A stretch of 64,000 bases of DNA, taken from positions 124,001 through 188,000 of the forward strand of contig BPKO01000006.1 in assembly GCA_026005175.1 (NCBI GenBank). The letters are read 5' to 3'. Shown piece after piece: positions 1 through 64,000 of this stretch. Both the position numbers and the translations under genes were made by a program. Source of the DNA: Candidatus Tectimicrobiota bacterium (GTDB lineage Bacteria; Tectomicrobia; Entotheonellia; Entotheonellales; Entotheonellaceae). The notes under the pieces were generated by a model. The model did not search any database and was not told the origin of the DNA. It was given only the letters and a program-made list of their open reading frames with translations. Numbering within the stretch: position 1 is the stretch's first letter; each line of letters starts with the position of its first letter.

Positions 1-30
1 GCCCAGGTGCTGCCTAACCGGTAATCCCTG

Positions 31-64
31 GGGTCCGCAGGGCGCACCCGTGCTCTGCGGCCCC
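31..64. other. GC-rich hairpin ahead of the nos genes
   Basis: An inverted repeat pairs CCGCAG (35-40) with CTGCGG (55-60) and extends outward as GGG (31-33) with CCC (62-64), across an eight-base loop. There is no T tract, so it is not a textbook intrinsic terminator. It could stabilise an mRNA end or weaken read-through. A short in-frame tail ending in TAA at 15-17 may be the last codons of an upstream gene. nosZ would be expected there, but too little is visible to name it. Confidence 0.4.
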
Positions 65-84
65 CCCACGAGAAAGGAGAGACC

Positions 85-750
85 ATGGCCGAGACGCTGG
101 AAAAGCTGCTGGGGCCGCGCACCCCGGCCGAGCTGATGGCCCAGCACCGCTGGCGCTACCGGCTGCCCACGCTGTTTATGGGTCTGGCCGGCTTCTGCCT
201 GCTGGTGTCGATTTTTTTGCCGTACTGGCGCATGACCCTGCTCGCCCCGCAGTACCCGGGCGGGCTGCACGTGCACGTCTACGTCAACCGCCTCAGCGGC
301 GACGTGCGCGAGATCGACCTGCTCAACCACTACATCGGCATGCGGCCGCTGGGAGAAGCGGCGCAGCTGGAGCGCTCGCTAAGCATTTTTGCCATTGCCG
401 TGCTGGCCCTGCTGCTGGTGGCCACCGTTTACGTGCACAACCAGTTCGCTGCCCTGCTGTCGCTGCCGGCGATGCTCTTTCCCGCTATCTTTCTTGCCGA
501 TCTCGCTTTCTGGCTGCGCAACTACGGGCAGAACCTCGACCCGCGCGCGCCGCTAAGCAGCGCCATCAAGCCCTTCGTGCCACCCCTGCTGGGCGAGGGC
601 AGGGTGGGGCAGTTCCGCACCGTGGCCGCTCTGGACACCGGCTTTTACCTGGCCGCCTTGGCGGCACTGCTTATTCTCGTTGGCCTCTACTGCCACCGCC
701 GCGCCTACAAGCCGCTGGTGGAGGCGCAGCTGGCCCAGGAAAGGGAGTAA
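85..750 (+). CDS. nosB: NosB-like four-helix membrane protein of the nos cluster
   Basis: This 221-residue protein has four likely membrane helices (about 28-48, 99-118, 122-145 and 187-207). A periplasmic segment between helices 1 and 2 contains YPGGL and a LLNHYIGM motif. Proteins of this kind sit between nosZ and nosD in atypical (clade II) nitrous-oxide reductase clusters and are usually called NosB; their biochemical role is unknown. The start is fixed by AGAAAGGAGAG just upstream of ATG 85. The stop is followed almost at once by the GTG of nosD, so the two are translated from one message. The name rests on context and motif, not on a tested function. Confidence 0.6.
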   Translation: MAETLEKLLGPRTPAELMAQHRWRYRLPTLFMGLAGFCLLVSIFLPYWRMTLLAPQYPGGLHVHVYVNRLSGDVREIDLLNHYIGMRPLGEAAQLERSLSIFAIAVLALLLVATVYVHNQFAALLSLPAMLFPAIFLADLAFWLRNYGQNLDPRAPLSSAIKPFVPPLLGEGRVGQFRTVAALDTGFYLAALAALLILVGLYCHRRAYKPLVEAQLAQERE

Positions 751-751
751 C

Positions 752-3025
752 GTGCGCCGCGCTCGCTGCTGGGCTGTGGTGCTGGGGCTGCTGGTGGGGC
801 TGCGCGCTCCGGGGTGGGCGCGCACCCTGGTGGTGTCGCCGCAAGGGCCTTTCACTACCCCGGCGGCGGCTCTCGCTGCTGCCCAAGCCGGCGATACCAT
901 CGAGGTGCAAGGGGGCACCTACGCCGGGCCGCTGGTGGTGGACAAGCGGGTGCGGCTCGTCGGCCGCGACTGGCCGGTGCTCGACGGCGGCGGCCGCGGC
1001 ACGGTGGTCAAGCTGACCGCTGCCGGCATCGTCTTCAGCGGCTTTGTCATCCGCGGCAGCGGGGCCTCGCTCGACCAGGAAAACTCCGGTATCGCCGTAG
1101 AAGCGCCCGACGTGGTAGTGGCACACAACCGGCTCGCAGACACCCTCTTTGGCATTTACCTGCGCCAGGCACCAGGGAGTGTCATCCGCGGCAACGTTAT
1201 TGACGGCAAGGCGCTGCCCGTGCCGCGGCGCGGTGACGCCATCCGCGTCTGGTACAGCAACGGCGTGCACATCACCGGCAACACGGTGCGCCGCGGCCGC
1301 GACGTGGTGCTCTGGTATTCGACGGCCCTCAGCGTGCGCGACAACGTGGTCCAAGACGGCCGCTACGGCCTGCACTTCATGTACTGCGACGATGCCCGCA
1401 TCGAGCACAACCTGCTCAGCGGCAACTCCGTAGGGGCCTTTCTCATGTACAGCCGCCGGCTGCACCTGCACCGCAACACCATCGCCCACAACCGCGGCCC
1501 CAGCGGCTACGGGGTGGGGCTCAAGGACATGGACGATGCCGTGCTCGCGGCCAATCTCTTTTTGGACAACCGCGTCGGCGCCTTTGTCGACAACTCGCCG
1601 CGCGAAGTGACCAGCACCACCCGCTTTCAGGACAACGTCTTTGCCTTCAACGACACCGGCGTCAGCCTGCTGCCTTCGGTGCGGCGCAACTTCTTCAGCA
1701 ACAACAGCTTCATCGACAACGGCGAGCACGTGCAGGTGGCCGGCGGTGGGCAGCTGCGCGGCAACGTCTGGCGCGGCAACTTCTGGAGCGACTACGCCGG
1801 CTTTGACGCCGACGGCGACGGCACGGGCGACCTGCCTTACCGTGCCGAGCGCCTCTTCGAAGACCTGCTCGACCGCTATCCCTCGCTGCGCCTCTTTCTG
1901 GGAAGCCCGGCCGCGCAGGCCATCGACTTTGCAGCGCGCGCCTTCCCTCTGGTAAGGCCGCAGCCCAAGCTGGTGGACCCGGCACCGCGGATGGCCCCGG
2001 CGCTGCCGCAGGGGTTGCCTGCCCTGCCGCGGCCGCGGCGCTGGCCCCTGGCCCTCAGCGCCACCGGGCTGCTGGCCGCCGGCGCCCTGCTTGCCCTCTT
2101 TACCCGCTGGCCGCCGCGCGTGCCGGCGCCTGCTGCCCCGCCCTCCGGAAGCGATCCCATGCTCGCGGTCAAGGCGCTGACGGTGCGCTACGGCTCGCTG
2201 CGGGCCGTGGCGCAGGTCTCCTTTGAGGTGCGCGCCGGCGAGGCGGTGGCCTTGTGGGGGCCCAACGGCGCCGGCAAGACCACGGTGCTGCGCTGCCTGC
2301 TCGGCCTCTTGCCTTACCAGGGGGAGGTGCGGGTTGCCGGCCTTGACCCGCGCCGCCAGGGCAAAGCAGCGCGCCGCCATGTGGGCTTCGTGCCGCAGGA
2401 GCTGCACTTCCACGACGACCTCAGCGTGCAGGAAACGCTGCAGCTCTACGCCCGGCTGAAAAAAGCCGTCCCTGACGCCGCCCTGCTGCAGCGCCTGGGG
2501 CTGGCCGCCTGCCTGCCGCAGCGCGTAGGGGAGCTGTCGGGCGGTATGAAGCAGCGCCTGGCACTGGCCGTTGCTCTGCTGGCCGATCCGCCGCTGCTGC
2601 TGCTCGACGAGCCCACTGCCAATCTTGACGCCGCGGCGCGTCAGGACTTCCTGCGCCTGGTGGCGGCGCTGCGGGCCAGCGGCAAGACCCTGATTTTCTC
2701 CTCGCACCGCCAAGAAGAAGTGCTGGCCCTTGCCGACCGCGTGCTGGTCTTGGACAAAGGGCGCTTGGTGGCCGACGCCGCGCCGGCGGCGCTGCGCCAG
2801 CTCCCGGCCTGGCAGGTCACCTTGCGCCTGCACCTCCCGGGTGACCGCCTTGAAGCGGCGCGTGCCACCCTGGCGGCGCACGGCTACGCCGCCCACCGCA
2901 ACGGCCGCAGCCTGTGTGTTGCCGTGCCTCCTGGGGACCGCGGCCGGCCCATTGCCTTGCTGCTGGAGGCGGGCATTCCGGTGCCGGACTTCGACCTCGA
3001 GCCGGGCAACCACGAGGAGGCGTGA
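752..3025 (+). CDS. nosD: NosD-NosF in-frame fusion: periplasmic copper-maturation protein joined to ABC ATPase
   Basis: One open frame of 757 residues encodes two normally separate maturation factors of nitrous-oxide reductase. Residues 1-25 form a signal peptide. Residues about 30-400 are right-handed beta-helix (NosD/CASH) repeats rich in N and G, as in DGGGRGTVVKL and RDNVVQDG. A membrane helix lies near 428-452. From Met470 (ATG 2159) there is a complete NosF-type ABC ATPase with Walker A GPNGAGKTT, signature LSGGMKQR, Walker B LLLLDEPTANLD and a switch histidine (SSHR). No stop separates the parts; the linker is Pro/Ala-rich. The topology works: NosD outside, helix, ATPase inside. Start is GTG 752 with GAAAGGGAG upstream. 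An internal restart at ATG 2159, with weak upstream GGAAG, could also release free NosF. Confidence 0.85.
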   Translation: MRRARCWAVVLGLLVGLRAPGWARTLVVSPQGPFTTPAAALAAAQAGDTIEVQGGTYAGPLVVDKRVRLVGRDWPVLDGGGRGTVVKLTAAGIVFSGFVIRGSGASLDQENSGIAVEAPDVVVAHNRLADTLFGIYLRQAPGSVIRGNVIDGKALPVPRRGDAIRVWYSNGVHITGNTVRRGRDVVLWYSTALSVRDNVVQDGRYGLHFMYCDDARIEHNLLSGNSVGAFLMYSRRLHLHRNTIAHNRGPSGYGVGLKDMDDAVLAANLFLDNRVGAFVDNSPREVTSTTRFQDNVFAFNDTGVSLLPSVRRNFFSNNSFIDNGEHVQVAGGGQLRGNVWRGNFWSDYAGFDADGDGTGDLPYRAERLFEDLLDRYPSLRLFLGSPAAQAIDFAARAFPLVRPQPKLVDPAPRMAPALPQGLPALPRPRRWPLALSATGLLAAGALLALFTRWPPRVPAPAAPPSGSDPMLAVKALTVRYGSLRAVAQVSFEVRAGEAVALWGPNGAGKTTVLRCLLGLLPYQGEVRVAGLDPRRQGKAARRHVGFVPQELHFHDDLSVQETLQLYARLKKAVPDAALLQRLGLAACLPQRVGELSGGMKQRLALAVALLADPPLLLLDEPTANLDAAARQDFLRLVAALRASGKTLIFSSHRQEEVLALADRVLVLDKGRLVADAAPAALRQLPAWQVTLRLHLPGDRLEAARATLAAHGYAAHRNGRSLCVAVPPGDRGRPIALLLEAGIPVPDFDLEPGNHEEA

Positions 3026-3028
3026 GCC

Positions 3029-3863
3029 ATGCCCGATCTGACCGGTGTCCTTACCCTGGCGCAGAAAGAACTGCGCGACGCGCGGCGCAACCGCTGGTTT
3101 GTACTCTATAGCGTCGCTTTTGCCGGCCTGGCCCTGGCTCTGGCCGGGCTGGCCCTGGCCGGGGCAGGAAGCTACGGTCTGGCCGGCTTCAGCCGTACCG
3201 CCGCCAGCCTCATTAACCTGGTGATGCTCGTCGTGCCCCTCATGGGGCTGACGCTTGGCGCGCTGAGCCTGACCGGCGAGCGCGAGAAGGGCACGCTGCT
3301 TTATTTGCTGGCGCAACCCATCACGACAACGGAAGTGCTGCTGGGCAAGTCTCTAGGGCTGGCCCTGGCGCTGCTGCTGACCCTGGCAGGGGGCTTTGGC
3401 CTCAGCGGCCTGCTCATCGCCTGGCAGGGGGGGCACCGCAGCCGCCAGCACCTACCTGGCGGTGGTGGCCCTGGCGTTTCTTCTTGCCCTGGCCAGCCTC
3501 GGCCTTGGCCTGCTGCTTTCGGCTGCGGTGCGGCGCGCCGCCACTGCCCTGGGGCTGGCCCTCTTCTTGTGGCTGGTGCTGGTGCTCTTTGGCGATCTGG
3601 GCCTTATGGGCACTGCCGTGGTGCTCAGGCTCGGCCCCGGCGAGCTCCTGGCCCTGACCCTGCTCAACCCGCTGCAGGGGTTCAAAATGGCCGCCATCCT
3701 GGCCACCGGCAGCAGCCTGGAGGTGCTGGGGCCGGCAGGACTCTACGCCATGCGCACATACGGCGCGCTGCTGCTGCCGCTGCTGCCAGGGCTGCTGCTG
3801 CTGTGGGCAGCGGTACCGCTGCTGCTCACCGCCCTGGTATTTCGCCATCGAGGAGCCCGGTGA
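3029..3863 (+). CDS. nosY: NosY permease of the Cu-site maturation ABC transporter, frame broken at a G7 run
   Basis: NosY is the membrane partner of NosF and, with NosD, supports assembly of the CuZ sulfide-copper centre. The first part (MPDLTGVLTLAQKELRDARR) has the usual ABC-2 permease start and ends at LLIAWQGG. The rest, from about GTAAASTYLAVVALAFLLAL to FRHRGAR and TGA 3861-3863, lies one base forward. The break is in seven Gs at 3427-3433; six Gs would give one continuous permease of about 277 residues with six helices. The stop overlaps the ATG of nosL (TGATG). The start follows the fused nosDF gene by three bases. Given many similar breaks in this window, an assembly or sequencing insertion is the simplest reading. 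Confidence 0.8.
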
Positions 3864-4354
3864 TGTGGAACGCCATGGCCGTGGTGCTGCTGCTCGCCTT
3901 GCTAGGTGCCGGCTGCCGTTCCTCGGTAGACCCCGACGCCCCGCCCGACATCCGCTACGGCGAAGACGCCTGCGATCAGTGCCGCATGCTCATCAGCGAG
4001 CCGCGCTACGCCGCGGCTTACGTGACGCGGCAGGGAGAGGTGCGGCGCTTTGACGACATTGGCGACATGCTGCTTTACGACGCAGCCCACGGCGAGGAAG
4101 TGCTCAGGTTCTGGGTGCACGACTACGCCACCGCGGCCTGGCTGCCGGCGGCGCAGGCGGTCTTTGTTTACAGCCGGGCGCTGTCCACTCCCATGGCGCA
4201 TGGCATTGTTGCCTTCGGTGACCCGCAGCCGGCCAGAGAGCTGGCCGCCCGGGTGCAGGGAGAGATTTTAAGCTTTGCCGAGCTGCGCCGCCGCGCCGCC
4301 GCGGGCCACCTGAAGGTCGAGCACGGGCCTGCGGGAAGCCACACCCACCGGTGA
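3863..4354 (+). CDS. nosL: NosL copper-binding lipoprotein
   Basis: NosL is an outer-facing lipoprotein that delivers Cu(I) for maturation of nitrous-oxide reductase. The 163-residue product starts with a lipoprotein signal ending LLGAGC (lipidated Cys18). It carries the family metal motif CDQCRM at 37-42, followed by ISEPRYAAAY, FDDIGDML and WVHDY. The ATG overlaps the nosY stop as TGATG, so translation is coupled. It is the last gene of the cluster; the next gene converges on it ten bases downstream. Both cysteines and the methionine of the copper motif are present, so it should be functional. Confidence 0.9.
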   Translation: MWNAMAVVLLLALLGAGCRSSVDPDAPPDIRYGEDACDQCRMLISEPRYAAAYVTRQGEVRRFDDIGDMLLYDAAHGEEVLRFWVHDYATAAWLPAAQAVFVYSRALSTPMAHGIVAFGDPQPARELAARVQGEILSFAELRRRAAAGHLKVEHGPAGSHTHR

Positions 4355-4364
4355 GCCGCCGCGT

Positions 4365-5987
4365 CTATGGCCACAGGGCGCGGGCCAGCCGCGCGTCGCG
4401 GCCGTAGATGTCGCGGCGAAAGTGCACCGTGCCGTCCGCTTCTGCCCACGCCGTCCAGTAAAGCAAATGCACCGGGATGGGCTGCGGCAGCACCACCGTT
4501 TGCTCCTTCCCCCGTGCGAGGGCCTCGAGGATAGTGTCGCGGTTCCACTTGGGATGGTCCTTGAGCAAGTAGAAGGCCAGCTCTAGTGCTTTCTCGAGGC
4601 GGATGCAGCCCGAGCTGAAGGTCCGCTCCGACTTGGCAAACAGCTCCCGTGCCGGCGTGTCGTGGAGGTAGACGTTAAAGGGGTTAGGGAACATGAACTT
4701 GACCCGCCCCAGGGCGTTTTGGGGACCGGGGTCCTGGCGCAGGCGGTAGGGAAAGCGCTGCGCCGTAACGCGGGACCAGTCGATGCGCTGGGGATCGAGC
4801 TCACGGGTCTCGGCGCCCCAGCCCTGCAACACCCGGATCCCCTGGCGAGTCAGGTAAGTGGGGTCTTTCTGAATAAGGGGCAGGAGGTCCTGCACGGCAA
4901 TGCGCGGCGGCACGTGCCAGGAGGGGTTGAGCACGAGATAGGTCATGGTGCTGCTAAATACCGGGGTGCGGCGATAGTCACGGCCAACGACGACCCGCAT
5001 GTGCAGCACGCGGCGTCCCTCCTCGACGACTTCCAGCTCAAAACTGGCAATATTCACCAGCACGTAGCGCCGCCCAAGGTGAGCGGGCAGCCAGCGCCAC
5101 CGCTCGAGGTTGAGCGCGATCTGGCGCACGCGCTGGGGAGCCGGGACGTTGAGTGCCGCCAGCGTCGCCGCCCCAACGATGCCGTCTGCTTCCAGGCCGT
5201 GCCGGCGCTGGAAGCGGCGCACCGCCTCTTCTAGGGCTGCATCGAAATCCCCCCCGGCACCTGCTGTGGAGGGCAAGTCTCCGGTGGCGGCCAGCCGTCG
5301 GCGCAAGGCGGCAACCCGCGGGCCAGCATCGCCGCGCCGCAGGGCAGGGCCGGTGGACACGTGCGGCCAGCCGCCGGCAGCAGCCAGGGCGCGGTAGCGT
5401 GCCAGGGCCGCGCGCAGCCAGGCATAGCCGGGATGGGCAGGCAGCAGGGCCTGAAGACTGGCGCTGATCGTGTCGGTTTCCAAAGCCCGCTGAAGCACGG
5501 CAGCCAGGTCGGCCTCACGCCGGTTGGCATGCCACTCCGGGTCAAGGCGCACCGGGTCCACCTTCCCGGCCAGCAAGTGGGCGCCGTAGGTCAGAAAGGC
5601 GTCGGTGAGCAACAAGTCAAGGTCGGTAAGCAGCGCCGGCTGGGGGTGCTGGCGGGCTGCGGCAAGCAGTGCCTCGAGCTGACGGAGGTGGTAGGCCCCG
5701 GGGTCGAGCCCCTCACGCTCGGCGTCGCGGATGGCCGCAACGAGCTCCTCAGCCCGCGGCAGCAGGCCTTCGGCGCTGCTCCAGGCGGGCCAGTAGCCGC
5801 GGCGCTCGTAAAAGCGGGGCAGCACGACCGTCGCGTAAAGGGGCGTGCTGCCCACGCGCAGGGGCAGCGATTCTCCAGCCGCTTCGATGCGGCTGCGCAG
5901 CCGCTCGCGCACCGCTTCCGGAAGGCTTTGGGCCCTGGCGAGAAAACCCACGCTGACCACCAGCCAGATCGCCAGGAGCCACCGCAT
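4365..5987 (-). CDS. L,D-transpeptidase of the YcbB/LdtD type
   Basis: This 540-residue exported enzyme should form 3-3 cross-links in peptidoglycan or attach proteins to it. After a signal peptide (MRWLLAIWLVVSVGFLARA) comes an N-terminal scaffold region, then a peptidoglycan-binding repeat (about 230-300, with LRRGDAGPRVAALRRRL), then the YkuD catalytic domain. The active-site string HDTP...SSGCIRLE is complete, with Cys near residue 458. Domain order and length match the YcbB family. I chose ATG 5987, which has AAGGAGGAGG upstream and begins the signal peptide, over an upstream in-frame start. It follows the cyclase gene by 19 bases and probably shares its message. Confidence 0.88.
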   Translation of the reverse strand: MRWLLAIWLVVSVGFLARAQSLPEAVRERLRSRIEAAGESLPLRVGSTPLYATVVLPRFYERRGYWPAWSSAEGLLPRAEELVAAIRDAEREGLDPGAYHLRQLEALLAAARQHPQPALLTDLDLLLTDAFLTYGAHLLAGKVDPVRLDPEWHANRREADLAAVLQRALETDTISASLQALLPAHPGYAWLRAALARYRALAAAGGWPHVSTGPALRRGDAGPRVAALRRRLAATGDLPSTAGAGGDFDAALEEAVRRFQRRHGLEADGIVGAATLAALNVPAPQRVRQIALNLERWRWLPAHLGRRYVLVNIASFELEVVEEGRRVLHMRVVVGRDYRRTPVFSSTMTYLVLNPSWHVPPRIAVQDLLPLIQKDPTYLTRQGIRVLQGWGAETRELDPQRIDWSRVTAQRFPYRLRQDPGPQNALGRVKFMFPNPFNVYLHDTPARELFAKSERTFSSGCIRLEKALELAFYLLKDHPKWNRDTILEALARGKEQTVVLPQPIPVHLLYWTAWAEADGTVHFRRDIYGRDARLARALWP

Positions 5988-6006
5988 CCTCAGCCTCCTC
6001 CTTCTC

Positions 6007-7743
6007 TTATCGTTCAGGCATGCCGGGGTCGCGGCCGACGAGGCGGGCGGCAAGGGCGTGCACGTCGTAGATGACGTAAATGCGCAGCGGCTCCTCCCGG
6101 TTGCGCACGGCGATCTCGTGACAGGGATAGGCGGCCACCTCGAGCTGCGCCTGCTGCGCCACGCGCTCCGAGAGAATGAGCGGGCAATCGTACGTCTTGG
6201 TCAGCTCCTCGAGCCGGCTGGCCACGTGCACCGTATCTCCCACCGCCGTCAGGTAGGTGGCTTCGGCATATCCCATGCGGCCGACCACCGCCGGCCCGCT
6301 GTGCACGCCGATGCCCATGCGCAGGGGAGCAGGCAGCTCCTCGGCCAGCGTCTGGCTAAGCGCCTCCAGGCTGCGCAGCATGGCACTGGCGGCGCGCAGC
6401 GCCTGCCGGCACCCTTCGGCTTCCCCTTGCTCGATGCCAAAGAGGGCCATGACGCCGTCGCCGGTAAACTGGTTCACCAGGCCGCCAGTTCCTCGCACCG
6501 CCTCGCCAATGGCGGCAAAGTAGCGATTGAGGAAAAAGACCACGTCATAAGGCAGTTTGGGCTCGGCCAGGCGGGTAAAGCCGCGCAAGTCGGCAAAGAG
6601 CACGGCAAGCTCGCGCTCTTCGCCGGCAGCGTAGCGAGGACTGGCAACGCCGGCCCTGGGGCTCACTTCAGGAGGCAGCAGGGGAACGACGCCCAGAGCC
6701 TGGCGCGGCCGCAGCTGGCAAGCCAGCCGCACGGTTGCCGGCACCCCAAGACGCGCCAGCACCCGCTGCTCTGCCGGGCTCGGCGGTGGCAGGGCCTGCG
6801 CTCCGTGGGTGACGCGCACGCGGCAGGTAGAGCAGCGGCCCCGCCCGCCGCACACCGAGGCGTGGGCAATGCCAGCCTGGCGGCTGGCTTCAAGCACCGA
6901 GAAGCCCAGCGGGACCACCACCCGCCGCCCGCCCGGGTAAGTGATCTCTACCGTGCCGCGGCGGCGCTCGCGGCGCTGCCGCACCCCGCGCGCCCCCAGC
7001 GTCAGCGCCACCGCCAGGCCAAACGCTGCGGGAATGATCTGCCGCGCACGGTTTAGCTGCTGGCGCGCTGCTGCCTGCGGGGCACGCGCCTCGCGCAGCA
7101 TGGCCTGCACCCAGGCCGGGTCACGGGCACGGATTGCCAGCTCGCGGCCGGCTTGCACGAACCCCAGCAGGGCCAGCACCGGTACCAGCAGCGCGGCGGC
7201 AAAGAGCAGCGGGGCCAGGCGGGCATGCCACGGCTTGAGCCGCAGCCAGAAGTAAAGGCCGGTGCTGCCGTGGACCCAGGCCAGCAGCAGCACCAGCGCC
7301 TGCTGCACCCCCAGGTCGGGGCGAGCGAGCCACAAGGCGGCCACCACGTAAGCGTAGGTGTCGTTTACCTCAAACCAGGCGTGTGCCAGGCGTGTGCCCA
7401 CCACGTGGGTGGTCAGCAAAAGCGGGATGAGCAGGCCGCAGCCCAGCTGCAGGGCTTCCCCCCAGGGCATGCGCAGGCGGCGGCGTTGGTAGAGGGCCCA
7501 GAGGGCCAAGCCGAGGTGTAGCAGCAGGGCGCCGTAAAGCGCCAGCGTGCCCAGCGGGTGGCGCCAGAGGGCAAGGAAGAGACGGCGCCCTGCCTCCATG
7601 GCGGCCAGGGAGACAAGGCCCAAGGCGTGGTTGAGGAGGTGGGTAAGGACAAACGTAAAAAGCATCAGGCCGCTGGCCAGCCGCAGGCGCCGTACCGTGG
7701 CGGCGGTAGGCCACCAGCGCGCCGCCAGGGAAGGGCTTCTCAC
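6007..7743 (-). CDS. Membrane class III nucleotide cyclase with a [2Fe-2S] ferredoxin domain
   Basis: The 578-residue protein has three parts. Residues 1-250 hold six or so membrane helices with conserved histidines (HLLNHALG, THVVG, WVHGS) reminiscent of the cytochrome b anchor of succinate dehydrogenase. Residues about 260-345 are a plant-type ferredoxin with CGGRGRCSTC and a fourth Cys in RLACQL. Residues about 365-560 are a class III adenylate/guanylate cyclase with both metal aspartates (FADLRGFT, FTGDGVMALFG). Such FeS-cyclases are thought to make cyclic nucleotide in response to electron flow or redox state; the input signal is inferred. The start is a GTG at 7743 with a GGGGG stretch upstream. 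It lies just downstream of the nitrilase gene on the same strand and just upstream of the L,D-transpeptidase. Confidence 0.88.
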   Translation of the reverse strand: MRSPSLAARWWPTAATVRRLRLASGLMLFTFVLTHLLNHALGLVSLAAMEAGRRLFLALWRHPLGTLALYGALLLHLGLALWALYQRRRLRMPWGEALQLGCGLLIPLLLTTHVVGTRLAHAWFEVNDTYAYVVAALWLARPDLGVQQALVLLLAWVHGSTGLYFWLRLKPWHARLAPLLFAAALLVPVLALLGFVQAGRELAIRARDPAWVQAMLREARAPQAAARQQLNRARQIIPAAFGLAVALTLGARGVRQRRERRRGTVEITYPGGRRVVVPLGFSVLEASRQAGIAHASVCGGRGRCSTCRVRVTHGAQALPPPSPAEQRVLARLGVPATVRLACQLRPRQALGVVPLLPPEVSPRAGVASPRYAAGEERELAVLFADLRGFTRLAEPKLPYDVVFFLNRYFAAIGEAVRGTGGLVNQFTGDGVMALFGIEQGEAEGCRQALRAASAMLRSLEALSQTLAEELPAPLRMGIGVHSGPAVVGRMGYAEATYLTAVGDTVHVASRLEELTKTYDCPLILSERVAQQAQLEVAAYPCHEIAVRNREEPLRIYVIYDVHALAARLVGRDPGMPER

Positions 7744-7760
7744 GGATGCGGCCCCCTGAT

Positions 7761-8849
7761 TTAGCGTGCCGCGGCAGCCAGGGCCTGCTCGGCGTAGTCG
7801 AGCACCTGCTCTGGACTGAGGCGGTAGCGCCGCGCGATCTCCTCCAGACGCCGCTGCCAGGCAGCCGGCGGCCCGTCCAAAAGACGGCGAGCCGCCACCA
7901 GCGGCCAGGGCTCCTCACGCACCTGAAGGGCCAAAAGGTCGGCGCGCGCGTAGTGGCCCACGCAGTCAAAGTAGGCCTTGGCCAGGCGCCGCTCCTCGGC
8001 ATCGAGTGTTGCGCTCACCAACGCCTCCTGCTCGAAGACCGGCTCCGCCAGGTAAACCCCGGCAGGGTTGAGGACACAGCTGCCGCCCACCGCCAGGTTG
8101 TAGCGCATCTCGGCTTGCAGCGCCGCGGGAATCGCCTCAGGCGGCAGGTACCAGCTCGAGGACACCACAAAGGCCTGGTTCTCGATGGCGTACTCGCGAA
8201 TGGCCGGCTCGAGGTCCGAACGGCTCGAGCGCGGCTCGGGCCGCTTGTCGCCCAGGTGCCGCTCTACCGCCCACCAGCCCGGCCACACCGCGCAGTGGAT
8301 CTCCTCGCCTTTTTGCGCCATGGCAGCGCGCAGCAGGGTCATGTGGTGCTCGTAGCAAATAAGGCCACCCACCACGCCAATGTCGAGGGCAAAGACGACG
8401 ATGTCGGCAGCATCCCCCATGCCCCAGTAAACGCGCTCGGAGTGGGTGGGCATGAGCTTGCGGTGGCGGCCCACGTAGCCTTTGTCACGGTCGAAAAAAA
8501 GTAGGGTGTTATAGAGCGTCAGACTGCCCGGCCGGTCGTCAAGTTCGTTGCAGCCCACCACGCAGTGCACGCCACAGCGGCGGGCCTCGGCCTCAATAGC
8601 GCGCGTGGCCTCATCGCCCACGCGCAGGGCGCTTTTTTGCATCTCCACCACCAGCTCGGTGGAGCGCTTCACCGACACGGCGCCGCGCCAGAAGGGGTAA
8701 GCGGCAAAATACGTCTCCGGAAAGACCAGCAAGTCGATGCCCTGCTCGCCCGCCAGGCGGATGTAGTGCAGGGTTTTTTCCAGAGTGCCGATTTTGTCGA
8801 AAAACCGCGGCGCGATCTGCGCTGCGGCCACACGAACTTGCTCGCGCAT
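7761..8849 (-). CDS. Nitrilase-family C-N hydrolase
   Basis: The 362-residue enzyme belongs to the nitrilase branch that hydrolyses nitriles to carboxylic acid and ammonia. The catalytic triad is visible: Glu45 (FPETYF), Lys131 (HRKLMPTHSER) and Cys165 (GGLICYEHHM). True nitrilases mostly have Trp after the catalytic Cys (CWE); here it is Tyr, so the substrate range may differ. The long C-terminal tail after residue 300 is typical of nitrilases rather than amidases. ATG 8849 is preferred because GGAGGGAGGAGG lies just upstream and the promoter at 8905-8933 would start the message downstream of any longer in-frame start. It is the first gene of a probable three-gene unit with the cyclase and transpeptidase. 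Confidence 0.85.
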   Translation of the reverse strand: MREQVRVAAAQIAPRFFDKIGTLEKTLHYIRLAGEQGIDLLVFPETYFAAYPFWRGAVSVKRSTELVVEMQKSALRVGDEATRAIEAEARRCGVHCVVGCNELDDRPGSLTLYNTLLFFDRDKGYVGRHRKLMPTHSERVYWGMGDAADIVVFALDIGVVGGLICYEHHMTLLRAAMAQKGEEIHCAVWPGWWAVERHLGDKRPEPRSSRSDLEPAIREYAIENQAFVVSSSWYLPPEAIPAALQAEMRYNLAVGGSCVLNPAGVYLAEPVFEQEALVSATLDAEERRLAKAYFDCVGHYARADLLALQVREEPWPLVAARRLLDGPPAAWQRRLEEIARRYRLSPEQVLDYAEQALAAAAR

Positions 8850-8904
8850 GGCGCGCCTCCTCCCTCCACAGGGTTGCCTTCGTAGCCGCCCATTTGCCTT
8901 TACG

Positions 8905-8933
8905 ACTATACAGGCCAAAGGACACCCCGACAA
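8905..8933 (-). promoter_or_regulatory. Sigma-70-type promoter for the nitrilase gene
   Basis: On the minus strand TTGTCG (8933-8928) is followed after exactly 17 bases by TATAGT (8910-8905). Transcription would start near 8898, about 50 bases before the nitrilase ATG at 8849. Confidence 0.6.
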
Positions 8934-9712
8934 TAGCTACACCCTCTGCCTGCCACAAGCCCCAAGGCGGGCGCAGGGTCTGCCCGGGACGTACGGCAGC
9001 CGGGGCCGTTGCCGCCGACGCCGCAGGGGGAGAAGGGGAGGCTTCCTAGCCCCCCCTTGTCAGGAGGCCCTGCGGGCCCTGGAGCGCACCTGGCGTGAGG
9101 AAGGCGCGCGCAGGCCCCGCTTTCAAGCGGAAAGAGGGCCTGCACGGCAACACGGTGCGCTTTACCGGCGCCATGCGGGTGTGGCCGCAGCACTCAGGAG
9201 ATCACATCTGCCGCTACTGCAACCCGGAGAGGGAACGAGCACGGGGCAACGAAGCCTCGGAAGTAAGGGCTCGCCGCCCTGAGAGGCTCTACCGCCAGTT
9301 GGGCGGGAAGCGACGCCTGGGGAGTCGGCTCTGCAGCGCAGCAGTCCTTGTAGTCCGGGCGACGAGCACTCAGCCGTCGAAGCAGGAAGTGACTGACCAT
9401 TTGGTTCACTATGGATCGGCGCATTAGCAAATGATGATGTGTTACGGAATAGGGCTTGGAGACTGTCATATCTATCTTGTCAGCCTCACTCCCAGTCTTT
9501 TGATTAGATTATTTCCAGACACCCCACCTTGACGCAATACCCTATGCGATACCCTCCAGCTTCCTTGAACACGGGATGGAAGCGACCGCCCAGTGGCATT
9601 GCCCGTGTCGCCAGTCAGCCCCATGAGCCCGCCGCGGCGAACCGGGTTCCCCGCGTGCTGCGCGCAGGAAGGGGAACCCGGTGCCGGTACGGACGGAATG
9701 GGAGGCCCCATA
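8934..9712. other. Gene-poor stretch, GC-rich then A/T-richer
   Basis: I see no convincing gene here. A plus-strand frame at 9095-9427 (110 codons) is rich in Arg, Ala and Gly, has one CRYC motif, no Shine-Dalgarno site and no family I recognise. From about 9370 to 9560 the base composition becomes clearly more A/T-rich than the surroundings, suggesting foreign DNA at the edge of the island that follows. The strong hairpin at 9641-9682 is listed separately. A decayed mobile element is possible but not shown. Confidence 0.4.
9641..9682. terminator. Perfect 12-bp inverted repeat downstream of the secreted-protein genes
   Basis: ACCGGGTTCCCC (9641-9652) and GGGGAACCCGGT (9671-9682) are perfect complements around an 18-base loop. 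It lies about 30 bases beyond the stop of the last minus-strand secreted-protein gene (9713), where a terminator is expected. Neither side has a T tract, so termination would be weak or Rho-assisted. It might instead be a recombination or mRNA-stability structure. Confidence 0.45.
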
Positions 9713-10134
9713 TCAGGGCGCTAGTGGGAAGAAAAAGATCTTCTGGTCGATACAATGGGCATAGGCCGATGCCTGGATGGACGTGTAGAAATGCTTGTTG
9801 ACGACGATCACCCCCCACGTCTGCTCGTCCAGAGGACGCGACGACAGGACGTACCAGTTTTTGGGGTTTTGTCCAGACGCAACGGAATAACCGCCGCCGG
9901 CAACCGGATCCATGGGATCGCATGCAGGTGCCAACAATACGCCTCCAGGGCCCGGCGGTATGTTGGCAGTCTCTTCAACGGTGTAGAATCCCTGGATTTT
10001 CCCTATGATGGGGGTGTCCGCCCGGACGGTGGGCGTCTGCCACAGCATCACGACAGCCATGGCGGTGAGCACGACCGACAAGACCACAGGGCCCCCCGGG
10101 AAGCGCCCTGGTCGATCGATGTCGAGCGAAGCAT
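9713..10134 (-). CDS. Small secreted protein A of a three-gene paralogous family, frame break at a C6 run
   Basis: The readable frame gives a signal-peptide core (SVVLTAMAVVML) and a mature part with GKIQGFYTVEE, APACDPMDPVAGGGY, WGVIVVN and AYAHC. These match its two neighbours position by position. The best start is ATG 10134, behind GGAGGAGACCGG, but that frame joins the mature frame only if one G is added to the run of six at 10092-10097. Without the repair the gene would begin at GTG 10087, which has no ribosome site. Two cysteines, one before GGG and one near the end, are shared by all three copies and could pair outside the cell. Function unknown; last gene of a probable C-B-A operon. 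Confidence 0.65.
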
Positions 10135-10244
10135 ACCGGTCTCCTCCACATGTACTTGGTTGGGGTCATATGCGAGCTCAAGGTTCCACCGGAGCCGCAG
10201 GCGCAGACCACAATGCGCCGACGCTCGGGCTCAACACGGTGTTC

Positions 10245-10688
10245 TCATCGCTTCGGTGGCGGTATGGGAAACTTGAGGGGTGTCCCGGCACACCGGGCGA
10301 ACGCGATGACCGTCAACGTTTTCTCGGACGACTTGTTGTGAATGCTAACACGCCACGACGTTTCGCTTTCGATGCCATTGTAAATCAAAGTCCAGAATGG
10401 CTCTAAGGGATCATTTGGAACTCGACCACCAGGCTCGAAAATAATCTCAAACCCTCCTCCCAGGACCCAGTCAAGTGGCGAACAATTGGCCTGGGCTGCT
10501 CCCGCCTCTTCTGGCGCAACTTCGACAGAGTCGCTTTCCACGGTATAGACTTGGAGAATCTTCAACGGTTTCGCCACGGCCACAGCGCTCAAAAGTGCCA
10601 GGACCATCGCGGCACTCCCGAACCACACGCCCAGCAGGAGCGCAAGCCGTCCGGGTCGTCGTACGTTCGAGTCGGGTAGACACCGCAT
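10245..10688 (-). CDS. Small secreted protein B of the paralogous family
   Basis: A 147-residue protein with an N-terminal hydrophobic export signal (LALLLGVWFGSAAMVLALL). Its mature domain shares the family pattern: ILQVYTVESDSV, then ANCSPLDWVLGGGFE, then SWRVSIHN, ending AFARC. Patterns of Cys, GGG(F/Y), Trp, Asn and a final A-x-C occur in many bacterial secreted or tail-fibre-like beta domains of unknown function; that resemblance is from memory and modest. The start ATG 10688 has AAGGAAAACC upstream. It sits between genes A and C on the same strand with short gaps, so co-transcription is likely. Confidence 0.75.
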   Translation of the reverse strand: MRCLPDSNVRRPGRLALLLGVWFGSAAMVLALLSAVAVAKPLKILQVYTVESDSVEVAPEEAGAAQANCSPLDWVLGGGFEIIFEPGGRVPNDPLEPFWTLIYNGIESETSWRVSIHNKSSEKTLTVIAFARCAGTPLKFPIPPPKR

Positions 10689-10754
10689 ACGGTTTTCCTT
10701 CTACGAAAAGGGAATCGATCGATGACTCTATCCCGGTTTTCCAAAACGCCACTT

Positions 10755-11183
10755 CTAGGGAAATCCAAAGTTGAAGTGCGGCTTGACCTTCGCACACCGC
10801 GCCTGGGCGTTGAAGACAACCGTCTCGGTATCAGGATTGTCGACGACGACCAGCCAGCTGTGCTCGTTGTAGTTGCGGTTGACCACGATCCGCGGTCTGG
10901 TGCCCAGACCTGTGAGGATGGCACCCTCACCGCCAAGAAAGAAACCGCCCCCAATAACCTGATCGAAGGAGTCGCAGGTTGCTATGGCGGAGTAGAGCTG
11001 GCCGGGCTTTACGTGTACAAGCTCCGACTGGACACTATAGAACCCTTGGACTTCTTTCACCGCCCCTGCCACCGTCGGGCTAGCGGACAGCAGCTGGAGT
11101 CCCGCCACACTGCCAAGCAGCAGAAAGACGCTCGCGAGTCGGCGTAAGATGCCTCCACGACACCATCTGATCCAAGAGCACAT
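10755..11183 (-). CDS. Small secreted protein C of the paralogous family, first gene of its operon
   Basis: A 142-residue exported protein (signal core LASVFLLLGSVAGLQLL). The mature part has the family landmarks VQGFYSVQSELV, IATCDSFDQVIGGGFF, SWLVVVDN and AQARC. ATG 11183 is set by CAGGAGG seven bases upstream; a second ATG overlaps that ribosome site in another frame. It is the promoter-proximal gene of three and is divergent from the large regulator at 11443, about 260 bases away. Sequence divergence between the three copies is considerable apart from the two cysteines and the GGG box, so the duplication is old. No enzymatic motif is visible. Confidence 0.75.
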   Translation of the reverse strand: MCSWIRWCRGGILRRLASVFLLLGSVAGLQLLSASPTVAGAVKEVQGFYSVQSELVHVKPGQLYSAIATCDSFDQVIGGGFFLGGEGAILTGLGTRPRIVVNRNYNEHSWLVVVDNPDTETVVFNAQARCAKVKPHFNFGFP

Positions 11184-11368
11184 GCGTCATCCTCCTGTTA
11201 TGCAAGTTCGCAGGTTGCCGTGATGCGTGGTCATGCCAATCCTTTACAGGCCACTCCGGAAGGCGAAGGCCCAGGACGCAGACACGCCGCTCCAGGGCGG
11301 CGACCCGATCGGACAGCACCGCTCCTGTCACGAGAATCTACCCGAACACCTGGTCTCGAGTCCTGACG

Positions 11369-11413
11369 TTTTTGTGGCTTTTTTGTGGCTTTTTGAGGCG
11401 GCAATGGTATGAT
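11369..11413 (+). promoter_or_regulatory. Three tandem 11-bp repeats upstream of a TATGAT -10 box
   Basis: TTTTTGTGGC occurs at 11369-11378 and 11380-11389, and TTTTTGAGGC at 11390-11399. The copies are spaced one DNA turn apart and are followed by TATGAT at 11408-11413. Winged-helix regulators of the OmpR/CadC type bind direct repeats on one face of the helix, so this is a plausible operator for the protein encoded at 11443 or for the divergent secreted-protein genes. Binding is inferred. Confidence 0.5.
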
Positions 11414-11442
11414 TTCCGTGTTCCAGCCGAGGAGCCCCGTCT

Positions 11443-14400
11443 ATGCCGCGATACAGATTTGGGGACTGTGCGCTTGACACCCGTCGGCGTGAGCTTTCAC
11501 ACGCCGGACACATCGTGAAGCTCCGCCCCAAAGTGTTTGACCTTCTGGCCTACCTCCTCGAACACCGCAGCCGCGTGGTCTCCAAGTCCGAACTGCTCGA
11601 GCGCCTGTGGCCCGATCAGTTTGTCAGCGATGCCACCCTGAACGCCTGCATCAAGCTGGCCCGCCAGGCAACAGGGGACAATGGCCGGAGCCAGCACATC
11701 ATTCAGACACGCCACCGCCAGGGGTACCGCTTTGTCGCCGAGGTCACGGTCCTGCCAGACGCCGACGGAGAAGCGCCCTGGAATCCGTCACCACCTTGCC
11801 CGGCCTGCCACCAGACCGTGCAGGCGTCCGATGCCTTCTGTCGCGCCTGTGGCACGCCCCTGCAGGAGCCGTGCCGCCATTGCGGCGCCCCGGCCTCACG
11901 CCTGGCCGCCTTTTGCCCGGCGTGCGGCCAGAACCTGTTGCAATCCGAGGCCCTGCCCCCCCCACCCGGCGAGCGCAAGGTTGTCACCGTCCTGGCCTGC
12001 GATCTCGCCAGCGCCGACTCGTCGACCGATCTCCATGCCGAGACGCTGCACCGCCAACGACAGGCCTTGCTTTCCTTGGTATCTGAGACCATTCGACACT
12101 ACGGCGGTACGGTCGAGCGTCAGCTGGACGCGGGGGTGCTGGCCCTGTTCGGCGCGCCCGTCGTCCATGAAGACCACGCCCTGCGGGCGGCGCTGGCGGC
12201 AACGCGGCTCCAGCAACGCCTGCGCACCTCGTCCCTTCTTCGGGAACCGTTGCCGAATCACCGCCTGGACGTCCGCATCGGCATCCACACCGGCGTGATG
12301 GTGATTAGCTGGTCCGACGGGACGCAACAGCTGATGGCGACCCCGATTGGCGACACGACGCAACGCGCCGTGCAGCTCTGCGCGCGAGCCGCAGCCGGGA
12401 ACATTCTAATCAGCGAATCCACCCGACAGCGCATCCAGGCCAGGGCACAGGTCGTGGCGTACGCGGCGGCCGACGCGTCGGACACGGACGCTGCCTTCCG
12501 GCTCCTGGAGGTGAGACCCCGGCATGCGGTCTTGGACACCGCCGGCCGCCCCCTGCTGAGTCATTTCGTGGGGCGCGAGCACGAACTGGCAACCTTGCAA
12601 AGGCTCTCGCGCCGGCTGCGCCACGGCCGGGGCCACGTGGTGAGCGTGGTCGGGGATGCGGGTATTGGCAAGTCGCGCTTACTCTACGAGTGGCTGCAGC
12701 ACGTCTCGGCAGAGGAAACGACGTCGTTGCTCGGGCGTTGTGTCTCCTACGGGGTTTCCACGCCGTATCTGCCCCTGCTGGACATCCTAAAACAGGTGTG
12801 CGACATCACGGCCACGGATGACCGCGGCGACATCGGGGTGAAAGTCCAACGGGCCATCCAGCGGATGGGCATGGATCTCGATAGCAGCGTGCCCTATTTG
12901 CTCCGCCTCTTCGACGTCCAGGATGACACCGGGGCCCTGACCCGCCTGAGTGGCCCGGCCATCCGGATGCGCACCTTCGAGGTGCTGCGGCAGATGTGCT
13001 GGCACGCCAGCCGCCGTCGTCCGCTGGTTCTGGCCATCGAAGACGCCCACTGGATCGACGCCACCTCCGAAGCGTGGCTGCTCTCCCTGGTGGACCGCCT
13101 GGCCGGTTTTCCCTGCTTGCTGGTCGTCACCGCGAGATCGGGCTACCACCCCCCCTGGATGGCAAAGTCCTACGTCACGCACCTGACGCTGCCCCCGCTC
13201 AGTGACCCGGAAAGCCGCAGGCTCCTCGATTCCCTGGTCGACCCGGCGCGCGTTTCCAAGGGCGTACTCGACCGTCTCCTGCAACAGGCAGAAGGAAATC
13301 CCTTCTTTCTCGAAGAGTTTGCCCGTGCGCTTGGCGAACGCCCCCGGCCCGACACTCCCCTGGGGGTTCCCGAGACCATTCAGGCCGTGCTGGCCGCCCG
13401 TCTCGACCGGCTGCCGGCGGTCGAAAAACGGCTCTTGCAGCTTGCCGCCGTCATCGGGCACGAGATTCCGCTGTCGCTGCTGCGTTTCCTCAGCGGCCTT
13501 CCCGACGACGCCTTGGAGCGCTGCCTCGAACACCTCCAAGCCGCCGAATGGCTCTACGAAGCCCGCCTCGTTCCAGAAGTCGTCTATGCCTTCAAACACG
13601 CCCTCATCCAGGACGTGGCCACCCACATGCTCCTCCCGGACACCCTCCGGAGGTGGCATCGCCGGGTCGCGGGCGTTCTGGAACAACGCGTTCCTCAGGT
13701 GGGAGAACAACAACCTGAGCGTCTCGCCCGCCACTACACCCTGGCGGCCGAACCACGGCGGGCCCTGTCCTACTGGAAGCGGGCCGGACAGCAGGCCCTC
13801 GAACGCGCAGCCACAACCGAAGCCATTCACCATCTGAGACACGGCTTGGAGGTTGCCGCGACGCTTCCCGATCCCGTCGAGCGCCGCGATGCCGAGTTGT
13901 CCCTGCAGCTTCTCCTGGGCTCGGCCTGGATGGTGAGCAAAGGCTACGCCTCGCCGGAAGCAGAACAGGCCTATGCACGGGCTCGCCTCCTGTGTCAACA
14001 GGTGGAGGCCGTTTCGCAGCGCTTCCTGGCGTTGACCGGTTTGCGGGCGTTTTACTTCGTCCGCGGCCAGTTTCAGACCGCTTATGAACTGGCCCAGGAG
14101 CTTTTTGAGCTGGCGGAACGCGCCCAGGAGCCCCATCTGCTCGTCGAGGCCCATGAAGCCCTGGGACGCAGCTTGTTTCATCGTGGCGATCTGCGAACGG
14201 CACGCGCGCACCTCGAACAGAGCCTGGTCTTCATGAACCTGTCCAACCCCCCGTCCCCGGCCTCCCTGCATCTGTGGAATGCCGGGGTCATCTGCCAGTC
14301 GTACTTGTCCTGGCTTCTGTGGACCCTTGGCTATCCCGACCAGGCGCGCCAGCGAAGCCGTGAGGCTTGCGCGCTTTCCGAGCGCCTGACGTATCCCTTT

Positions 14401-15093
14401 AGCCGCGCCATTGCGCTGTGCTTTGCCGCCCTCTTTCAGCAGCTCTGCCGTGACGCCGCGTCCGCCAAGGCTTATGCGGACACGGCCCTGGCGCTCAGTA
14501 CCGAGCAAGGATTCCCCTACTGGCGCGGCTATGCGCTAGCGGTACGCGGCTGGGCACTCGTCAAGCAGGGAGACGTTCAGACCGGTATCGAGCAAATGCA
14601 CGAGGGCCATGCCGCCATGCAAGCGACCGGAGCCGCCGTGGGCTGGCCCCTGTTTCTGGGCTACCTGGCGGAGGCTTACCTCGAAACCGGCGATGTAGCC
14701 AGGGCCGACACCGTGCTGGCCGACGCCAAGGCGGCGGCAGCGCGCAACGGCGAACGCGAATACGACGCCGAACTCTTCCGCCTCGAAGGGGAGATACGGC
14801 TACAAGCCGGGAACGACCCTAGGCAGGCCGCCCCGGCTGCCGAGGCGTGTTTTCAACAAGCCATGCACATCGCCCGACGCCAGCAGGCGCGCATGTTACA
14901 ACTCCGAGCGGCCATCTGTCTGGGCCGGCTGTTGCTGCAGCAAGGCAAAACCGCCGACGCCCGGCACGTCGTCGCGCCACTTTACGACGGGTTTACCGAA
15001 GGCTTTGACATTGCTGACCTATATGACGCTCGGGCCCTTCTTGATCTGTGTCAACAGGATGGCAATCGGCCTCAAAAGCCCACGCCGCCATGA
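11443..15093 (+). CDS. 1216-residue regulator: winged helix, zinc ribbons, cyclase-like domain, AAA/STAND ATPase, TPR
   Basis: Domains in order: a CadC/OmpR-type winged helix (1-105, starting YRFGDCALDTRRREL); two zinc ribbons (about 118-170, CPAC...CRAC...CRHC...CPAC); a class III cyclase-like domain (about 183-350); a P-loop ATPase with FVGREHEL and GDAGIGKSRLL near 365-410; and a long helical TPR region (about 780-1200). The cyclase part looks degenerate: the usual GDG metal motif reads LDAGVLALFG and the first is LACDLASAD, so it may sense rather than make nucleotide. The start is ATG 11443 behind GAGGAG. It is divergent from three secreted-protein genes and has repeats in its promoter, suggesting local or self control. 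A transposase remnant follows. Confidence 0.85.
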   Translation: MPRYRFGDCALDTRRRELSHAGHIVKLRPKVFDLLAYLLEHRSRVVSKSELLERLWPDQFVSDATLNACIKLARQATGDNGRSQHIIQTRHRQGYRFVAEVTVLPDADGEAPWNPSPPCPACHQTVQASDAFCRACGTPLQEPCRHCGAPASRLAAFCPACGQNLLQSEALPPPPGERKVVTVLACDLASADSSTDLHAETLHRQRQALLSLVSETIRHYGGTVERQLDAGVLALFGAPVVHEDHALRAALAATRLQQRLRTSSLLREPLPNHRLDVRIGIHTGVMVISWSDGTQQLMATPIGDTTQRAVQLCARAAAGNILISESTRQRIQARAQVVAYAAADASDTDAAFRLLEVRPRHAVLDTAGRPLLSHFVGREHELATLQRLSRRLRHGRGHVVSVVGDAGIGKSRLLYEWLQHVSAEETTSLLGRCVSYGVSTPYLPLLDILKQVCDITATDDRGDIGVKVQRAIQRMGMDLDSSVPYLLRLFDVQDDTGALTRLSGPAIRMRTFEVLRQMCWHASRRRPLVLAIEDAHWIDATSEAWLLSLVDRLAGFPCLLVVTARSGYHPPWMAKSYVTHLTLPPLSDPESRRLLDSLVDPARVSKGVLDRLLQQAEGNPFFLEEFARALGERPRPDTPLGVPETIQAVLAARLDRLPAVEKRLLQLAAVIGHEIPLSLLRFLSGLPDDALERCLEHLQAAEWLYEARLVPEVVYAFKHALIQDVATHMLLPDTLRRWHRRVAGVLEQRVPQVGEQQPERLARHYTLAAEPRRALSYWKRAGQQALERAATTEAIHHLRHGLEVAATLPDPVERRDAELSLQLLLGSAWMVSKGYASPEAEQAYARARLLCQQVEAVSQRFLALTGLRAFYFVRGQFQTAYELAQELFELAERAQEPHLLVEAHEALGRSLFHRGDLRTARAHLEQSLVFMNLSNPPSPASLHLWNAGVICQSYLSWLLWTLGYPDQARQRSREACALSERLTYPFSRAIALCFAALFQQLCRDAASAKAYADTALALSTEQGFPYWRGYALAVRGWALVKQGDVQTGIEQMHEGHAAMQATGAAVGWPLFLGYLAEAYLETGDVARADTVLADAKAAAARNGEREYDAELFRLEGEIRLQAGNDPRQAAPAAEACFQQAMHIARRQQARMLQLRAAICLGRLLLQQGKTADARHVVAPLYDGFTEGFDIADLYDARALLDLCQQDGNRPQKPTPP

Positions 15094-15302
15094 GGGGGTT
15101 GCAACGGGCCCCGGATGCTGTCACGCCCGTTTGGTCTCTTGAACACTCAAAACCGACACCCTGGGCTCAAGAGCCCTTGCAAATCGGTGTTGAACAAGGG
15201 CATGATGAGCAGGAACTTCGGCCTCGTCGACGACCTCTCATGTCTCAGGGCTCCGATCCGCTCATCTTGACCTACCTACCGGCTTTCATCTACCTCACTT
15301 CC

Positions 15303-15985
15303 CGCTGGAAACGGGCCAAACACTGGATGACCAGTCCCGATCCGGCCTACCAACGGAAAAAAAACGGCGCGATCGCCTAATGCGTTTGGCGCAGCGTCGG
15401 CCCTCGTGGGCCGTGGGCTTTGGCGATGAAGTCTGGTGGAGTCGCCTGGCCCAGCCCGAGCAGCACCGCTGGGTCGAGGCCGGGGAGCCGCCCCGGCTGT
15501 ATGACCTCCAGCGTCCCAAAGGCGACCCAGATCCCAAGGCCTTGGCGTGTTACGGGCTTTGGCTCTGTCATGGCCGGGAGCCCCAGGGGCAGATGCGGCT
15601 TCGCTTCGTTCAAGGGCGTCCGGTGAGCGCCGTGACCATCGACTTTTTGGCTTGGTGCTCGCAGCGTCTGAGGCAACAAGGTATCGAGGCCTTGGTCCTG
15701 ATCTGGGACAATGCCTCGTGGCACGTCAGTCAGGCGGTGCGCAGCTGGCTGCGTGAGCACAACCGCAAGGTGAAAGCGACCGGCGAGGGAGCCCGGATCG
15801 TGGCCTTTAACCTGCCGGTGAAAAGTCCCTGGCTCAACCCGATCGAGGCCAAATGGGTGCATGGCAAGCGGGCCGTGTCGGAAGCTGAGCGCCTGTTGGG
15901 TGCGGACGAGCTGGAATCCCGTGTCTATGCCTACTATGGATGTGATCCGGAGGATCATCTGGTTATGCCCCAAAAGGTCGCTTGA
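15303..15985 (+). pseudogene. IS630-type transposase, 5'-truncated, two frames joined at an A8 run
   Basis: The catalytic core is readable: FGDEVWW (first Asp), IWDNASWHVS (second Asp) and SPWLNPIEAKW (Glu) form the DDE triad of IS630-family transposases. The conserved part begins at RWKRAKHWMTSPDPAY (about 15303) in one frame and continues from RDRLMRLAQRRP in the -1 frame. The switch point is AAAAAAAAC at 15357-15365. The helix-turn-helix half expected before RWKRA is missing, so the copy is probably dead. I could not identify inverted-repeat ends. It lies just after the regulator gene and marks the right side of the accessory island. Confidence 0.75.
15357..15365 (+). promoter_or_regulatory. 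Possible -1 ribosomal slippage site in the transposase
   Basis: In the upstream frame the codons read CGG AAA AAA AAC, which contains A AAA AAC in the correct phase for a -1 slip. The slip would continue into the frame that carries the DDE core. This is a known type of frameshift signal in insertion sequences. A one-base indel in the A run would look the same. Confidence 0.4.
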
Positions 15986-16130
15986 ACATGCACTAGCGCT
16001 GGCGCAAGTGGACTGCCTCGCGAAGCCGTGGCCCTGCGCCACGCGCCCCGGGGCTTGCCGCGCAGGACAAAGAGACGCAGAATGCCGCGGGGTCTCCCCG
16101 GCAGTAAAAGCGCCAGCAGGAGGAAGCACC

Positions 16131-16892
16131 ATGGCACGCTTTGAAGACTACGCCCAGGCTTACCAGACCATTCGCATGGAACGGCGGCACGGCATCCTCC
16201 AGATGACGTTCCACACCGATGGCGGGCCGCTGCGGTGGGGAGAGCTGCCGCATCGGGAATTCCCCCGGGCCTTCCGCGACGTAGGCAGCGACCCCGAGAA
16301 CAAAGTGGTGATCATGACCGGCACCGGAGAGGAGTTTTCCGGCCCGCGCGCCACCCCGCAGATGCGCCTGCGCCGCCCCGCCAGCCAGTGGGACCCGATC
16401 TACTGGGAAGGCAAGCACCTGCTGTTTGCCCTGCTCGACATCGAGGTGCCGATGATCAGCGCCATCAACGGCCCGGCCTGGCGCCACTCCGAGCTGCCGC
16501 TGCTGTGTGACATCGTCCTGGCCAGCGAGGAGGCCGCGTTCCAGGACTCAGCCCACTTCGCCAACGGCATGGTACCCGGCGACGGCATGCACATCGTCTA
16601 TCCCTTGCTGCTGGGCCTCAACCGGGGCCGCTACTTCCTGCTCACCGGCCAGACGCTCGACGCCCGCCAGGCCCAGGCCCTGGGCCTGGTCAACGAGGTC
16701 CTGCCACGCCAGGAACTGCTGCCGCGCGCCTGGGCCCTGGCCGAGGAGCTGGTCCGGCGCCCGCCGCTGGTGCTCCGCTACAGCCGCGTGCTGCTGACGC
16801 AGTACGTCAGGCGCCTGCTGCACGACTTGCTGGGCTACGGCCTGGCGCTGGAAGGCCTGGCGGTGGCGGCCGAGACCGAAGCGCAGCACTGA
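16131..16892 (+). CDS. Enoyl-CoA hydratase/isomerase-family protein, 6-oxocamphor-hydrolase-like
   Basis: A 253-residue crotonase-fold protein. The substrate region reads PAWRHSELPLLCDIVLASEE, followed by AFQDSAHFANGMVPGDG and LLTGQTLDARQAQALGLV. This resembles the branch that includes 6-oxocamphor hydrolase, a C-C bond hydrolase of beta-diketones, more than classical enoyl-CoA hydratases. The two catalytic glutamates of the hydratases are not seen at the usual places. The start is ATG 16131 with CAGGAGGAAGC upstream; longer in-frame starts have no ribosome site. It converges with the MmgE/PrpD gene at 16914. Confidence 0.78.
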   Translation: MARFEDYAQAYQTIRMERRHGILQMTFHTDGGPLRWGELPHREFPRAFRDVGSDPENKVVIMTGTGEEFSGPRATPQMRLRRPASQWDPIYWEGKHLLFALLDIEVPMISAINGPAWRHSELPLLCDIVLASEEAAFQDSAHFANGMVPGDGMHIVYPLLLGLNRGRYFLLTGQTLDARQAQALGLVNEVLPRQELLPRAWALAEELVRRPPLVLRYSRVLLTQYVRRLLHDLLGYGLALEGLAVAAETEAQH

Positions 16893-16913
16893 GGCGCCAG
16901 CCCGAGCTGCTTT

Positions 16914-18266
16914 TCAGGCCCCCGGTGCCAGCAGGGCGCCGAGCGCCCGCAGGTCGGGCAGTTCTTCCAGCGCCTCGAGGGTGGCCAGAAGCTGCGCCAC
17001 TTGCGCGGGCGCCAGCAGGCGCCCGGCGCAGGCGCGGAACTTGGCGTGGTGTTCTGGGCGCGGCAAAGGCTCACCGAACGCGCCCGGAAAGCGGTGGCAG
17101 GTGTAGCTCAGCGCGCGCCCGTCGGTGGTTTTCGCCCGCGCCACTGCCCAGGTGCGGCGCAAGTCGGCGGGAATGGCGGGGTTGGGGCGCACGCGCACCT
17201 TGCGCAGCGCCGCCTGCACCGCCGGCGAGGCGTACACGGCGTCGCTGAAGGCGTCGATATCCACTTCCTCACGCACCAGGGCCACGGCGGCCCCGTACGC
17301 GAAGCTGAACTTGCCCTCCAGGCCGCTTGCGGGCACCGGCCGCAAGTAAGCGGCGCGCGCCGCCGGGACTTCCACTTCCAGCGTTTCGACTTCGTCAAGG
17401 TGCAGCCCGTAGCGCTGCCGCAACATGCGCACCGCCTCGATGGGCCACTGCAGGGCGATGTGCGCCGGGTAGCGCTTGATGATAAAGCCAGGATCGACGA
17501 GCCCAAAGGTGGTGCCCAGGCCGCGGGTGAGCTCTTCCCAGTTGCAGGCGCCCCCAAAGAGCGTCTCAATGTAGCCCTGCGGCGCTTCGAGGATGGCCTG
17601 GTGGCTGATAAAGCCCTCGCGCGCCAGCAGCGCCGCTTCCACGCCGGTGCGGGCCGCCGCTCCGGGATGGGTGGCTTTTACCATGGTGCCGGTGTTGGCG
17701 GTGAGGCCGCCGGTATGCGAGGCGGCAATGCCCAGGGCCATGCGCACTTGCGGCGCTTCCAGGCCAAGCATCACGGCGCTGGCCGCTGCCGCCCCCAGGG
17801 GGCCAAAGAGGCCGGGAGGATGGAAGCCGCGCAGCTCGGCGTGCGCCGTGGCGCGCCGCAGCCGCGCCTGCACCTCCCAGCCCACCACGTAAGCGGCAAT
17901 CAGGCGGCGTCCCGAGGCACCTTGCCATTCGCCCAGGGCCAGCGCCGCCGGCAGCACCGCCGACGTGCCGTGCGTGGGCGGGTCGCCCTGAATCTCGAAG
18001 TCGAGGCAGTGCAGGAAAACCCCGTTGGCAAAGGCGGCAAAGGCGGGGCTGGTGCGGTAGTCCTGGCCGGCCACGCGACACACCGCTTCCCCGCCCATCG
18101 CCCGCACGTAGCGGCTGACGAGAGCCGCCACGGGCTGCGTGGCGCCGGCCAGCAGGCTGGCCACCCCGTCGAGGATGGCCACTTTGGCTGCCGCCACCAC
18201 CGGTGCCGGCAGCGGCGCCTCGCCTGCTGCGGCGATGAACTGTGCCAGCTGCGCCGTGGCCGACAT
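16914..18266 (-). CDS. MmgE/PrpD-family protein, copy 1
   Basis: A 450-residue member of the family of 2-methylcitrate dehydratase and cis-aconitate decarboxylase. Typical strings include KVAILDGVASLLAGA, DFEIQGDPPTHGTSAVLPAALALGE and GTMVKATHPGAAARTGVEAALLA. The substrate cannot be read from the sequence; a tri- or dicarboxylic acid is likely. The ATG overlaps the TGA of the flavoprotein gene upstream by one base (TGATG), so the pair is translationally coupled. It is the last of four minus-strand genes (Hsp20, VOC, flavoprotein, this gene). Confidence 0.82.
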   Translation of the reverse strand: MSATAQLAQFIAAAGEAPLPAPVVAAAKVAILDGVASLLAGATQPVAALVSRYVRAMGGEAVCRVAGQDYRTSPAFAAFANGVFLHCLDFEIQGDPPTHGTSAVLPAALALGEWQGASGRRLIAAYVVGWEVQARLRRATAHAELRGFHPPGLFGPLGAAAASAVMLGLEAPQVRMALGIAASHTGGLTANTGTMVKATHPGAAARTGVEAALLAREGFISHQAILEAPQGYIETLFGGACNWEELTRGLGTTFGLVDPGFIIKRYPAHIALQWPIEAVRMLRQRYGLHLDEVETLEVEVPAARAAYLRPVPASGLEGKFSFAYGAAVALVREEVDIDAFSDAVYASPAVQAALRKVRVRPNPAIPADLRRTWAVARAKTTDGRALSYTCHRFPGAFGEPLPRPEHHAKFRACAGRLLAPAQVAQLLATLEALEELPDLRALGALLAPGA

Positions 18267-19747
18267 CACGGCTCCAGCGCGGCGCGCGCCGCGTGCGTGC
18301 CGGCCAGGCGGCCAAAAGTGGCGCCGGCCATCAGCCCCGAGCCCGAGGCGTAGTTCCAGTGCCACAGCCCGCCCAGCATCTCTCCCGCCGTGTACAGCCC
18401 GGGAATGGGGCGGCCGGCCACGTGCTGCACCTGCGCCGTGGCCGGGTCGACGCGCAGGCCGCCAAAGGTAAAGGTGATGCCACAGCAGACGGCGTAGCCA
18501 AAAAACGGCGGCTCGTCAAGGCGCATGGCGTAGTTGCTCTTGGGCGGGGTGAGCCCCTGCGTGCGGCGGCCGTCGGGGCGGAAGGGGTTGGGGGTTACCA
18601 GACCGGCAGGGGCGGCCTGGTTGAAGGCGGTTACCGTAGCCACCAGGCCGGCGGCGTCAATGCCCAGCTTGGCGGCCAGCGCCTCCAGGGAATCGGCGCT
18701 GGCGCCGGTGGCTTGCTCGTAACCCTTGAGGATGCCTAGGCGCTGCGCCTTGGCGTCGAAGATCTGGAAGGCCTTGCCGCCGGGCTGGGCCAGGATGGCG
18801 CGGCCCATCTTGGCGTAGGTGAGGGCGCGGATGTCCTCGCCCTCGTCCACGAAGCGCTGGCCGTGCACGTTGACCAGCAAGCCAAAGGGATACGCGTAGC
18901 GGTTCCACTCGCGGCCGCCGAGGCTGCGCGCCGAGGGCAGGCTGAAGCCGGGGCGCTGGAGGTCCTGAGGCGAGGCGTGGCAGCTGCTCCAGCTGCCGTA
19001 AGGCAGGGCGCCGATTTCCAGGGCCATGCGCAGCCCGTCGCCGGTGTTGTAGGGGACGCCGCGCATCTTCACCGTGTCCCAGCCCGGCCCCAAGTAGCGG
19101 GCCCGCATCTCGGCGTTGCTTTCAAAGCCGCCGCAAGCCAGCACCACCGCCCGCGCCTCCACGGTGAGTATGCCCTGCGGGGTGAGGGCCCGCACCCCTA
19201 CCACGCGGCCGCGGCTGTCCTGCACGAGCGCCAGGGCCGCCGTCTCGTAGTGGATAGTGACGCCCTCGCGCTCCAGGACGGCAAAGCTACGCTGCTGCAA
19301 GCCGTAACCCCCGCCCTCCATCTGCACGATGTTGCCGGCGGTGGCCTCGGTGTAGTTGGGCACCCAGCGGTGGCCCTTGCGGCTCAGCCAGAGTACTGTG
19401 GGATAGGACTCGCGCACGTGCACCTGGAGCAGCTCGGGGTCGCTCTGGCCCCCGGTGGCGCGCATGATCTCGTCCCACAGGTCGGCTTCGGTGCGCCGCG
19501 GCAAGAGCTCGGCAATCGCCCGCAGGTCCTGCTCGCTGGCGCCGGGCATGAGGGGGCGCAAGTCGTCGACGCTGTTGTAGACAAAGCGCATCTGGGCAGT
19601 AAGCGCGCTGTTGCCGCCGCGCTCCTGCCGCGGCGCCTTCTCCAGCACCCCCACACGGGCGCCGGCCTCGCGCGCCGCCATGGCGGCACACAGGGCGGCG
19701 TTGCCACCGCCGACCACCACCACGTCGTAAGCCGTCGTTTGCTCCAT
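18266..19747 (-). CDS. FAD-dependent dehydrogenase of the TcuA/fumarate-reductase type
   Basis: A 493-residue flavoprotein with a dinucleotide-binding start (DVVVVGGGNAALCAAMAAREAGARV) and a second FAD motif near the end (GLYTAGEMLGGLWHWNYASGSGL). The stretch RGGNSALTAQMRFVYN is characteristic of TcuA, which oxidises tricarballylate to cis-aconitate. Here it is paired with a PrpD-type protein, which acts on similar acids, so a tricarboxylate or alkyl-succinate substrate is a fair inference. No membrane or heme partner (TcuB) is visible nearby. The start is ATG 19747 with GGGGAGG upstream. Confidence 0.82.
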   Translation of the reverse strand: MEQTTAYDVVVVGGGNAALCAAMAAREAGARVGVLEKAPRQERGGNSALTAQMRFVYNSVDDLRPLMPGASEQDLRAIAELLPRRTEADLWDEIMRATGGQSDPELLQVHVRESYPTVLWLSRKGHRWVPNYTEATAGNIVQMEGGGYGLQQRSFAVLEREGVTIHYETAALALVQDSRGRVVGVRALTPQGILTVEARAVVLACGGFESNAEMRARYLGPGWDTVKMRGVPYNTGDGLRMALEIGALPYGSWSSCHASPQDLQRPGFSLPSARSLGGREWNRYAYPFGLLVNVHGQRFVDEGEDIRALTYAKMGRAILAQPGGKAFQIFDAKAQRLGILKGYEQATGASADSLEALAAKLGIDAAGLVATVTAFNQAAPAGLVTPNPFRPDGRRTQGLTPPKSNYAMRLDEPPFFGYAVCCGITFTFGGLRVDPATAQVQHVAGRPIPGLYTAGEMLGGLWHWNYASGSGLMAGATFGRLAGTHAARAALEP

Positions 19748-19759
19748 GGCACCTCCCCG

Positions 19760-20293
19760 CTAGTCGGTTGGCCAGACGGTGCGAATGGGATCGCGGCCGT
19801 CCCAGTGGCGCGCCGCCTCGGCGATGCGCGCAAAAATGCGCGCCCGCGCCCCGCTCAGGTCGAAGAGCTCGACCACCGTGCCCGGGTGCGCTTCGGTAAG
19901 CAAGTAGACAAAGGGGCCACGGCCGGCTACGCTTCCCGACTGCCCAACGACGTAGCCGGCGGCCTGCAGGCGGGCCAGGTCGGCCTCGAACTGCGTGGTG
20001 CCGTAGCCCAGGTGCTGCAGGCCCTCGTGGCCCGCGGCAAGAAAGTCGCGGTACATCGACGGGGCGTCGTTGCGCGGCTGGATGAGCTCGATCTGCAGAT
20101 CGCCGGAGTTGGCCAGCGCCAGGGAGATATCCACCGGCGAGGGCTGGCCGCGGTAACGAAAGTCGGTGAGGGGCAGGTGCTCGACGTAAAACCACGGGCC
20201 CACGCCCAGCACCTCGCTCCAGTGGCGCATGGCCGCTTCGATGTCGCGGACCACGTAGCCGTTTTGCCGCACAGGGCCAAAGAGCCGGCTCAT
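19760..20293 (-). CDS. VOC-family (glyoxalase-like) protein
   Basis: A 177-residue protein of the vicinal-oxygen-chelate superfamily with two beta-alpha-beta-beta-beta halves. Visible landmarks are QNGYVVRDIEAAMRHWSEVLG at the start, IELIQPRNDAPS in the middle and GTVVELFDLSG near the end. The length and WSEVLGVGPW are like methylmalonyl-CoA epimerase and related lyases; a metal site of H/E residues is likely (H97-L-G-Y region and E in VVELF). ATG 20293 has AAGGACG upstream. It lies 12 bases upstream of the flavoprotein gene in the same operon. Exact reaction unknown. Confidence 0.75.
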   Translation of the reverse strand: MSRLFGPVRQNGYVVRDIEAAMRHWSEVLGVGPWFYVEHLPLTDFRYRGQPSPVDISLALANSGDLQIELIQPRNDAPSMYRDFLAAGHEGLQHLGYGTTQFEADLARLQAAGYVVGQSGSVAGRGPFVYLLTEAHPGTVVELFDLSGARARIFARIAEAARHWDGRDPIRTVWPTD

Positions 20294-20318
20294 CGTCGCG
20301 TCCTTCTGCGTGCGCGGC

Positions 20319-20555
20319 TTACTCGATGGGGATCTCTTCGCCTTTGGTCTTGCGCGGCCACTCGATTTCCAAGACGCCGCCTTCCTGAAGCCGTACTTTG
20401 ATTTCGTCTTTTTTGATGTCGGGCCGCAGCTGCAGCCGCACGATGTGGCTGTCGGCAGTGCGCGTGTAGCGGGCCCGGAAGGGGCGCGAGAAGGCGCTGA
20501 CTTGGAAAGGACCAAAGCGAAAGTCGAACACGTCCTCTTCTTCCTCAAACGCCAT
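20319..20555 (-). CDS. Very short Hsp20/alpha-crystallin-type protein
   Basis: A 78-residue protein. Its C-terminal half, IVRLQLRPDIKKDEIKVRLQEGGVLEIEW, matches the central beta strands of the alpha-crystallin domain of small heat-shock proteins. It is about half the usual length, lacks the oligomerising N-terminal arm and ends with EEIPIE, which could stand in for the C-terminal I-x-I tail. The start is well supported by AAGGAGGGA before ATG 20555, so it looks like a real mini-protein rather than a fragment. It is the first gene of the minus-strand unit, divergent from the methyltransferase gene. Confidence 0.7.
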   Translation of the reverse strand: MAFEEEEDVFDFRFGPFQVSAFSRPFRARYTRTADSHIVRLQLRPDIKKDEIKVRLQEGGVLEIEWPRKTKGEEIPIE

Positions 20556-20684
20556 GGGGATTCCCTCCTTACAGGACGCGGTTTAGTTTCAGTATGCCAG
20601 AAGGCGGCGGCCCCGGCAACGGCAGTGCCCTGGGCACGCTCCGGACAGGTGGTGTACACTTTGCCGCAGGCGGAGGAGAAGGCC

Positions 20685-21551
20685 GTGTCTGGATTGCTTT
20701 CCCGTCTGGCGGAGGGCCTCTTGCTGGGCGATGGTGCCATGGGCACCCTGCTGGCCGACCGCGGCGACTTGCAGGGGCAGCCGCCCGAGGCGCTTCTCCT
20801 GCGGCAGCCCGCGCGCATCGTTGCCGTGCACCGGGCCTACCTCGAAGCCGGGGCGCAGCTCCTTACCACCAACACCTTTGGCGGCAACCGCCTGCGCCTG
20901 GCCCGCGCAGGCCTGGCCAGGCAGGTGCGGGAACTCAACCGCACCGCCGCCGCCCTGGCGCGCGAGGTGGCCGGCACGCAGGCGCTGGTGGGCGGCTGCC
21001 TGGGTCCCACCGGCACGCGGCGCGGAGAATACGCTGCCGCCACCTTGCAGGAGGTCTTTGCCGAGCAGGCCGCTGCTCTGGCCGAAGGCGGCGCCGACTG
21101 CCTGGTGCTCGAGACGCTGAGCGCTCTGGAAGAAGCGCAGGCCGCCCTGGCTGGCGTCCGCATGGCCACGGATCTGCCCGTGGTGTGCCTGATGACGTTT
21201 GGCGCAAACCTGCGCACCGCCACCGGGGTAACCCCCGAAGAGGCGGCGCAGGCGCTGCTTTCCTGGGGGGCCGACGTGGTGGGTGCCAACTGCGGCTTGG
21301 GCCCGCAGCAAGTCGAGGCGGTGCTTTGCCGCATGCGGCAGGCGTGCCCGCAGGCATCCCTTGCCGCGCGGCCTAGCGCCGGCTTGCCGCGCCAGGTGGG
21401 CAAGCGCGCCGTCTACGATCTGGGACCAGAAGCCTTTGCCGCCGCGGCGCGCCGCCTGGCCGCCCTGGGGGTGCGCCTGCTGGGGGCGTGCTGCGGCAGC
21501 ACCCCGGCTTGCATTGCCGCCATGGCCAAGGCCGTACAGAAGAAGCGCTGA
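20685..21551 (+). CDS. Homocysteine S-methyltransferase-family protein
   Basis: A 288-residue zinc methyltransferase of the betaine/S-methylmethionine:homocysteine type. It begins LLLGDGAMGTLLADRG. The zinc ligands are visible as Cys in GANCGLG and the pair in GACCGSTP, and GGCLGPTGTRRG is also conserved. The methyl donor cannot be told. The start is GTG 20685 with GGAGGAG upstream; an upstream in-frame extension has no ribosome site and would overlap the divergent Hsp20 gene. The DadA-like gene follows after 11 bases, so the two probably form an operon for amine or amino-acid use. Confidence 0.8.
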   Translation: MSGLLSRLAEGLLLGDGAMGTLLADRGDLQGQPPEALLLRQPARIVAVHRAYLEAGAQLLTTNTFGGNRLRLARAGLARQVRELNRTAAALAREVAGTQALVGGCLGPTGTRRGEYAAATLQEVFAEQAAALAEGGADCLVLETLSALEEAQAALAGVRMATDLPVVCLMTFGANLRTATGVTPEEAAQALLSWGADVVGANCGLGPQQVEAVLCRMRQACPQASLAARPSAGLPRQVGKRAVYDLGPEAFAAAARRLAALGVRLLGACCGSTPACIAAMAKAVQKKR

Positions 21552-21562
21552 AGGAGCCGCCC

Positions 21563-22819
21563 ATGGCCCACCAAAGCGACGTGCTCGTCATTGGCGGAGG
21601 CGTCATCGGCCTCTGCTGTGCTTACTTTCTGGCACAGCGCGGCTACCGCGTCACCGTCCTGGAAAAAGCCCGCCTCGGGTCGGGCTGCTCATACGGCAAC
21701 GCCGGGCTTATCGTCCCCAGCCACAGCGTGCCGCTGGCCGCGCCGGGGGTACTGGGCAAGGGGCTGCGCTGGCTGCTCAACCCCGAAAGCCCGCTTTACC
21801 TCAAGCCGCGCCTTGACGGCCAGCTGTGGGCCTGGCTGTGGCGGTTTTGCCGCGCCTGCACCGCGCGCCACCGGCAGCGTGCTATGCCGCTGCTGCGCGA
21901 CTTGCACCTGGCCAGCCTGCGCCTTTACAGCGAGCTGGCGGCTCTCGAGGGAATGGACTTTGGCTTGGCACAGCGCGGCCTGCTCACCGTGTGCCGCACC
22001 CCACAGGGCTTTGCCGCGGCGCGAGAAGAGGCCCACCTCCTGCAAGGCATCGGCCTGGAAGCCCACCCGCTCAGTGCTGCCGAAGTGCAGCAGCACGAGC
22101 CCCGCGTGGCTTTTCGCACCGTGGGTGGGGTCTTCTATCCCCAGGACGCCCACCTCGACCCGGCGCGCTTCGTGCAGGCTCTGGCCCGCCACCTGGCGGC
22201 GCGCGGCGTGGCGCTGCAGGAAGCCACCGAGGTCTTTGGCTTTGACACTGTCGGGTCGCGCCTCACGCGGGTAAAGACGACGCGGGGCGACTTTGCCGCT
22301 GAGGAAGTGGTGCTGGCCGGCGGCGCCTGGTCGCCGCAGCTGGCGCGCCTGCTCGACCTGCGGCTGCTGATGCAGCCGGGCAAGGGCTACAGCCTCACCG
22401 TGCGCCGCCCGCCGGCGGCGCCCCGCACCCCGCTCATGCTCGCCGAGGCCCGTGTGGCCGTCACCCCCATGGACAACGTGCTGCGCTTTGCCGGCACCCT
22501 GGAGCTGGCCGGCTTCGATTTTTCCCTGTCCCGCCGGCGCCTGGCGGCCATCTGCCGCGCCGTGCCTGCCTACATGCCGGCACTGGTAGTAGAGCGGCTG
22601 GCGCTGGTGGAGATCTGGCGCGGCTGGCGCCCTTGCACGCCCGACGGGCTGCCCTACCTGGGCCGCACGCGCCGCTATGCCAACCTCACCATCGCTACCG
22701 GCCACGCCATGCTCGGTGTTTCCCTGGGTCCCATTACCGGCTTGCTGGTGGCGCAGCTGCTCAGCGGCGAAGCGCCGGCGGTAGACCTTACCCTGCTGCG
22801 CGTGGAGCGCTTTGCCTGA
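21563..22819 (+). CDS. FAD-dependent D-amino-acid dehydrogenase/oxidase (DadA-like)
   Basis: A 418-residue flavoprotein of the DAO family. It opens with DVLVIGGGVIGLCCAYFLAQRG (FAD site) and continues with LGSGCSYGNAGLI, the motif seen in DadA. Later landmarks are EEVVLAGGAWSPQLARLL and RPCTPDGLPYLGRT, with a C-terminal TGHAMLGVSLGPITG. It should oxidise a D-amino or N-methyl amino acid to an imino acid and pass electrons to the respiratory chain. ATG 21563 follows AAGGAG and lies 11 bases after the methyltransferase stop. Confidence 0.82.
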   Translation: MAHQSDVLVIGGGVIGLCCAYFLAQRGYRVTVLEKARLGSGCSYGNAGLIVPSHSVPLAAPGVLGKGLRWLLNPESPLYLKPRLDGQLWAWLWRFCRACTARHRQRAMPLLRDLHLASLRLYSELAALEGMDFGLAQRGLLTVCRTPQGFAAAREEAHLLQGIGLEAHPLSAAEVQQHEPRVAFRTVGGVFYPQDAHLDPARFVQALARHLAARGVALQEATEVFGFDTVGSRLTRVKTTRGDFAAEEVVLAGGAWSPQLARLLDLRLLMQPGKGYSLTVRRPPAAPRTPLMLAEARVAVTPMDNVLRFAGTLELAGFDFSLSRRRLAAICRAVPAYMPALVVERLALVEIWRGWRPCTPDGLPYLGRTRRYANLTIATGHAMLGVSLGPITGLLVAQLLSGEAPAVDLTLLRVERFA

Positions 22820-22929
22820 GGGCAAAGTCTATTCTTCCGCCTTTTCCCCTTGCCTGACGCGGCCTGTCGCGATAAAAAAGAGGCAGGGAGCAGCCCCGCC
22901 GCAGTACCTCCCGCAGAGGAGCCAGCTTC

Positions 22930-24267
22930 ATGGGCATGACCGAGACCCTTACCACGTTTGCTGCCAGTGTGCGCTTTGCCGAGCTGCCACCGGCGGTGGT
23001 AACGGCAGCCAAGCGCGCTTTCATCGACACCTTGGGGGTTATCCTGGCCGGTGCCCAGGAGCCCTGCACGCGCCTGGTGAGCGACTACTGCCAGCGGCTG
23101 GGTGCCAGGCCCGAAGCCACCGTGCTCGGGCACGGCTGGCGCACCGCCGCGCCGCTGGCTGCCCTGGTCAACGGTACCGCCGGCCACGCCCTGGACTACG
23201 ACGACGTCAACGAGACGATGCACGGCCACCCCAGTATTCCCATCCTGCCGGCGGTGCTGGCTCTGGGCGAGCAGCGCCGCCTCACCGGGCAGGAGGCCAT
23301 CACTGCCTTTGTTCTCGGCGTAGAAGTAGAATGCCGCCTGGGTGCGGTGATGGGCCACGGCCACTACCGCCACGGCTGGCACGCCACCGCCACCCTGGGC
23401 ACCCTGGGCGCTGCCCTGGCCGCGGCCAGGCTGCTCGAGCTGTCGCCTCTGCAGATGCGCCACGCCCTGGGCATCGCCACCTCCATGGCAGCCGGCAGCC
23501 GCCAGAACTTTGGCACCATGACCAAGCCCCTGCACGCCGGGCTGGCGGCACGACACGGGCTGGAAGCGGCGCTGCTGGCCGCCAGCGGCTTTACCGCCGA
23601 CCCCGACATTCTGGAAAGCCCTATGGGCTTCTGCCGCCTCTTCTCGCCTGCCGGTGAGGCCCCCGAGCAAGCGCTTGCCAGCCTGGGCCAGCCCTGGGCG
23701 CTCGTCGACCCTGGGGTGAGCGTGAAGAAGTACCCTTGCTGTTTTGCCACCCACAGCGCCCTCGACGCCACCCTTGACTTGGTACGGCAGCACGACCTCA
23801 GCGCCGAAGCGGTGCAGGCGGTGACCGTGTACGCCCCACCGGGGACGGCGTCGATCCTCATTCACCCGCGGCCCCGTACGGGGCTAGAAGGCAAGTTCAG
23901 CATGCCTTACTGCATTGCCGCTGCCCTCCTTGACCGCCGCCTCACCCTGGCTACCTTTACCGACGCCATGGTGCAGCGGCCGGCGGTGCAGGCCCTGCTC
24001 CAGGGCGTGCAGCTGGTAGAGGATCCCGAGGTGCGGGGGTTTGGCGCCCAGGTTACCCTTACGCTCAAAGACGGGCGCACGTTGACCCAGCGCCTTGATG
24101 CCCCGCGCGGCGACCCGAGAACCCCGCTCAGCCAGGAGGAGCTCGAGGCCAAGTTCCTTGACTGTGCCACCCAAGTGCTGCCGCAAGCCCGGGCACAAGA
24201 GGCCCTGACTTTGCTGTGGCGTTTGGAGGAAAGCAAGCTCGCCGACTTGGCCCAGCTCCTGGCCTGA
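22930..24267 (+). CDS. MmgE/PrpD-family protein, copy 2
   Basis: A 445-residue homologue of the protein at 16914-18266, on the opposite strand. Landmarks are AKRAFIDTLGVILAGA, ALDYDDVNETMHGHPSIPILPA and NFGTMTKPLHAGLAARHGLEAA. The YDD...HPS strings are more like classical PrpD and cis-aconitate decarboxylases than those of copy 1. The start is ATG 22930 (a second ATG lies two codons in) behind AGAGGAG. It is followed 160 bases later by the double CoA transferase. A GC-rich stem near 24306-24325 might end the transcript but has no T run. Confidence 0.82.
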   Translation: MGMTETLTTFAASVRFAELPPAVVTAAKRAFIDTLGVILAGAQEPCTRLVSDYCQRLGARPEATVLGHGWRTAAPLAALVNGTAGHALDYDDVNETMHGHPSIPILPAVLALGEQRRLTGQEAITAFVLGVEVECRLGAVMGHGHYRHGWHATATLGTLGAALAAARLLELSPLQMRHALGIATSMAAGSRQNFGTMTKPLHAGLAARHGLEAALLAASGFTADPDILESPMGFCRLFSPAGEAPEQALASLGQPWALVDPGVSVKKYPCCFATHSALDATLDLVRQHDLSAEAVQAVTVYAPPGTASILIHPRPRTGLEGKFSMPYCIAAALLDRRLTLATFTDAMVQRPAVQALLQGVQLVEDPEVRGFGAQVTLTLKDGRTLTQRLDAPRGDPRTPLSQEELEAKFLDCATQVLPQARAQEALTLLWRLEESKLADLAQLLA

Positions 24268-24428
24268 GACGGCTTTAAGGACGTCTTGCGCCTGGCACCG
24301 CAGACACCGGCCGCTCCTTGCCGGCCGAGGGCAGCGACGCCTGAACGAGAGCCTCTTTGCGGGGATGGCCGCGCGCCAGGGGCTTCACCTTGAAAAAAAG
24401 TAGCCTGTCCCCTTTTCATGGAGGAGCG

Positions 24429-26750
24429 ATGCAGCGAGCGCTGGAAGAGATTGTCGTTGTCGACCTGACGCGCGGCGCCGCCGGGGCGCTGGCCACCATG
24501 CTGCTTGCCGACCACGGGGCGCGGGTTCTTCGCCTTCTCGATTCCCATGATTCCGGCCTGCGCTGCGGCGGCTACCGCGTCTGGGACCGCGGCAAGGAGA
24601 GCCTTCGCTTGCCGCTGACGTCACCGCCTGCCGAGGCTTACCTCAACCTGCTGCGCCGTGCCGATGTGCTCATCGAGGACCTGCCGCCAGCCTCGCCGCT
24701 GCAAGCCTTGGTGGACGACGCCTGGCTGGCACGCCTCAACCCGCGCCTGGTGCACTGTTCGCTTACCGCCTACGGCAAGCGCGGGCCGCTGCGCGACGAG
24801 CCGCCGATCGACGAGCTGGTCATGGCCCGCGCCGGCATTCTCGCCTCGCAGCCCGGCTTTCGCCCCGGCCCCGTGCACGTCGTCCACCCCCTGCCCAGCG
24901 TGGGTGCGGCGCTGCTGGCCGCGCTGGGTATCGTTGCTGCCCTCCTGGCCCGCGAGCAGACCGGGCAGGGACGCCCGGTGGAGACCTCGCTGCTGGCCGG
25001 TGCCCTGCTGTACCACCCCAAGGTCAGCGGGGAGCGGTTAGAACCGCGGCCCTTCCAGACCCATCCGGCAGGCAGTGCCCCTTTTTACAGCGTCTACGCC
25101 TGCGCCGATGGCCAGTGGATCCAGCTGGGCTGCGTGCACCAGGGCTTTATCAATGCCGCGGCCACGGTGATGGGACTGCGGCACGTGCTCGACGAGCCGC
25201 GCTTTGGCCAGGGACGGCTGCCCCAGGATGAGGCGGCAGACCAGGAGCTGCGCGCCTTGATCGCGCGCACCCTCAGTGCCAAGCCCTACGCTGAATGGGC
25301 GCGGCGCTTCGAAGCCGCCGACGTCCCGTTTGCCCCGGTGCGCACCACCGAGGAGGCTCTCGACGACCCGCAGGTGCGGGCCAACGGCATGGTGGTGACC
25401 CTCGTTGACCCGGAAGTCGGCCCTATCGAGCAGCTCGGCGTCCCGGTGCAGCTTTCCGCCACCCCCGGGGCGGTGCGTGGCCCGCGGCAGGGCCCCTCCC
25501 TGCCGCCGGGAGAGCTTCCCGCCGACTTGCCCCCGCCGCGGCCCGCGGTTGCCCAGCCGGTGCCTCCTCCCTGGCCGCCGCCGCTGGCCGGCCTTCGCGT
25601 GTTGGAAATTACCAACCTCATTGCCGGCCCCACTGCCGGCCGCCTGCTGGCCGACTTGGGCGCCGAGGTCATCAAACTGGAGCCGCCCAGCGGCGACCTC
25701 TCGCGCCCCATCGCGCGCACCTACTTCTATCACCTCAATGCCCACAAGCGCTCGCTGGCCGTCGACCCGCGCAGTCCGCAAGGGCAAGAAGTGGTGCAGC
25801 GGCTGGCCGCCACCGTGGACGTGGTGCTGGCCAACCTGCGCCCGGGGGCGGTGACCCGCTTGGGCATCGCCTGCGAGCGCCAGCCGCGCCTTATTCTCAC
25901 CCACATCAGCGGCTACGGCACCCGCGGTCCTTACGCCCACCGGCCGGGCATCGATCCCCTGGCGCAGGCGCTCATTGGCCTGGAGCGCGCCCAGGGCGGG
26001 GAGGGCAACCCGCCAGTGTTCCCGGCCCAGCTCGCTCCTACCGACTACACCGCCGGCGCCCTGGCGGCGCTGGGCACGCTACTGGCCCTTTTCGTGCGGG
26101 CCAGAACCGGCCAAGGACAGGAAGTGCACACCAACCTGCTCAACGGCGGCATTCTCCTTTGCTCGGAGTGGTTTACCCGCTACGCCGGCCGCCCCCGGCG
26201 CCCGCTGGCCGATCGCGGCCAGTACGGCCTTGGCCCTTTTCACCGCCTCTACGCGGTAAAGGACGGCTGGATCTACGTCGTGGCCCCGTCGCCGGCCGCG
26301 CAGCAAGCACTCTGTCACGCCCTGGGCAGCCCCGACCTGGCAGCCGTGGCAGACGACGTCCCTGCCGGCGGCCATGCCAACGACACGCCGCTGGCGCACG
26401 CCCTGGCCCAGCGCTTTGCGTCTTTGTCCCAGACCGAGGCCCTGGCCCGCCTGCAGGCAGCTGGCGTGCCGTGCGCCCCGGTGCTCCCCGGTGACAGCGA
26501 GGTCTTTCTCGGCGATGCCCATGCCCTGGCCAACGACATGGTGGCCACCTACGCCCACCCTCGCCTTGGCCAGCTGCGGGTGGCGCGGCACTACTTGCGC
26601 TTTGGCCACACCGCCGAAGTGCGCGGGCGGCCGACGCCGCTGTTGGGCGAGCACACGCAGGAAATCCTGGCGGAACTGGGCTTTAGCGCCGAGGCGATTG
26701 CCGCCCTCTTTGCCTGCGGCGCCGTGCACCGCGAGCCGCTGTCGGCGTGA
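24429..26750 (+). CDS. Double-domain CaiB/BaiF family CoA transferase
   Basis: A 773-residue protein with two family III CoA-transferase domains in tandem. The first runs from about 1 to 385 (VVDLTRGAAGALATMLLADHGARV, the DEPPIDELVMARAGI region). The second runs from about 395 to 770 (LRVLEITNLIAGPTAGRLLADLGAEV and RPGIDPLAQALIGL). The Asp of GIDPLAQA corresponds to the residue that forms the acyl anhydride in formyl-CoA transferase; the first domain has the equivalent PIDELVMA. Family III enzymes are intertwined dimers, so one chain may form both halves. ATG 24429 is set by GGAGGAG. It probably activates the acid handled by neighbouring PrpD-type enzymes. Confidence 0.85.
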   Translation: MQRALEEIVVVDLTRGAAGALATMLLADHGARVLRLLDSHDSGLRCGGYRVWDRGKESLRLPLTSPPAEAYLNLLRRADVLIEDLPPASPLQALVDDAWLARLNPRLVHCSLTAYGKRGPLRDEPPIDELVMARAGILASQPGFRPGPVHVVHPLPSVGAALLAALGIVAALLAREQTGQGRPVETSLLAGALLYHPKVSGERLEPRPFQTHPAGSAPFYSVYACADGQWIQLGCVHQGFINAAATVMGLRHVLDEPRFGQGRLPQDEAADQELRALIARTLSAKPYAEWARRFEAADVPFAPVRTTEEALDDPQVRANGMVVTLVDPEVGPIEQLGVPVQLSATPGAVRGPRQGPSLPPGELPADLPPPRPAVAQPVPPPWPPPLAGLRVLEITNLIAGPTAGRLLADLGAEVIKLEPPSGDLSRPIARTYFYHLNAHKRSLAVDPRSPQGQEVVQRLAATVDVVLANLRPGAVTRLGIACERQPRLILTHISGYGTRGPYAHRPGIDPLAQALIGLERAQGGEGNPPVFPAQLAPTDYTAGALAALGTLLALFVRARTGQGQEVHTNLLNGGILLCSEWFTRYAGRPRRPLADRGQYGLGPFHRLYAVKDGWIYVVAPSPAAQQALCHALGSPDLAAVADDVPAGGHANDTPLAHALAQRFASLSQTEALARLQAAGVPCAPVLPGDSEVFLGDAHALANDMVATYAHPRLGQLRVARHYLRFGHTAEVRGRPTPLLGEHTQEILAELGFSAEAIAALFACGAVHREPLSA

Positions 26751-26764
26751 GGCAAAAAGCCGGC

Positions 26765-27697
26765 TCAGGCCTGGCGCAGTGCTGGCAGCACCTCGCGGGC
26801 AAACTGCTCGATCTGCGCCCGGCGCTCTGGCCAGTGCGGCACCATGAACTGCAGCGCCAGGTGGTGCACGCCGACGGCCTGGTAGGCCTGTAGCGCTTCC
26901 ACCAGCTGGGCAGGGCTGCCCACCAGGCGGTCTTCCTCTCGGGTCACCGGGGCAGGGGTGAGCTCGATGGGCAGGCAGCAGCACAGCCGCACTTGGGCGG
27001 GGTCGCGGCCGGCCGCTTCGGCAGCCCGGCGCACGTTGGCGAATTTGGCGGCCAGCTCCTGGGGCGTCGTGCGCACGAAGTAAGGGAACCAGGCATCCCC
27101 GTACTTGCCGGCACGCCGCTGCGCCGCCGGCGCCTCCCCGCCTACCCACAGCGGAATGCGCGGCTGCTGCAGGGGCTTGGGATAAAAGGCAAGATTGTCA
27201 AAGCGGTAGTAGCGCCCGGCAAACTGCGCGCGTTCGTCTTGCCACAGCCGAGCCACCACCTCGAGCTGCTCGTCGGTGATGCGGCCACGCTCGGCAAAAG
27301 GCACCCCCAGGGCAGCAAACTCTTCTTCCATCCAGCCAGCGCCGATGCCGAGGATGAAGCGCCCGCGTGAGAGGTGATCGAGGGTGGTGGCAATTTTGGC
27401 CCAGTAGAGGGGATGGCGGTAGGGCAGAACGAGCACGCTCATGCCCAGCCGGATGCGCTGCGTGCGGCCGGCCAAGAAAGCCAGACAAGTGAGCGGCTCC
27501 AGAAACGGGCGGTCGGGCGGCACGATGAAGCGGGCATCGAGGCTGTAGGGGTAGGGAGTGGAAATCTCCCACGGAATGACGAGGCGGTCAGCGGTCCACA
27601 CGGCATCAAAGCCCAGCGCTTCGGCTTGCTGGGCCGCTTCTGCCAGCACGTGCACCGCGGCCCGGCCGGAGATCGGAAGAAACACGCCCAGTTCCAT
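26765..27697 (-). CDS. LLM-class flavin/F420-dependent oxidoreductase
   Basis: A 310-residue luciferase-like monooxygenase fold protein. It begins MELGVFLPISGRAAVHVLAEA and carries TQRIRLGMSVLVLPYRHPLYWAK and FILGIGAGWMEEEFAALGVPF, the usual TIM-barrel strings. Members with this pattern often use coenzyme F420, but flavin use cannot be excluded. ATG 27697 has CGAGGAGACG upstream; longer in-frame starts lack a ribosome site. It is a single minus-strand gene, convergent with the CoA transferase and divergent from purC. Confidence 0.8.
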   Translation of the reverse strand: MELGVFLPISGRAAVHVLAEAAQQAEALGFDAVWTADRLVIPWEISTPYPYSLDARFIVPPDRPFLEPLTCLAFLAGRTQRIRLGMSVLVLPYRHPLYWAKIATTLDHLSRGRFILGIGAGWMEEEFAALGVPFAERGRITDEQLEVVARLWQDERAQFAGRYYRFDNLAFYPKPLQQPRIPLWVGGEAPAAQRRAGKYGDAWFPYFVRTTPQELAAKFANVRRAAEAAGRDPAQVRLCCCLPIELTPAPVTREEDRLVGSPAQLVEALQAYQAVGVHHLALQFMVPHWPERRAQIEQFAREVLPALRQA

Positions 27698-27804
27698 CGC
27701 GTCGTCTCCTCGCCTGGTGGCCTGTGCCGCTAACCCTGAAAGGGAGGCCATTGTACCGGGGCTTGCCCGGGTCCGCAAGGGGTGGCCTGCCCGCGCCACT
27801 TTGC

Positions 27805-27810
27805 TATACT
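27805..27810 (+). promoter_or_regulatory. Possible -10 element for purC
   Basis: TATACT at 27805-27810 lies 39 bases before the purC ATG. No clear -35 hexamer is visible at 16-18 bases upstream, so this is a weak call. Confidence 0.35.
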
Positions 27811-27849
27811 TTCGGCGCAAGTCCCCGCGTGCCGAGGAGCCCGTACGCG

Positions 27850-28737
27850 ATGACCCCTCTGTATGCTTCCGAGCTGCGCTCGCTGCCCCTGTGGCGGCGC
27901 GGTAAAGTGCGCGACATCTACCTCGTGGACGACGCGCACCTGCTCATCGTGGCCAGCGACCGCCTGTCGGCGTTTGACGTCGTGCTGCCTACGCCCATTC
28001 CCGACAAGGGCCGCGTGCTGACTGCCATGTCCAACTTCTGGTTTGCCCGCACCGCCTCGCTGGTGCCCAACCACCTCACCACGCGGCGCCTCGAGGACGT
28101 GCTCAGCCCCGAGGACCTCGCGCAAGTGCGCGAGCGGGCGGTCATCGTGCGCCGCTGCACGCCGCTGCCCCTGGAAGCCATCGTGCGCGGCTACCTGGCT
28201 GGCTCGGCCTGGGTCGAGTACCAAAAGCACGGCGCGGTGTGCGGCTTGCCGCTGCCGGCCGGGCTGCGCGAGTCGGAGCAGCTGCCCGAACCCCTTTTCA
28301 CCCCGTCCACGAAAGCCGCCGGCGGCGAGCACGACGTCAACATCTCCTTTGCCGAGATGGTCGCCTTGCTTGGCGGCAATACGGCACTGGCGGCGCAGGT
28401 GCGCGACCTCAGCTTGCAACTTTACCGCGAGGCGGCTGCCTACGCCTTGCAGCGTGGCATCATCATCGCCGACACCAAGTTTGAGTTCGGCCTCGACGAC
28501 GGGCAGCTTTGCCTCATCGACGAAGTGCTCACTCCTGACTCCTCGCGCTTCTGGCCCCTTGCCGGCTATACCCCAGGGCGGCCGCAGCCCAGCTTCGACA
28601 AGCAGTACGTGCGCGATTACCTGGTGGCCAGCGGCTGGAATCGCCAGCCGCCGGCGCCGCCGCTGCCGCCCGAGGTGGTGGAGAAAACGGCCCAGAAGTA
28701 CCGCGAGGCGCTGCGCTTGCTCACCGGCCTGACGTAA
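27850..28737 (+). CDS. purC: Phosphoribosylaminoimidazole-succinocarboxamide synthase
   Basis: PurC joins aspartate to CAIR to give SAICAR in purine synthesis, using ATP. The 295-residue protein has the expected series RRGKVRDIYLVDD, LLIVASDRLSAFDVVLPTPIPDKG, EAIVRGYLAGSAWVEY, IADTKFEFGLDDG and DEVLTPDSSRFW. Length and motifs fit the longer (yeast-type) bacterial form. ATG 27850 has GAGGAG upstream. It stands alone, flanked by an LLM gene and an MFS gene, with no other purine genes visible. Confidence 0.93.
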   Translation: MTPLYASELRSLPLWRRGKVRDIYLVDDAHLLIVASDRLSAFDVVLPTPIPDKGRVLTAMSNFWFARTASLVPNHLTTRRLEDVLSPEDLAQVRERAVIVRRCTPLPLEAIVRGYLAGSAWVEYQKHGAVCGLPLPAGLRESEQLPEPLFTPSTKAAGGEHDVNISFAEMVALLGGNTALAAQVRDLSLQLYREAAAYALQRGIIIADTKFEFGLDDGQLCLIDEVLTPDSSRFWPLAGYTPGRPQPSFDKQYVRDYLVASGWNRQPPAPPLPPEVVEKTAQKYREALRLLTGLT

Positions 28738-28754
28738 GCCCCCCTCGCAGAGTG

Positions 28755-30030
28755 CTAGGCCTCGCCGGCCACCTGCGGGGAGGATGGGGTAGCGTGGCTA
28801 GCGGCCGCCGGGGTGGGGGACAGCGGTGCGGTGGCCAGCACGGCGCCCAGCAAAATGGCGGCCCCGAGCAAGTAAGCGGGGGCATAGCTGCCGGTGGCAT
28901 CGGCCAAAAGGCCGCTGAGCAGCGGCCCCAGGGCCCCCAGGGCCCCCACAAACGCCATGAGGGCCCCGGTGATGGTGCCCACGGCGCGCAGCCCGAAGCA
29001 CTCGACGATAAGGGTGGTGATCTGCGGCGTGCCCCCGCCGTAGCCAAAGCCAAAAAGGCCACTCAGCCCCAGCAGCAGCGCCGGGTGCCGTGCCGGCACC
29101 AGCGCCGCCATGGCGAGCAGGGCCAGCAAGGTGGTGGCGGCAAAGGTGGGCCGCGGCCCCAGGCGGTCGCCCAGCCAGCCCACCAGCATTTTCCCCAGCC
29201 CGTTGCCGGCGCCAAAGAGGGTGACGGCCAAGGCGGCCAGCCGCAGCCCTTGGCCTTTTTCCAGGAGAAACGGCGCCAGCTGCACGTAGACGATCGACCC
29301 CCCGCACCACCACAGGCCAAACACCGCCACCAGCAGCCAGAAGGCACGATGGCGGATGGCCAGAGCCAGGGACAAGCCGGTCGCCGGGGTCAAGGGGGCC
29401 GCCGCAGCAGGGGCGGTGGCCCCATAAGGGAGCGCGCCTTTGCTCTGCGGATCGCGCCACATGAGCATGGCGGCGCCCACGATGAGCACGGTGGCCAGCA
29501 GGCCGCAGAAGGCATAAGCACGGCGCCAGCCATACGTCAAAATGAGGTGGCTGACCAGCGGCGCCAGAAAAAACGTCCCCGTGCCGCCCCCCAAGGAGCC
29601 GATGCCAATGGCCAAGCCGCGCCGCTTCACGAACCAGCGCGAAATCGTCGACACCAGTGGCGCCCAGGCCGCTCCCATGCCCATGGCGGCAAGGCCGCCG
29701 TAGAGGGCGTAGAGGTGCCACAGGGCACTGATCGCACTGCCCAGAAACGTTCCCAGCCCGAAGAGCAGGCCGCCCAGGCCGATGGTTAGCCGCGGGCCCC
29801 CAGCGGTCCAGGAGCCAGCCCATGGGCAAGGCAAAGACGCCATAGGCCACCAGCCCCACAGAGAGCGCGCCGGAGACCGCCGAGCGGCTCCAGCCAAACT
29901 CTGCCACCAGGAAGGGGTAAAAGAGGGTGAAGGAGTAGTAGATGCCATAGGCGGTGATGCCAACGACGAACGCCGCTGCAGTGATCACCCAGCCGTAGTG
30001 CAAGCGCCCCCTTAGCACGCGGCGTCCCAT
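28755..30030 (-). CDS. MFS transporter, frame broken at a G5 run
   Basis: A twelve-helix major-facilitator protein of about 424 residues, probably a monocarboxylate/oxalate-formate antiporter type. The first 79 residues (from MGRRVLRGRLHYGWVITAAA to LPMGWLLDRWG) are in one frame. The rest (from PRLTIGLGGLLFGLGTFLG through SRWFVKRRGLAIGIG to PQVAGEA) is in another. Dropping one G of the minus-strand GGGGG at 29801-29797 restores a normal DRWGPRL loop 2-3 motif. The start at 30030 overlaps the pcm gene by 19 bases, so they are co-translated. The break is more likely an indel error than a dead gene, since both halves are well conserved. Confidence 0.78.
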
Positions 30031-30689
30031 CCTTCTTGCCCCAGCAGGGGGACGAAGCGGCAGGGAACACTGCGCTCTTCCTGGTACGTCTCCCCGTGGC
30101 GGGTGATGATGAGCAGGTCCTGCGCCAGGGCATCGCCCACAGGAATCACCAGGCGGCCGCCATCAGCCAACTGCTCTTTAAGCGGCGGGGGCACGCGCGG
30201 CGCGGCCGCCGCCACGATGATGCCGTCGTAGGGCGCGTACTGCGGCAGGCCCAGGCTGCCGTCGCCCACGATGACCTCGACGTTGTCATAGCCCAGGCGC
30301 CGCAGCACCTCCCGCGCCCGCTCCGCCAGGGTGGCAAAGTACTCCACCGTGTAGACTTTGGCCGCCAGGCGGCTGAGCACCGCTGCCTGGTAGCCCGAAC
30401 CGGTCCCCACTTCCAGCACGCGCTCGTGCCCTTTGAGGCCCAGGCTCTGCACCATCAGCGCCACCATGTAGGGCTGCGAGATGGTCTGATCCTCGCCAAT
30501 GGGCAAGGGCCGGTCTTCGTATGCCTCGTCGCGCCACTCGGGCGGCACGAAGAGGTGGCGCGGCACCTCGCGCATGGCCTGCAACACGCGGGCATCGGTG
30601 ATGCCGCGGCGCTGCAGCTGGTAGCGCACCATGGCCTCCCGCGCCGCCGCATACGCGTCGCCGCGACTGGCGCCGTTGGTTGTCTCCAT
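30012..30689 (-). CDS. pcm: Protein-L-isoaspartate O-methyltransferase
   Basis: Pcm methylates isoaspartate in damaged proteins so that it can revert to aspartate. The 225-residue product has VPRHLFVPPEWRDEAYEDRPLPIG, GEDQTISQPYMVALM (substrate loop) and the SAM motif VLEVGTGSGYQAAVL. Two starts are close: ATG 30689 (METTN, with GAGGGG upstream) and ATG 30704 (MRGWP). I prefer the former, but not strongly. It lies between the amino-acid transporter ATPase gene and the MFS gene, overlapping the latter. Confidence 0.9.
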   Translation of the reverse strand: METTNGASRGDAYAAAREAMVRYQLQRRGITDARVLQAMREVPRHLFVPPEWRDEAYEDRPLPIGEDQTISQPYMVALMVQSLGLKGHERVLEVGTGSGYQAAVLSRLAAKVYTVEYFATLAERAREVLRRLGYDNVEVIVGDGSLGLPQYAPYDGIIVAAAAPRVPPPLKEQLADGGRLVIPVGDALAQDLLIITRHGETYQEERSVPCRFVPLLGQEGWDAAC

Positions 30690-30711
30690 GGGCCAGCCCC
30701 TCATCGCTGCC

Positions 30712-32694
30712 TCAGAGGATCTTTGACAGAAACGCCCGCAGGCGCTCGTGGCGCGGGTGGCTGAAAAACTCCCGCGGCGGCGCCTCTTCCAGGATCTGCC
30801 CCTGGTCCATAAACACCACGCGGTCGCCCACCTCGCGCGCAAAGCCCATCTCGTGCGTCACCACCACCATGGTGGTGCCCTCGTGCGCCAGGGTGACCAT
30901 GACGTCGAGCACCTCGCCGATGACCTCCGGGTCGAGGGCCGAGGTAGGCTCGTCGAAGAGCATCACTTTGGGCTCCATGGTCAGGGCACGGGCAATGGCC
31001 ACACGCTGCTGCTGCCCGCCGGAGAGCTCGGCTGGATACTTGTGCGCCTGCTCGGGAATGCCCACTTTGGTAAGGAAGTACATGGCGCGCTCTTCAGCTT
31101 CTTTTTTCTTCCAGCGCCGCACTTTGATGGGGGCGAGAGTGACGTTTTGCAGCACCGTGAGGTGGGGAAAGAGGTTGAAGGACTGAAAGACCATGCCCAC
31201 CTCGCGGCGGATCTGGTCGATGTGGCGCAAGTCGTTGGTAAGCTCGATGCCCCCCACGCGGATAATGCCGCGCTGGTGCTCCTCGAGGCGGTTGATGCAG
31301 CGCAGAAACGTCGACTTGCCCGACCCCGAAGGGCCAATGATCACCACCACTTCGCGTTCGTGCACGGTGAGCGTGCAGCCGCGCAGGGCGTGGAAGGTGC
31401 CAAACCACTTGTGCACGTCGATACACTCGATGATGGGCGGCCCCAGCACTTTGCCTTGCCGCTCGGCCATCGCACTTCTCCCCGCTAGCGAACCCCTACC
31501 CCCAGGGGCCTTTTCCAGGCGACGGCTGGCCAGGGACATGCTGTAAGTGAAGGCAAAGTAGACCAGCGCCGTGAACGTAAAGACCTCGAAGACCACGCCG
31601 CCGGGAATCGCCTTCCACTGCGGCTGCTCCAGGACGCTTTTGGCAATGCCCAGCAGCTCCAGCAGCCCGACGATGGCCGCCAGGGAGGTGTCTTTGAAGA
31701 GGGAAATGAACTGCCCCACCAGGGCCGGAATCACCGCCCGCAGCGCCTGCGGCAAGATAACGTAACGCATGCTCTGCGCCCAGCTCAGCCCCAGCGCCGT
31801 GGCCGCTTCATACTGGCCCCGGGGGATGGCCTGCAGCCCGCCGCGCACGTTTTCCGCCACGTAAGCAGAGGTAAACAGGGTAAGACCCACCGCCACCCGC
31901 AGCAGCATGTCGGGCCGCGACAGGCCGGCCGGCAGGAAAAGCGGCAGCAGCAGGGCAAACATCATCAGTACCGACACCAGCGGCACGCCGCGCACCACCT
32001 CGATGTAGACAATGGCAAAGCCGCGCACCACCGGCAGCCGGCTCTGCCGCCCCAAGGCCAGCAGCAGCCCTAGGGGAAAGGAAGCCACGATGCCGATGCA
32101 GGCCAGCAGCAAGGTGAGCATCAGCCCGCCCCATTGCGTGGTGGGCACTGGGGTAAGGCCAACCAAGGTCACGCCGCGCAGGAGTACCAGCGCCAGGGGC
32201 AGGCTCAGCACCCAGCCCAGCAGCCACAGGGCCGAAACGTGCCACAGGCGTCCCAAGGCAAAGCCCCCCACCAGGAGGGCGGCGGCCGGCAGCCCCAGCA
32301 GGCGCAGCGTCTCCCCGCCGGCCACCCCCAGCAGCAGCAAGCCGGCGCCCAGGGCACCGGCTACCCGCCGCAGCGCTTTGCCCCCGCGGGCAGCGCTGCC
32401 CCCCAGCAGAAACGCCACCAAAAGCAGCAAGAGACCCGGCCGCCACAGCTGTGCCGCCGGATAGAGGCCCACCAGGAAGAGGCGCAGGTTGCTGCTCACC
32501 GCCCGCCAGTGCGCCTCCCACACCAGCCAGCGCCACAGCGGGCCGGCGGCAAGCCCGAAGCCGGCCAGCAAGGCCAGGGTGATCAGGGTGTTGTACCAGG
32601 TGTTGCAGAGGTTGGCGCGCACCCAGCCCAGCGGCCCAAGGCGGGTCACCGGGGGCGGTAGGGCGGGCGGGGCGGTGGTGGTCTGCATACTCAT
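30712..32694 (-). CDS. aapM: Amino-acid ABC transporter permease AapM continuous with ATPase AapP
   Basis: One 660-residue frame covers both subunits. Residues 1-408 are an AapM-type permease with several extra N-terminal helices, then the permease core ([20 protein letters not shown]) and the EAA loop [12 protein letters not shown]. Residues 409-660, from ATG 31470, are an AapP/GlnQ-type ATPase with [17 protein letters not shown] and [13 protein letters not shown] 31470 has its own GGGGAGAAG ribosome site. One base out of frame, a TAG directly follows the G5 run at 31503-31499, so a single missing G would turn two normal genes into this apparent fusion. I therefore doubt the fusion. The ATG overlaps the aapQ stop as ATGA. 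Confidence 0.85.
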
Positions 32695-34094
32695 CCTGTC
32701 TTCAGGGCCAGGCGGCGGTTGACCAGGTTGAGGACGAGCGAAGTAAACAGGCTCATGCTCAAGTAAGTGGTCATGATCATGAGGACAAAGGGAATCGCTT
32801 GGCCGGTCTGGTTGTTGATGGTGAGCCCAACGCTAAAGAGGTCGGGATAGCCAACGGCGATGGCCAGCGAAGAGTTCTTCGTCAGGTTGAGGTACTGGTT
32901 GATAAGCGGCGGGATGATCACCCGCAGCGCCTGGGGGAAAATGATCAGGGTAAAGGTCTGCCAGTCAGAGAGCCCCAGGGCTTTAGCCGCCTCGCGCTGC
33001 CCGCGGGGCACGGCGAGGATGCCAGCGCGCACCACTTCGGCAATGAAGGCCGCGGTATAGAGCACCAGGCCGAAGAGCAGGGCAGCAAACTCCGGGCTCA
33101 GCACCAGCCCGCCGCGGTAGTTAAAGCCGCGGACGAAAGGCTTGGACCAGACAAGCGGCGGTGGCGCTGCCAGCGCCACCTGCCGCACGCCGTCAGGCAG
33201 GTGGGGCAAAGCAAAGCGGCCGTCGGCCAGGGTGTGGCTCTGGAGCACGGCCGCCTCGGTGTAGAGGGTCACGCGCACCCCGGGCAGCGGCGGCTCGGCG
33301 GCGTCCCAGACGCCGTTGCCGTTGCCGTCGAGAAAGACGCCGCCGGCTTCCAAGTCCACGGCTGCGCCCTGCGGCAGGCGAGCAGTGGCCCAGGTGAGGC
33401 CAAAGCCAAAGGCGGCGAGCAGCAGGCCGGCAGCCAGCCCCCACAGCGGGGCGGAGACGGCGAGCGCTTCGCCGCGGCGGTGGGCGTGCCGCGCCGCCGC
33501 CAGCCACACGCCCAGGCCGGCGGCGGCAGCAGCCAGCAGCCAGGGCCAGAAAGCGGCAAACGTCGTCGTTGCCTGCGGCCAGGCCAGGGCGATGCCGCGG
33601 TTGGAAAGCAGGAGGTGTCCCCACAGCAGGGACGGCCCCTGGCGCAGGCGCGGCAGGCTCTCGCGAATTGCCGCGTAAATGAACACCAGCCACAGGAGCA
33701 GCGGCACGTTGCGAAACGTCTCCACGTAGGCCGCTGCCAAGCGGGCCAAAAGCCAGTTGCGCGACAGGCGGGCCACGCCGATGCCGATCCCCAGCAGGGT
33801 GGCCAGCACGATGCCACTGGCGGCGGCGCGCAACGTGTTGACCACCCCGACGGCAAAGGCGGTGAGGTAGGACTGCGCGGGGTCAAAGCGCGGGCCTTCG
33901 GAAATGCCAAAGCCGGCCGGCTGCTTGAGGAAGGCAAAAGAAATGGGGATGCCCTGGCGGCGCAAGTTGCTCAGCATGGTGGCCAGCAGCAGCCCCAAGC
34001 CGGCGCAAACGGCCAGGGCAAAGACGACCTGCCCCCCGACCGCCAGCACCCGCACGTTGCGGTAAAAGGGGATGGCCTCGCGGCGGCCCGCCAT
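32691..34094 (-). CDS. aapQ: Amino-acid ABC transporter permease AapQ with an inserted beta domain
   Basis: The 467-residue protein is the second permease of a general L-amino-acid transporter. The core is clear: [20 protein letters not shown], then [17 protein letters not shown] and the EAA loop [13 protein letters not shown]. Between helices, at about 240-315, lies an insert with [20 protein letters not shown] followed by VRVTLY and [12 protein letters not shown]. This pattern is typical of SdrD-B-like or carboxypeptidase-regulatory-like beta sandwiches, including an Asp/Asn-rich calcium-type loop. It would face the periplasm next to the binding-protein docking side. The rest of the long loop also has extra helices. 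Stop overlaps the aapM start. Confidence 0.85.
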
Positions 34095-34121
34095 CTGGCT
34101 TGCTCCCCTCTGCCTCCAGGG

Positions 34122-35124
34122 CTAGCGGAAGGGCGGGGAGTAAAGCAGCCCGCCTTCGGTCCACAGGGCGTTTTTGCCGCGCTCCAGCCCCAGGGGGGTG
34201 AGGTGGCGGGCAAAGATCTCGCCGTAGTTGCCCACCTGGCGGATGATGCGCACCATGAAGTCCTCGCTCAGCCCCAGCATGGGGCCAAAGCCGCCTTCCA
34301 GGGCCCAGGAAGCGGCGGATGTTGGGGTCGGCGCTGTTCATGAACGAATCGAGGTTCTGGGAGGAAATGCCGAACTCCTCGGCCTGGATGAGGCCAAACG
34401 CCACCCACTTGATGATGTCGAACCACTGGTCGTCGCCGTGGCGCACCACCGGGCCGAGGGGCTCTTTGGACATCACCACTCCCATGACCACGTGGTCCTG
34501 CGGGCGCTTGAGGGTGGTCTTCTGCGCCAGCAGCTGCGAGATGTCCGAGGTCACGGCGTCGCAGCGGCCGCTGTCGTAGGCAGCATAGGTCTGGTCTGGG
34601 GTTTCAAAGACCACCGGGGTGAAAGGCAGGCGCAGGCGCCGGAAGTGGTCGGCAAGGTTGAGCTCGGTGGTGGTGCCCGACTGCACGCAGATGGTGGCCC
34701 CTTCCAGGTCGCGCAGGGTGCGGGCGCCCAGCTTCTTGGGCACCATCATGCCCTGGCCGTCGTAAAAGAGGGTAGGGCCGAAGTTGAGCCCCAGCGAGGT
34801 GTCCCGGGTGAGGGTCCAGGTGGTGTTGCGGCTCAGCACGTCGATTTCCCCTGACTGCAGGGCGGTAAAGCGCGCCTGCGCCGTCAGGGGGCGAAACTCG
34901 ACGCGGTCGGCGTCGTTGAAAATCGCCGCGGCCAGCGCGCGGCAGTAATCCACGTCGAAGCCACGCCACTTGCCGTCGGCGCCAATGGTGGCAAAGCCAG
35001 TAAGGCCGGTGTTGACGCCGCAGACCAGCTTGCCGCGCGCTTTGACCGTGTCCAGCGTCGACGCCCAGGCACTGGCGGCCAGCGCCATCCCCAGCAAGAC
35101 GCCACAAACCATACGCGTGCGCAT
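34122..35124 (-). CDS. aapJ: General L-amino-acid-binding periplasmic protein AapJ, frame break near the end
   Basis: The binding protein of the transporter: signal peptide MRTRMVCGVLLGMALAASAWA, then TLDTVKARGKLVCGVNTGLTG, FDVDYCRALAAAIF and SGEIDVLSRNTTWT, all typical of AapJ. After RRFLG the frame is lost; one base fewer in the GGGCCC at 34301-34306 continues it as LEGGFGPMLGLSEDF and ends at TAG 34124-34122 with GLLYSPPFR, the usual family tail. The repaired product is about 333 residues. ATG 35124 has GAGGGGAG upstream. It is the first gene of the aapJQMP unit. Confidence 0.85.
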
Positions 35125-35236
35125 AGACAGCTCCCCTCTCTGCGTGGAAGAAGTCGTTTGCCCGCCAGTATAGGGCGGGTGGCGGAGGGAAGGCAACAGG
35201 GAACGTCCTGCACGCAGAGAGGCGCTGCCGCGGCGT

Positions 35237-35866
35237 TCAGGGGCGCCACTCGCCAACGTAAGTGCGGCCGTCGGGAAAGGTCCAGGTACCCTGGCCCACG
35301 GGGCGGTCGTCGCGCCACGTGCCACGGTAGGTGCGGCCATCGGGGAAAGTGAGGGTGCCCTGGCCGTGGCGCTTGTCGTTTTGCCACTGCCCCACGTAAG
35401 TGCTGCCGTCGTGAAAGCGGTAAGTCCCCTGGCCATGGCGCTTGTCGTTTTGCCAGGTGCCTTCGTAAACGTCGCCGTTTTTGAGCCGCAAGGTGCCCTG
35501 GCCGTGGCGCTGGCCCTGATGCCACTGGCCGGTGTACGTGGTGCCGTCGTGTGCGGTGTAGGTGCCCTGGCCGTGGAAGAGGCCGTCGGCGAACTCGCCT
35601 TCGTAGCGGTCGCCGCTGGCAAAGGTCAGCACGCCCTGGCCGTGGCGCTTGTCATTTCGCCACTGCCCCACGTAAGTGCTGCCGTCGTGAAAGCGGTAGG
35701 TCCCCTGGCCATGGCGCTGGCCGCCGCGCACCTCACCCTCGTAGACGTCGCCATTTTTGTACTTGAGTGTCGCGGCCGGCGCTGCCTGCGGCAAGACAAG
35801 GCCCCACAGGCCCAGCAGCAAGACCAGCCAGCAGGCGCGGCGAGGCGCGCGTTGCGCGTGCCGCAT
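35237..35866 (-). CDS. Secreted MORN-repeat protein
   Basis: After a signal peptide (ACWLVLLLGLWGLVLPQAAPA) the 209-residue protein consists of seven complete MORN repeats and a partial eighth, with the pattern Y-x-G-x-W-x-(N/D)-x-(R/K)-HGQGT. Two of the repeats are almost identical at the DNA level (around 35389-35440 and 35664-35720), a sign of recent duplication. MORN repeats form a beta ribbon and bind partners or membrane surfaces; the role here is unknown. ATG 35866 follows AAGGAGG, which overlaps the stop of the PilY2-like gene region. The 14-base gap suggests it belongs to the pilus operon. Confidence 0.82.
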   Translation of the reverse strand: MRHAQRAPRRACWLVLLLGLWGLVLPQAAPAATLKYKNGDVYEGEVRGGQRHGQGTYRFHDGSTYVGQWRNDKRHGQGVLTFASGDRYEGEFADGLFHGQGTYTAHDGTTYTGQWHQGQRHGQGTLRLKNGDVYEGTWQNDKRHGQGTYRFHDGSTYVGQWQNDKRHGQGTLTFPDGRTYRGTWRDDRPVGQGTWTFPDGRTYVGEWRP

Positions 35867-35880
35867 CACGAGGTTCCTCC

Positions 35881-36243
35881 TTACTCGCTAAAGCGCGGCA
35901 CGGCGTGCGGCGGCAGGATCCAGACCTCAAGGAGGTGGCCGACGCGCCCCCCGCCTTCGCCACCCACCGTGTAGCCCACGTGCATGCCAGGGCGCAGGGC
36001 ATAGCGGTTGCCAAACGGCGGAGTCTCCCGGCCGCGTGGCGCTTTCGCCTCTCCCCATAGGTAGACGCGCACCGTGGCCGGCAAGACGTAGCGCATGTCG
36101 CTGATAACGATGGTATCTTCTTCGGGGCTGACGCGGTCGATCACCCCGAAGCGCTCGAAAGGTAAGCGAGAGCTTTCCCGCGGCGCGCCCCAGGCAAGGG
36201 CGGCCAGTCCCAGCAGGACGAAAGTCACGAGTGCCGCACGCAT
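35881..36243 (-). CDS. Small exported protein, PilY2-like
   Basis: A 120-residue protein with a cleavable signal (ALVTFVLLGLAALAWGA). Its core FGVIDRVSPEEDTIVISDMRYVL resembles the short PilY2-type proteins encoded after pilY1 in type IV pilus minor-pilin operons. It follows pilY1 by 11 bases, and ATG 36243 has GTGAGGAGAG upstream. The similarity is in size, place and one beta-rich segment, so the name is tentative. It could be an OB-like accessory protein of pilus assembly. Confidence 0.55.
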   Translation of the reverse strand: MRAALVTFVLLGLAALAWGAPRESSRLPFERFGVIDRVSPEEDTIVISDMRYVLPATVRVYLWGEAKAPRGRETPPFGNRYALRPGMHVGYTVGGEGGGRVGHLLEVWILPPHAVPRFSE

Positions 36244-36254
36244 GGCTGCTCTCC

Positions 36255-39200
36255 TCACTGCAGCTGGCGCCAAGCCTGGCGGCCGATGGCGCCCGGTCCG
36301 GGGTTTTCCGTGGTGGTGAAGATGCCGCCGGTGGAGCCGCTACTGTACTTGAGCTCGGTGGTGCCTGAAGAAAGGACGGTGGGGGTGGGCAGGATGCCTT
36401 CGGTGGAGATGACGCCGCTCACGGCCACCGTCAGTTCTTGACCGTCGATGCGCACGGTGACCAGGTCATCGGCGTCGATGTCGTGGTCCTCGTCGAGGTC
36501 GAAAGGCGACTCGCTCAGGCGGCTGCCGCTCAAGGCGTCGAGCTCCATCAGCCAGCCGCCACCGCCGAAGCTGCACACCTGGGGGTCGGGAATAAGGGTA
36601 GTGAAAATGATGCGGTTGTTGCGCAGCACCGAGTCGGTGACCTGCCGCTCGCCCTGGGTGGGCAGATCCAGGTACCAGCCCAGGTGCTGGGACCAATCGA
36701 TGGGGTTGTCGCTGGTGATGCGGCGCCCGTTGACTTCCTTGAGCACCGTCTGCGCGAGCAAGTCACGGCGGCGGATGGTGGAGAGGGTATCCTCGTTTTT
36801 GTCCCAGATGGCATAAAACGTCTGGGTGGGCACGCCGGCCACGCTGTTGTCCCCGACCTCCAGGTACTTGCCGGTACCAAAGTAAACGAGAACGCCGTTG
36901 GGGTCCTTGGGGTGGTGGCCGGCTTCGGGGCGGCTGGTGATGGGCTGCGGCGTGCCGCGGGCGTCGGTGGCGGTGAACAGGGGTTTGGGGTTGACGCCCT
37001 GGAAGTAAGCCACTTTCCAGTTGCGCGGGTTGGGATCGCGCACGTCGAACTTCCACAGGTTGCCGCGCAGGTCACCGGCGTAGATGTAGTCGGCGGTAAA
37101 GTCGCCGTCGACGTCTACCGGTGCCGGGGTGGCCAAGCCGTTGGGGGTGTCGGGGTCGCCCTACCCGGGTGTCGATTTTGATAAAGTCGACGCCCGGCGT
37201 CCAGATGCCGTCCAGCCCGCCTTCGAGAAAGAGGATATAGAGCACGGCGTGGCCGGTGAGGCTAGGGTGGCCGTCGCCCTCGGTGTTGTTGTAGCCGTTG
37301 CCGACCACCGCTGCCCACTTGCCGTTGGCCATGCGGACGATCGAGGGCTGGCTGAAGGAGTAGCCCAGGTCGGGGTCGTCGGCGTCGGAGAACTCCCACA
37401 GCACCAGGCGGGCGGCGTTGCTTTCGGCAAAGCGCGAGGGATCGGTGACGTCGAGGGCGAAGAAGCCCTGGCCGCCGCCACGCAGGCCGCTCACCAGAAT
37501 CGTGCGCCACTCTTTGCGGCCGTCGCCATTGACGTCGAGAAAGGCATCGCCGGCGGTGGGCGAGCCGTCGACAAAGTAGCGGTGGGCGTAGTTGGGGGCA
37601 GTCAGCTTGCTAAGGTGGGGGAAGACGAGGTTGGGAACGTAAGCCAGAACTTCGCGGCCGCTGGCGGCACTAAAGCCGTGCAGCATGCCGTCGTTCCCCC
37701 CCACGTAGACCACCGGGGCGCGGCGGGCATAGGCGCTCCGGAAAGCCGCATAGCCCTCGCCCAGGGCATCGGGAAAGCTCGGCGCGCCGACGAAGTAGGG
37801 GTCCGAATGTACCAGGTCGCCGAGCAGGTGCCGGCGCACGCGGTAGCGGTTGCCCTGGCCCTCGTGCTCTTTGCTGCCGCGCAGGTACTCGAGGCGCGCT
37901 TCGCCCTGGCCGTCGTTGTTGCCACTGGCATCGGTGTGCAGCTGGAGCTGCTGCGTGGGAGCAAGGTCGCGCCAGCGAAACGGCACGCCGCGGCGGGTCA
38001 GCGGGTTGTACGTCAGAATCACCCGGCCGGCGTCGTAGTCCTGGGTGTCGAGCACGGCGCCAGCGTCCCATTCAGGCGACTGCACCACGCCGTGCTCGTC
38101 GATGGGCAAAGACAGCAGCTGGCCGCTCCAGTCGCCGCTGTTGAAGCGCGCCTGGTAGAGGCGGCTTTCGGTGCTGTGGGTGCCGGCGTTAAGAGCCACC
38201 GAGGCGGCCGAGCTGGTGCGCTCGGCAATGCTCTGGATGGCTCGCTGGAGGGCCTCTGCGAGCTCGTCGGGGTTGGCGGCGTTGAGGTACTCGCCTCGGG
38301 CATTGTAGGCGGCGTGCAGCAAGTCGTCGATTCTGGCGGCGTCGCTGGCGAAGGGGTTGGGCCAAGGAAAGGGGTCGTTGGGGTTGGGCGGTGGCCCTTC
38401 GAGGGTGCCTTTGAGGCCAAAGGCCACCGTGTACGTGACCACGTGCTGGTGCGTGGCTTCGTCCACCCCGGGGGTAATGGGGACGGTATCGGCCAGCTCC
38501 GGGTGCAGGTCGCGCTCGTAGTAGTACATGGCCACGTCGGCCAGGGTATCGCTGCGGTCGTCGGCGTAAGCGCCGCCATCCCATGGGGTGTTGCCGCTGC
38601 CCGGGCCGTCGGTGTTGCCCACGTGCGGGGAGTTGCCGTTGTAAAAGCCGTCGGTCATGAATACGATGAAGTTCTGCTGGCAGGCGCCCCCTTCCTCGGC
38701 GGGCAGCACCGGGCACTCGGGGAAGTAGTTGTTGGGGCGGCACTCGAAGTAGCGCCCGGCGTTGTCGAGGGTGACGCGCAGCGGCGTGTTTCCCGAAGAC
38801 TCAATGGAATAAAGCGCATCGAGGAGGGCGCGCTTGTTGCCGGTGGTGGGATCGGCATTCATGGAGCGGATAGGGGTTTTGGCCTGGCCGCCGGCGTTGT
38901 TGTTGTGCAGGGTGACCAGGCCCATGCGCACATTGGTGGCCTCGGCGATGATTTTGGCAAACGCCGCTTTGGCCACGTATTCGCGCTTGCGGTAGTAGCT
39001 GAACCAATTGGCAAAGTTCTGCTGCGTGGCGGGATCGGCATCCTTGATCAGGTGCTCGGTCTCTTCGCCGTTGTCAAACAGCCCGTTGCCGTTACGGTCG
39101 GTCCAGGTGTAGTAGCGAAAGCCGTCGGGCAGGCCGTCGCCGTCGCGGTCGCTCGTGTCGCGGTGGCGGCCGCCCAGCCAGTTGGAGTTGTGGCGCGTAA

Positions 39201-39756
39201 GGTCGATGGTTTCCGAAGTGGGGTCGTACGGGTTGGCCCGCGCCGCGGTGATGGGCATGTTCTGGAAAGGCACGCCGGCGGCATCCACGCCGGGCCAGGG
39301 TTTGTAGGTCTTGTTGGGGTCAAAGTAGAGCGGGTTGAAGTCGTGGTTGCGGATGCGCCAGGTCTGGTCGTCGGCGGTGTTGCAGTCGCGGCCGTCGTCG
39401 GGGTAAGTGTTTTCCCCAAACTCGACGATGTAGAGATAGCCGTAGAACGTGCCGCTGCTGAACGTGCAGTCGGCGTCGCCGTCGTCGTCGCTGTCGCGGT
39501 GCTTGACGCTGCCGGCGCCAGGCGGGTTGCTGCCGTCGGGCTGGCTGCCGGTAAAGAGCCCATCGTTGGCGGCATCTTTGGTCATGACTTCCCAGTCCAT
39601 GCTGCCCGAGTCGTCGACAACGAAGAGGATGTTGGGCTCGACGCGAAAGCCCAAAAAGAGAGGCACCTGGCTCAGGTTCAGGGGGGCAGCCCAGGCACCC
39701 AGGGCCAAGCCGCAGCCAAGCACGCCAAGGACCAGCCCTTTCTTCAGTACGCGCAT
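36255..39756 (-). CDS. pilY1: Type IV pilus tip protein PilY1, frame break at about 37160
   Basis: PilY1 sits at the pilus tip and controls extension, adhesion and calcium response. The N-terminal part has a signal peptide (LVLGVLGCGLALGAWA) and a von Willebrand A-like domain with the metal motif DDSGSMDWE. It also has several Asp-rich calcium loops (DSDDDGDADC, DRDGDGLPDG) and the start of the beta-propeller (VVYVGGNDGMLHGFSA). The C-terminal part resumes in another frame at DPDTPNGLATPAPVDVDGDF and has GDLRGNLWKFD and a last DLDEDHDIDADD loop. One base too many in GCCC at 37158-37161 explains the break. The repaired protein is about 1165 residues, normal for PilY1. ATG 39756 has GGAGAGG upstream. 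Confidence 0.85.
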
Positions 39757-39778
39757 CTGTTCCTCTCCTGCACCGCCT

Positions 39779-40309
39779 TTAGTCGTAGCGCATGGCGAAG
39801 ATGGTCTGCAGCACCGCCTCGGCAGTGGCGTCACCGCCCGTGCCGCGGCCGGTGATGTTGAACTGGTAAACGCCGGTGGGCACGCCAATGCCGATGGTGT
39901 AGCTGTCGCGCCGGAAGAGGCGCTCTTCAATGGTGTAGCGCGGATTGGCGGCCACCTGGCGCAATCCCTGAGGAATGGCGTCGGTGAGCACGGCTTCCGA
40001 GTCGGTATCGTCCCAGTTCAGTTCGTCCCAGGCAGGCTGCGTGCCCCTGGCGTAGCGGCCGGGCTTCGTATCTTCTTGCAGTTCGGCGCGGTTGGGCAGG
40101 GTAGCCACCACGTTTTCACCCACCACCAGCGCCACCTCGGCCGCGTAAAACGCCTCTTTTTGCTGCCGGTCGTTGCCGGCCACCTGGCTCTCCAGGGTGC
40201 TGGTGGTGGTGGCGGCAATGCCGATCAGGGTAAGGAGGGCCAGGGTGAGCAGGCCCACGGCCAGCACCGACCCCTTCTGGCCGCGCAGCGTGTTGCTAAG
40301 GCACCGCAT
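39779..40309 (-). CDS. pilX: Minor pilin-like protein PilX
   Basis: A 176-residue protein with the PilX N-terminus: QKGSVLAVGLLTLALLTLIGIAA, followed by the helix segment QVAGNDRQQKEAFYAAEVAL, which is very typical of PilX. PilX is a minor pilin that helps start pilus assembly together with PilV, PilW, FimT/FimU and PilY1. It lies between pilV and pilY1 with gaps of about 16-22 bases. The mature end (TAEAVLQTIFAMRYD) is short and lacks an obvious disulfide. Confidence 0.85.
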   Translation of the reverse strand: MRCLSNTLRGQKGSVLAVGLLTLALLTLIGIAATTTSTLESQVAGNDRQQKEAFYAAEVALVVGENVVATLPNRAELQEDTKPGRYARGTQPAWDELNWDDTDSEAVLTDAIPQGLRQVAANPRYTIEERLFRRDSYTIGIGVPTGVYQFNITGRGTGGDATAEAVLQTIFAMRYD

Positions 40310-40325
40310 ACCCGATCTCCTCGCG

Positions 40326-40712
40326 TTATAAATTGGACTTGATAAACGAGAGGTTGAACGTGCGACCTGGCGGCGAGAGCTGGGTCACGGTGATGTTAAC
40401 CGTCTTGTGATTCGCCGCCGGCGCCTCGGCGTCGACTTGCCACTGCACCGCAAAGCCTGCCGGCGCATTGGGATCCCGGTAGGCGGTAAAGACGCCTACC
40501 GGGGTATCGTCCTGTAAGTCCGCATCATCGTAGGGCAGCGCCAGCAGCCGCTCGAGGCGGTCCTGGGCAATGGTCATGCCCTGGGTGAGGGTATTGGCAG
40601 CGGCATTGACGCGCATGGCGGTCAGCTGCATCTGGGCCACGGCGAGCAGGGCAAAGGCGAGAATGACGATGGCGACCATCACTTCCACGAGGGTAAAGCC
40701 TTTGTCGTTCAT
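40326..40712 (-). CDS. pilV: Minor pilin-like protein PilV
   Basis: A 128-residue prepilin with a short leader and classical cleavage site, MNDKG|FTLVEVMVAIVILAF; the conserved Glu5 is present. The following AVAQMQLTAMRVNAAANTLTQGMTIAQDRLE segment is the usual PilV helix, where the protein is inserted in the pilus priming complex. Gene order pilW-pilV-pilX-pilY1 supports the name. It is processed by PilD, which is not in this window. Confidence 0.85.
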   Translation of the reverse strand: MNDKGFTLVEVMVAIVILAFALLAVAQMQLTAMRVNAAANTLTQGMTIAQDRLERLLALPYDDADLQDDTPVGVFTAYRDPNAPAGFAVQWQVDAEAPAANHKTVNITVTQLSPPGRTFNLSFIKSNL

Positions 40713-40730
40713 ACGCCGACTCCCCTGAGG

Positions 40731-41399
40731 CTAAAGGCCGAGGTTGCGCAGCTGCACGGTGGTGAGGTACAGCCGCCGGCGAAAGTGGTCGCCCGGGCAG
40801 TCGCGGCACAGCGAGCGGCCGTACCGGTTGGTGTAGACCGTGGTGGTGGTATAGGTCGGGTCGCTGCGGCTGGTACGTGCCAGCAGGGCGATCTCCACGG
40901 CGCGAAACGCTGCCGGGTCTGTCGTCTGGTTGCCGTTTTCGTCGAGAAAGACAAAGTCAAGGGCGTCGACGTTGGTGGCCACCGGCAGCCAGGCGTTGGC
41001 CGCCACACTGAAGCGCTCTAGCGTGGTACCGTTGAGGCGGTAGGCGACTTGCTCGTTGTCGTTGGCGTCGATGGCGCCGTCGCCGTCGTCGTCAAGGGTA
41101 AAGGCCACGATGCTGGTGTCCCGGGCGTAATCGATGGTAAAGGGCGGATTGGGCCCCGGAAACTGGGTAACGATGCCGGCATTGGCGGTGCCCGCCGGAT
41201 CGAAGCCGGCCGAGCGCAGCTCACGGGTGAGCAGGTAAAGGGCAGCGCGCAGGTTCTGCTGCATTTCCACCACCTGGTTCTGGGCCAGGAAAGCGCGCTG
41301 CTGCCCGTGAAAGACTTGGTAAATGGCAGCGATGACAATACCGGCCACCGCCATGGCAATGACCAGTTCGAGCACCGTGAAGCCCTGCTTGCCCCGCAT
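40731..41399 (-). CDS. pilW: Minor pilin-like protein PilW
   Basis: A 222-residue prepilin with cleavage site KQG|FTVLELVIAMAVAGIVI, including Glu5. The mature region (FLAQNQVVEMQQNLRAALYLLTRELRSAGFDP) is the typical PilW helix. An Asp-rich loop, DDDGDGAIDANDNEQ, resembles a calcium site. ATG 41399 with AAGGAAG close upstream fits best; an upstream start would overlap fimT. It follows fimT by five bases, so the genes are one transcription unit. Confidence 0.85.
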   Translation of the reverse strand: MRGKQGFTVLELVIAMAVAGIVIAAIYQVFHGQQRAFLAQNQVVEMQQNLRAALYLLTRELRSAGFDPAGTANAGIVTQFPGPNPPFTIDYARDTSIVAFTLDDDGDGAIDANDNEQVAYRLNGTTLERFSVAANAWLPVATNVDALDFVFLDENGNQTTDPAAFRAVEIALLARTSRSDPTYTTTTVYTNRYGRSLCRDCPGDHFRRRLYLTTVQLRNLGL

Positions 41400-41404
41400 C
41401 TTCC

Positions 41405-41929
41405 TTACTCCCAGCCCGTGCCGGTCCACGTCTCGATTTTCGGGGTGCCGGCGAGCACGGGCACGCCGACGCGGCAGAAGCGATTCTCCCCGGAGGCCGA
41501 CAGGTAAGCAAAGCCGACGGTGTTGGCCAGGCCGTTGGCGGTAAACGTGATGGCCCGCACGTCGTACTTGGTGGCCGTCCGCGGGTGGCGGTAGAGAACC
41601 TGACCCTGGTAGTCGGCTGCGAAGTCCACGGCGCGCACGCGGGCGCCGGCGGCGTCGAGCACCTCGTAGCCGTTGTCGTTAAAGGCCAGCGTCCAGGGGC
41701 GGTTCTGCTTGATGGCGCCGGTGCGCGCCAGCTGCAAGGCCGCATAGAGGTCCAGGCAGGCGCTGCGCAGCCGGTAGCTGCGCGACCAGCTTTTGAGGTT
41801 GGGGACAGCGACAGCGGCCAGAATGGCGATGACGACCACCACCAGCAGGCCGTCGAGGAGCCCAAAGCCGCGCTCGGCGGCGTGCGGCCTCTGCCATGAC
41901 GGGCCAGGCGGCGTCAAGCTCGGGCGCAC
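41405..41929 (-). CDS. fimT: FimT/GspH-type pseudopilin with unusual N-terminus
   Basis: A 174-residue prepilin-like protein and probable first gene of the minor-pilin operon. The hydrophobic helix (LLVVVVIAILAAVAVPNLKSW) and SACLDLYAALQLARTGAI segment identify the FimT/GspH family. The processing site reads ERG|FGLLDGLL: the +5 residue, nearly always Glu, is Asp, and the usual T-L-x-E is absent. The leader of about 20 residues is longer than normal. No clear ribosome site stands before ATG 41929, so a shorter start or a small sequencing error is possible. Two Cys (SACL, NRFCRVG) could form a disulfide. Confidence 0.72.
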   Translation of the reverse strand: MRPSLTPPGPSWQRPHAAERGFGLLDGLLVVVVIAILAAVAVPNLKSWSRSYRLRSACLDLYAALQLARTGAIKQNRPWTLAFNDNGYEVLDAAGARVRAVDFAADYQGQVLYRHPRTATKYDVRAITFTANGLANTVGFAYLSASGENRFCRVGVPVLAGTPKIETWTGTGWE

Positions 41930-42016
41930 CAGCGATCACCCCCCGCTTGGCAGGGCAGCCGCGCGCCTTCTTGCTCGAGAAGGACACGTGCCCGGCAGCC
42001 CTGCGACCCTATCCCC

Positions 42017-42829
42017 TTAGAGGACGTAGGCCAGTGGCTTTGCGTCCCACCCTTTCGGATGGTTTGCCTTTGACGGGTGCTGCCCTGTGGCGGCCAGGCG
42101 GGGCAGCCACAGCGGCACTTCCTGGATCGGCAGGAGGCGGGAAAAACTTGAGAGGAAAATGCTCAGACGCCGCGGCGGGCCCCCCCACAGCAGCACGTGC
42201 AGGCGCGGGGAGTAGCCAAAGCCGCGGGCTTTGCAGAGCTCGACGAGCCAGCGCGATTTTTCCAGCACCTCGGCGGCGGTGAGCCCCTGCGGCATGAGCA
42301 GCACGCGCTCGGCCGGCAGGGACAGCGCCTGCACCAGGGCATCCACTTCGGCAAGGTCTTCGGGGCGGTCGATGACGAACTTGAAGTAGGCTTTGCCCGT
42401 ATCGCGCAGGAAGCGCAGCACCGGCAGGCAGATGCGCCGCGCTTCGGGCACCCCCGAGTTGGCCAGCTTGGGCGAGACGTTGAGCTGGTCGGCCAGAGGA
42501 GCACACTGCACGCGGGCCAGTGGCACAAAGGCAGCGGTTTCGATTTCGATCGTGTACCCCTGGTGCCGCAGCGCCGCAAGCAGCGGCGCCAGGTCCTGCT
42601 CAAAAGGCTCGCCGCCGGTGACAACGACGCGGCGCGCCGGATAGGCGCACAGCGCCGCCACCAGGGCCGCCACCTCCCACGCCTGGCCGCCGTGCCACGC
42701 GTACTTGGTGTCGCACCAGCGGCAGCCAAGCGAACAGCCGCCAAGGCGAATAAACACCGCGGCGCGGCCGCATGTGGCCCCCTCGCCCTGAATGGAGTAA
42801 AAGATCTCGCTCACCTGCAGCGTGGCCAT
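42017..42829 (-). CDS. queE: 7-carboxy-7-deazaguanine synthase, C-terminus probably extended by an indel
   Basis: QueE is a radical-SAM enzyme that contracts CPH4 to 7-carboxy-7-deazaguanine in queuosine and deazapurine synthesis. The [4Fe-4S] motif is C32-SLG-C36-RW-C39, preceded by EIFYSIQGEG and followed by TGGEPFEQD. The open frame runs to 42017. However, the family normally ends soon after LHVLLWGG, and adding one G to the G7 run (42186-42180) would give WGGARRGV and stop at 42163. So the last 48 or so residues are probably an artefact. ATG 42829 is the likely start, at the usual distance before EIFYSIQG. No other queuosine genes are nearby. Confidence 0.88.
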   Translation of the reverse strand: MATLQVSEIFYSIQGEGATCGRAAVFIRLGGCSLGCRWCDTKYAWHGGQAWEVAALVAALCAYPARRVVVTGGEPFEQDLAPLLAALRHQGYTIEIETAAFVPLARVQCAPLADQLNVSPKLANSGVPEARRICLPVLRFLRDTGKAYFKFVIDRPEDLAEVDALVQALSLPAERVLLMPQGLTAAEVLEKSRWLVELCKARGFGYSPRLHVLLWGGPPRRLSIFLSSFSRLLPIQEVPLWLPRLAATGQHPSKANHPKGWDAKPLAYVL

Positions 42830-42953
42830 GCCCTGCACCTCCCAGCAAGAAAGGTACCAGAACACCGGCAGGGTGCAACCCCCGCGCGGCTTGCACCGCC
42901 CCTTGCCCTGGCGTATGCTCAAACGACCAACCGTGACCTGCAAGGAGAGAGCC

Positions 42954-43380
42954 GTGGCCCCAAAACGTGTTGCTCAGGACATCACCATTGGCACGCAGCT
43001 GCGCCCGGTCACCATGACCCTCGCGGCGGAAACGGTGCGGCGCTATGCCGAGGTGGTGCAGGACGAGACACCCTGGTACGGTGAAGCCTTTGCCCAGCCG
43101 GTGGCCCCCCCCGGCGTTTCTGGCCATTCTGTCTGGCAAACCCATGGACGCCACCTACGAGGCGGTCCCCGGCAGCATCCACGTGTCGCAGGAGTTCGAG
43201 TTTCTGCGGCCCCTGGTGGTGGGAGAAACGGTTACCGTCAGCGGCCAGGTGGTGGACAAGTTCGAAAAGCGCGGTCGTACTTACGTGGTGGTAGAAACGC
43301 TCTATCACGACGCCGCCGGCAATCTGCTGGCGCGCGGCCGTGCCGAGACCATCGTGCCCCCAGCGGCCCAAGAGGAGTAA
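42954..43380 (+). CDS. MaoC-like dehydratase (N-type), frame broken at a C8 run
   Basis: Part of a pair of hot-dog-fold proteins that act as an (R)-specific enoyl-CoA hydratase or related dehydratase. The product starts at GTG 42954 behind AAGGAGAGAG: APKRVAQDITIGTQL, then RRYAEVVQDETPWYG and FAQPVAPP. The frame changes in eight Cs at 43105-43112; with seven Cs it continues as AFLAILSGKPMDATY and EFEFLRPLVVGETV to the stop at 43378-43380. Repaired length is about 141 residues. The second MaoC gene starts three bases later, so the two subunits are co-translated. Confidence 0.75.
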
Positions 43381-43383
43381 GCC

Positions 43384-43803
43384 ATGGCCATCGCCACCCG
43401 CGACACCGCGATCGGCAGCACCCTGCCGTCGCTCAGCAAGCACGTGACGCAGGCGATGATCAACGCCTACGGGCAAGTCAACGGCGACCGCAACCTCATC
43501 CACTACGACGGCGACTATGCCCGGGCGCGCGGCTTTCGCGACGCCATCGCCCACGGGCTGCTGACGTTTGCTTTTGTCTCGGAGATGCTGGCCCGCTACT
43601 TCGGGCCGCGCTGGACGCAGGGCGGCAAGGTGCGCGTCAAGTTCACCGCGCCCGTCTATCCAGGCGACGTGGTTACGGCCGGCGGGCAGGTGACGGCCAG
43701 CCGGCCACACGGCGACGGCCAGTTCCTGACGGTGGAGGTCTGGTGCGACACGCAGGACGGGCGGCGGGTGCTGGTAGGGGAAGCCAGCGCCGTGGTGGCT
43801 TAG
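43384..43803 (+). CDS. MaoC-family dehydratase, catalytic partner
   Basis: A 139-residue single hot-dog domain with the hydratase-2 motif region: GQVNGDRNLIHYDGDYARARGFRDAIAHG. The Asp and His of this stretch are the catalytic pair in (R)-hydratases. KVRVKFTAPVYPGDVV is the next conserved strand. It probably pairs with the preceding gene to form a heteromeric enzyme for a CoA ester or acyl carrier substrate. The gap to the preceding gene is three bases. The next gene converges. Confidence 0.82.
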   Translation: MAIATRDTAIGSTLPSLSKHVTQAMINAYGQVNGDRNLIHYDGDYARARGFRDAIAHGLLTFAFVSEMLARYFGPRWTQGGKVRVKFTAPVYPGDVVTAGGQVTASRPHGDGQFLTVEVWCDTQDGRRVLVGEASAVVA

Positions 43804-43833
43804 GATCGCGCCGCCCCGCTTATCTGCTGCGCC

Positions 43834-44712
43834 TCAGCGCCCCGGCGCCAGGGCCTCCACGAGCTCGAGGTTGGGCAGGCGCCCTTCGGTGGCCAGGGGC
43901 AAAATGCAGACGTGGTCAGCGCCGGCGTCAAAGTGCGCTTGCAGCCGCGCCCGGATGGCCTCGAGGTCGCCCCAGGCAACGATGTCGTCTACCAGGCGAT
44001 CGCTGCAGCCGTTGGCAAAGTCGGTCTCGCTGTAGCCGAGCTCACGCAGGTTGTTGGTGTAGTTGGGCAGGCGCGGCACGTAAGTCCTCATGTACTGCCG
44101 CGCCGCGGCGCGCGCCTTGACGGGGTCGGTTTCCCAGATCACCGCCTGCGCTGGCGCCAGCAGCTTGCCGGGCCCCAGGATCTCTCTGGCCTTGCGCGTG
44201 TGGGCCGGGGGCACGAAGTAAGGGTGCGCCCCATCGGCTTTGTCGCGGGCCAGGGCCAGCATGCGGGCGCGCAGGGCGGCCAGTACCACCGGCGGCTTCT
44301 CTGCCGGCGCCGGCGCGTCGTACGGCGCCGCCGCCATTCGCTCCAGGTAGGTGCGCATGTAGCTCAGCGGTCGCTGGTAGCGGTGGCCGCGCACCCCTTC
44401 CACCAGGGGAGCGTGGCTCACCCCCAGGCCCAGCAGGAAGCGGTTGCCCGAGACTTCTACGAGTGTCTTCTGTGCTGCCGCCATGGTCACCGGGTCGCGG
44501 GCCCAGATGTTGGCGATGCCGGTGGCCAGCACCAGCCGCGAGGTTTTGGCCGCCAGGTAGGCCAGGTGGGCAAAGGGCTCGCGGCCCAGGGCTTCGGGGA
44601 TCCACAGGGCGCTGTAGCCGCAGGCTTCTACGCGCTGGGCAAAGGCCACGGATTGCTCGATGGTCATGGCGTTGTGCGAAAACCAGATGCCGAGTTTCCC
44701 AAGGTCGAGCAT
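43834..44712 (-). CDS. LLM-class flavin/F420-dependent oxidoreductase, second copy
   Basis: A 292-residue luciferase-like protein starting LGKLGIWFSHNAMTIEQSVAFAQRVE. GYSALWIPEALGREPFAHLAYLAA and GNRFLLGLGVSHAPLVEG are the usual barrel strings of F420-dependent members (TIGR03620-like in pattern, from memory). It is only distantly related to the protein at 26765-27697. ATG 44712 has AAAGGAGCTGAG upstream. It is divergent from the hydroxyacid dehydrogenase gene, with 85 bases between the starts. Confidence 0.8.
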   Translation of the reverse strand: MLDLGKLGIWFSHNAMTIEQSVAFAQRVEACGYSALWIPEALGREPFAHLAYLAAKTSRLVLATGIANIWARDPVTMAAAQKTLVEVSGNRFLLGLGVSHAPLVEGVRGHRYQRPLSYMRTYLERMAAAPYDAPAPAEKPPVVLAALRARMLALARDKADGAHPYFVPPAHTRKAREILGPGKLLAPAQAVIWETDPVKARAAARQYMRTYVPRLPNYTNNLRELGYSETDFANGCSDRLVDDIVAWGDLEAIRARLQAHFDAGADHVCILPLATEGRLPNLELVEALAPGR

Positions 44713-44797
44713 GAATCTCAGCTCCTTTAGAGAGGTTGTCGCCACTGCCGGAGAAGGGCCTTTTATCATACCACGCAAGGCGGAGAGGAGGTGACCC

Positions 44798-45763
44798 GTG
44801 CTAAAGCTGGTGATGATGCCCCCGCCGGATGCGCTCAAGCGCCAGTGGGCGCAGCGGCTCATGCAGCTTTTGCCCCAGTACCGGGTCGTGGTACCCGAGA
44901 CCGACGAAGAGGCGCGGCGCGAGATTGTCGACGCCGACGCCGCCTATGGCTGGGTGCCCCCAGAGGCGCTGAAAGTGGCTCGCAAGCTGCGCTGGCTGCA
45001 GAACCCCGACGCCGGTCCTTTCCCGGGCTACTACTATCCGGAGCTCGTCGCCCATCCGGTGGTGGTCTGTAATCCCCGCGGCATTTATTTTGACCACATC
45101 AGCCACCACATCCTGATGTTCGTGCTGGCCCTCTCGCGCGGGCTGCCCTACTACTTTGAGGCGCAGCGCCAGCGCCGCTGGGACCGCGACGCGCGGCGCA
45201 GCCCCTATATCTACTTGGCCGAAGCCACTGCTCTTATCGTCGGCGTGGGGGGGATCGGGCACGAAACGGCCCGGCTCTGTGCCGCGTTTGGCATGCGGGT
45301 GCTGGGCGTCGACCCGCGGCCAGAATACGACGTGCCGTTTGTGGAGCTGCATCCGCCGGCAGACCTGGACATGCTCTTGCCGCAGGCCGACTTCGTCATC
45401 GTCACCACCCCGCACACGCCGGAAACCGAAGGCATGTGGAACGCGCAGCGGTTCCGGCGCATGAAGCCAACGGCCTACTTCATCAACGTCGGGCGGGGCA
45501 AAACCACCAAGCTCGACGACTTAGCCGCCGCCATTGCCAACGGCGAGATTGCCGGGTGCGGCCTTGACGTCTTTGAGGAAGAGCCGCTGCCGGCAGACCA
45601 CCCGCTGTGGACGCTCCCCAATGTGCTCCTGACCCCGCACGTGGCCATCAAAGATGCGGCCAACATTCCCGAGCGCCGCTTCCAGATCCTGCTGGAAAAT
45701 GCGCGCCGGTTTGCCGCCGGAGAGCCCTTGCGCAACGTGGTGGACAAAGCAGCCTGGTACTAG
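44798..45763 (+). CDS. D-2-hydroxyacid dehydrogenase
   Basis: A 321-residue NAD-dependent enzyme of the D-isomer 2-hydroxyacid dehydrogenase family. The Rossmann motif is GVGGIGHETARLCAAFG. The catalytic Arg lies in NVGRGKTT, the Glu in DVFEEEPLP and the His in LLTPHVA, so the active site is complete. The start is GTG 44798 behind GGAGAGGAGGTGA. The substrate is unknown; a 2-oxo acid linked to neighbouring CoA chemistry is plausible. A CMD-family gene follows after 16 bases. Confidence 0.85.
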   Translation: MLKLVMMPPPDALKRQWAQRLMQLLPQYRVVVPETDEEARREIVDADAAYGWVPPEALKVARKLRWLQNPDAGPFPGYYYPELVAHPVVVCNPRGIYFDHISHHILMFVLALSRGLPYYFEAQRQRRWDRDARRSPYIYLAEATALIVGVGGIGHETARLCAAFGMRVLGVDPRPEYDVPFVELHPPADLDMLLPQADFVIVTTPHTPETEGMWNAQRFRRMKPTAYFINVGRGKTTKLDDLAAAIANGEIAGCGLDVFEEEPLPADHPLWTLPNVLLTPHVAIKDAANIPERRFQILLENARRFAAGEPLRNVVDKAAWY

Positions 45764-45779
45764 AAGAGGAGAGCAAGCG

Positions 45780-46172
45780 GTGCACGAAACGTCGCCACAG
45801 GGACTCCCCAACCCTTACGGCTATGGCGAGCTGGACTGGGCGGCCCGGCTCGATCCGGCTTACACGCAGGCCCGCGACGTGCTGCGCCGGCTCAGCGTTG
45901 GGGAAGGCGGGGTGCTGCCGGTGAAAGTCAAGGAAATGGTGGTCATCGGCGTGCTGGCAGCACACGGCTTGCAGTATGCCGTCGAGGCCCACATGCGCCG
46001 TGCCGTCCAGCACGGGGCGACGCGGGCAGAGCTCTTTGAGGCGATCAAAGCCGCCGCGCTGCCCGGGGGCGGCGTGGCCTATAGCACCGGCCTCCGTGCC
46101 CTCAAGCGCCTTGACGAAGAAGGGGCATTTGGGCCTGCGCAGCCCGCAGGGACAACGGATACGCCGCGCTGA
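45780..46172 (+). CDS. Carboxymuconolactone-decarboxylase-family protein without the CxxC pair
   Basis: A 130-residue helical protein of the CMD/AhpD fold. The signature helix reads QYAVEAHMRRAVQHGATRAELFEAIKAA; the Glu and His of the family are there, but the redox-active Cys pair of AhpD-type peroxidases is absent, so peroxidase activity is unlikely. The start is GTG 45780 with AGAGGAGAG upstream. It probably forms an operon with the hydroxyacid dehydrogenase. Role unknown. Confidence 0.75.
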   Translation: MHETSPQGLPNPYGYGELDWAARLDPAYTQARDVLRRLSVGEGGVLPVKVKEMVVIGVLAAHGLQYAVEAHMRRAVQHGATRAELFEAIKAAALPGGGVAYSTGLRALKRLDEEGAFGPAQPAGTTDTPR

Positions 46173-46261
46173 AAGCCCGCGCAGGCAATGTTGTGGTAGC
46201 GGCTACTAGCGGAGTAGATACAGTGGCAGGGAAGAGCTGAAAGCCGCTGTAGCGACGAGTA

Positions 46262-47914
46262 TCAAGACGATGTTAACACGCGACCATCGGTCACCTGCTG
46301 CACGTGCAAGTCTCGCGCCAGCCGCCGCGCCGGCGGCGTGATGGTAGCCCCAGCCACCACCGGCACGGTAACCGTTCCCGTCTTGGCCAGTAACGTAGCC
46401 CGCTCGGCGGCACGCTGCACATCCCTGGGCCCCACGCCCCAGGAGACCTCGACCACCAAGTACACGGGGACGTCGTCCTCGCGACGCCGGCCGGTGACGA
46501 TGATATCTGCCTGCGTCACTTCCTCGGCCTCAGCCTCGCTCAACTGGCCCTGTGCTATGGCTTCGGCAAGCAAGGCCACCAATTCGTCCCCAAACACCAC
46601 GTGCGGCCGCCTCACCAGCGGCGCAAAGTAGGCAAAGGCCCGCTCGCGGTAGCGCCGCTCCAAAGCATCGCCTTTCAGCATGCCGACCTCCACAGTGAGA
46701 CGGTCGAGGCGCCGCTCAGTGCGCCGCTGCGCTGCCACCAGCTGGGCGACTTGCTCTTCCAGGTGCCGCTGGGCCTCGCTGAGCTGCTGGAAGCGACGTT
46801 CGGTTTCAGCACGCAGCCCCGCTAGCTCTTGCTCGGTGCGCTGCTGCGCTGCCACCAGCTGGGCGACTTGCTCCTCGGTGCGCTGCTGGGCCTCGGTGAG
46901 CTGCTGGAAGCGACGTTCGGTTTCGGCACGCAGCCCCGCAAGCTCTTGCTCAGTGCGCTGCTGCGCTGCCACCAGCTGGGCGACCTGCTCTTCCAGGTGC
47001 TGTTGGGCCTCGGTGAGCTGCTGGAAGCGACGTTCGGTTTCGGCACGCAGCCCCGCTAGCTCTTGCTCGGTGCGCTGCTGGGCCTCGCTGAGCTGCTGGA
47101 AGCGACGTTCGGTTTCAGCACGCAGCCCCGCTAGCTCTTGCTCGGTGCGCTGCTGCGCTGCCACCAGCTGGGCGACTTGCTCCTCGGTGCGCTGCTGGGC
47201 CTCGGTGAGCTGCTGGAAGCGACGTTCGGTTTCGGCACGCAGCCCCGCAAGCTCTTGCTCAGTGCGCTGCTGCGCTGCCACCAGCTGGGCGACTTGCTCC
47301 TCGGTGCGCTGCTGGGCCTCGGTGAGCTGCTGGAAGCGACGTTCGGTTTCGGCACGCAGCCCCGCTAGCTCTTGCTCGGTGCGCTGCTGCGCCTCGGTGA
47401 GCTGCTGGAAGCGACGTTCGGTTTCGGCACGCAGCCCCGCTAGCTCTTGCTCGGTGCGCTGCTGCGCCTCGGTGAGCTGCTGGAAGCGACGTTCGGTTTC
47501 GGCACGCAGCCCCGCTAGCTCTTGCTCGGTGCGCTGCTGCGCCTCGGTGAGCTGCTGGAAGCGACGTTCGGTTTCGGCACGCAGCCCCGCTAGCTCTTGC
47601 TCGGTGCGCTGCTGCGCCTCGGTGAGCTGCTGGAAGCGACGTTCGGTTTCGGCACGCAGCCCCGCTAGCTCTTGCTCGGTGCGCTGCTGCGCTGCCACCA
47701 GCTGGGCGACTTGCTCTTCCAGGCGCTGTTGGACAGCGACCAGCTGCGCCAGGCGCTCCTCGGTACGCTGCTGGGCCTCGATGAGCTGCTGCATCAGCGC
47801 CGGCAGGCCCAGCAGCTCATCGGTGAGCACCAGACGGCGCACCTCATCTAGCCATTCAGGCCGTTCGCGCAACAGGCGCAGAAAATCGCGCAAGTCATCG
47901 GCGGTAAAAGGCAT
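46262..47914 (-). CDS. Coiled-coil repeat protein with PD-(D/E)xK nuclease-like C-terminus
   Basis: A 550-residue protein. Residues 1-65 form a helical head (MPFTADDLRDFLRLLRERPE). Then come ten copies of ELAGLRAETERRFQQLTEAQ, in units of 25 or 39 residues, predicting a long coiled coil rich in Q, E and R. The last 140 residues have ADIIVTGRRR followed by VYLVVEVSWGVG, a D...(E)xV core like that of PD-(D/E)xK nucleases (the DUF3782 type, as I recall it). Such proteins are common in filamentous and uncultured bacteria and have unknown function. ATG 47914 follows GGAAGGAGGAAGG. It is a single gene. Confidence 0.75.
   Translation of the reverse strand: MPFTADDLRDFLRLLRERPEWLDEVRRLVLTDELLGLPALMQQLIEAQQRTEERLAQLVAVQQRLEEQVAQLVAAQQRTEQELAGLRAETERRFQQLTEAQQRTEQELAGLRAETERRFQQLTEAQQRTEQELAGLRAETERRFQQLTEAQQRTEQELAGLRAETERRFQQLTEAQQRTEQELAGLRAETERRFQQLTEAQQRTEEQVAQLVAAQQRTEQELAGLRAETERRFQQLTEAQQRTEEQVAQLVAAQQRTEQELAGLRAETERRFQQLSEAQQRTEQELAGLRAETERRFQQLTEAQQHLEEQVAQLVAAQQRTEQELAGLRAETERRFQQLTEAQQRTEEQVAQLVAAQQRTEQELAGLRAETERRFQQLSEAQRHLEEQVAQLVAAQRRTERRLDRLTVEVGMLKGDALERRYRERAFAYFAPLVRRPHVVFGDELVALLAEAIAQGQLSEAEAEEVTQADIIVTGRRREDDVPVYLVVEVSWGVGPRDVQRAAERATLLAKTGTVTVPVVAGATITPPARRLARDLHVQQVTDGRVLTSS
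46796..47717. repeat. Tandem 75/117-bp coding repeats
   Basis: Ten repeats, spaced 75 or 117 bases, lie within the coiled-coil gene. Units between about 47343 and 47717 are nearly identical in sequence and all 75 bases apart. The longer units carry a 42-base insert encoding VAQLVAAQQRTEQE-like heptads. The near identity points to recent expansion by slippage or recombination, and makes this locus prone to length change and assembly error. Confidence 0.85.
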
Positions 47915-48055
47915 CCTTCCTCCTTCCCTGGCAATTATAGCACACGAGGAAGGGCTTCCTTTGTTATGTGGGATGAGCAGAGGCGGCACTCCCTGCTCGT
48001 AGCAGCGGCCTGCCACAGTGGGGTACAGCGTAGCATGGGGGAACAGCGCTGGCGC

Positions 48056-48898
48056 TCAGCAGAGGTCGGCCGCAGACGGCGAAGGGCTCTCCGGCGCCGT
48101 AAGCAGGCGCACGAGCTGGGCGAAGCGGGCTTTGAGCCGGTGTAGCTCCCCGAGCTTGCGGTCTACCGTGTGCTTGAGCTTGAGGGCTGTCTCGATACGG
48201 GCCAGCAGTTCTTCCTCGTGCACCGGTTTGGTGAGAAAGTCGTCGGCGCCCGCCTTGATCCCTTCGACCCGATCTTCTACGGCGTCCAGCGCGGTCATGA
48301 TGATGATGGGGATCAGCCGCGTCTCGTCGTGGCCTTTGAGGATACGGCAAACGCTGAAGCCGTCCAGCACCGGCATCATGATGTCCAGGAGAATCAAGTC
48401 AGGGACTCGACTGGCCACTTGGTCGAGGGCCTCTTGCCCGTTGGCCGCACGGATCGTCTCGTAGCCCAGCTCTTCCAGAACCTGCGTGAGATAATCCACC
48501 GCAAAGGGCTCGTCGTCGACGATGAGGATCCTGGAGCGCCTGGCCGCTGCCTTAGGGTCGTCAGCGGCTGCCGGCAGCGGCGGCGGCGGCGCCGTCTCCA
48601 CAGCTGCCGTGAAGCGGTAGCCCTGGCCATAGACGGTGTCGATCACCGGCGCGGCGCTGCCGGCCGGTTGCACTGCCCGGCGCACTTTGGCCAGGCACTG
48701 GGTGAGCGCCGCTTCGCTGACAAACGTCTCGGGCCAGCACTGGGCGAGGAGCTCGTCTTTGCTGACCACGCGCTCGCGATGCTCGAGGAGGTAAACGAGC
48801 ACTGCGAAGGGCTTGGGCTCGAGGGCCACTGGCTGCCCGGCGCGGCGCAGTTCACGGCGCGCGGTGTCGAGTTCGCACTCCCCGAAGCGGTAGCGCAT
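48056..48898 (-). CDS. Regulator with N-terminal winged helix and C-terminal receiver domain
   Basis: The 280-residue protein has a CadC/OmpR-type DNA-binding domain first (1-100, MRYRFGECELDTARRELRRA) and a receiver domain second (about 120-240). The receiver has acidic residues in ILIVDDEPF, the phosphoacceptor in DLILLDIMMP and the conserved Lys in FLTKPVHEEEL. OmpR-type response regulators have the opposite order, so this layout is unusual. A short helical tail (KLKHTVDRKLGELHRLKARF) resembles that of the receiver-cyclase at 55742. Its DNA-binding domain is also similar to that of the 1216-residue regulator at 11443. ATG 48898 follows AAAGGAAAC. Confidence 0.85.
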   Translation of the reverse strand: MRYRFGECELDTARRELRRAGQPVALEPKPFAVLVYLLEHRERVVSKDELLAQCWPETFVSEAALTQCLAKVRRAVQPAGSAAPVIDTVYGQGYRFTAAVETAPPPPLPAAADDPKAAARRSRILIVDDEPFAVDYLTQVLEELGYETIRAANGQEALDQVASRVPDLILLDIMMPVLDGFSVCRILKGHDETRLIPIIIMTALDAVEDRVEGIKAGADDFLTKPVHEEELLARIETALKLKHTVDRKLGELHRLKARFAQLVRLLTAPESPSPSAADLC

Positions 48899-49152
48899 AC
48901 CGGTTTCCTTTGGTCATCCTGCAATTCCCTGCTGGTCTTTTATACCGCCACGCCTGGCAAGTCGTCAAGCACGTTTCGGCGGTTCCAGGCTGTCCACGCG
49001 GCCGTCAGGGGCGGTCAGCAAATCATCAGAATGTCGTCAAGATCTGCCGGGGCCGGCGGGGTATATTGACGGGTACCTCTTGCGGCAGGGCTTCTGGGTG
49101 GAGCCAGCGCAGCCCCCAGGGGGTGTCCCGCAACGACCAGGAGGGAAGCGCC

Positions 49153-50751
49153 ATGAAAACACTGGTTGTGAGTGGTCTTTTGCTCACGCTTGTGGTTCTC
49201 GGGGGGCAGGCCAGGAGTTGGGGGGAGGCGGGGCCAGCGCCGCGGGGAGAGATCCACGTTGTGGATCAGCATCCCCTGAACTGGATCTGGGTGACGCTGA
49301 GCGTTTTCGAGCACCTTATTACCCTCGATAAGCACGGCAAGTTGGTGCCACGCCTGGCCACCGGGTGGCGGTGGCTCGATGACCGCACCCTGGAAGTCAC
49401 CCTGCGCCAGGGGGTGCGCTTTCACAACGGCGAGGTCTTCGATGCCGAGATCGTCAAGCTCAACTGGGAAGAAAATACCCGGCTCAAACAGCCCTTTGTA
49501 CCGGGGCAATTTTTGAGCTTCAAAGCGGGATCGACCCTGCAAATCATCGATCCGTACACGGTCCGGTTTGTCTTTCCAGAACCCGACGGCGGCGCCCTGG
49601 CCAAGCTCACCATCGTGCACATGGCCAACCGGCAGTTCTATCGTGAGTTCGGCTGGGGGGAGAAACACTGGTGAATCGTCGACGGTGCCGGCCCGTGGGG
49701 CACCGGCCCCTATAAACTGGTCGCAGGCTTTTCTCTCCCCAATGAGCGTGCTGAGCGCCTCGTGCTGGAAGCCAATCTGGACTATTGGGATACGGCGCGG
49801 CGGCCACGCCTGCGGCGCATCGTCTTCGACAACACGCAGGGGCAAAAAGACGCCCTCGAGGCGGTGAAGACCGGTGAAGGAGAGGTGGACCTGGTCACCG
49901 GATTAAGCCCCCTCGAGACCCTGCAGGTGGCCCAGAGTCCTTTTGCCACGGTGGTGAAAAACCGCGGCGCTCTGGTGACGGTGTTTGGCATGTTCAACAT
50001 GCGGAAACCCGGGAGCCCGTGGACCGACGTGCGCCTGCGCCAGGCAGTCAATTATGCCATCAACCGCGCCGACCTCATTCGCTATGCCACCAAGGGCAAT
50101 GGGGTGATCATTCCCGCCCTGGTGCCGCACCAGGGGTTTGGGTACGACCCCGATCTGGCTCCCTATCCCTTTGCTCCCGCCAAAGCGCGGCAGCTGCTGC
50201 AGGCCGCGGGTGTCCCGCAGGGCATGGCCATCACCCTGGTGGCCCCGGAGGACCTGGAAGTGCAGGCCACGGTGATCGGCAAGATGCTGGAGCAGGTGGG
50301 CTTTACGGTGCGGCGCGAGGTGCTCGACGCCTCTGCTTACAATCGCAAGACGTTTCTCAGCCATCTGGCGCAGCCCGCCGAGCACCAAACGTGGGATATT
50401 GCCCTGGCCTCGTGGCTGGATCTGCTCAATTTCCCGGTTTTTCAGGTCTACCACTTTTTCGCCCTCGATGGGCCGTACGATTGGGTTCGCGAGCAGCCGG
50501 CGCTGCGCCAGCTGCGTGACCAGGTCCTGCGCACCGTGGACCGGGAGCGGCAAGCGGCGCTCATCCGCCAGATGGAGCGGCATACGCACGAGCAGGCGTA
50601 TTTCCTCTTCCTGTACAACCCCATCCAGCTCTACGCGGTGAACAAGGCGGTGCAGTTCGTGCCCTACTTGCACGTGTTCAGCCTGGCCGAGACCGCGGTC
50701 AGCGAGCAGCACTGGTCGCTGCGCAAGCAGAAGGCCGCGGTGCCCGAGTAA
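49153..50751 (+). CDS. Family-5 (peptide/opine-type) substrate-binding protein with in-frame TGA at codon 174
   Basis: The single frame is interrupted once, by TGA at 49672-49674, and otherwise encodes a 532-residue exported binding protein. Upstream are a signal peptide (MKTLVVSGLLLTLVVLGG) and LEVTLRQGVRFHNGEVFDAE. The sequence then reads GWGEKHW, TGA, IVDGAGPWGTGPYKL, and continues with FNMRKPGSPWTDVRLRQAVNYA to the end. The frame is unchanged across the TGA, unlike the other breaks in this window. A 6-bp hairpin follows at 49684-49704 with spacing suitable for selenocysteine insertion. So codon 174 may be Sec; a nonsense mutation is the alternative. DUF2182 and DUF1326 genes follow. Confidence 0.75.
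49684..49704 (+). promoter_or_regulatory. Hairpin after the in-frame TGA, SECIS candidate
   Basis: GGTGCC (49684-49689) pairs with GGCACC (49699-49704) around GGCCCGTGG. The loop begins with GG and starts 15 bases after the TGA at 49672-49674. A hairpin with a G at the start of a small loop, roughly 16-37 bases after UGA, is the general description of bacterial SECIS elements. There is no bulged U, so it fits less well than the one at 62633. Confidence 0.4.
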
Positions 50752-50775
50752 GGGCTCTGGGAGAAGGAGCGCAGG

Positions 50776-51561
50776 ATGAGTACCGCGCTGGAAACCCTCC
50801 TCAAGCGCGACCGTCTGGTGGTCATGAGCGGTCTGGTGGGCATCGCGGCGCTGGCCTGGGCCTACATGGGGTATCTCGCCGCTGACATGGCGGCCATGGA
50901 CGCCGCCATGGCCCTCGCTATGCCCCGCCTGCAGGCCTGGGGCCTCCTGGAGCTGGTGCTGCTCGGGGTCATGTGGGCCGTCATGATGGTGGCCATGATG
51001 GTGCCCACGGCGGCCCCCATGCTGCTGCTCTTTGCCACCATCAACCGCCGGCGTCGCGCCCAGCAGCGGCCCTACGTGCCCACGGCGATCTTTCTGGGGG
51101 GCTATCTCCTGGTCTGGACCGCGTTCAGCGCCGTGGCCACCCTGGCGCAGTGGGGGCTGCACGCGGCGGCGCTGCTCTCGCCAATGATGGCGAGCCGCAG
51201 CCCCCTCCTGGGCGGCGGCTTGCTGCTGGCCGCGGGGATCTATCAGTGGACACCTCTCAAGTACACCTGCCTCCGGCACTGCCGCACGCCGCTGGGCTTT
51301 CTCATGACCGACTGGCGTGAAGGAGCAAAAGGGGCGCTGGCGATGGGCATTAAGCACGGCCTGTACTGCACGGGCTGCTGCTGGGTGCTCATGGCGCTGC
51401 TGTTTGTCGCCGGCGTGATGAACCTGCTGTGGGTTGCGGCCATCACCGCGTTTGTGCTGGTCGAAAAAGTCGCGCCGCGTGGCGACTGGGTAGGGCGGCT
51501 GGCCGGCAGCAGCCTCGTCGCCGCCGGCCTGGTGCTGCTCGGCCAGGCCCTGGCCAGGTAA
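50776..51561 (+). CDS. DUF2182 metal-binding-type membrane protein
   Basis: A 261-residue integral membrane protein with about seven helices. Its second helix region VMWAVMMVAMMVPTAAPM is rich in Met, and two cysteine clusters are seen (CLRHC near 166 and CTGCCW near 195). This is the pattern of DUF2182 proteins, annotated as predicted metal-binding membrane proteins. They are usually found next to DUF1326 proteins, as here. Copper or another soft metal is a reasonable guess. ATG 50776 has GGGAGAAGGAG upstream. Confidence 0.82.
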   Translation: MSTALETLLKRDRLVVMSGLVGIAALAWAYMGYLAADMAAMDAAMALAMPRLQAWGLLELVLLGVMWAVMMVAMMVPTAAPMLLLFATINRRRRAQQRPYVPTAIFLGGYLLVWTAFSAVATLAQWGLHAAALLSPMMASRSPLLGGGLLLAAGIYQWTPLKYTCLRHCRTPLGFLMTDWREGAKGALAMGIKHGLYCTGCCWVLMALLFVAGVMNLLWVAAITAFVLVEKVAPRGDWVGRLAGSSLVAAGLVLLGQALAR

Positions 51562-51632
51562 AGGGCATGGCCGGCAGGGGCAGGGGATCCGGTGGTCCCT
51601 TGCCGATTCACAACCTCTGACAGGAGAAAGAC

Positions 51633-52265
51633 ATGAGCGAGACCCCGACCCGGACACCCTGGCGGCTCAAAGTGCACAATCTGGAAGCGTGTAATTGCAG
51701 CAACGGCTGCGGCTGCCAGTTCAACGGCTTTCCGGACTACGGTGGCTGCGAGGCCATCATCGGCTACGAAGTGATCGCCGGCCACTACGGCAACGTGGAC
51801 CTCAGCGGCGTGCGGGCGGTCTTTGCCGGCAAGTGGCCCGGGGCCATTCACGAAGGCCACGGCCAAGGCGTGCTCTTCATCGACGCGGCGGCGCGGCCCG
51901 AGCAGGTGGAAGGCCTGGCCAAGATCTTCTCCGGGCAGGCCGGGGGCATGCCCTGGGAAGCCCTGGCCGCTACCCTCGACACCGTCGAAGGCCCGCTGCT
52001 CAAGCCCATTGCCATGACCGTCGACGGCCGCCGCTCGCACTTTGCCATTGCCGGCGTCCTCGAAGTCGCCATGACCTCGCTCATCAACCCAGTGAGCGGG
52101 GAGGAGAGCGAAGTGCACATCGTCTACCCCAAAGGCGGCTTCCTCTGGAACGACGGCGATGTGGGCACCACCTCCACCATGCGCATCGACCACGGGGCGT
52201 TGCGCTTCCAGTATCCGGGCAAGTGGGCTGCCTATGCCGTCGCCGAGTGGAGCAATCAGGGATAA
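51633..52265 (+). CDS. DUF1326-family protein
   Basis: A 210-residue soluble protein with the family's cysteine motif ACNCSNGCGCQF near residues 20-31, likely a metal site. GYEVIAGHYGNVDLSGV and SHFAIAGVLEVAMTSLINP are further conserved parts. DUF1326 and DUF2182 genes travel together in many bacteria; the function is unknown. ATG 51633 has CAGGAGAAAG upstream. The 100 bases after it hold no gene before the hybrid kinase. Confidence 0.82.
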   Translation: MSETPTRTPWRLKVHNLEACNCSNGCGCQFNGFPDYGGCEAIIGYEVIAGHYGNVDLSGVRAVFAGKWPGAIHEGHGQGVLFIDAAARPEQVEGLAKIFSGQAGGMPWEALAATLDTVEGPLLKPIAMTVDGRRSHFAIAGVLEVAMTSLINPVSGEESEVHIVYPKGGFLWNDGDVGTTSTMRIDHGALRFQYPGKWAAYAVAEWSNQG

Positions 52266-52365
52266 GGCCCGCCTGTACGCAATGGCCGGCGGCCATGCCG
52301 CTCCGTGGTGTGGCCGCCGGCAGTGGGCATGAGAGGCTGGACAGCCGCGGGAGCAGGAGCCAAGG

Positions 52366-55342
52366 ATGGGCGGCAAGCGGCGGAAGGCGTTCCGCAACCT
52401 CAGCATCCACGGCAAGATGCTGGCCATCGTTGTGCCGCTGATCGCCATCCCCATGCTCACCCTGGCCACGGTCGGGTTTGTCGTCGCCAGCCGTGAGGCG
52501 GCCAAGACCAGCACGCGCTACCTCAAGCAGCGCGAAAACGACCTGCGCACCCTGGCCGAGCACCCGGCCATCCGCGACTACTACTACAACACCATGTACG
52601 GCCCTGACAGAAGAAGCAGAGGTCTACCGCCGCGAACTCGCCCGTTCCCTGCAGCGCTTTGCCGAGCGCAGCAACAGCATCGAGCGGATTTACACCCAGG
52701 TGCGCTACGTCGACCACCGTGGCTTCGAAGCCGTCAAGATTCTCTCCGCGCCGGAGAAAGCTGCCCACGCGCTTGAGGCGCAAACGGCTGCCGCCAGCCA
52801 CAGCCGCCGCGAGCACACGCGGGTCGCTCCGTCGTTTTTTACCGCAATGCGCTCCCTTGCGCCACAGCAGCTCTACCGCTCGCCGCTTGGCCCCGCCATG
52901 CACTACGCCATGCCGGTGTATCAACCTGGCAGTGAGGCACAGCCCCCGACTTTCCTGGGCGCGGTGGTGCTCGACTTCGTCTATCCCTTGCGGGAGTTCC
53001 AGCGCACTGCCGGGGCGATCACCCTCTGGTTCGCCGTCCTGACCGCCCTCAGCCTGGGCGTGGCCCTGTGGCTCACCTTTAACCGGGTGCGGCGCCTGGC
53101 CGCTCCCATCCGCCGCCTGGCCGAGGCAGCCAACCGCATTGCCGCCGGTCAGCGCGCGGTCACCGTGACCTACGACGCCGAGGACGAGATCGGGCTGCTG
53201 GCGCGGTCTTTTAACGCCATGGCCCAGAGCCTGGACGCCCAGGAAGCGGCTTTGCACCGCAAAGTGGTCGAAATGACCGCGCTCTACGAGATCGGCAAGG
53301 AAATTGCTGCCCGGGTAGCCCTGGCACCAACGCTCGAGCTCATCGTAGCCCGCGCCCGGGCGCTTCTTCAGGCCGATGCCAGCCTGCTGGCCCTGCGCCA
53401 GGAGGAGAGCCACACGTTCGTCATCGAGGCCCACAGCGGCACCGTCCCGGACGCCATAATCGGCACCCGCTTTCGGCCTGGAGAGGGGCTCGGCGGACGC
53501 GTGGCCGCCACCGGCCACCCCCTCCTGGTGGGCGACTACGCGACGGAATGCGCCGATAGTCCGTTCCTCCAGACCATCCAAGAAGCCGGACTGCGCGCCT
53601 GGCTCGGCGTGCCGCTGCAGGCACGCCACACGGTGATCGGGGTCCTCTACGTCGTCAGCCGCACGCCGCAGCAGTTCCGTGACGCCGATCAACAGCTGCT
53701 GAGCGCCCTGGGCGACCAGGCCGCCATTGCCATCGAGAACGCCAGGCTCTACGAGCAGGTGCGGCAGTATACCGAAGCGCTCGAAGCCAAAGTGGCCGAG
53801 CGCACGCAGGCGCTGCAAGAAACCAACCAGAAGCTGGAGGCGGCATCGCGGCACAAATCGGAGTTCCTGGCCAATATGTCGCACGAGCTGCGCACGCCCA
53901 TGAATGCCATCATCGGCTTCACCCGGCTGGTGATGCGGCGCTCCAAGGATGTCCTGGCACCGCGCCAGTACGAAAACTTAGAAAAGATTCTCATCAGCGC
54001 CGAGCATCTGCTTTCCCTGATTAACAGCATTCTGGACCTGTCGAAAATCGAAGCCGGCAGGATCGAGGTCTACCCGGTTGAGTTTGCCCTGGCGCCTCTC
54101 ATCGCCGAGTGCGTGCACACCGTCGAACCGGTGCGCAGGAGTGATGAGGTGCAGCTGGTACAGGACCTCGAAGCCGGCTTGCCGCCCCTGGTGACGGATC
54201 GGGAGAAAGTGAAGCAGATCCTGATGAATCTCCTAAGCAATGCGGTGAAATTTACCCCGGCCGGCACCATCACCGTCACCGCCCGCTGCCGCGGCGACAC
54301 GCTCACCATAGCGGTCGCCGACACCGGCATCGGCATTCCCGAGGCGGCACTGACACACATCTTTGAAGAATTTCGCCAGGTGGATAGCAGCACCACGCGG
54401 CAGTACGGCGGCACTGGGCTGGGACTGGCGATCAGCCGCCGCCTGGCCCGCCTTCTGGGCGGGGAGATTACCGTGCAGAGTACGCTGGGAGAAGGCTCCA
54501 CCTTCACCGTGACGCTGCCGCTGCGCTACGGTGCCGGGCAGCCGCTGCCGCGCCCGGCAGAGGTGCCGGCGGCGCCCGCGCTCGGGGCAGAGGACAGGCA
54601 GGTGGTGCTGGTTATCGATGACGACCCCAACGCCATTTACCTCCTGCAAGAAAACCTTGGTGAGGCCGGCTATCGCGTCATTGGGGCCACCCACGCTGAG
54701 GAAGGACTCCGCAAAGCGCGGCAGCTCAAGCCCTATGCCATTCTCCTCGACATCCTCATGCCCCACAAAGACGGATGGCAGGTGCTCCACGAGCTCAAAG
54801 CCGACGCGGCCACCCGCGATATCCCGGTGGTGCTGCTCTCCATTGTGGACCAGAAGGCGCTGGGCTATCGCCTGGGCGCCTTCGACTACTTGTTGAAGCC
54901 CGTTGATCGCGAGGCCATTCTTGTCACCTTGCGGCGTATCTCACCGCAGCGCCGCCGCCTCCTGGTAGTGGACGACGACCCCCAGGTGGCAGAGCTGGTG
55001 CGCCAGTGCCTCGAGGACGAGCCGTACCTTATTGAAGCCGCCAGCGACGGCCAGGCAGCCCTGGAAGCCATCGCCCGGCAGCAGCCGGACGTCATCCTGC
55101 TCGATCTCCTCATGCCGCGGCTGGACGGCTTTGGCGTGCTGGCCCACTTACAGCGCCATCCCCGCCACCAGCAGATTCCGGTGATCGTTCTCACCGCCAA
55201 ACCCTGCACCAGGGAAGAAGAGGCGCGGCTCCACGAGCGCGCCCGCACGATCATTTACAAGCAGGGGCTAGAGCCCGCGGCGCTCATCCGGGAGGTGCGC
55301 GCGGCGCTTCTGGCCTACCGTCCCGCGGGCGGGGAGTCGTAA
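52366..55342 (+). CDS. Hybrid histidine kinase: sensor, HAMP, GAF, HisKA, HATPase, two receivers; frame break near 52603
   Basis: The N-terminus (MGGKRRKAFRNLSIHGKMLAIVVPLIAIPMLTLATVGFV) has a first membrane helix and runs to NTMYG. One base less in the CCC at 52602-52604 joins it to LTEEAEVYRRELARS in the frame of the rest. After a periplasmic sensor domain comes a second helix (ITLWFAVLTALSLGVALWL), HAMP, a GAF domain, a coiled coil, and HisKA (MSHELRTPMNA, His phosphorylated). HATPase_c follows with ADTGIGIP and GTGLGLAI. Two receivers come last (LVIDDDP...LLDILMP and LVVDDDP...LLDLLMP). The total is about 991 residues. It heads an operon with a receiver protein and a receiver-cyclase. Confidence 0.85.
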
Positions 55343-55344
55343 GG

Positions 55345-55773
55345 ATGAAAAAAATCCTCATTGTGGAAGACGTCGCGTTCAATCGCGACTTGCTCGTGCA
55401 GCTGCTCGAAGACGACTACCACGTCCTCACCGCCACCGACGGCGCGGCCGGCCTTGCCCTGGCCGCGCACGAACGCCCCGATCTGATTCTCCTGGATCTG
55501 TCGCTACCGGTCATCGACGGCTGGGAAGCCGCGCGGCGCCTCAAAGCCGACGCGGCGTTACGCCATATCCCGATTATCGCCCTCACGGCCCACGCCATGC
55601 AGGGTGACGAAGAGAAAGCGCGGCAAGCCGGCTGCGATGGCTACTTGAGCAAGCCGATCGACGAAGAGCTGTTGTTTGTCACCCTGCGGCGCTTCCTGGG
55701 GACGGACGAAGAAGCGCGCCACGAGCGACGAGGAGGCAGCCATGCGCAGGCAGGCGAAGATCCTGATCGTTGA
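55345..55773 (+). CDS. Single-domain response regulator
   Basis: A 142-residue CheY-like receiver. It has IVEDVAFNRDLLVQLL, the phosphoacceptor Asp in LILLDLSLPVIDG, Thr in IALTAHAM and Lys in YLSKPIDEELL. There is no output domain; the short Arg/Glu-rich tail overlaps the next gene by 32 bases. ATG 55345 follows the kinase stop after two bases (TAAGG ATG). It is likely a phosphotransfer step between the hybrid kinase and the cyclase protein. Confidence 0.88.
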   Translation: MKKILIVEDVAFNRDLLVQLLEDDYHVLTATDGAAGLALAAHERPDLILLDLSLPVIDGWEAARRLKADAALRHIPIIALTAHAMQGDEEKARQAGCDGYLSKPIDEELLFVTLRRFLGTDEEARHERRGGSHAQAGEDPDR

Positions 55774-56803
55774 TGACGAGCCGTTTAACGTGGACTTGCT
55801 CGAGCAACTGCTCGAAGAGCTTGGCTACGAGACGGTAAGCGCCTGCAACGGGCAAGAGGCGCTGGAGAAAGTGGCCGCTGCTGCCCCCGACCTCCTTCTC
55901 CTCGACGTGATGATGCCGGGGCTGGACGGCTTTGCGGTCTGCCGCCGGCTCAAAGACAACGAAGAGACCCGCCTCATCCCCATCGTCATGATGACCGCGC
56001 TGGGAAGTGTCGAAGACCGCATCAGAGGCATCGAAGCAGGCGCCGACGACTTCCTGACCAAGCCGGTGGACGAGCGCGAGCTCCTGGCGCGGATTCGCAC
56101 CACCTTGCGGCTGAAAGAGACGGTGGAGCGCAAGCTCGGGGAGCTGCGCCGCATCAAAGACCACTTCGCCAAGTTCGTGCCGGAAGCGGTCAAACGCCTG
56201 GTGGCGGCCAATCCCGAGGCCCCTGAGCTGGAGAAGCACCCCCGCGACGTCACCGTATTGTTTCTCGATATCAGCGGCTATAGCCACCTGAGCCAGCGGC
56301 TGCCCCCTGCGGTGCTCAACGGCCTGGTGGAGCGCTATTTCTCTGCCTTCCTCGATTGCATCCACGCTGCCGGCGGCGATATCAACGAGACGGCCGGCGA
56401 TGGCTTCATGGCCATCTTTCAAGACCCGCAGCACGCGCTCACCGCCGCAGACACCGCCCTGGCACTTCTGGCGGCCACTGAGGCCCTCAACGCCGAAAAC
56501 GCGGCGCAGCCCCTCAGCGTGCACATGGGCCTCAACTCCGGCACCGCCCTGGTCGGTTCGACCCGCTTTGAGGGGCTGCGGGGGGCGCGCTGGACGTTTA
56601 CCGCCAGCGGCCCAGTCACCAACCTGGCGGCGCGCCTGGCCGGCCTTGCCGCGCCCGGGCAGATTTGCCTCGGCCCGGAGGCGGCGCGCCGCCTTGGCGG
56701 CCGCTACCGCCTGCGCCGCCTGGGCCAGGTGCATCTGAAGCATCTTGATGCCCCCGTGGAGGTCTATTGCCTCGTGGGTCCCGTCTCAAGAGGCGCGGCG
56801 TGA
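55742..56803 (+). CDS. Receiver-coupled class III nucleotide cyclase
   Basis: A 353-residue protein with a receiver domain (1-125: ILIVDDEPFNVDLL, LLLLDVMMPGLDG, FLTKPVDEREL), a helical linker, and a class III cyclase domain (about 175-345). Both metal aspartates are present in LFLDISGYSHLS and ETAGDGFMAIF. SGPVTNLAARLAGLA is the usual later strand; the base-specifying residue there is not the usual Asp, so ATP or GTP preference is unclear. ATG 55742 has CGAGGAGG upstream and overlaps the preceding receiver gene, so translation is coupled. It is the probable output of the kinase system. Confidence 0.85.
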   Translation: MRRQAKILIVDDEPFNVDLLEQLLEELGYETVSACNGQEALEKVAAAAPDLLLLDVMMPGLDGFAVCRRLKDNEETRLIPIVMMTALGSVEDRIRGIEAGADDFLTKPVDERELLARIRTTLRLKETVERKLGELRRIKDHFAKFVPEAVKRLVAANPEAPELEKHPRDVTVLFLDISGYSHLSQRLPPAVLNGLVERYFSAFLDCIHAAGGDINETAGDGFMAIFQDPQHALTAADTALALLAATEALNAENAAQPLSVHMGLNSGTALVGSTRFEGLRGARWTFTASGPVTNLAARLAGLAAPGQICLGPEAARRLGGRYRLRRLGQVHLKHLDAPVEVYCLVGPVSRGAA

Positions 56804-57699
56804 GCCGCTGTGCCGTGCCGGCCACACGGCCCGCTCCGCGCTTCTCGAAGGCTTCCAGGGTCCTGTCGCTTTTCCCGCGTCCTCCTGAAGGGCGCCTCTT
56901 CCGCCACCACCCACCCGTCTTCAGAGGCCGCGCGGCGCAGGCAGCGGGCCAGAGCGGCCAGCGTCGAGGGCGAAAGCGCGCCGCTGCGGCGCAGCCGGGC
57001 CAGGAAGTCGTCGGGCTCCTGGTAGGCCAGGGCACTGATTTCGGCCGCCAGCTGGAACGTCTTGCGGACTTTCTTTGCCATCGCCTGGCTCAGGAGAGGG
57101 TGCAAGAGGCGGGCGACCAGCGCCAGCACGGGATGGTCGATGCGCACGTAGCCGGTAAGCCCGGCCTCGGCGTAGGTGTCCCCACCGTCGCGGTGGTGGC
57201 GATAGTCGAGGATCAGCACGGCGCGGGCACGGATGGTAAGGAGGGCCGTCTCGTAGCTGCCCCAGACGAAGATCACCCGCCGGCCTGCCGCGGCGTGCAC
57301 CACCGCGAAGTGGCCTTTCATCCCCCGCGCCTGCCTGCCTTCCGCATCGGCGTAGTCCTGCGCCCGGTAAATCGCTCCTTGCCGCTCGATGCGGTATTGG
57401 CTCAGGCGCAGGGCGCGGGCGACCGCGGTGGCCACGTCGGGATGGTCGAGAAAGTACTCAAAAAGGGGAGGGTGGGAAAGAAAACGAACTCCGATGACGG
57501 TGTGGACAAACGTTGGGTGGTCGACGACGGTGGCGAGGTCGGCGTGTTCTGCCGGCAGCAGGGGCTGCGGGGCCGAGCCGGCCCAGGCCGCAGCGGCCAG
57601 CCCCAGGCCGGCCCCCACTGCCCACGCGACAGCCCGGCGCAAGCGTCCGCCTGGGCTCTTTTCCCTGCCGCGTCTCGCCCTCCTTGCCTTGCCCGGCAT
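56764..57699 (-). CDS. Exported protein of unknown function
   Basis: A 311-residue protein with an Arg-rich N-terminus and a hydrophobic export segment (AVAWAVGAGLGLAAAAWAGSA). The middle part has HPTFVHTVIGVRFLSHPPLFEYFLDHPD and GHFAVVHAAAGRRVIFVWGSYE, suggesting a compact alpha/beta lipid- or ligand-binding domain; I do not recognise a family. The last 60 or so residues are Arg- and Gly-rich and overlap the cyclase gene by 40 bases on the other strand, so the true C-terminus may be shorter, perhaps through an undetected frame error. The next minus-strand gene upstream begins at 58695, so this one is at most loosely linked to it. Confidence 0.6.
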   Translation of the reverse strand: MPGKARRARRGREKSPGGRLRRAVAWAVGAGLGLAAAAWAGSAPQPLLPAEHADLATVVDHPTFVHTVIGVRFLSHPPLFEYFLDHPDVATAVARALRLSQYRIERQGAIYRAQDYADAEGRQARGMKGHFAVVHAAAGRRVIFVWGSYETALLTIRARAVLILDYRHHRDGGDTYAEAGLTGYVRIDHPVLALVARLLHPLLSQAMAKKVRKTFQLAAEISALAYQEPDDFLARLRRSGALSPSTLAALARCLRRAASEDGWVVAEEAPFRRTREKRQDPGSLREARSGPCGRHGTAAHAAPLETGPTRQ

Positions 57700-57732
57700 A
57701 GCCAGCCCCTCCCCTTTACCGGCGCCCGCGCT

Positions 57733-58695
57733 TCAGGAGGCGGCCGCCAGGGCGGCGCGCAGGTGCTGTAGCGAGACGTTGCCGCCGCTCATCACCAGCA
57801 CCACTTTCTTGCCGCGCAGGCGGTCGCGCAGCTTCAGCGCCGCCGCCAGGGAAGCAGCCCCGGCATGCTCGGTGAGGTTGTGGGTCTTTTCCAGGTGCAG
57901 CACGATCGCCTGCTGCATTTCCGCTTCTGAGACCAGCACGAAGTCGTCGAGCAAGTCGCGCAGGATGCCCTGGGTGAGCTCGTAGCCGGTGGCCGTGGCC
58001 AGCCCCTCGGCCTCTGTCTCCATGGGCGCCTCGACAATGCGGCCTGCTTTCCACGACAAGTACGCTGCCGGGGCCTTTTCGGCCTGCACGCCGATCACCT
58101 GGAGGCGCGGATTGAGGCTCTTGCCGACGATGCAGGCGCCGCAGGCGCCGCTGCCACCGCCGATGGGGACGATGAGTACCTCGGCGTCGGGCAAGTCCTC
58201 GAGGATCTCCAGGCTGTAGGTGGCCACGCCGGCGATGAGCAGGGGCTCGTTGACGGCGTGGATGTAGCGGTAGCCTTTTTCCTGGGCCAGCTTCTCGGCG
58301 TGCTGGCGCGCCACGTCAAAGTGGGGCCCGTAGAAGTGCACCTCGGCGCCCAGGTTGCGGATGGCCTCCACTTTGCCCGGGTTGGCGTTTTCCGGCACCA
58401 CCACGAGGGCTGGCACGCCGAAGACCCCGGCGGCGTAGGCAATCGACTGGCCGTGGTTGCCCGAAGAGGCGGTGGTCACGCCGCGGAGCTTTTCCGTGGC
58501 CACCAGCTGCGCCATCAGGTTGATGCCGCCGCGGACTTTGAAGGCGCCGAGCTTCTGGTGGTTCTCGTGCTTGACGTAGACCTCGGCCTCCAGCAGGCGG
58601 TCGAGGGCCAGGTGGCGGTGCAGGGGGGTGCGCCACACGTAAGGCGCGATGCGCCGGCGCGCGGCGAGCACGTCGAGCAGCGTCGGTCGGTACAC
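57733..58695 (-). CDS. Threonine/serine dehydratase-like PLP enzyme
   Basis: A 320-residue fold-type II PLP enzyme. The cofactor Lys is in KLGAFKVRGG, the substrate loop in SSGNHGQS, and the phosphate loop in GGGSGACG. There is no C-terminal ACT-type regulatory domain, so it resembles catabolic threonine dehydratases (TdcB) or related hydroxy-amino-acid dehydratases and serine racemases. It lies 81 bases downstream of the peptide transporter operon on the same strand. The substrate is uncertain. Confidence 0.83.
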   Translation of the reverse strand: MYRPTLLDVLAARRRIAPYVWRTPLHRHLALDRLLEAEVYVKHENHQKLGAFKVRGGINLMAQLVATEKLRGVTTASSGNHGQSIAYAAGVFGVPALVVVPENANPGKVEAIRNLGAEVHFYGPHFDVARQHAEKLAQEKGYRYIHAVNEPLLIAGVATYSLEILEDLPDAEVLIVPIGGGSGACGACIVGKSLNPRLQVIGVQAEKAPAAYLSWKAGRIVEAPMETEAEGLATATGYELTQGILRDLLDDFVLVSEAEMQQAIVLHLEKTHNLTEHAGAASLAAALKLRDRLRGKKVVLVMSGGNVSLQHLRAALAAAS

Positions 58696-58776
58696 GGTTC
58701 GCGTCTCCTTTTGCCAAAGCGGGGTGCCGCCAGTATAGCGCAGCGGCCGGCAAAAGAAAATCGGAGCGGTTTTTGT

Positions 58777-59676
58777 TCAGGCAGCACGCGACACGCGCAC
58801 ATCCAGCGCATCGCGCAGGCCGTCGCCGATGCAGTTGATGCTCAGCACCGTAACCATGATCGCCAGCCCGGGGAAAATGGCCAGCCACCAGGCAAGCGTA
58901 AAAAAGCCGCGGGCACCGCTCAGAATAAGGCCCCAGGTGGGGGTGGTGATTTTCACCCCCAGCCCCAGGAAGGAAAGCGTCGACTCGGCGAGGATGGCGT
59001 AGGAGACGCTCACCGTGGCCTGCACGATGAGGGGAGCCAGGCTGTTGGGCAGGAGGTGGCGCAGGATGAGGCGCAGGTCGGAAGCGCCGGTGGCGCGTGC
59101 TGCCACCACGAACTCTTCCTCGCGCAGGGCCAGCACTTCGGCCCGCGCCAGGCGGGCAAAGTCGTCGATGTAAGCCAGCGCCACGGCCACGATGACGTTG
59201 CCCAGCCCCGGGCCAAGGATGGCCATGAGGCCGACGGCGATGATCAGCGCCGGGAAAGCCCACTGCAAGTCGATGTAGCGCATGATGAGCAAGTCGACCC
59301 AGCCCCCGTAGTAGCCTGCCACCAGCCCCAGGGGTACGGCGGCGAGCATGGCCAGGAGCACGGCAGCAAAGCCCACAGTGAGGGAAATGCGGGCCCCGGC
59401 GATGAGGCGGCTGAGCAAGTCGCGGCCAAACTCGTCGGTGCCCAGGGGGTGTTGCCACGAGGGCGGCGCCAGGAGGTCGAATGCCTGCGCGTTGGGGTCG
59501 TACGGCGACAGCAGCGGCCCCAGCAGCGCGGTGAGCACCAGTCCTCCCAGCACCAGGAAGCCGGCCACCACCTTGACGTCGCGGCGCAAGTAGCGCACCG
59601 CCCGCCGCCACTCGCTGACCGCCGGCGCCGGCGGAGCCGCTGCGGCAGAAACAGAAGACGACACAGCTGGCCTCAT
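58777..59676 (-). CDS. Peptide/nickel-type ABC permease (DppC-like)
   Basis: A 299-residue permease of the DppC/OppC type. The N-terminal DPNAQAFDLLAPPSWQHPLGTDEFGRDLLSRLI segment is diagnostic, and the core EAA loop lies in EEEFVVAARATGASDLRLILRHLLPN. Five to six helices are predicted. ATG 59676 overlaps the stop of the DppB-like gene (ATGA), so the two are translated together. No ATPase gene follows in this window; a shared or distant ATPase must serve it. Confidence 0.88.
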   Translation of the reverse strand: MRPAVSSSVSAAAAPPAPAVSEWRRAVRYLRRDVKVVAGFLVLGGLVLTALLGPLLSPYDPNAQAFDLLAPPSWQHPLGTDEFGRDLLSRLIAGARISLTVGFAAVLLAMLAAVPLGLVAGYYGGWVDLLIMRYIDLQWAFPALIIAVGLMAILGPGLGNVIVAVALAYIDDFARLARAEVLALREEEFVVAARATGASDLRLILRHLLPNSLAPLIVQATVSVSYAILAESTLSFLGLGVKITTPTWGLILSGARGFFTLAWWLAIFPGLAIMVTVLSINCIGDGLRDALDVRVSRAA

Positions 59677-60617
59677 TCGTAGCGAATCCGCGGGTTGATG
59701 TACGTGTAAAGGATGTCCACGAGCAGGTTCATGCCCACGAAAATGCCGGCAATGAGCAGGATGGCGCCCTGCACCACGGGGAAGTCGCGGTTGATGATGC
59801 TGCGCACCAGGGTGCGCCCCAGCCCCTGGATGGCAAACACCTCCTCCACCACCACCGCCCCCACCAGCAGCAGGGAAAAAGCGATGCCGATCACCGTGAT
59901 CACCGGGATGAGGGCGTTTTTCAGGGCGTGCTTGAGAATCACCACCCGCTCGCGCAGTCCCTTGGCGCGCGCCGTGCTGATATAGGGGGCGTGCAGCACC
60001 TCCAGCATAGCCGAGCGCGTCATGCGCATGATGATGGCGGCAAAGGCGGTGCCGGAAGTAAACGCCGGCAGCAGCAAGTGGCGCAGCCAGGGCCAAAAGC
60101 CTTCGCTGAGGGGCACGTAGCCCAGGGCGGGCAGCCAGCCCAGCTTCACGGCAAACACCAAGATGAGCACGATGCCCAGCCAGAAGTTGGGCATGCTCAA
60201 CCCCAGAAAGGCCACCACGGTGGCCACGTGGTCGGGGAAAGTGTGCTTCTTGAGCGCCGAGACGATCCCCGCCGGGAGGGCCACTGCCAGGCTAATGGCC
60301 AGGGCCAGCACGGCAATGGCAAACGTGCGTGGCGCCGCCTGCCCCAGCAGCACCAGCACCCGCTCGCCGTTGACGATGGAGCGCCCCAGGTCGCCGCGCC
60401 CCAGGTTCCAGAGCCAGAAAACGTACTGCACGTAAAAGGGCCGATCCAGCCCCAGGTTGTGGCGCAGCTGCGCCACCGCCTCCGGGGTGGCCTCCGGGCC
60501 GAGCATGACGCTCACCGGGTCACCGGGGATGGCGCGCAGCATGAAGAAAACGAGCGTCGCCACCCCCCACATGACGAGCACGGCATAGAGGAGGCGCTTG
60601 CAGAGGTAGCGGCGCAT
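59673..60617 (-). CDS. Peptide/nickel-type ABC permease (DppB-like)
   Basis: A 314-residue permease starting MRRYLCKRLLYAVLVMWGVATLVFFMLRAIPGDP, the usual DppB N-terminus. The conserved cytoplasmic loop reads YISTARAKGLRERVVILKHALKNALIPV, and it ends INPRIRYE. It lies between the binding-protein gene (three bases upstream) and the DppC-like gene (overlap), forming an operon of binding protein, B and C subunits. Confidence 0.88.
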   Translation of the reverse strand: MRRYLCKRLLYAVLVMWGVATLVFFMLRAIPGDPVSVMLGPEATPEAVAQLRHNLGLDRPFYVQYVFWLWNLGRGDLGRSIVNGERVLVLLGQAAPRTFAIAVLALAISLAVALPAGIVSALKKHTFPDHVATVVAFLGLSMPNFWLGIVLILVFAVKLGWLPALGYVPLSEGFWPWLRHLLLPAFTSGTAFAAIIMRMTRSAMLEVLHAPYISTARAKGLRERVVILKHALKNALIPVITVIGIAFSLLLVGAVVVEEVFAIQGLGRTLVRSIINRDFPVVQGAILLIAGIFVGMNLLVDILYTYINPRIRYE

Positions 60618-60620
60618 CGC

Positions 60621-62267
60621 TCAGGCCAGCCACACCTCACTCAGGTCCCAAGCCGGCGTCGGGGCAAAGACAAAGCCTTTGACTTCCTTGCGCATGGCCA
60701 GGTACTCGATGAGGTGGTGGGTAAAGGCCATGGGGGCGTCGGCCATGATGAGGTCCTCGGCCCGGTGTACCAAGGCGATGCGCTTTTGCACGTCGAGCTC
60801 GCGGAACTGCTGCTCGACGAGGGCGTCCACTTCCGGGTTGCTGTAGCCAAAGCTGTTGAACTTGGCCCCGGTTGGGAAAAAGTCGCGGATGGAGTCGTTG
60901 GGGTCGAGGTCGGCGCCGCTACCCCCTAGCAAAGTTTCGAAGTCGCCGGCCACCTGGCGCTTGAAGTAAACCGAAGGGTCGACTTGCTCGATGTCGAGCG
61001 TGATGGGCAGCACCTGCTCCAGCAGCGGCTTGAGCACCTGCGCGCCGCGCAGGTTGCCGCGTACCACCGAGGTGAGCAGTTTTACTTTCAAGGAGCCAAC
61101 GCCGGCTTCCTGCCACAGCCGCTTGGCCGCTTCGGGGTCGTAGGCCTGCGGGCTGGTGGTGAGTTTTTCTGGCCGCCAGTAGAGCTTCTGCGCCGCCGGG
61201 ATGGGTCCGGTGTCGGGCTGCACGCGGCCAAAGTAGCCGCGCTTGGCCAGCGTCTCGCGGTCGATGGCCTTGGCAATGGCCAGGCGCACCCGCCGGTCGC
61301 GAAACGCCAGCACCGTCTTCTGGTTGAGGATCAAGGCCTGGAAGCCCGGGTCAGGGCCTTGCAGCACGGTGACGCCAGGGTCGGCTTCCAGCAGGGGCAA
61401 AAACTGCGCCTGCACGTTGTTGAGGAACTGCACCTCGCCGGTGCGCAGCGCCGCCACCGCCGTTTCTGCCTCCGGCACCGGCACGATGGTAACCATGTCC
61501 AGCTTGGGCTTGCCCTCAATGAAGTAGTCGGGGAAGCGCTCCAGCACCAGCCGCTGGCCGACGATGTGCTCTTTGACCCGGAAGGGGCCGGTGCCCACCG
61601 GCGTCACCTTGTACTGCTGCGGCCCCATTTTCTCGAGCGCCGTGCGGCTGACGATGGTCATCGCCCGCGCCGGAAAGCGCGACAGGGTGGCGATGAGAAA
61701 CGCCGCCGAAGGGCTTTTGAGGGTGAACTGTACTTCGTACGCCCCCAGCTTGGTCACCGCCTCGATGTTGGCCAGGCGCGGGCGGTGGATGGAGCCGACT
61801 TTGGGGTCGTTGGTGCGCTGGTACGTAAACAGCACGTCGTCGGCGCTAAACGGGGCGCCGTCGTGAAAGCGGACGCCGCGGCGCAGCTGGAACGTCCACT
61901 GGCGGCCGTCGGCCGAGACCTCCCAGCGCTCGGCCAACTCCGGCTGCGGGGTGAGGGCGGCGTCGATATGCACCAGGCCGCTAAAGATGTTGGCCGCTGC
62001 TTGCATCTGCTCGGTGACGTTGATAAACGCCGGGTCGAGGATGGCAAACTGGTCGAGGTTCCAGCCTGCCTTGAGGTGGCCACCGCGGCCCGCCGCCGCC
62101 AGCGGTGGCGGCAGGGAGGCCGCCAGGCCCAGCAGGCCGGTGGCCGCCAGCAGGCGCAGCACCGCCCGCCGGCTCATCGGCGGGCCGCTGAGCTCGGCGG
62201 CAGTCAGCCCGAGCATGGGATCGCGCGGGTCAAAGTCCCAAAGGTCGACGAGGTGGTGCGGTGCCAT
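60621..62267 (-). CDS. Peptide-type substrate-binding protein with a Tat-like signal
   Basis: A 548-residue family-5 binding protein. A 30-residue leader precedes MSRRAVLRLLAATGLLGLAASLPPPLAAA, a twin-arginine-type signal (SRRAVL). The mature part has FQLRRGVRFHDGAPFSADDVLFTYQRT and VGTGPFRVKEH, both typical. It is only distantly related to the interrupted binding protein at 49153. ATG 62267 follows GGGAGGAAAG. It heads the operon with the two permeases, divergent from the OsmC-like selenoprotein gene with 144 bases between starts. The substrate (peptide, nickel chelate or opine) cannot be told. Confidence 0.86.
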   Translation of the reverse strand: MAPHHLVDLWDFDPRDPMLGLTAAELSGPPMSRRAVLRLLAATGLLGLAASLPPPLAAAGRGGHLKAGWNLDQFAILDPAFINVTEQMQAAANIFSGLVHIDAALTPQPELAERWEVSADGRQWTFQLRRGVRFHDGAPFSADDVLFTYQRTNDPKVGSIHRPRLANIEAVTKLGAYEVQFTLKSPSAAFLIATLSRFPARAMTIVSRTALEKMGPQQYKVTPVGTGPFRVKEHIVGQRLVLERFPDYFIEGKPKLDMVTIVPVPEAETAVAALRTGEVQFLNNVQAQFLPLLEADPGVTVLQGPDPGFQALILNQKTVLAFRDRRVRLAIAKAIDRETLAKRGYFGRVQPDTGPIPAAQKLYWRPEKLTTSPQAYDPEAAKRLWQEAGVGSLKVKLLTSVVRGNLRGAQVLKPLLEQVLPITLDIEQVDPSVYFKRQVAGDFETLLGGSGADLDPNDSIRDFFPTGAKFNSFGYSNPEVDALVEQQFRELDVQKRIALVHRAEDLIMADAPMAFTHHLIEYLAMRKEVKGFVFAPTPAWDLSEVWLA

Positions 62268-62328
62268 CAGCTTTCCTCCCTTGTAACCGTAAACTACGTC
62301 AGCCCGGTAGCCAGATCAAGATCCTTCC

Positions 62329-62356
62329 TTGTGTTTTGGGAAGCGCCACGTATACT
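62329..62356 (+). promoter_or_regulatory. Promoter candidate for the OsmC-like gene
   Basis: TTGTGT (62329-62334) and TATACT (62351-62356) are 16 bases apart. The start of transcription would be near 62363, giving a leader of about 50 bases that contains CAGAGGAGCAG just before ATG 62412. Confidence 0.5.
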
Positions 62357-62411
62357 CGCGGCATCAGAGAAACCGGGCGCCGCGCGGCGGCGCCCTGCAG
62401 AGGAGCAGACC

Positions 62412-62912
62412 ATGGCAACGCCCCAGCCCGAGCCGCAGCCCATGCGGCGCGAGATCGTGTTTACCGCCGAAGTGCAGACGCTGACGCCCATGCTTAAAGT
62501 GGCCACCGTGAGCCGCCAGGGGCAAGACCATTACACGTTTGCCTGCGACGAGGGTCCGGCCCTGGGCGGGCTGGGCTCGGCCCCCACGCCGCTGGCTTAC
62601 TTTACCGCCGCCGTGGCTTTTTGACTGCTGACGCAGGTGTCCCGGTACGGGCACATGCTCAACCTGCGCGTCGACAAGGCGCGCGTGCACGTGGAAGCCA
62701 CCTTTCGCCTCAGCGGCTCGGTGCTCGCCGACACCGTGCAGGCCGAGGCGGTCGGCGTCACCACCCGCCTGGAGCTCGAGTCTCCCGAAGACCCGGCACG
62801 CCTGGCACGCCTGGTGCGGCTGGCCGAGCGCGGCTGCTTCGTCATGCAGGCCCTGCAGCGGCCGGTGCCGGTGACCACCGCCACCCTGGTCAACGGCACC
62901 CCTCTGGCCTGA
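62412..62912 (+). CDS. OsmC-like selenoprotein, Sec at codon 71 (TGA 62622-62624)
   Basis: Read through one TGA, the frame encodes 166 residues of an OsmC-family peroxidase/thiol protein. Before the TGA are ACDEGPALGGLGSAPTPLAYF and TAAVAF; after it come LLTQVSRYGHML and DPARLARLVRLAERGCFVMQAL. In OsmC proteins the helix after the PTPL motif carries the catalytic Cys, in strings like AFC-x-x-TQ...RYA; the TGA falls exactly there. Cys142 is the partner thiol of the family. A SECIS-like hairpin follows at 62633-62658. OsmC-like Sec proteins have been reported in metagenome surveys, as I recall. The start has CAGAGGAG. It is divergent from the peptide transporter and ends two bases from the AOR gene. 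Confidence 0.85.
62633..62658 (+). promoter_or_regulatory. Bacterial SECIS-like hairpin after the Sec codon
   Basis: Stem: GCA (62633-62635) with TGC (62656-62658); a G/A mismatch; GTG (62637-62639) with CAC (62652-62654); a bulged T at 62640; CCC (62641-62643) with GGG (62649-62651); loop GGTAC (62644-62648). The bulged U one arm below a GGU loop is the feature SelB recognises in the fdhF element. The loop starts 19 bases after the TGA. It lies inside the coding region, as usual in bacteria. Confidence 0.75.
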
Positions 62913-62914
62913 GG

Positions 62915-64000
62915 CTAGGCCGGCACCTCCAGGCCGTAGGCGGCGATCTGCGCCTCGAAGGCCTCGAAGACGCGGCGGCGCAGCTCGGCCATAAACTCCG
63001 GGGTGATAAAGTGCGGCAGCTGCACGTTGGGGTTGCGCTGGTAGGCGCGCGCCGGCAGGTCGTAGTCCTCGAGCGTCGTGCCTTGGCGGCGCTCCAGCAG
63101 CAAGCCGCGCAGGTAAGTGCGCTGCGTGGCGTGCCACAGGTCGTCGTGGGTAATGTCCAGGCCGTAGACCTCTTTGAAGACCGGCTCGATCACCCGGTCG
63201 GGGGTGCCGGCGAACTTGCACAGCCCCAGCAAGTCGTCGCGGGTGTAGTAAATGCCGCGGTTGACGATGGCATCCACCCAGTAGTCAAGGTCGGTCTTGC
63301 CTTCAAAGACCAGCAGCAAGAAGGTGCGCATCGACATGTGGCCGCCGGCAATAGCAAAGGGGTAGCCGGGGTTGGTTTCCGGCAAGTACGCGGGCAACTC
63401 CAGCCCCTTGCAGTGCATGGCATACGCCGTCTCGCCCAGAGACTCGGCCAGGCGCTTGACGCCGCGCCCGAGCTCTGGCAGCTCGCCAGCAGCAGCGCGG
63501 CGAATGAGGCGGCAGGGCCCCCTGCGAAGTCGCCAAAGGTAACGCCCTCGAGGATGGGGCGCTCGGGGTGCTGGCGGTTGTAGTCCATGACGTAGCCCAG
63601 GGTGGCCCCCAGGCTGATGGCGTCAAAGCCCAGCTGGTCGACCAGCTCGATGATCTCCAGAGCCTGCTGCTGGTCGTAGATTCCCAGGTTGATGGCCAGC
63701 AGGTCGACAGGCTCGTAGTCGACTTTGGTGTAGAACTTGCCCGCCTTGCGCTGCCCGTTGACCGGCACCGCCTCGTAGACGTTCTTGTGGCAGGCGATGC
63801 CGCACTTGAAGCACGACTCGTCTTTGATCACGTAATTTTGTTCGACCGAGCTGCGGTAAAGGGCCACCGGCTTGTCGTCGCCCTGCGGCCAGAAGTTTTT
63901 CTCGGGCAGCGCCCCCAGGGGGTGCAGGGCCGGCCACGTTGCGCCAGGTGCCGCCGGCGCCGCCGCCCTTGTCTGGATCGCGGTAGTTGCGCGAGCCTTC
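62915..64000 (-). CDS. Aldehyde:ferredoxin oxidoreductase, partial, two frame breaks
   Basis: The C-terminal part of a tungsten-pterin enzyme; it runs off the right edge. Visible parts are GTWRNVA (edge side), VEQNYVIKDESCFKCGIACHKNVYE with CxxCxxxC for the [4Fe-4S] cluster, and IIELVDQLGFDAISLGATLGYVMDY. Then come GELPELGRGVKRLAESLGE and MHCKGLELPAYLPETNPGYPFA to LEVPA. Two single-base changes break the frame: an extra base in GGCCGGCC at 63928-63934, and one G missing from the G5 run at 63522-63518. Repairing both gives a continuous AOR-family protein. It ends two bases from the selenoprotein stop (convergent). Substrate unknown. Confidence 0.82.

Follow-up and report, generated by a model that had tools for sequence, protein, structure and literature searches.

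Does the in-frame TGA in a family-5 substrate-binding protein (SBP) gene of this genome encode selenocysteine (Sec), and if so, what might a lone Sec do in such a protein? The gene and its surroundings, as they lie in the window (the whole 64,000-nucleotide stretch of DNA analysed here), are set out in Table 1. The original prediction placed the TGA at codon 174, between GEKHW and IVDGAGPWGTGPYKL, with no change of frame, and we find it exactly there. The open reading frame is otherwise intact and closes with TAA; translated through the TGA, it gives a single SBP_bac_5 protein (PF00496, 1.2e-55, residues 63-437, a match that spans the TGA), which meets the membership criterion of that family with 189.5 bits against a gathering cut-off of 32.4. 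Judged from sequence, we consider it very probable that UGA-174 is decoded as selenocysteine and that the gene is a genuine selenoprotein gene; Sec insertion itself is inferred, without protein or Se-75 data.

Table 1. Features of the SBP gene and its downstream neighbours, numbered along the window.
Feature	Position	Strand	Basis or remark
SBP_bac_5 gene, predicted Sec-containing; 532 aa, single TGA, no Cys codon	49153..50751	+	sequence, Pfam
Ribosome-binding site AGGAGGG ahead of ATG	49139..49145	+	sequence
Probable N-terminal signal peptide, MKTLVVSGLLLTLVVLGGQARSWGE	49153..49227	+	extent by eye, inference
In-frame TGA, codon 174, predicted Sec	49672..49674	+	same column TGA in L065 (P0002) and L079 (P0004)
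His156 codon, invariant in the 3 Sec proteins and the Cys-type relative	49618..49620	+	profile alignment
Conserved D-x-x-GPWGTGP codons, immediately 3' of Sec	49681..49710	+	alignment
Bacterial-SECIS-like hairpin	49684..49709	+	loop GTG 49695-49697, 20 nt past TGA, -13.7 kcal/mol
PpoB2 (DUF2182, PF09948), copper-chaperone-family membrane protein	50776..51561	+	24 bp downstream of SBP gene
DUF1326 (PF07040) protein, Cys-rich N-terminus CNCSNGCGC	51633..52265	+	Pfam
Hybrid histidine kinase, HAMP-GAF-HisKA-HATPase-receivers, frameshift in N-terminal sensor part	52366..55342	+	

The strongest evidence for this conclusion comes from distant homologues. A tblastn search of a plasmid collection returned as its best match a stretch of the Methylobacterium radiotolerans plasmid pNYY1_1 that carries no listed gene. 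The encoded protein is 34% identical to the window protein and has TGA at the identical column (EGHW, TGA, VIDAPGPWGTGPF against GEKHW, TGA, IVDGAGPWGTGPY in the window). A profile built from these two sequences was used to find a third TGA member, in a genome of a phylum other than the window's (G669; NGNW, TGA, IIDAPGPWGTGPF). The three TGA proteins have in common the motif W-U-[IV]-[IV]-D-x-x-GPWGTGP[FY] and are 34-37% identical to one another. Identity is 38-48% before the TGA, 32-36% after it and 31-33% from 16 columns onward, and the residues near the codon are invariant on both sides, W before it and D-x-x-GPWGTGP after. Likeness and invariant residues on both sides of the TGA indicate that translation crosses the codon. 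The G669 protein (L079 8020-9645) also has an insert of ~20 residues near AVQRAKPFACTWLIEKEDRT, just past the GPWGTGPF region.

These comparisons bear directly on whether the gene is simply broken, a TGG or other codon having been misread or mutated once to leave a sequencing error, a nonsense mutation or a pseudogene. Frameshifting does occur in the assembly, at least in the histidine kinase gene at 52366-55342, and a relative from the same class (G004) retains no more than a remnant of the SBP gene, with an internal deletion. Against this, two independent homologues, 34-35% identical to the window protein, have TGA at that column too, and protein conservation extends for 358 residues past the TGA without a frameshift. 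Because repeated independent error at one column of three distant proteins is not credible, we regard this explanation as barely tenable. The sole gene break that we examined, the one in the kinase, is a frameshift. The G004 remnant (L060 430-735) still encodes the signal peptide and the C-terminal 55 residues but is missing ~420 internal residues, through either a deletion or an assembly error, and the Sec column is therefore not readable there.

Genes of this kind are few: TGA members total three in ~1,000 genomes and the plasmid collection. Among 149 genomes of its phylum G669 alone has the TGA motif, and a scan of those genomes for the pattern W-U-x-x-...-GP-x-GTGP gave nothing beyond it; the predicted Sec gene is thus rare in that phylum but keeps its TGA. 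The same pattern scan found no additional member in 398 Pseudomonadota genomes, a pattern scan and profile search of viral contigs found none, and in further plasmid searches the known methylobacterial match stayed the only Sec member. A scan of named genomes with the window protein as sole query returned ordinary SBPs only. Such a gene can be overlooked in annotation as broken: the table for the Methylobacterium plasmid in PLSDB lists no gene directly upstream of selB, and locus tags RS29210 and RS29215 are missing there. This gene table is incomplete, with pseudogenes omitted, and the missing tags fit annotation as a broken gene, although we have not seen the original record.

All three TGA members are accompanied by genes for Sec machinery. 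The window genome has SelA and SelB above curated cut-offs and a tRNA-Sec with anticodon TCA found by ARAGORN, that is, tRNA-Sec(UCA); SelD was not seen in the single stretch of this genome that was inspected. In G669 a tRNA-Sec scores 70 bits, and SelB is represented by its C-terminal part, the remainder being cut off by the contig end. On pNYY1_1 the annotated selB begins 82 bp beyond the stop of the SBP gene; no tRNA-Sec was found on the plasmid, the chromosome not being included. The formate dehydrogenase alpha gene of this plasmid (L081 6603-9575) lies ~12 kb from selB and has no in-frame TGA, which leaves the binding protein as the sole Sec candidate seen near that selB. The Sec reading of the original prediction thus gains support from TGA at the identical column in both other Sec-type homologues, from unrelated lineages and each with Sec-machinery genes.

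UGA is the leakiest stop codon, and in the absence of protein data it could be suppressed with a standard amino acid such as Trp or could act as a regulated stop that yields a 173-residue form. The machinery genes that accompany each of the three TGA members, once directly downstream, speak against this, as does the fact that a 173-residue form would miss most of the fold. The nearest homologues without the TGA carry Ala, or Cys at or one residue from the column, and not Trp, and we consider suppression or a regulated stop very unlikely. The check proposed in the original prediction, whether the column is TGA in several genomes, came out positive in two further homologues. On its minus strand, at 58777-62267, the window also holds another SBP_bac_5 gene, an ordinary one, together with permease-like genes (judged by eye to be of DppBC type). 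This SBP gene terminates in TGA, which is therefore also a normal stop in this genome.

The hairpin downstream of the TGA adds less. A model of bacterial SECIS elements specifies a loop of 3-9 nt with G in its first two positions, a stem of 4-16 bp, a spacing of 16-37 nt and an MFE of -7.5 kcal/mol or lower (PMC13188914). The 6-bp hairpin GGTGCC/GGCACC that had been put forward as evidence for Sec is present at 49684-49704, with the 9-nt loop GGCCCGTGG and -10.3 kcal/mol, but its loop lies 15 nt past the TGA, 1 nt outside the published spacing. A better hairpin (Table 1) overlaps it and is common to all three TGA genes, each of which satisfies the published limits with loop GTG at exactly 20 nt (-13.7, -18.0 and -17.3 kcal/mol). 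However, 87-97% of synonymous recodings, which served as GC-rich controls, are also compliant, and in 21-27% of them per gene the loop falls at exactly 20 nt. Agreement of all three on this spacing would arise by chance in ~1.6% of cases, a figure from our own multiplication that assumes three independent genes, yet these are homologues. Compared with shuffles, the 62-nt stretch folds no better (z = -0.13), and an argument from free energy was dropped after these controls; the hairpin cannot be told apart from the GC-rich background. A search of Rfam around the plasmid gene gave no match. The hairpin is compatible with Sec decoding but is weak support, not proof.

A tree built from 41 family-5 proteins places the three Sec proteins in one cluster with two relatives that lack Sec, G052 and G689 (support 100/99), while a single origin of Sec within this cluster is unresolved (support 40/3). 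G052, the only genome sampled from its phylum, has Ala at the Sec column. The G689 relative (FGWNGKATCPNLAEPGLYGLGPY) has a Cys whose place varies with the position given to a one-residue gap: it falls either at that column or one residue from it, and in the alignment as made it is one column away. Across five relatives, the Sec column is the only one at which at least two share Cys or Sec. The top structural matches are family-5 SBPs (5u4o, Z 30.4, 3.2 A over 441 residues; NikA 1zlq, Z 26.9, 3.5 A over 450 residues). The AlphaFold model confirms the fold but, with pLDDT <50 in the Sec loop, does not show how close this loop lies to the ligand pocket. In a profile alignment, Arg137 of E. coli NikA, which we take to be a pocket residue, aligns with His156 of the window protein.

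The neighbouring genes offer clues to function. The original prediction described the next genes as encoding Cys/Met-rich putative metal proteins; the first is a PpoB2 copper chaperone, probably in the same operon as the SBP gene, and the second a DUF1326 protein with the CNCSNGCGC stretch. In G004 the counterpart of the hybrid kinase (L060 742-3639) is intact, has a weak dCache_1 match and lies directly 3' of the SBP remnant; the PpoB2 and DUF1326 pair (50776-52265 in the window) is missing between the two. The gene after the G689 relative combines a borderline dCache_1 match with a HAMP domain in an arrangement as in chemoreceptors. Sensor-kinase or Cache/HAMP receptor-like genes follow the SBP gene in the window, in G004 (as a remnant) and in G689, whereas neither a permease nor an ATPase gene of the ABC type was seen next to any of five members (window, methylobacterial, G669, G689 and G052, the last three annotated by eye). 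No Cache-type sensor was seen adjoining the methylobacterial or G669 genes. Upstream in the window, the protein at 46262-48016 consists of many near-identical repeats of QQRTEQELAGLRAETERRFQQLTEA followed by a non-repetitive C-terminal part.

Since the genes that come after it in several lineages are of the sensor-kinase or receptor-like kind and not ABC genes, we infer a sensory role, and a sensory binding protein is the reading that we tentatively prefer for the window organism, unproven as it is. We envision that the host's SelA, SelB and tRNA-Sec would decode UGA-174, aided by the SECIS hairpin shortly downstream, and that a single selenolate would thereby be positioned in a family-specific loop ahead of the GPWGTGP motif. 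This selenolate could act as a soft ligand or nucleophile toward a bound solute, for which a soft metal or metalloid complex and a thiol or selenol compound are candidates. The exported binding protein would report the presence of its ligand to the hybrid histidine kinase encoded downstream, while PpoB2 and the DUF1326 protein would supply co-regulated metal-handling functions. Binding of a soft metal is conceivable but lacks proof. Neither the methylobacterial nor the G669 protein has an obvious signal peptide, so both fit poorly with a periplasmic sensor, and the role may differ in those hosts.

Two other functions have to be weighed. The protein could serve an ABC importer of metallophores, peptides or thiol/selenol compounds as its binding subunit, with the permeases encoded elsewhere: the fold and the closest sequences are those of importer SBPs (NikA, GsiB and relatives), orphan SBPs are able to share permeases, and the window has an SBP and permease operon at 58777-62267. 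The absence of any permease or ATPase gene seen beside the five members (three of them annotated by eye), the lack of an obvious signal peptide in two of them and scores far under the NikA and GsiB equivalog cut-offs (at most 86 bits against NCBIfam cut-offs of 393-1005 for NikA, GsiB and DppA) count against it, and an importer subunit remains a real but unproven possibility. Alternatively, Sec could belong to a thiol/selenol redox enzyme, peroxidase- or reductase-like, built on the SBP fold, as many selenoproteins are oxidoreductases or bear redox motifs (PMC13188914). However, cysteine is absent from the window protein and not conserved among the members, which leaves Sec without an intramolecular resolving partner, and we think a redox enzyme improbable. 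For the sensory protein that we prefer, the lack of cysteine leads us to infer a lone-ligand role for Sec and not half of a Cys/Sec redox pair. It remains speculative, and on present evidence rather unlikely, that the full scenario holds: a new family of sensory SBP selenoproteins that capture a compound of a soft metal, a metalloid or selenium with a lone selenolate and signal this to a kinase or receptor of the Cache type. In this scenario the genes would travel on mobile DNA with selB, as on the Methylobacterium plasmid, and might give such hosts a reason to retain Sec decoding.

From the sequences alone, the gene appears to belong to a small, apparently undescribed family of selenium-containing binding proteins, the predicted residue being almost certainly Sec. 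These proteins matched no NCBIfam model above its cut-off, and we found no Sec-containing family-5 SBP in the open-licence literature, which does not exclude an earlier mention elsewhere. A 2026 review counts 119 prokaryotic selenoprotein families, without SBP family 5 among them; its binding-protein selenoproteins are SaoB, SaoX and a BtuF-like protein (PMC13188914). SaoB and SaoX (NF040727 and NF040735; listed in PMC13188914) are likewise substrate-binding proteins with predicted Sec, and SaoB is believed to bind metals through it. They are nevertheless other families, and neither model is among the matches of the window protein at E up to 0.001. Sec lies in the motifs CUxxT and UxP there, as opposed to W-U-[IV]-[IV]-D without Cys in the window protein, and SaoP, an ABC permease subunit, belongs to the Sao set, whereas no such subunit was seen beside the window gene. 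The BtuF-like cobalamin-binding selenoprotein is also a binding protein with predicted Sec, but it has a different domain model (cd01144) and a CxxU motif (PMC13188914).

The fold itself is familiar. NikA, CntA and GsiB have it, and the Pfam family PF00496, in common with the window protein, yet they are only ~20-25% identical to it, it scores far beneath the equivalog cut-offs, and we know of no Sec form of any of the three. If our reading of UGA-174 is correct, the carriers of selenocysteine would gain a large and well-studied fold, that of NikA, OppA and DppA, in a protein without any cysteine, so that what one selenolate contributes to capturing a ligand could be tested directly.

Follow-up and report, generated by a model that had tools for sequence, protein, structure and literature searches.

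An OsmC-like protein with a predicted selenocysteine at its reactive position in a Candidatus Tectimicrobiota genome

The locus and its read-through frame

The DNA analyzed here is a 64,000-nucleotide stretch of a Candidatus Tectimicrobiota contig (BPKO01000006.1), referred to as the window. It contains an open reading frame that starts with an ATG at 62412 and is interrupted by a single in-frame TGA. When this codon is read as selenocysteine (Sec), the frame encodes an OsmC-like protein of 166 residues. The features of the locus are as follows.

62401–62405, + strand: probable ribosome-binding site AGGAG, 6 nt before the ATG (sequence)
62412–62912, + strand: predicted Sec-containing OsmC-like gene, 166 aa, Sec at residue 71 (read-through translation, Pfam OsmC, NCBIfam NF041052)
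62622–62624, + strand: in-frame TGA, predicted to be read as Sec at residue 71 (FULLTQ, UxxT motif; same codon in homologues, Cys in 3cje and distant relatives)
62637–62654, + strand: predicted SECIS hairpin within the coding region (folding, synonymous constraint, compensatory changes)
62637–62639/62652–62654, + strand: lower stem of the hairpin
62640, + strand: bulge
62641–62644/62648–62651, + strand: upper stem
62645–62647, + strand: loop
62835–62837, + strand: codon of Cys142, probable resolving cysteine (ERGCFVMQAL; invariant in 14/14 aligned sequences; in helix 128–143 or at its end)
62910–62912, + strand: terminal stop TGA (sequence)

The frame, its one TGA and Cys142 had been placed at these coordinates by a first-pass annotation made from the DNA letters alone, and the sequence and its translation agree. 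The context of the TGA is AAVAFULLTQVSRYGHML. The annotation had also held that the OsmC fold continues beyond this codon, and this is borne out by the Pfam OsmC profile (PF02566), whose match bridges the TGA, covering residues 54–156 with 58.5 bits against a cut-off of 27.5. The read-through protein scores 172.6 bits with the NCBIfam model NF041052, "OsmC-related (seleno)protein," which is 78 bits above the cut-off of 95. At the 67% GC of the window, 70 of its 1214 TGAs have flanks at least as open on both sides, so the open read-through frame is weak evidence, near what is expected by chance. An open frame as evidence of Sec was rejected on this ground.

The upstream neighbor is a divergent gene for a solute-binding protein, and downstream lies a convergent gene for an aldehyde ferredoxin oxidoreductase (AFOR). 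The AFOR_C gene (62915–64000, − strand, continuing into locus L068 at 2916–5031) is spread over several frames. The apparent frameshifts reflect decay of the gene or else indels introduced in assembly.

Standard gene callers would cut the OsmC-like protein at residue 70 or give it a late start at the GTG at 62637, so genomes of this kind are likely to be misannotated at the locus. Assignment of the Sec codon, the SECIS element, the Sec machinery, the OsmC family and fold, and the conservation of Cys142 is established here by comparison with related sequences, as described below.

Conservation of the TGA codon

A scan of GTDB contigs yielded 14 Rokubacteria loci, 13 of which contain the full gene. 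The proteins encoded at these loci share 61–66% identity with the window protein over the full length, and the TGA is found at exactly the same codon in 13/13. A profile search of 386 genomes revealed nine more divergent copies in five distant genomes; in every copy, a single TGA occupies the equivalent position of the motif U(L/I)LT. Since 22 homologous genes besides the window gene have a TGA at this codon, its conservation is far beyond chance. The scores of NF041052 across the 386 genomes are bimodal: each of the 10 matches of at least 145 bits, the window gene included, contains one TGA, and none of the matches from 95 down to 51 bits does.

The column of the TGA is occupied by Cys in the distant OsmC relatives that were inspected, for example in GIAFCFMTQ and LIGCLGIM and in the GCVMTQ of Protein Data Bank entry 3cje. 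This alignment supports the earlier proposal that the TGA stands at the reactive Cys of the family, and a UGA at a column held by Cys or Sec in homologues is what characterizes a bacterial selenoprotein. Residues 71 and 142 are both invariant in the close set (14/14 aligned sequences).

A TGA in this position could also arise as a nonsense mutation in a pseudogene or as a miscalled TGC or TGT, and the adjoining AFOR gene, which seems broken over several frames, points to indels or decay nearby. Against this, the protein is strongly conserved downstream of the TGA, the hairpin is constrained, and the conserved TGA recurs in the 22 other genes, which come from assemblies made independently. A sequencing error or gene decay is thereby ruled out. 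We therefore give this explanation a negligible probability, and the reading of the codon as TGA, on which the first-pass annotation depended, holds.

Two genomes of one family (f139) contain three Sec-OsmC paralogues each (L041, L060, and L065 in G278; L042, L061, and L064 in G141). Another genome, G351, encodes a Sec-OsmC together with a Cys form that shares its xxTQ motif (CFMTQ); the two make a natural Sec/Cys pair (L039 and L062). A phylogenetic tree is compatible with either inheritance or transfer of the window copy relative to Rokubacteria; the branch support is 85/85, with long-branch warnings.

The downstream hairpin and the selenocysteine machinery

The hairpin, GUG-U-CCCG-GUA-CGGG-CAC, starts 12 nt downstream of the TGA. 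Folding energy alone does not set it apart (z = −1.25 to −1.76), and comparative tests were used in place of this non-significant single-sequence measure. Among 14 homologues, the mean synonymous diversity at conserved codons is 0.12 in the hairpin versus 0.40 elsewhere (Mann-Whitney one-sided p = 4e-4). The 14 close homologues on their own are too alike for pair counting to be informative, and this was resolved by adding the distant copies. In the resulting set of 17 diverse sequences, the upper stem is paired in 94% of cells. The stem pair at alignment columns 21–29 is C-G in 9/17 and G-C in 8/17 and is broken in none. Its covariation score is 0.297, a value reached by 0/500 shuffles, and slid controls give at most 0.069. 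In several copies, column 21 flips by a synonymous exchange of Ser codons (TCC/TCG), and the matching change at column 29 replaces Gly with Ala. Such a combination is difficult to account for by anything other than base pairing. The covariation rests on few changes, though in divergent lineages, since sequence counts are not independent events.

The conserved features of the hairpin are the upper stem and a loop with a nearly invariant GU; among the distant copies, only some maintain the pairing of the lower stem. The first-pass annotation had described a hairpin with a bulged U. The hairpin itself stands, with its constraint and covariation, but the bulged U, present in the window, occurs in only 10/17 aligned relatives. 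A search of the genome with the Rfam model SECIS_1 (RF00031) and a scan of the locus with all Rfam families gave no useful match. SECIS_1 also missed the E. coli control, and thus the lack of a match is not evidence of absence. A hairpin with a small G-containing loop immediately downstream of the UGA is characteristic of bacterial selenoprotein genes, and the constraint and the compensatory changes are as expected of a bacterial SECIS. We consider this hairpin a clear case of covariation for the SECIS of the family.

The genome bin from which the window derives (3.99 Mb, 14 contigs) contains the complete set of selA, selB, selC, and selD known from bacteria that make selenoproteins. A tRNA-Sec with anticodon TCA (UCA) is encoded on contig C3 at 375030–375122; it scores 76.5 bits, above the gathering score, and ARAGORN concurs. 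On the same contig, selA (637 bits) and selB (392 bits) adjoin within 363500–369000. The selD gene is on contig C9 (379 bits) and is itself interrupted by an in-frame TGA (CAGUASKMSP); in many bacteria, SelD is known to be a selenoprotein. These genes agree with the earlier suggestion that the organism makes Sec. Because the bin has a completeness of 77% and a contamination of 3.6%, and because the OsmC-like gene and the machinery are on different contigs, their origin in the same organism is likely rather than certain. This genome also encodes three further selenoprotein candidates of the thioredoxin/peroxiredoxin type, with in-frame TGA at the redox-motif positions TSLUT, WUPTC, and WUPFC (L032, L033, and L036; C3:28241–29165 and C4:90489–90740). 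Those with TSLUT and WUPTC are neighbors on C3.

Alternatively, the TGA might be reassigned or suppressed and read as another amino acid such as Trp, but this is extremely improbable, as the Sec-OsmC gene and selA both end in TGA, relatives have Cys at this column, and the TGA is followed by a SECIS-like hairpin in a genome with the full Sec machinery and a UCA tRNA-Sec. Taken as a Sec codon, the UGA would be decoded when SelB with Sec-tRNA(UCA) binds the hairpin 12 nt past it, so that Sec is inserted at position 71.

Fold, possible function, and relation to known proteins

Judged from these sequence comparisons, the gene almost certainly encodes a genuine selenoprotein of the OsmC-like family NF041052. 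It is a new member of a known family, since it exceeds the cut-off of a dedicated NCBIfam model and OsmC-like selenoproteins have been published. That such proteins had been reported before was correctly stated in the first-pass annotation (NF041052; PMC1088965).

An AlphaFold2 model built with 14 sequences has moderate confidence (pLDDT 70.6), which is low at residues 44–57. Its best matches by fold in the Protein Data Bank are OsmC-like proteins, with 3cje first and 13–21% identity in the fold matches, in line with the Pfam profile match to the OsmC superfamily. In Ohr/OsmC proteins, the two reactive cysteines sit on two central helices. The predicted model likewise has its two redox residues in two central helices, with Sec71 in helix 60–82 and Cys142 in, or at the end of, helix 128–143. 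None of the Ohr/OsmC subfamily models matched up to E 0.01, where NF041052 is the sole NCBIfam match, and positions for the classical Arg/Glu catalytic residues of Ohr could not be assigned in the window protein. For this last reason, peroxidase activity is an assignment by analogy, and we consider thiol/selenol peroxidase chemistry probable rather than certain.

We infer the following catalytic cycle, together with its substrate and reductant. Sec71, on a long central helix, would be the peroxidatic residue by analogy and would attack a hydroperoxide or a similar electrophile. Cys142 would then resolve the selenenic acid through an Se-S bond, which a dithiol would subsequently reduce. A use in organic-peroxide defense, as suggested in the first-pass annotation, would be consistent with this cycle.

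At three Rokubacteria loci, 9 nt separate the end of a gene for a Sec-containing peroxiredoxin-like (Prx-like) protein (GRWUPYC) from the start of the OsmC gene downstream (L011, ending at 3967; L018, ending at 3967; and L019, 1578–2255). At a fourth (L014), the Sec Prx-like gene (2341–3024) is about 1 kb upstream of the Sec-OsmC. At L022, a Sec Prx-like frame (3536–4159) continues directly into the final third of the OsmC protein, and this joined frame is either a deletion fusion or a misassembly. A Sec Prx-like gene was sought beside the window gene and was not found there; the Prx-like genes of this genome are on other contigs. The adjacency in Rokubacteria supports a peroxide-related role. 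A more tentative proposal is that the Sec-OsmC and the adjacent Sec Prx-like protein form a two-selenoprotein operon for peroxide handling in Rokubacteria, and that the Sec form may be obligate in the clade, since no Cys version was found among the close members.

The protein might instead be a genuine selenoprotein with a job other than peroxide reduction, such as selenol/thiol metabolite chemistry or persulfide handling. The family is remote from characterized Ohr/OsmC proteins, as the identities in the fold matches indicate, its NCBIfam name is merely OsmC_like_Se, and the window gene is outside any obvious peroxide operon. The fold, the Sec/Cys pair, and the adjoining Sec Prx-like gene in several Rokubacteria argue for thiol peroxidase chemistry, and we regard a different role as the less likely of the two, though one of appreciable weight.

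OsmC-like selenoproteins were described in the Sargasso Sea survey of 2005, with three sequences and the motif UxxT (PMC1088965), which the window protein shares as ULLT. The GOS survey contained five sequences (PMC2398784), and reviews also list the family (PMC13188914; PMC9312934). A 2026 review reports a very large selenoproteome of 63 genes in a genome of Methylomirabilota, the phylum containing Rokubacteria, without detail on OsmC (PMC13188914). The window protein resembles the NF041052, Sargasso, and GOS family in belonging to OsmC, in having Sec at the position of the reactive Cys, and in having a SECIS just downstream. Whereas the two surveys covered marine metagenomes, the window and Rokubacteria copies are from other lineages, and two genomes of one family have three paralogues each.

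The nearest known structure, both by sequence (E 2.7e-12) and by fold (rank 1), is 3cje, the OsmC-like hydroperoxide resistance protein Jann_2040 from Jannaschia. It has CxxT at the position of UxxT and the second Cys in GCF, but it contains Cys instead of Sec and is 21% identical in the fold alignment. Ohr and OsmC of E. coli and other bacteria share the fold and the two reactive positions in two central helices, although they are remote in sequence. What the present analysis adds to prior knowledge is the lineage, covariation in the SECIS, the sets of paralogues found in G141 and G278, and the neighboring Prx-like gene. A selenoprotein family with few published members, from marine metagenomes, is thereby extended to a poorly sampled bacterial lineage and to Rokubacteria.
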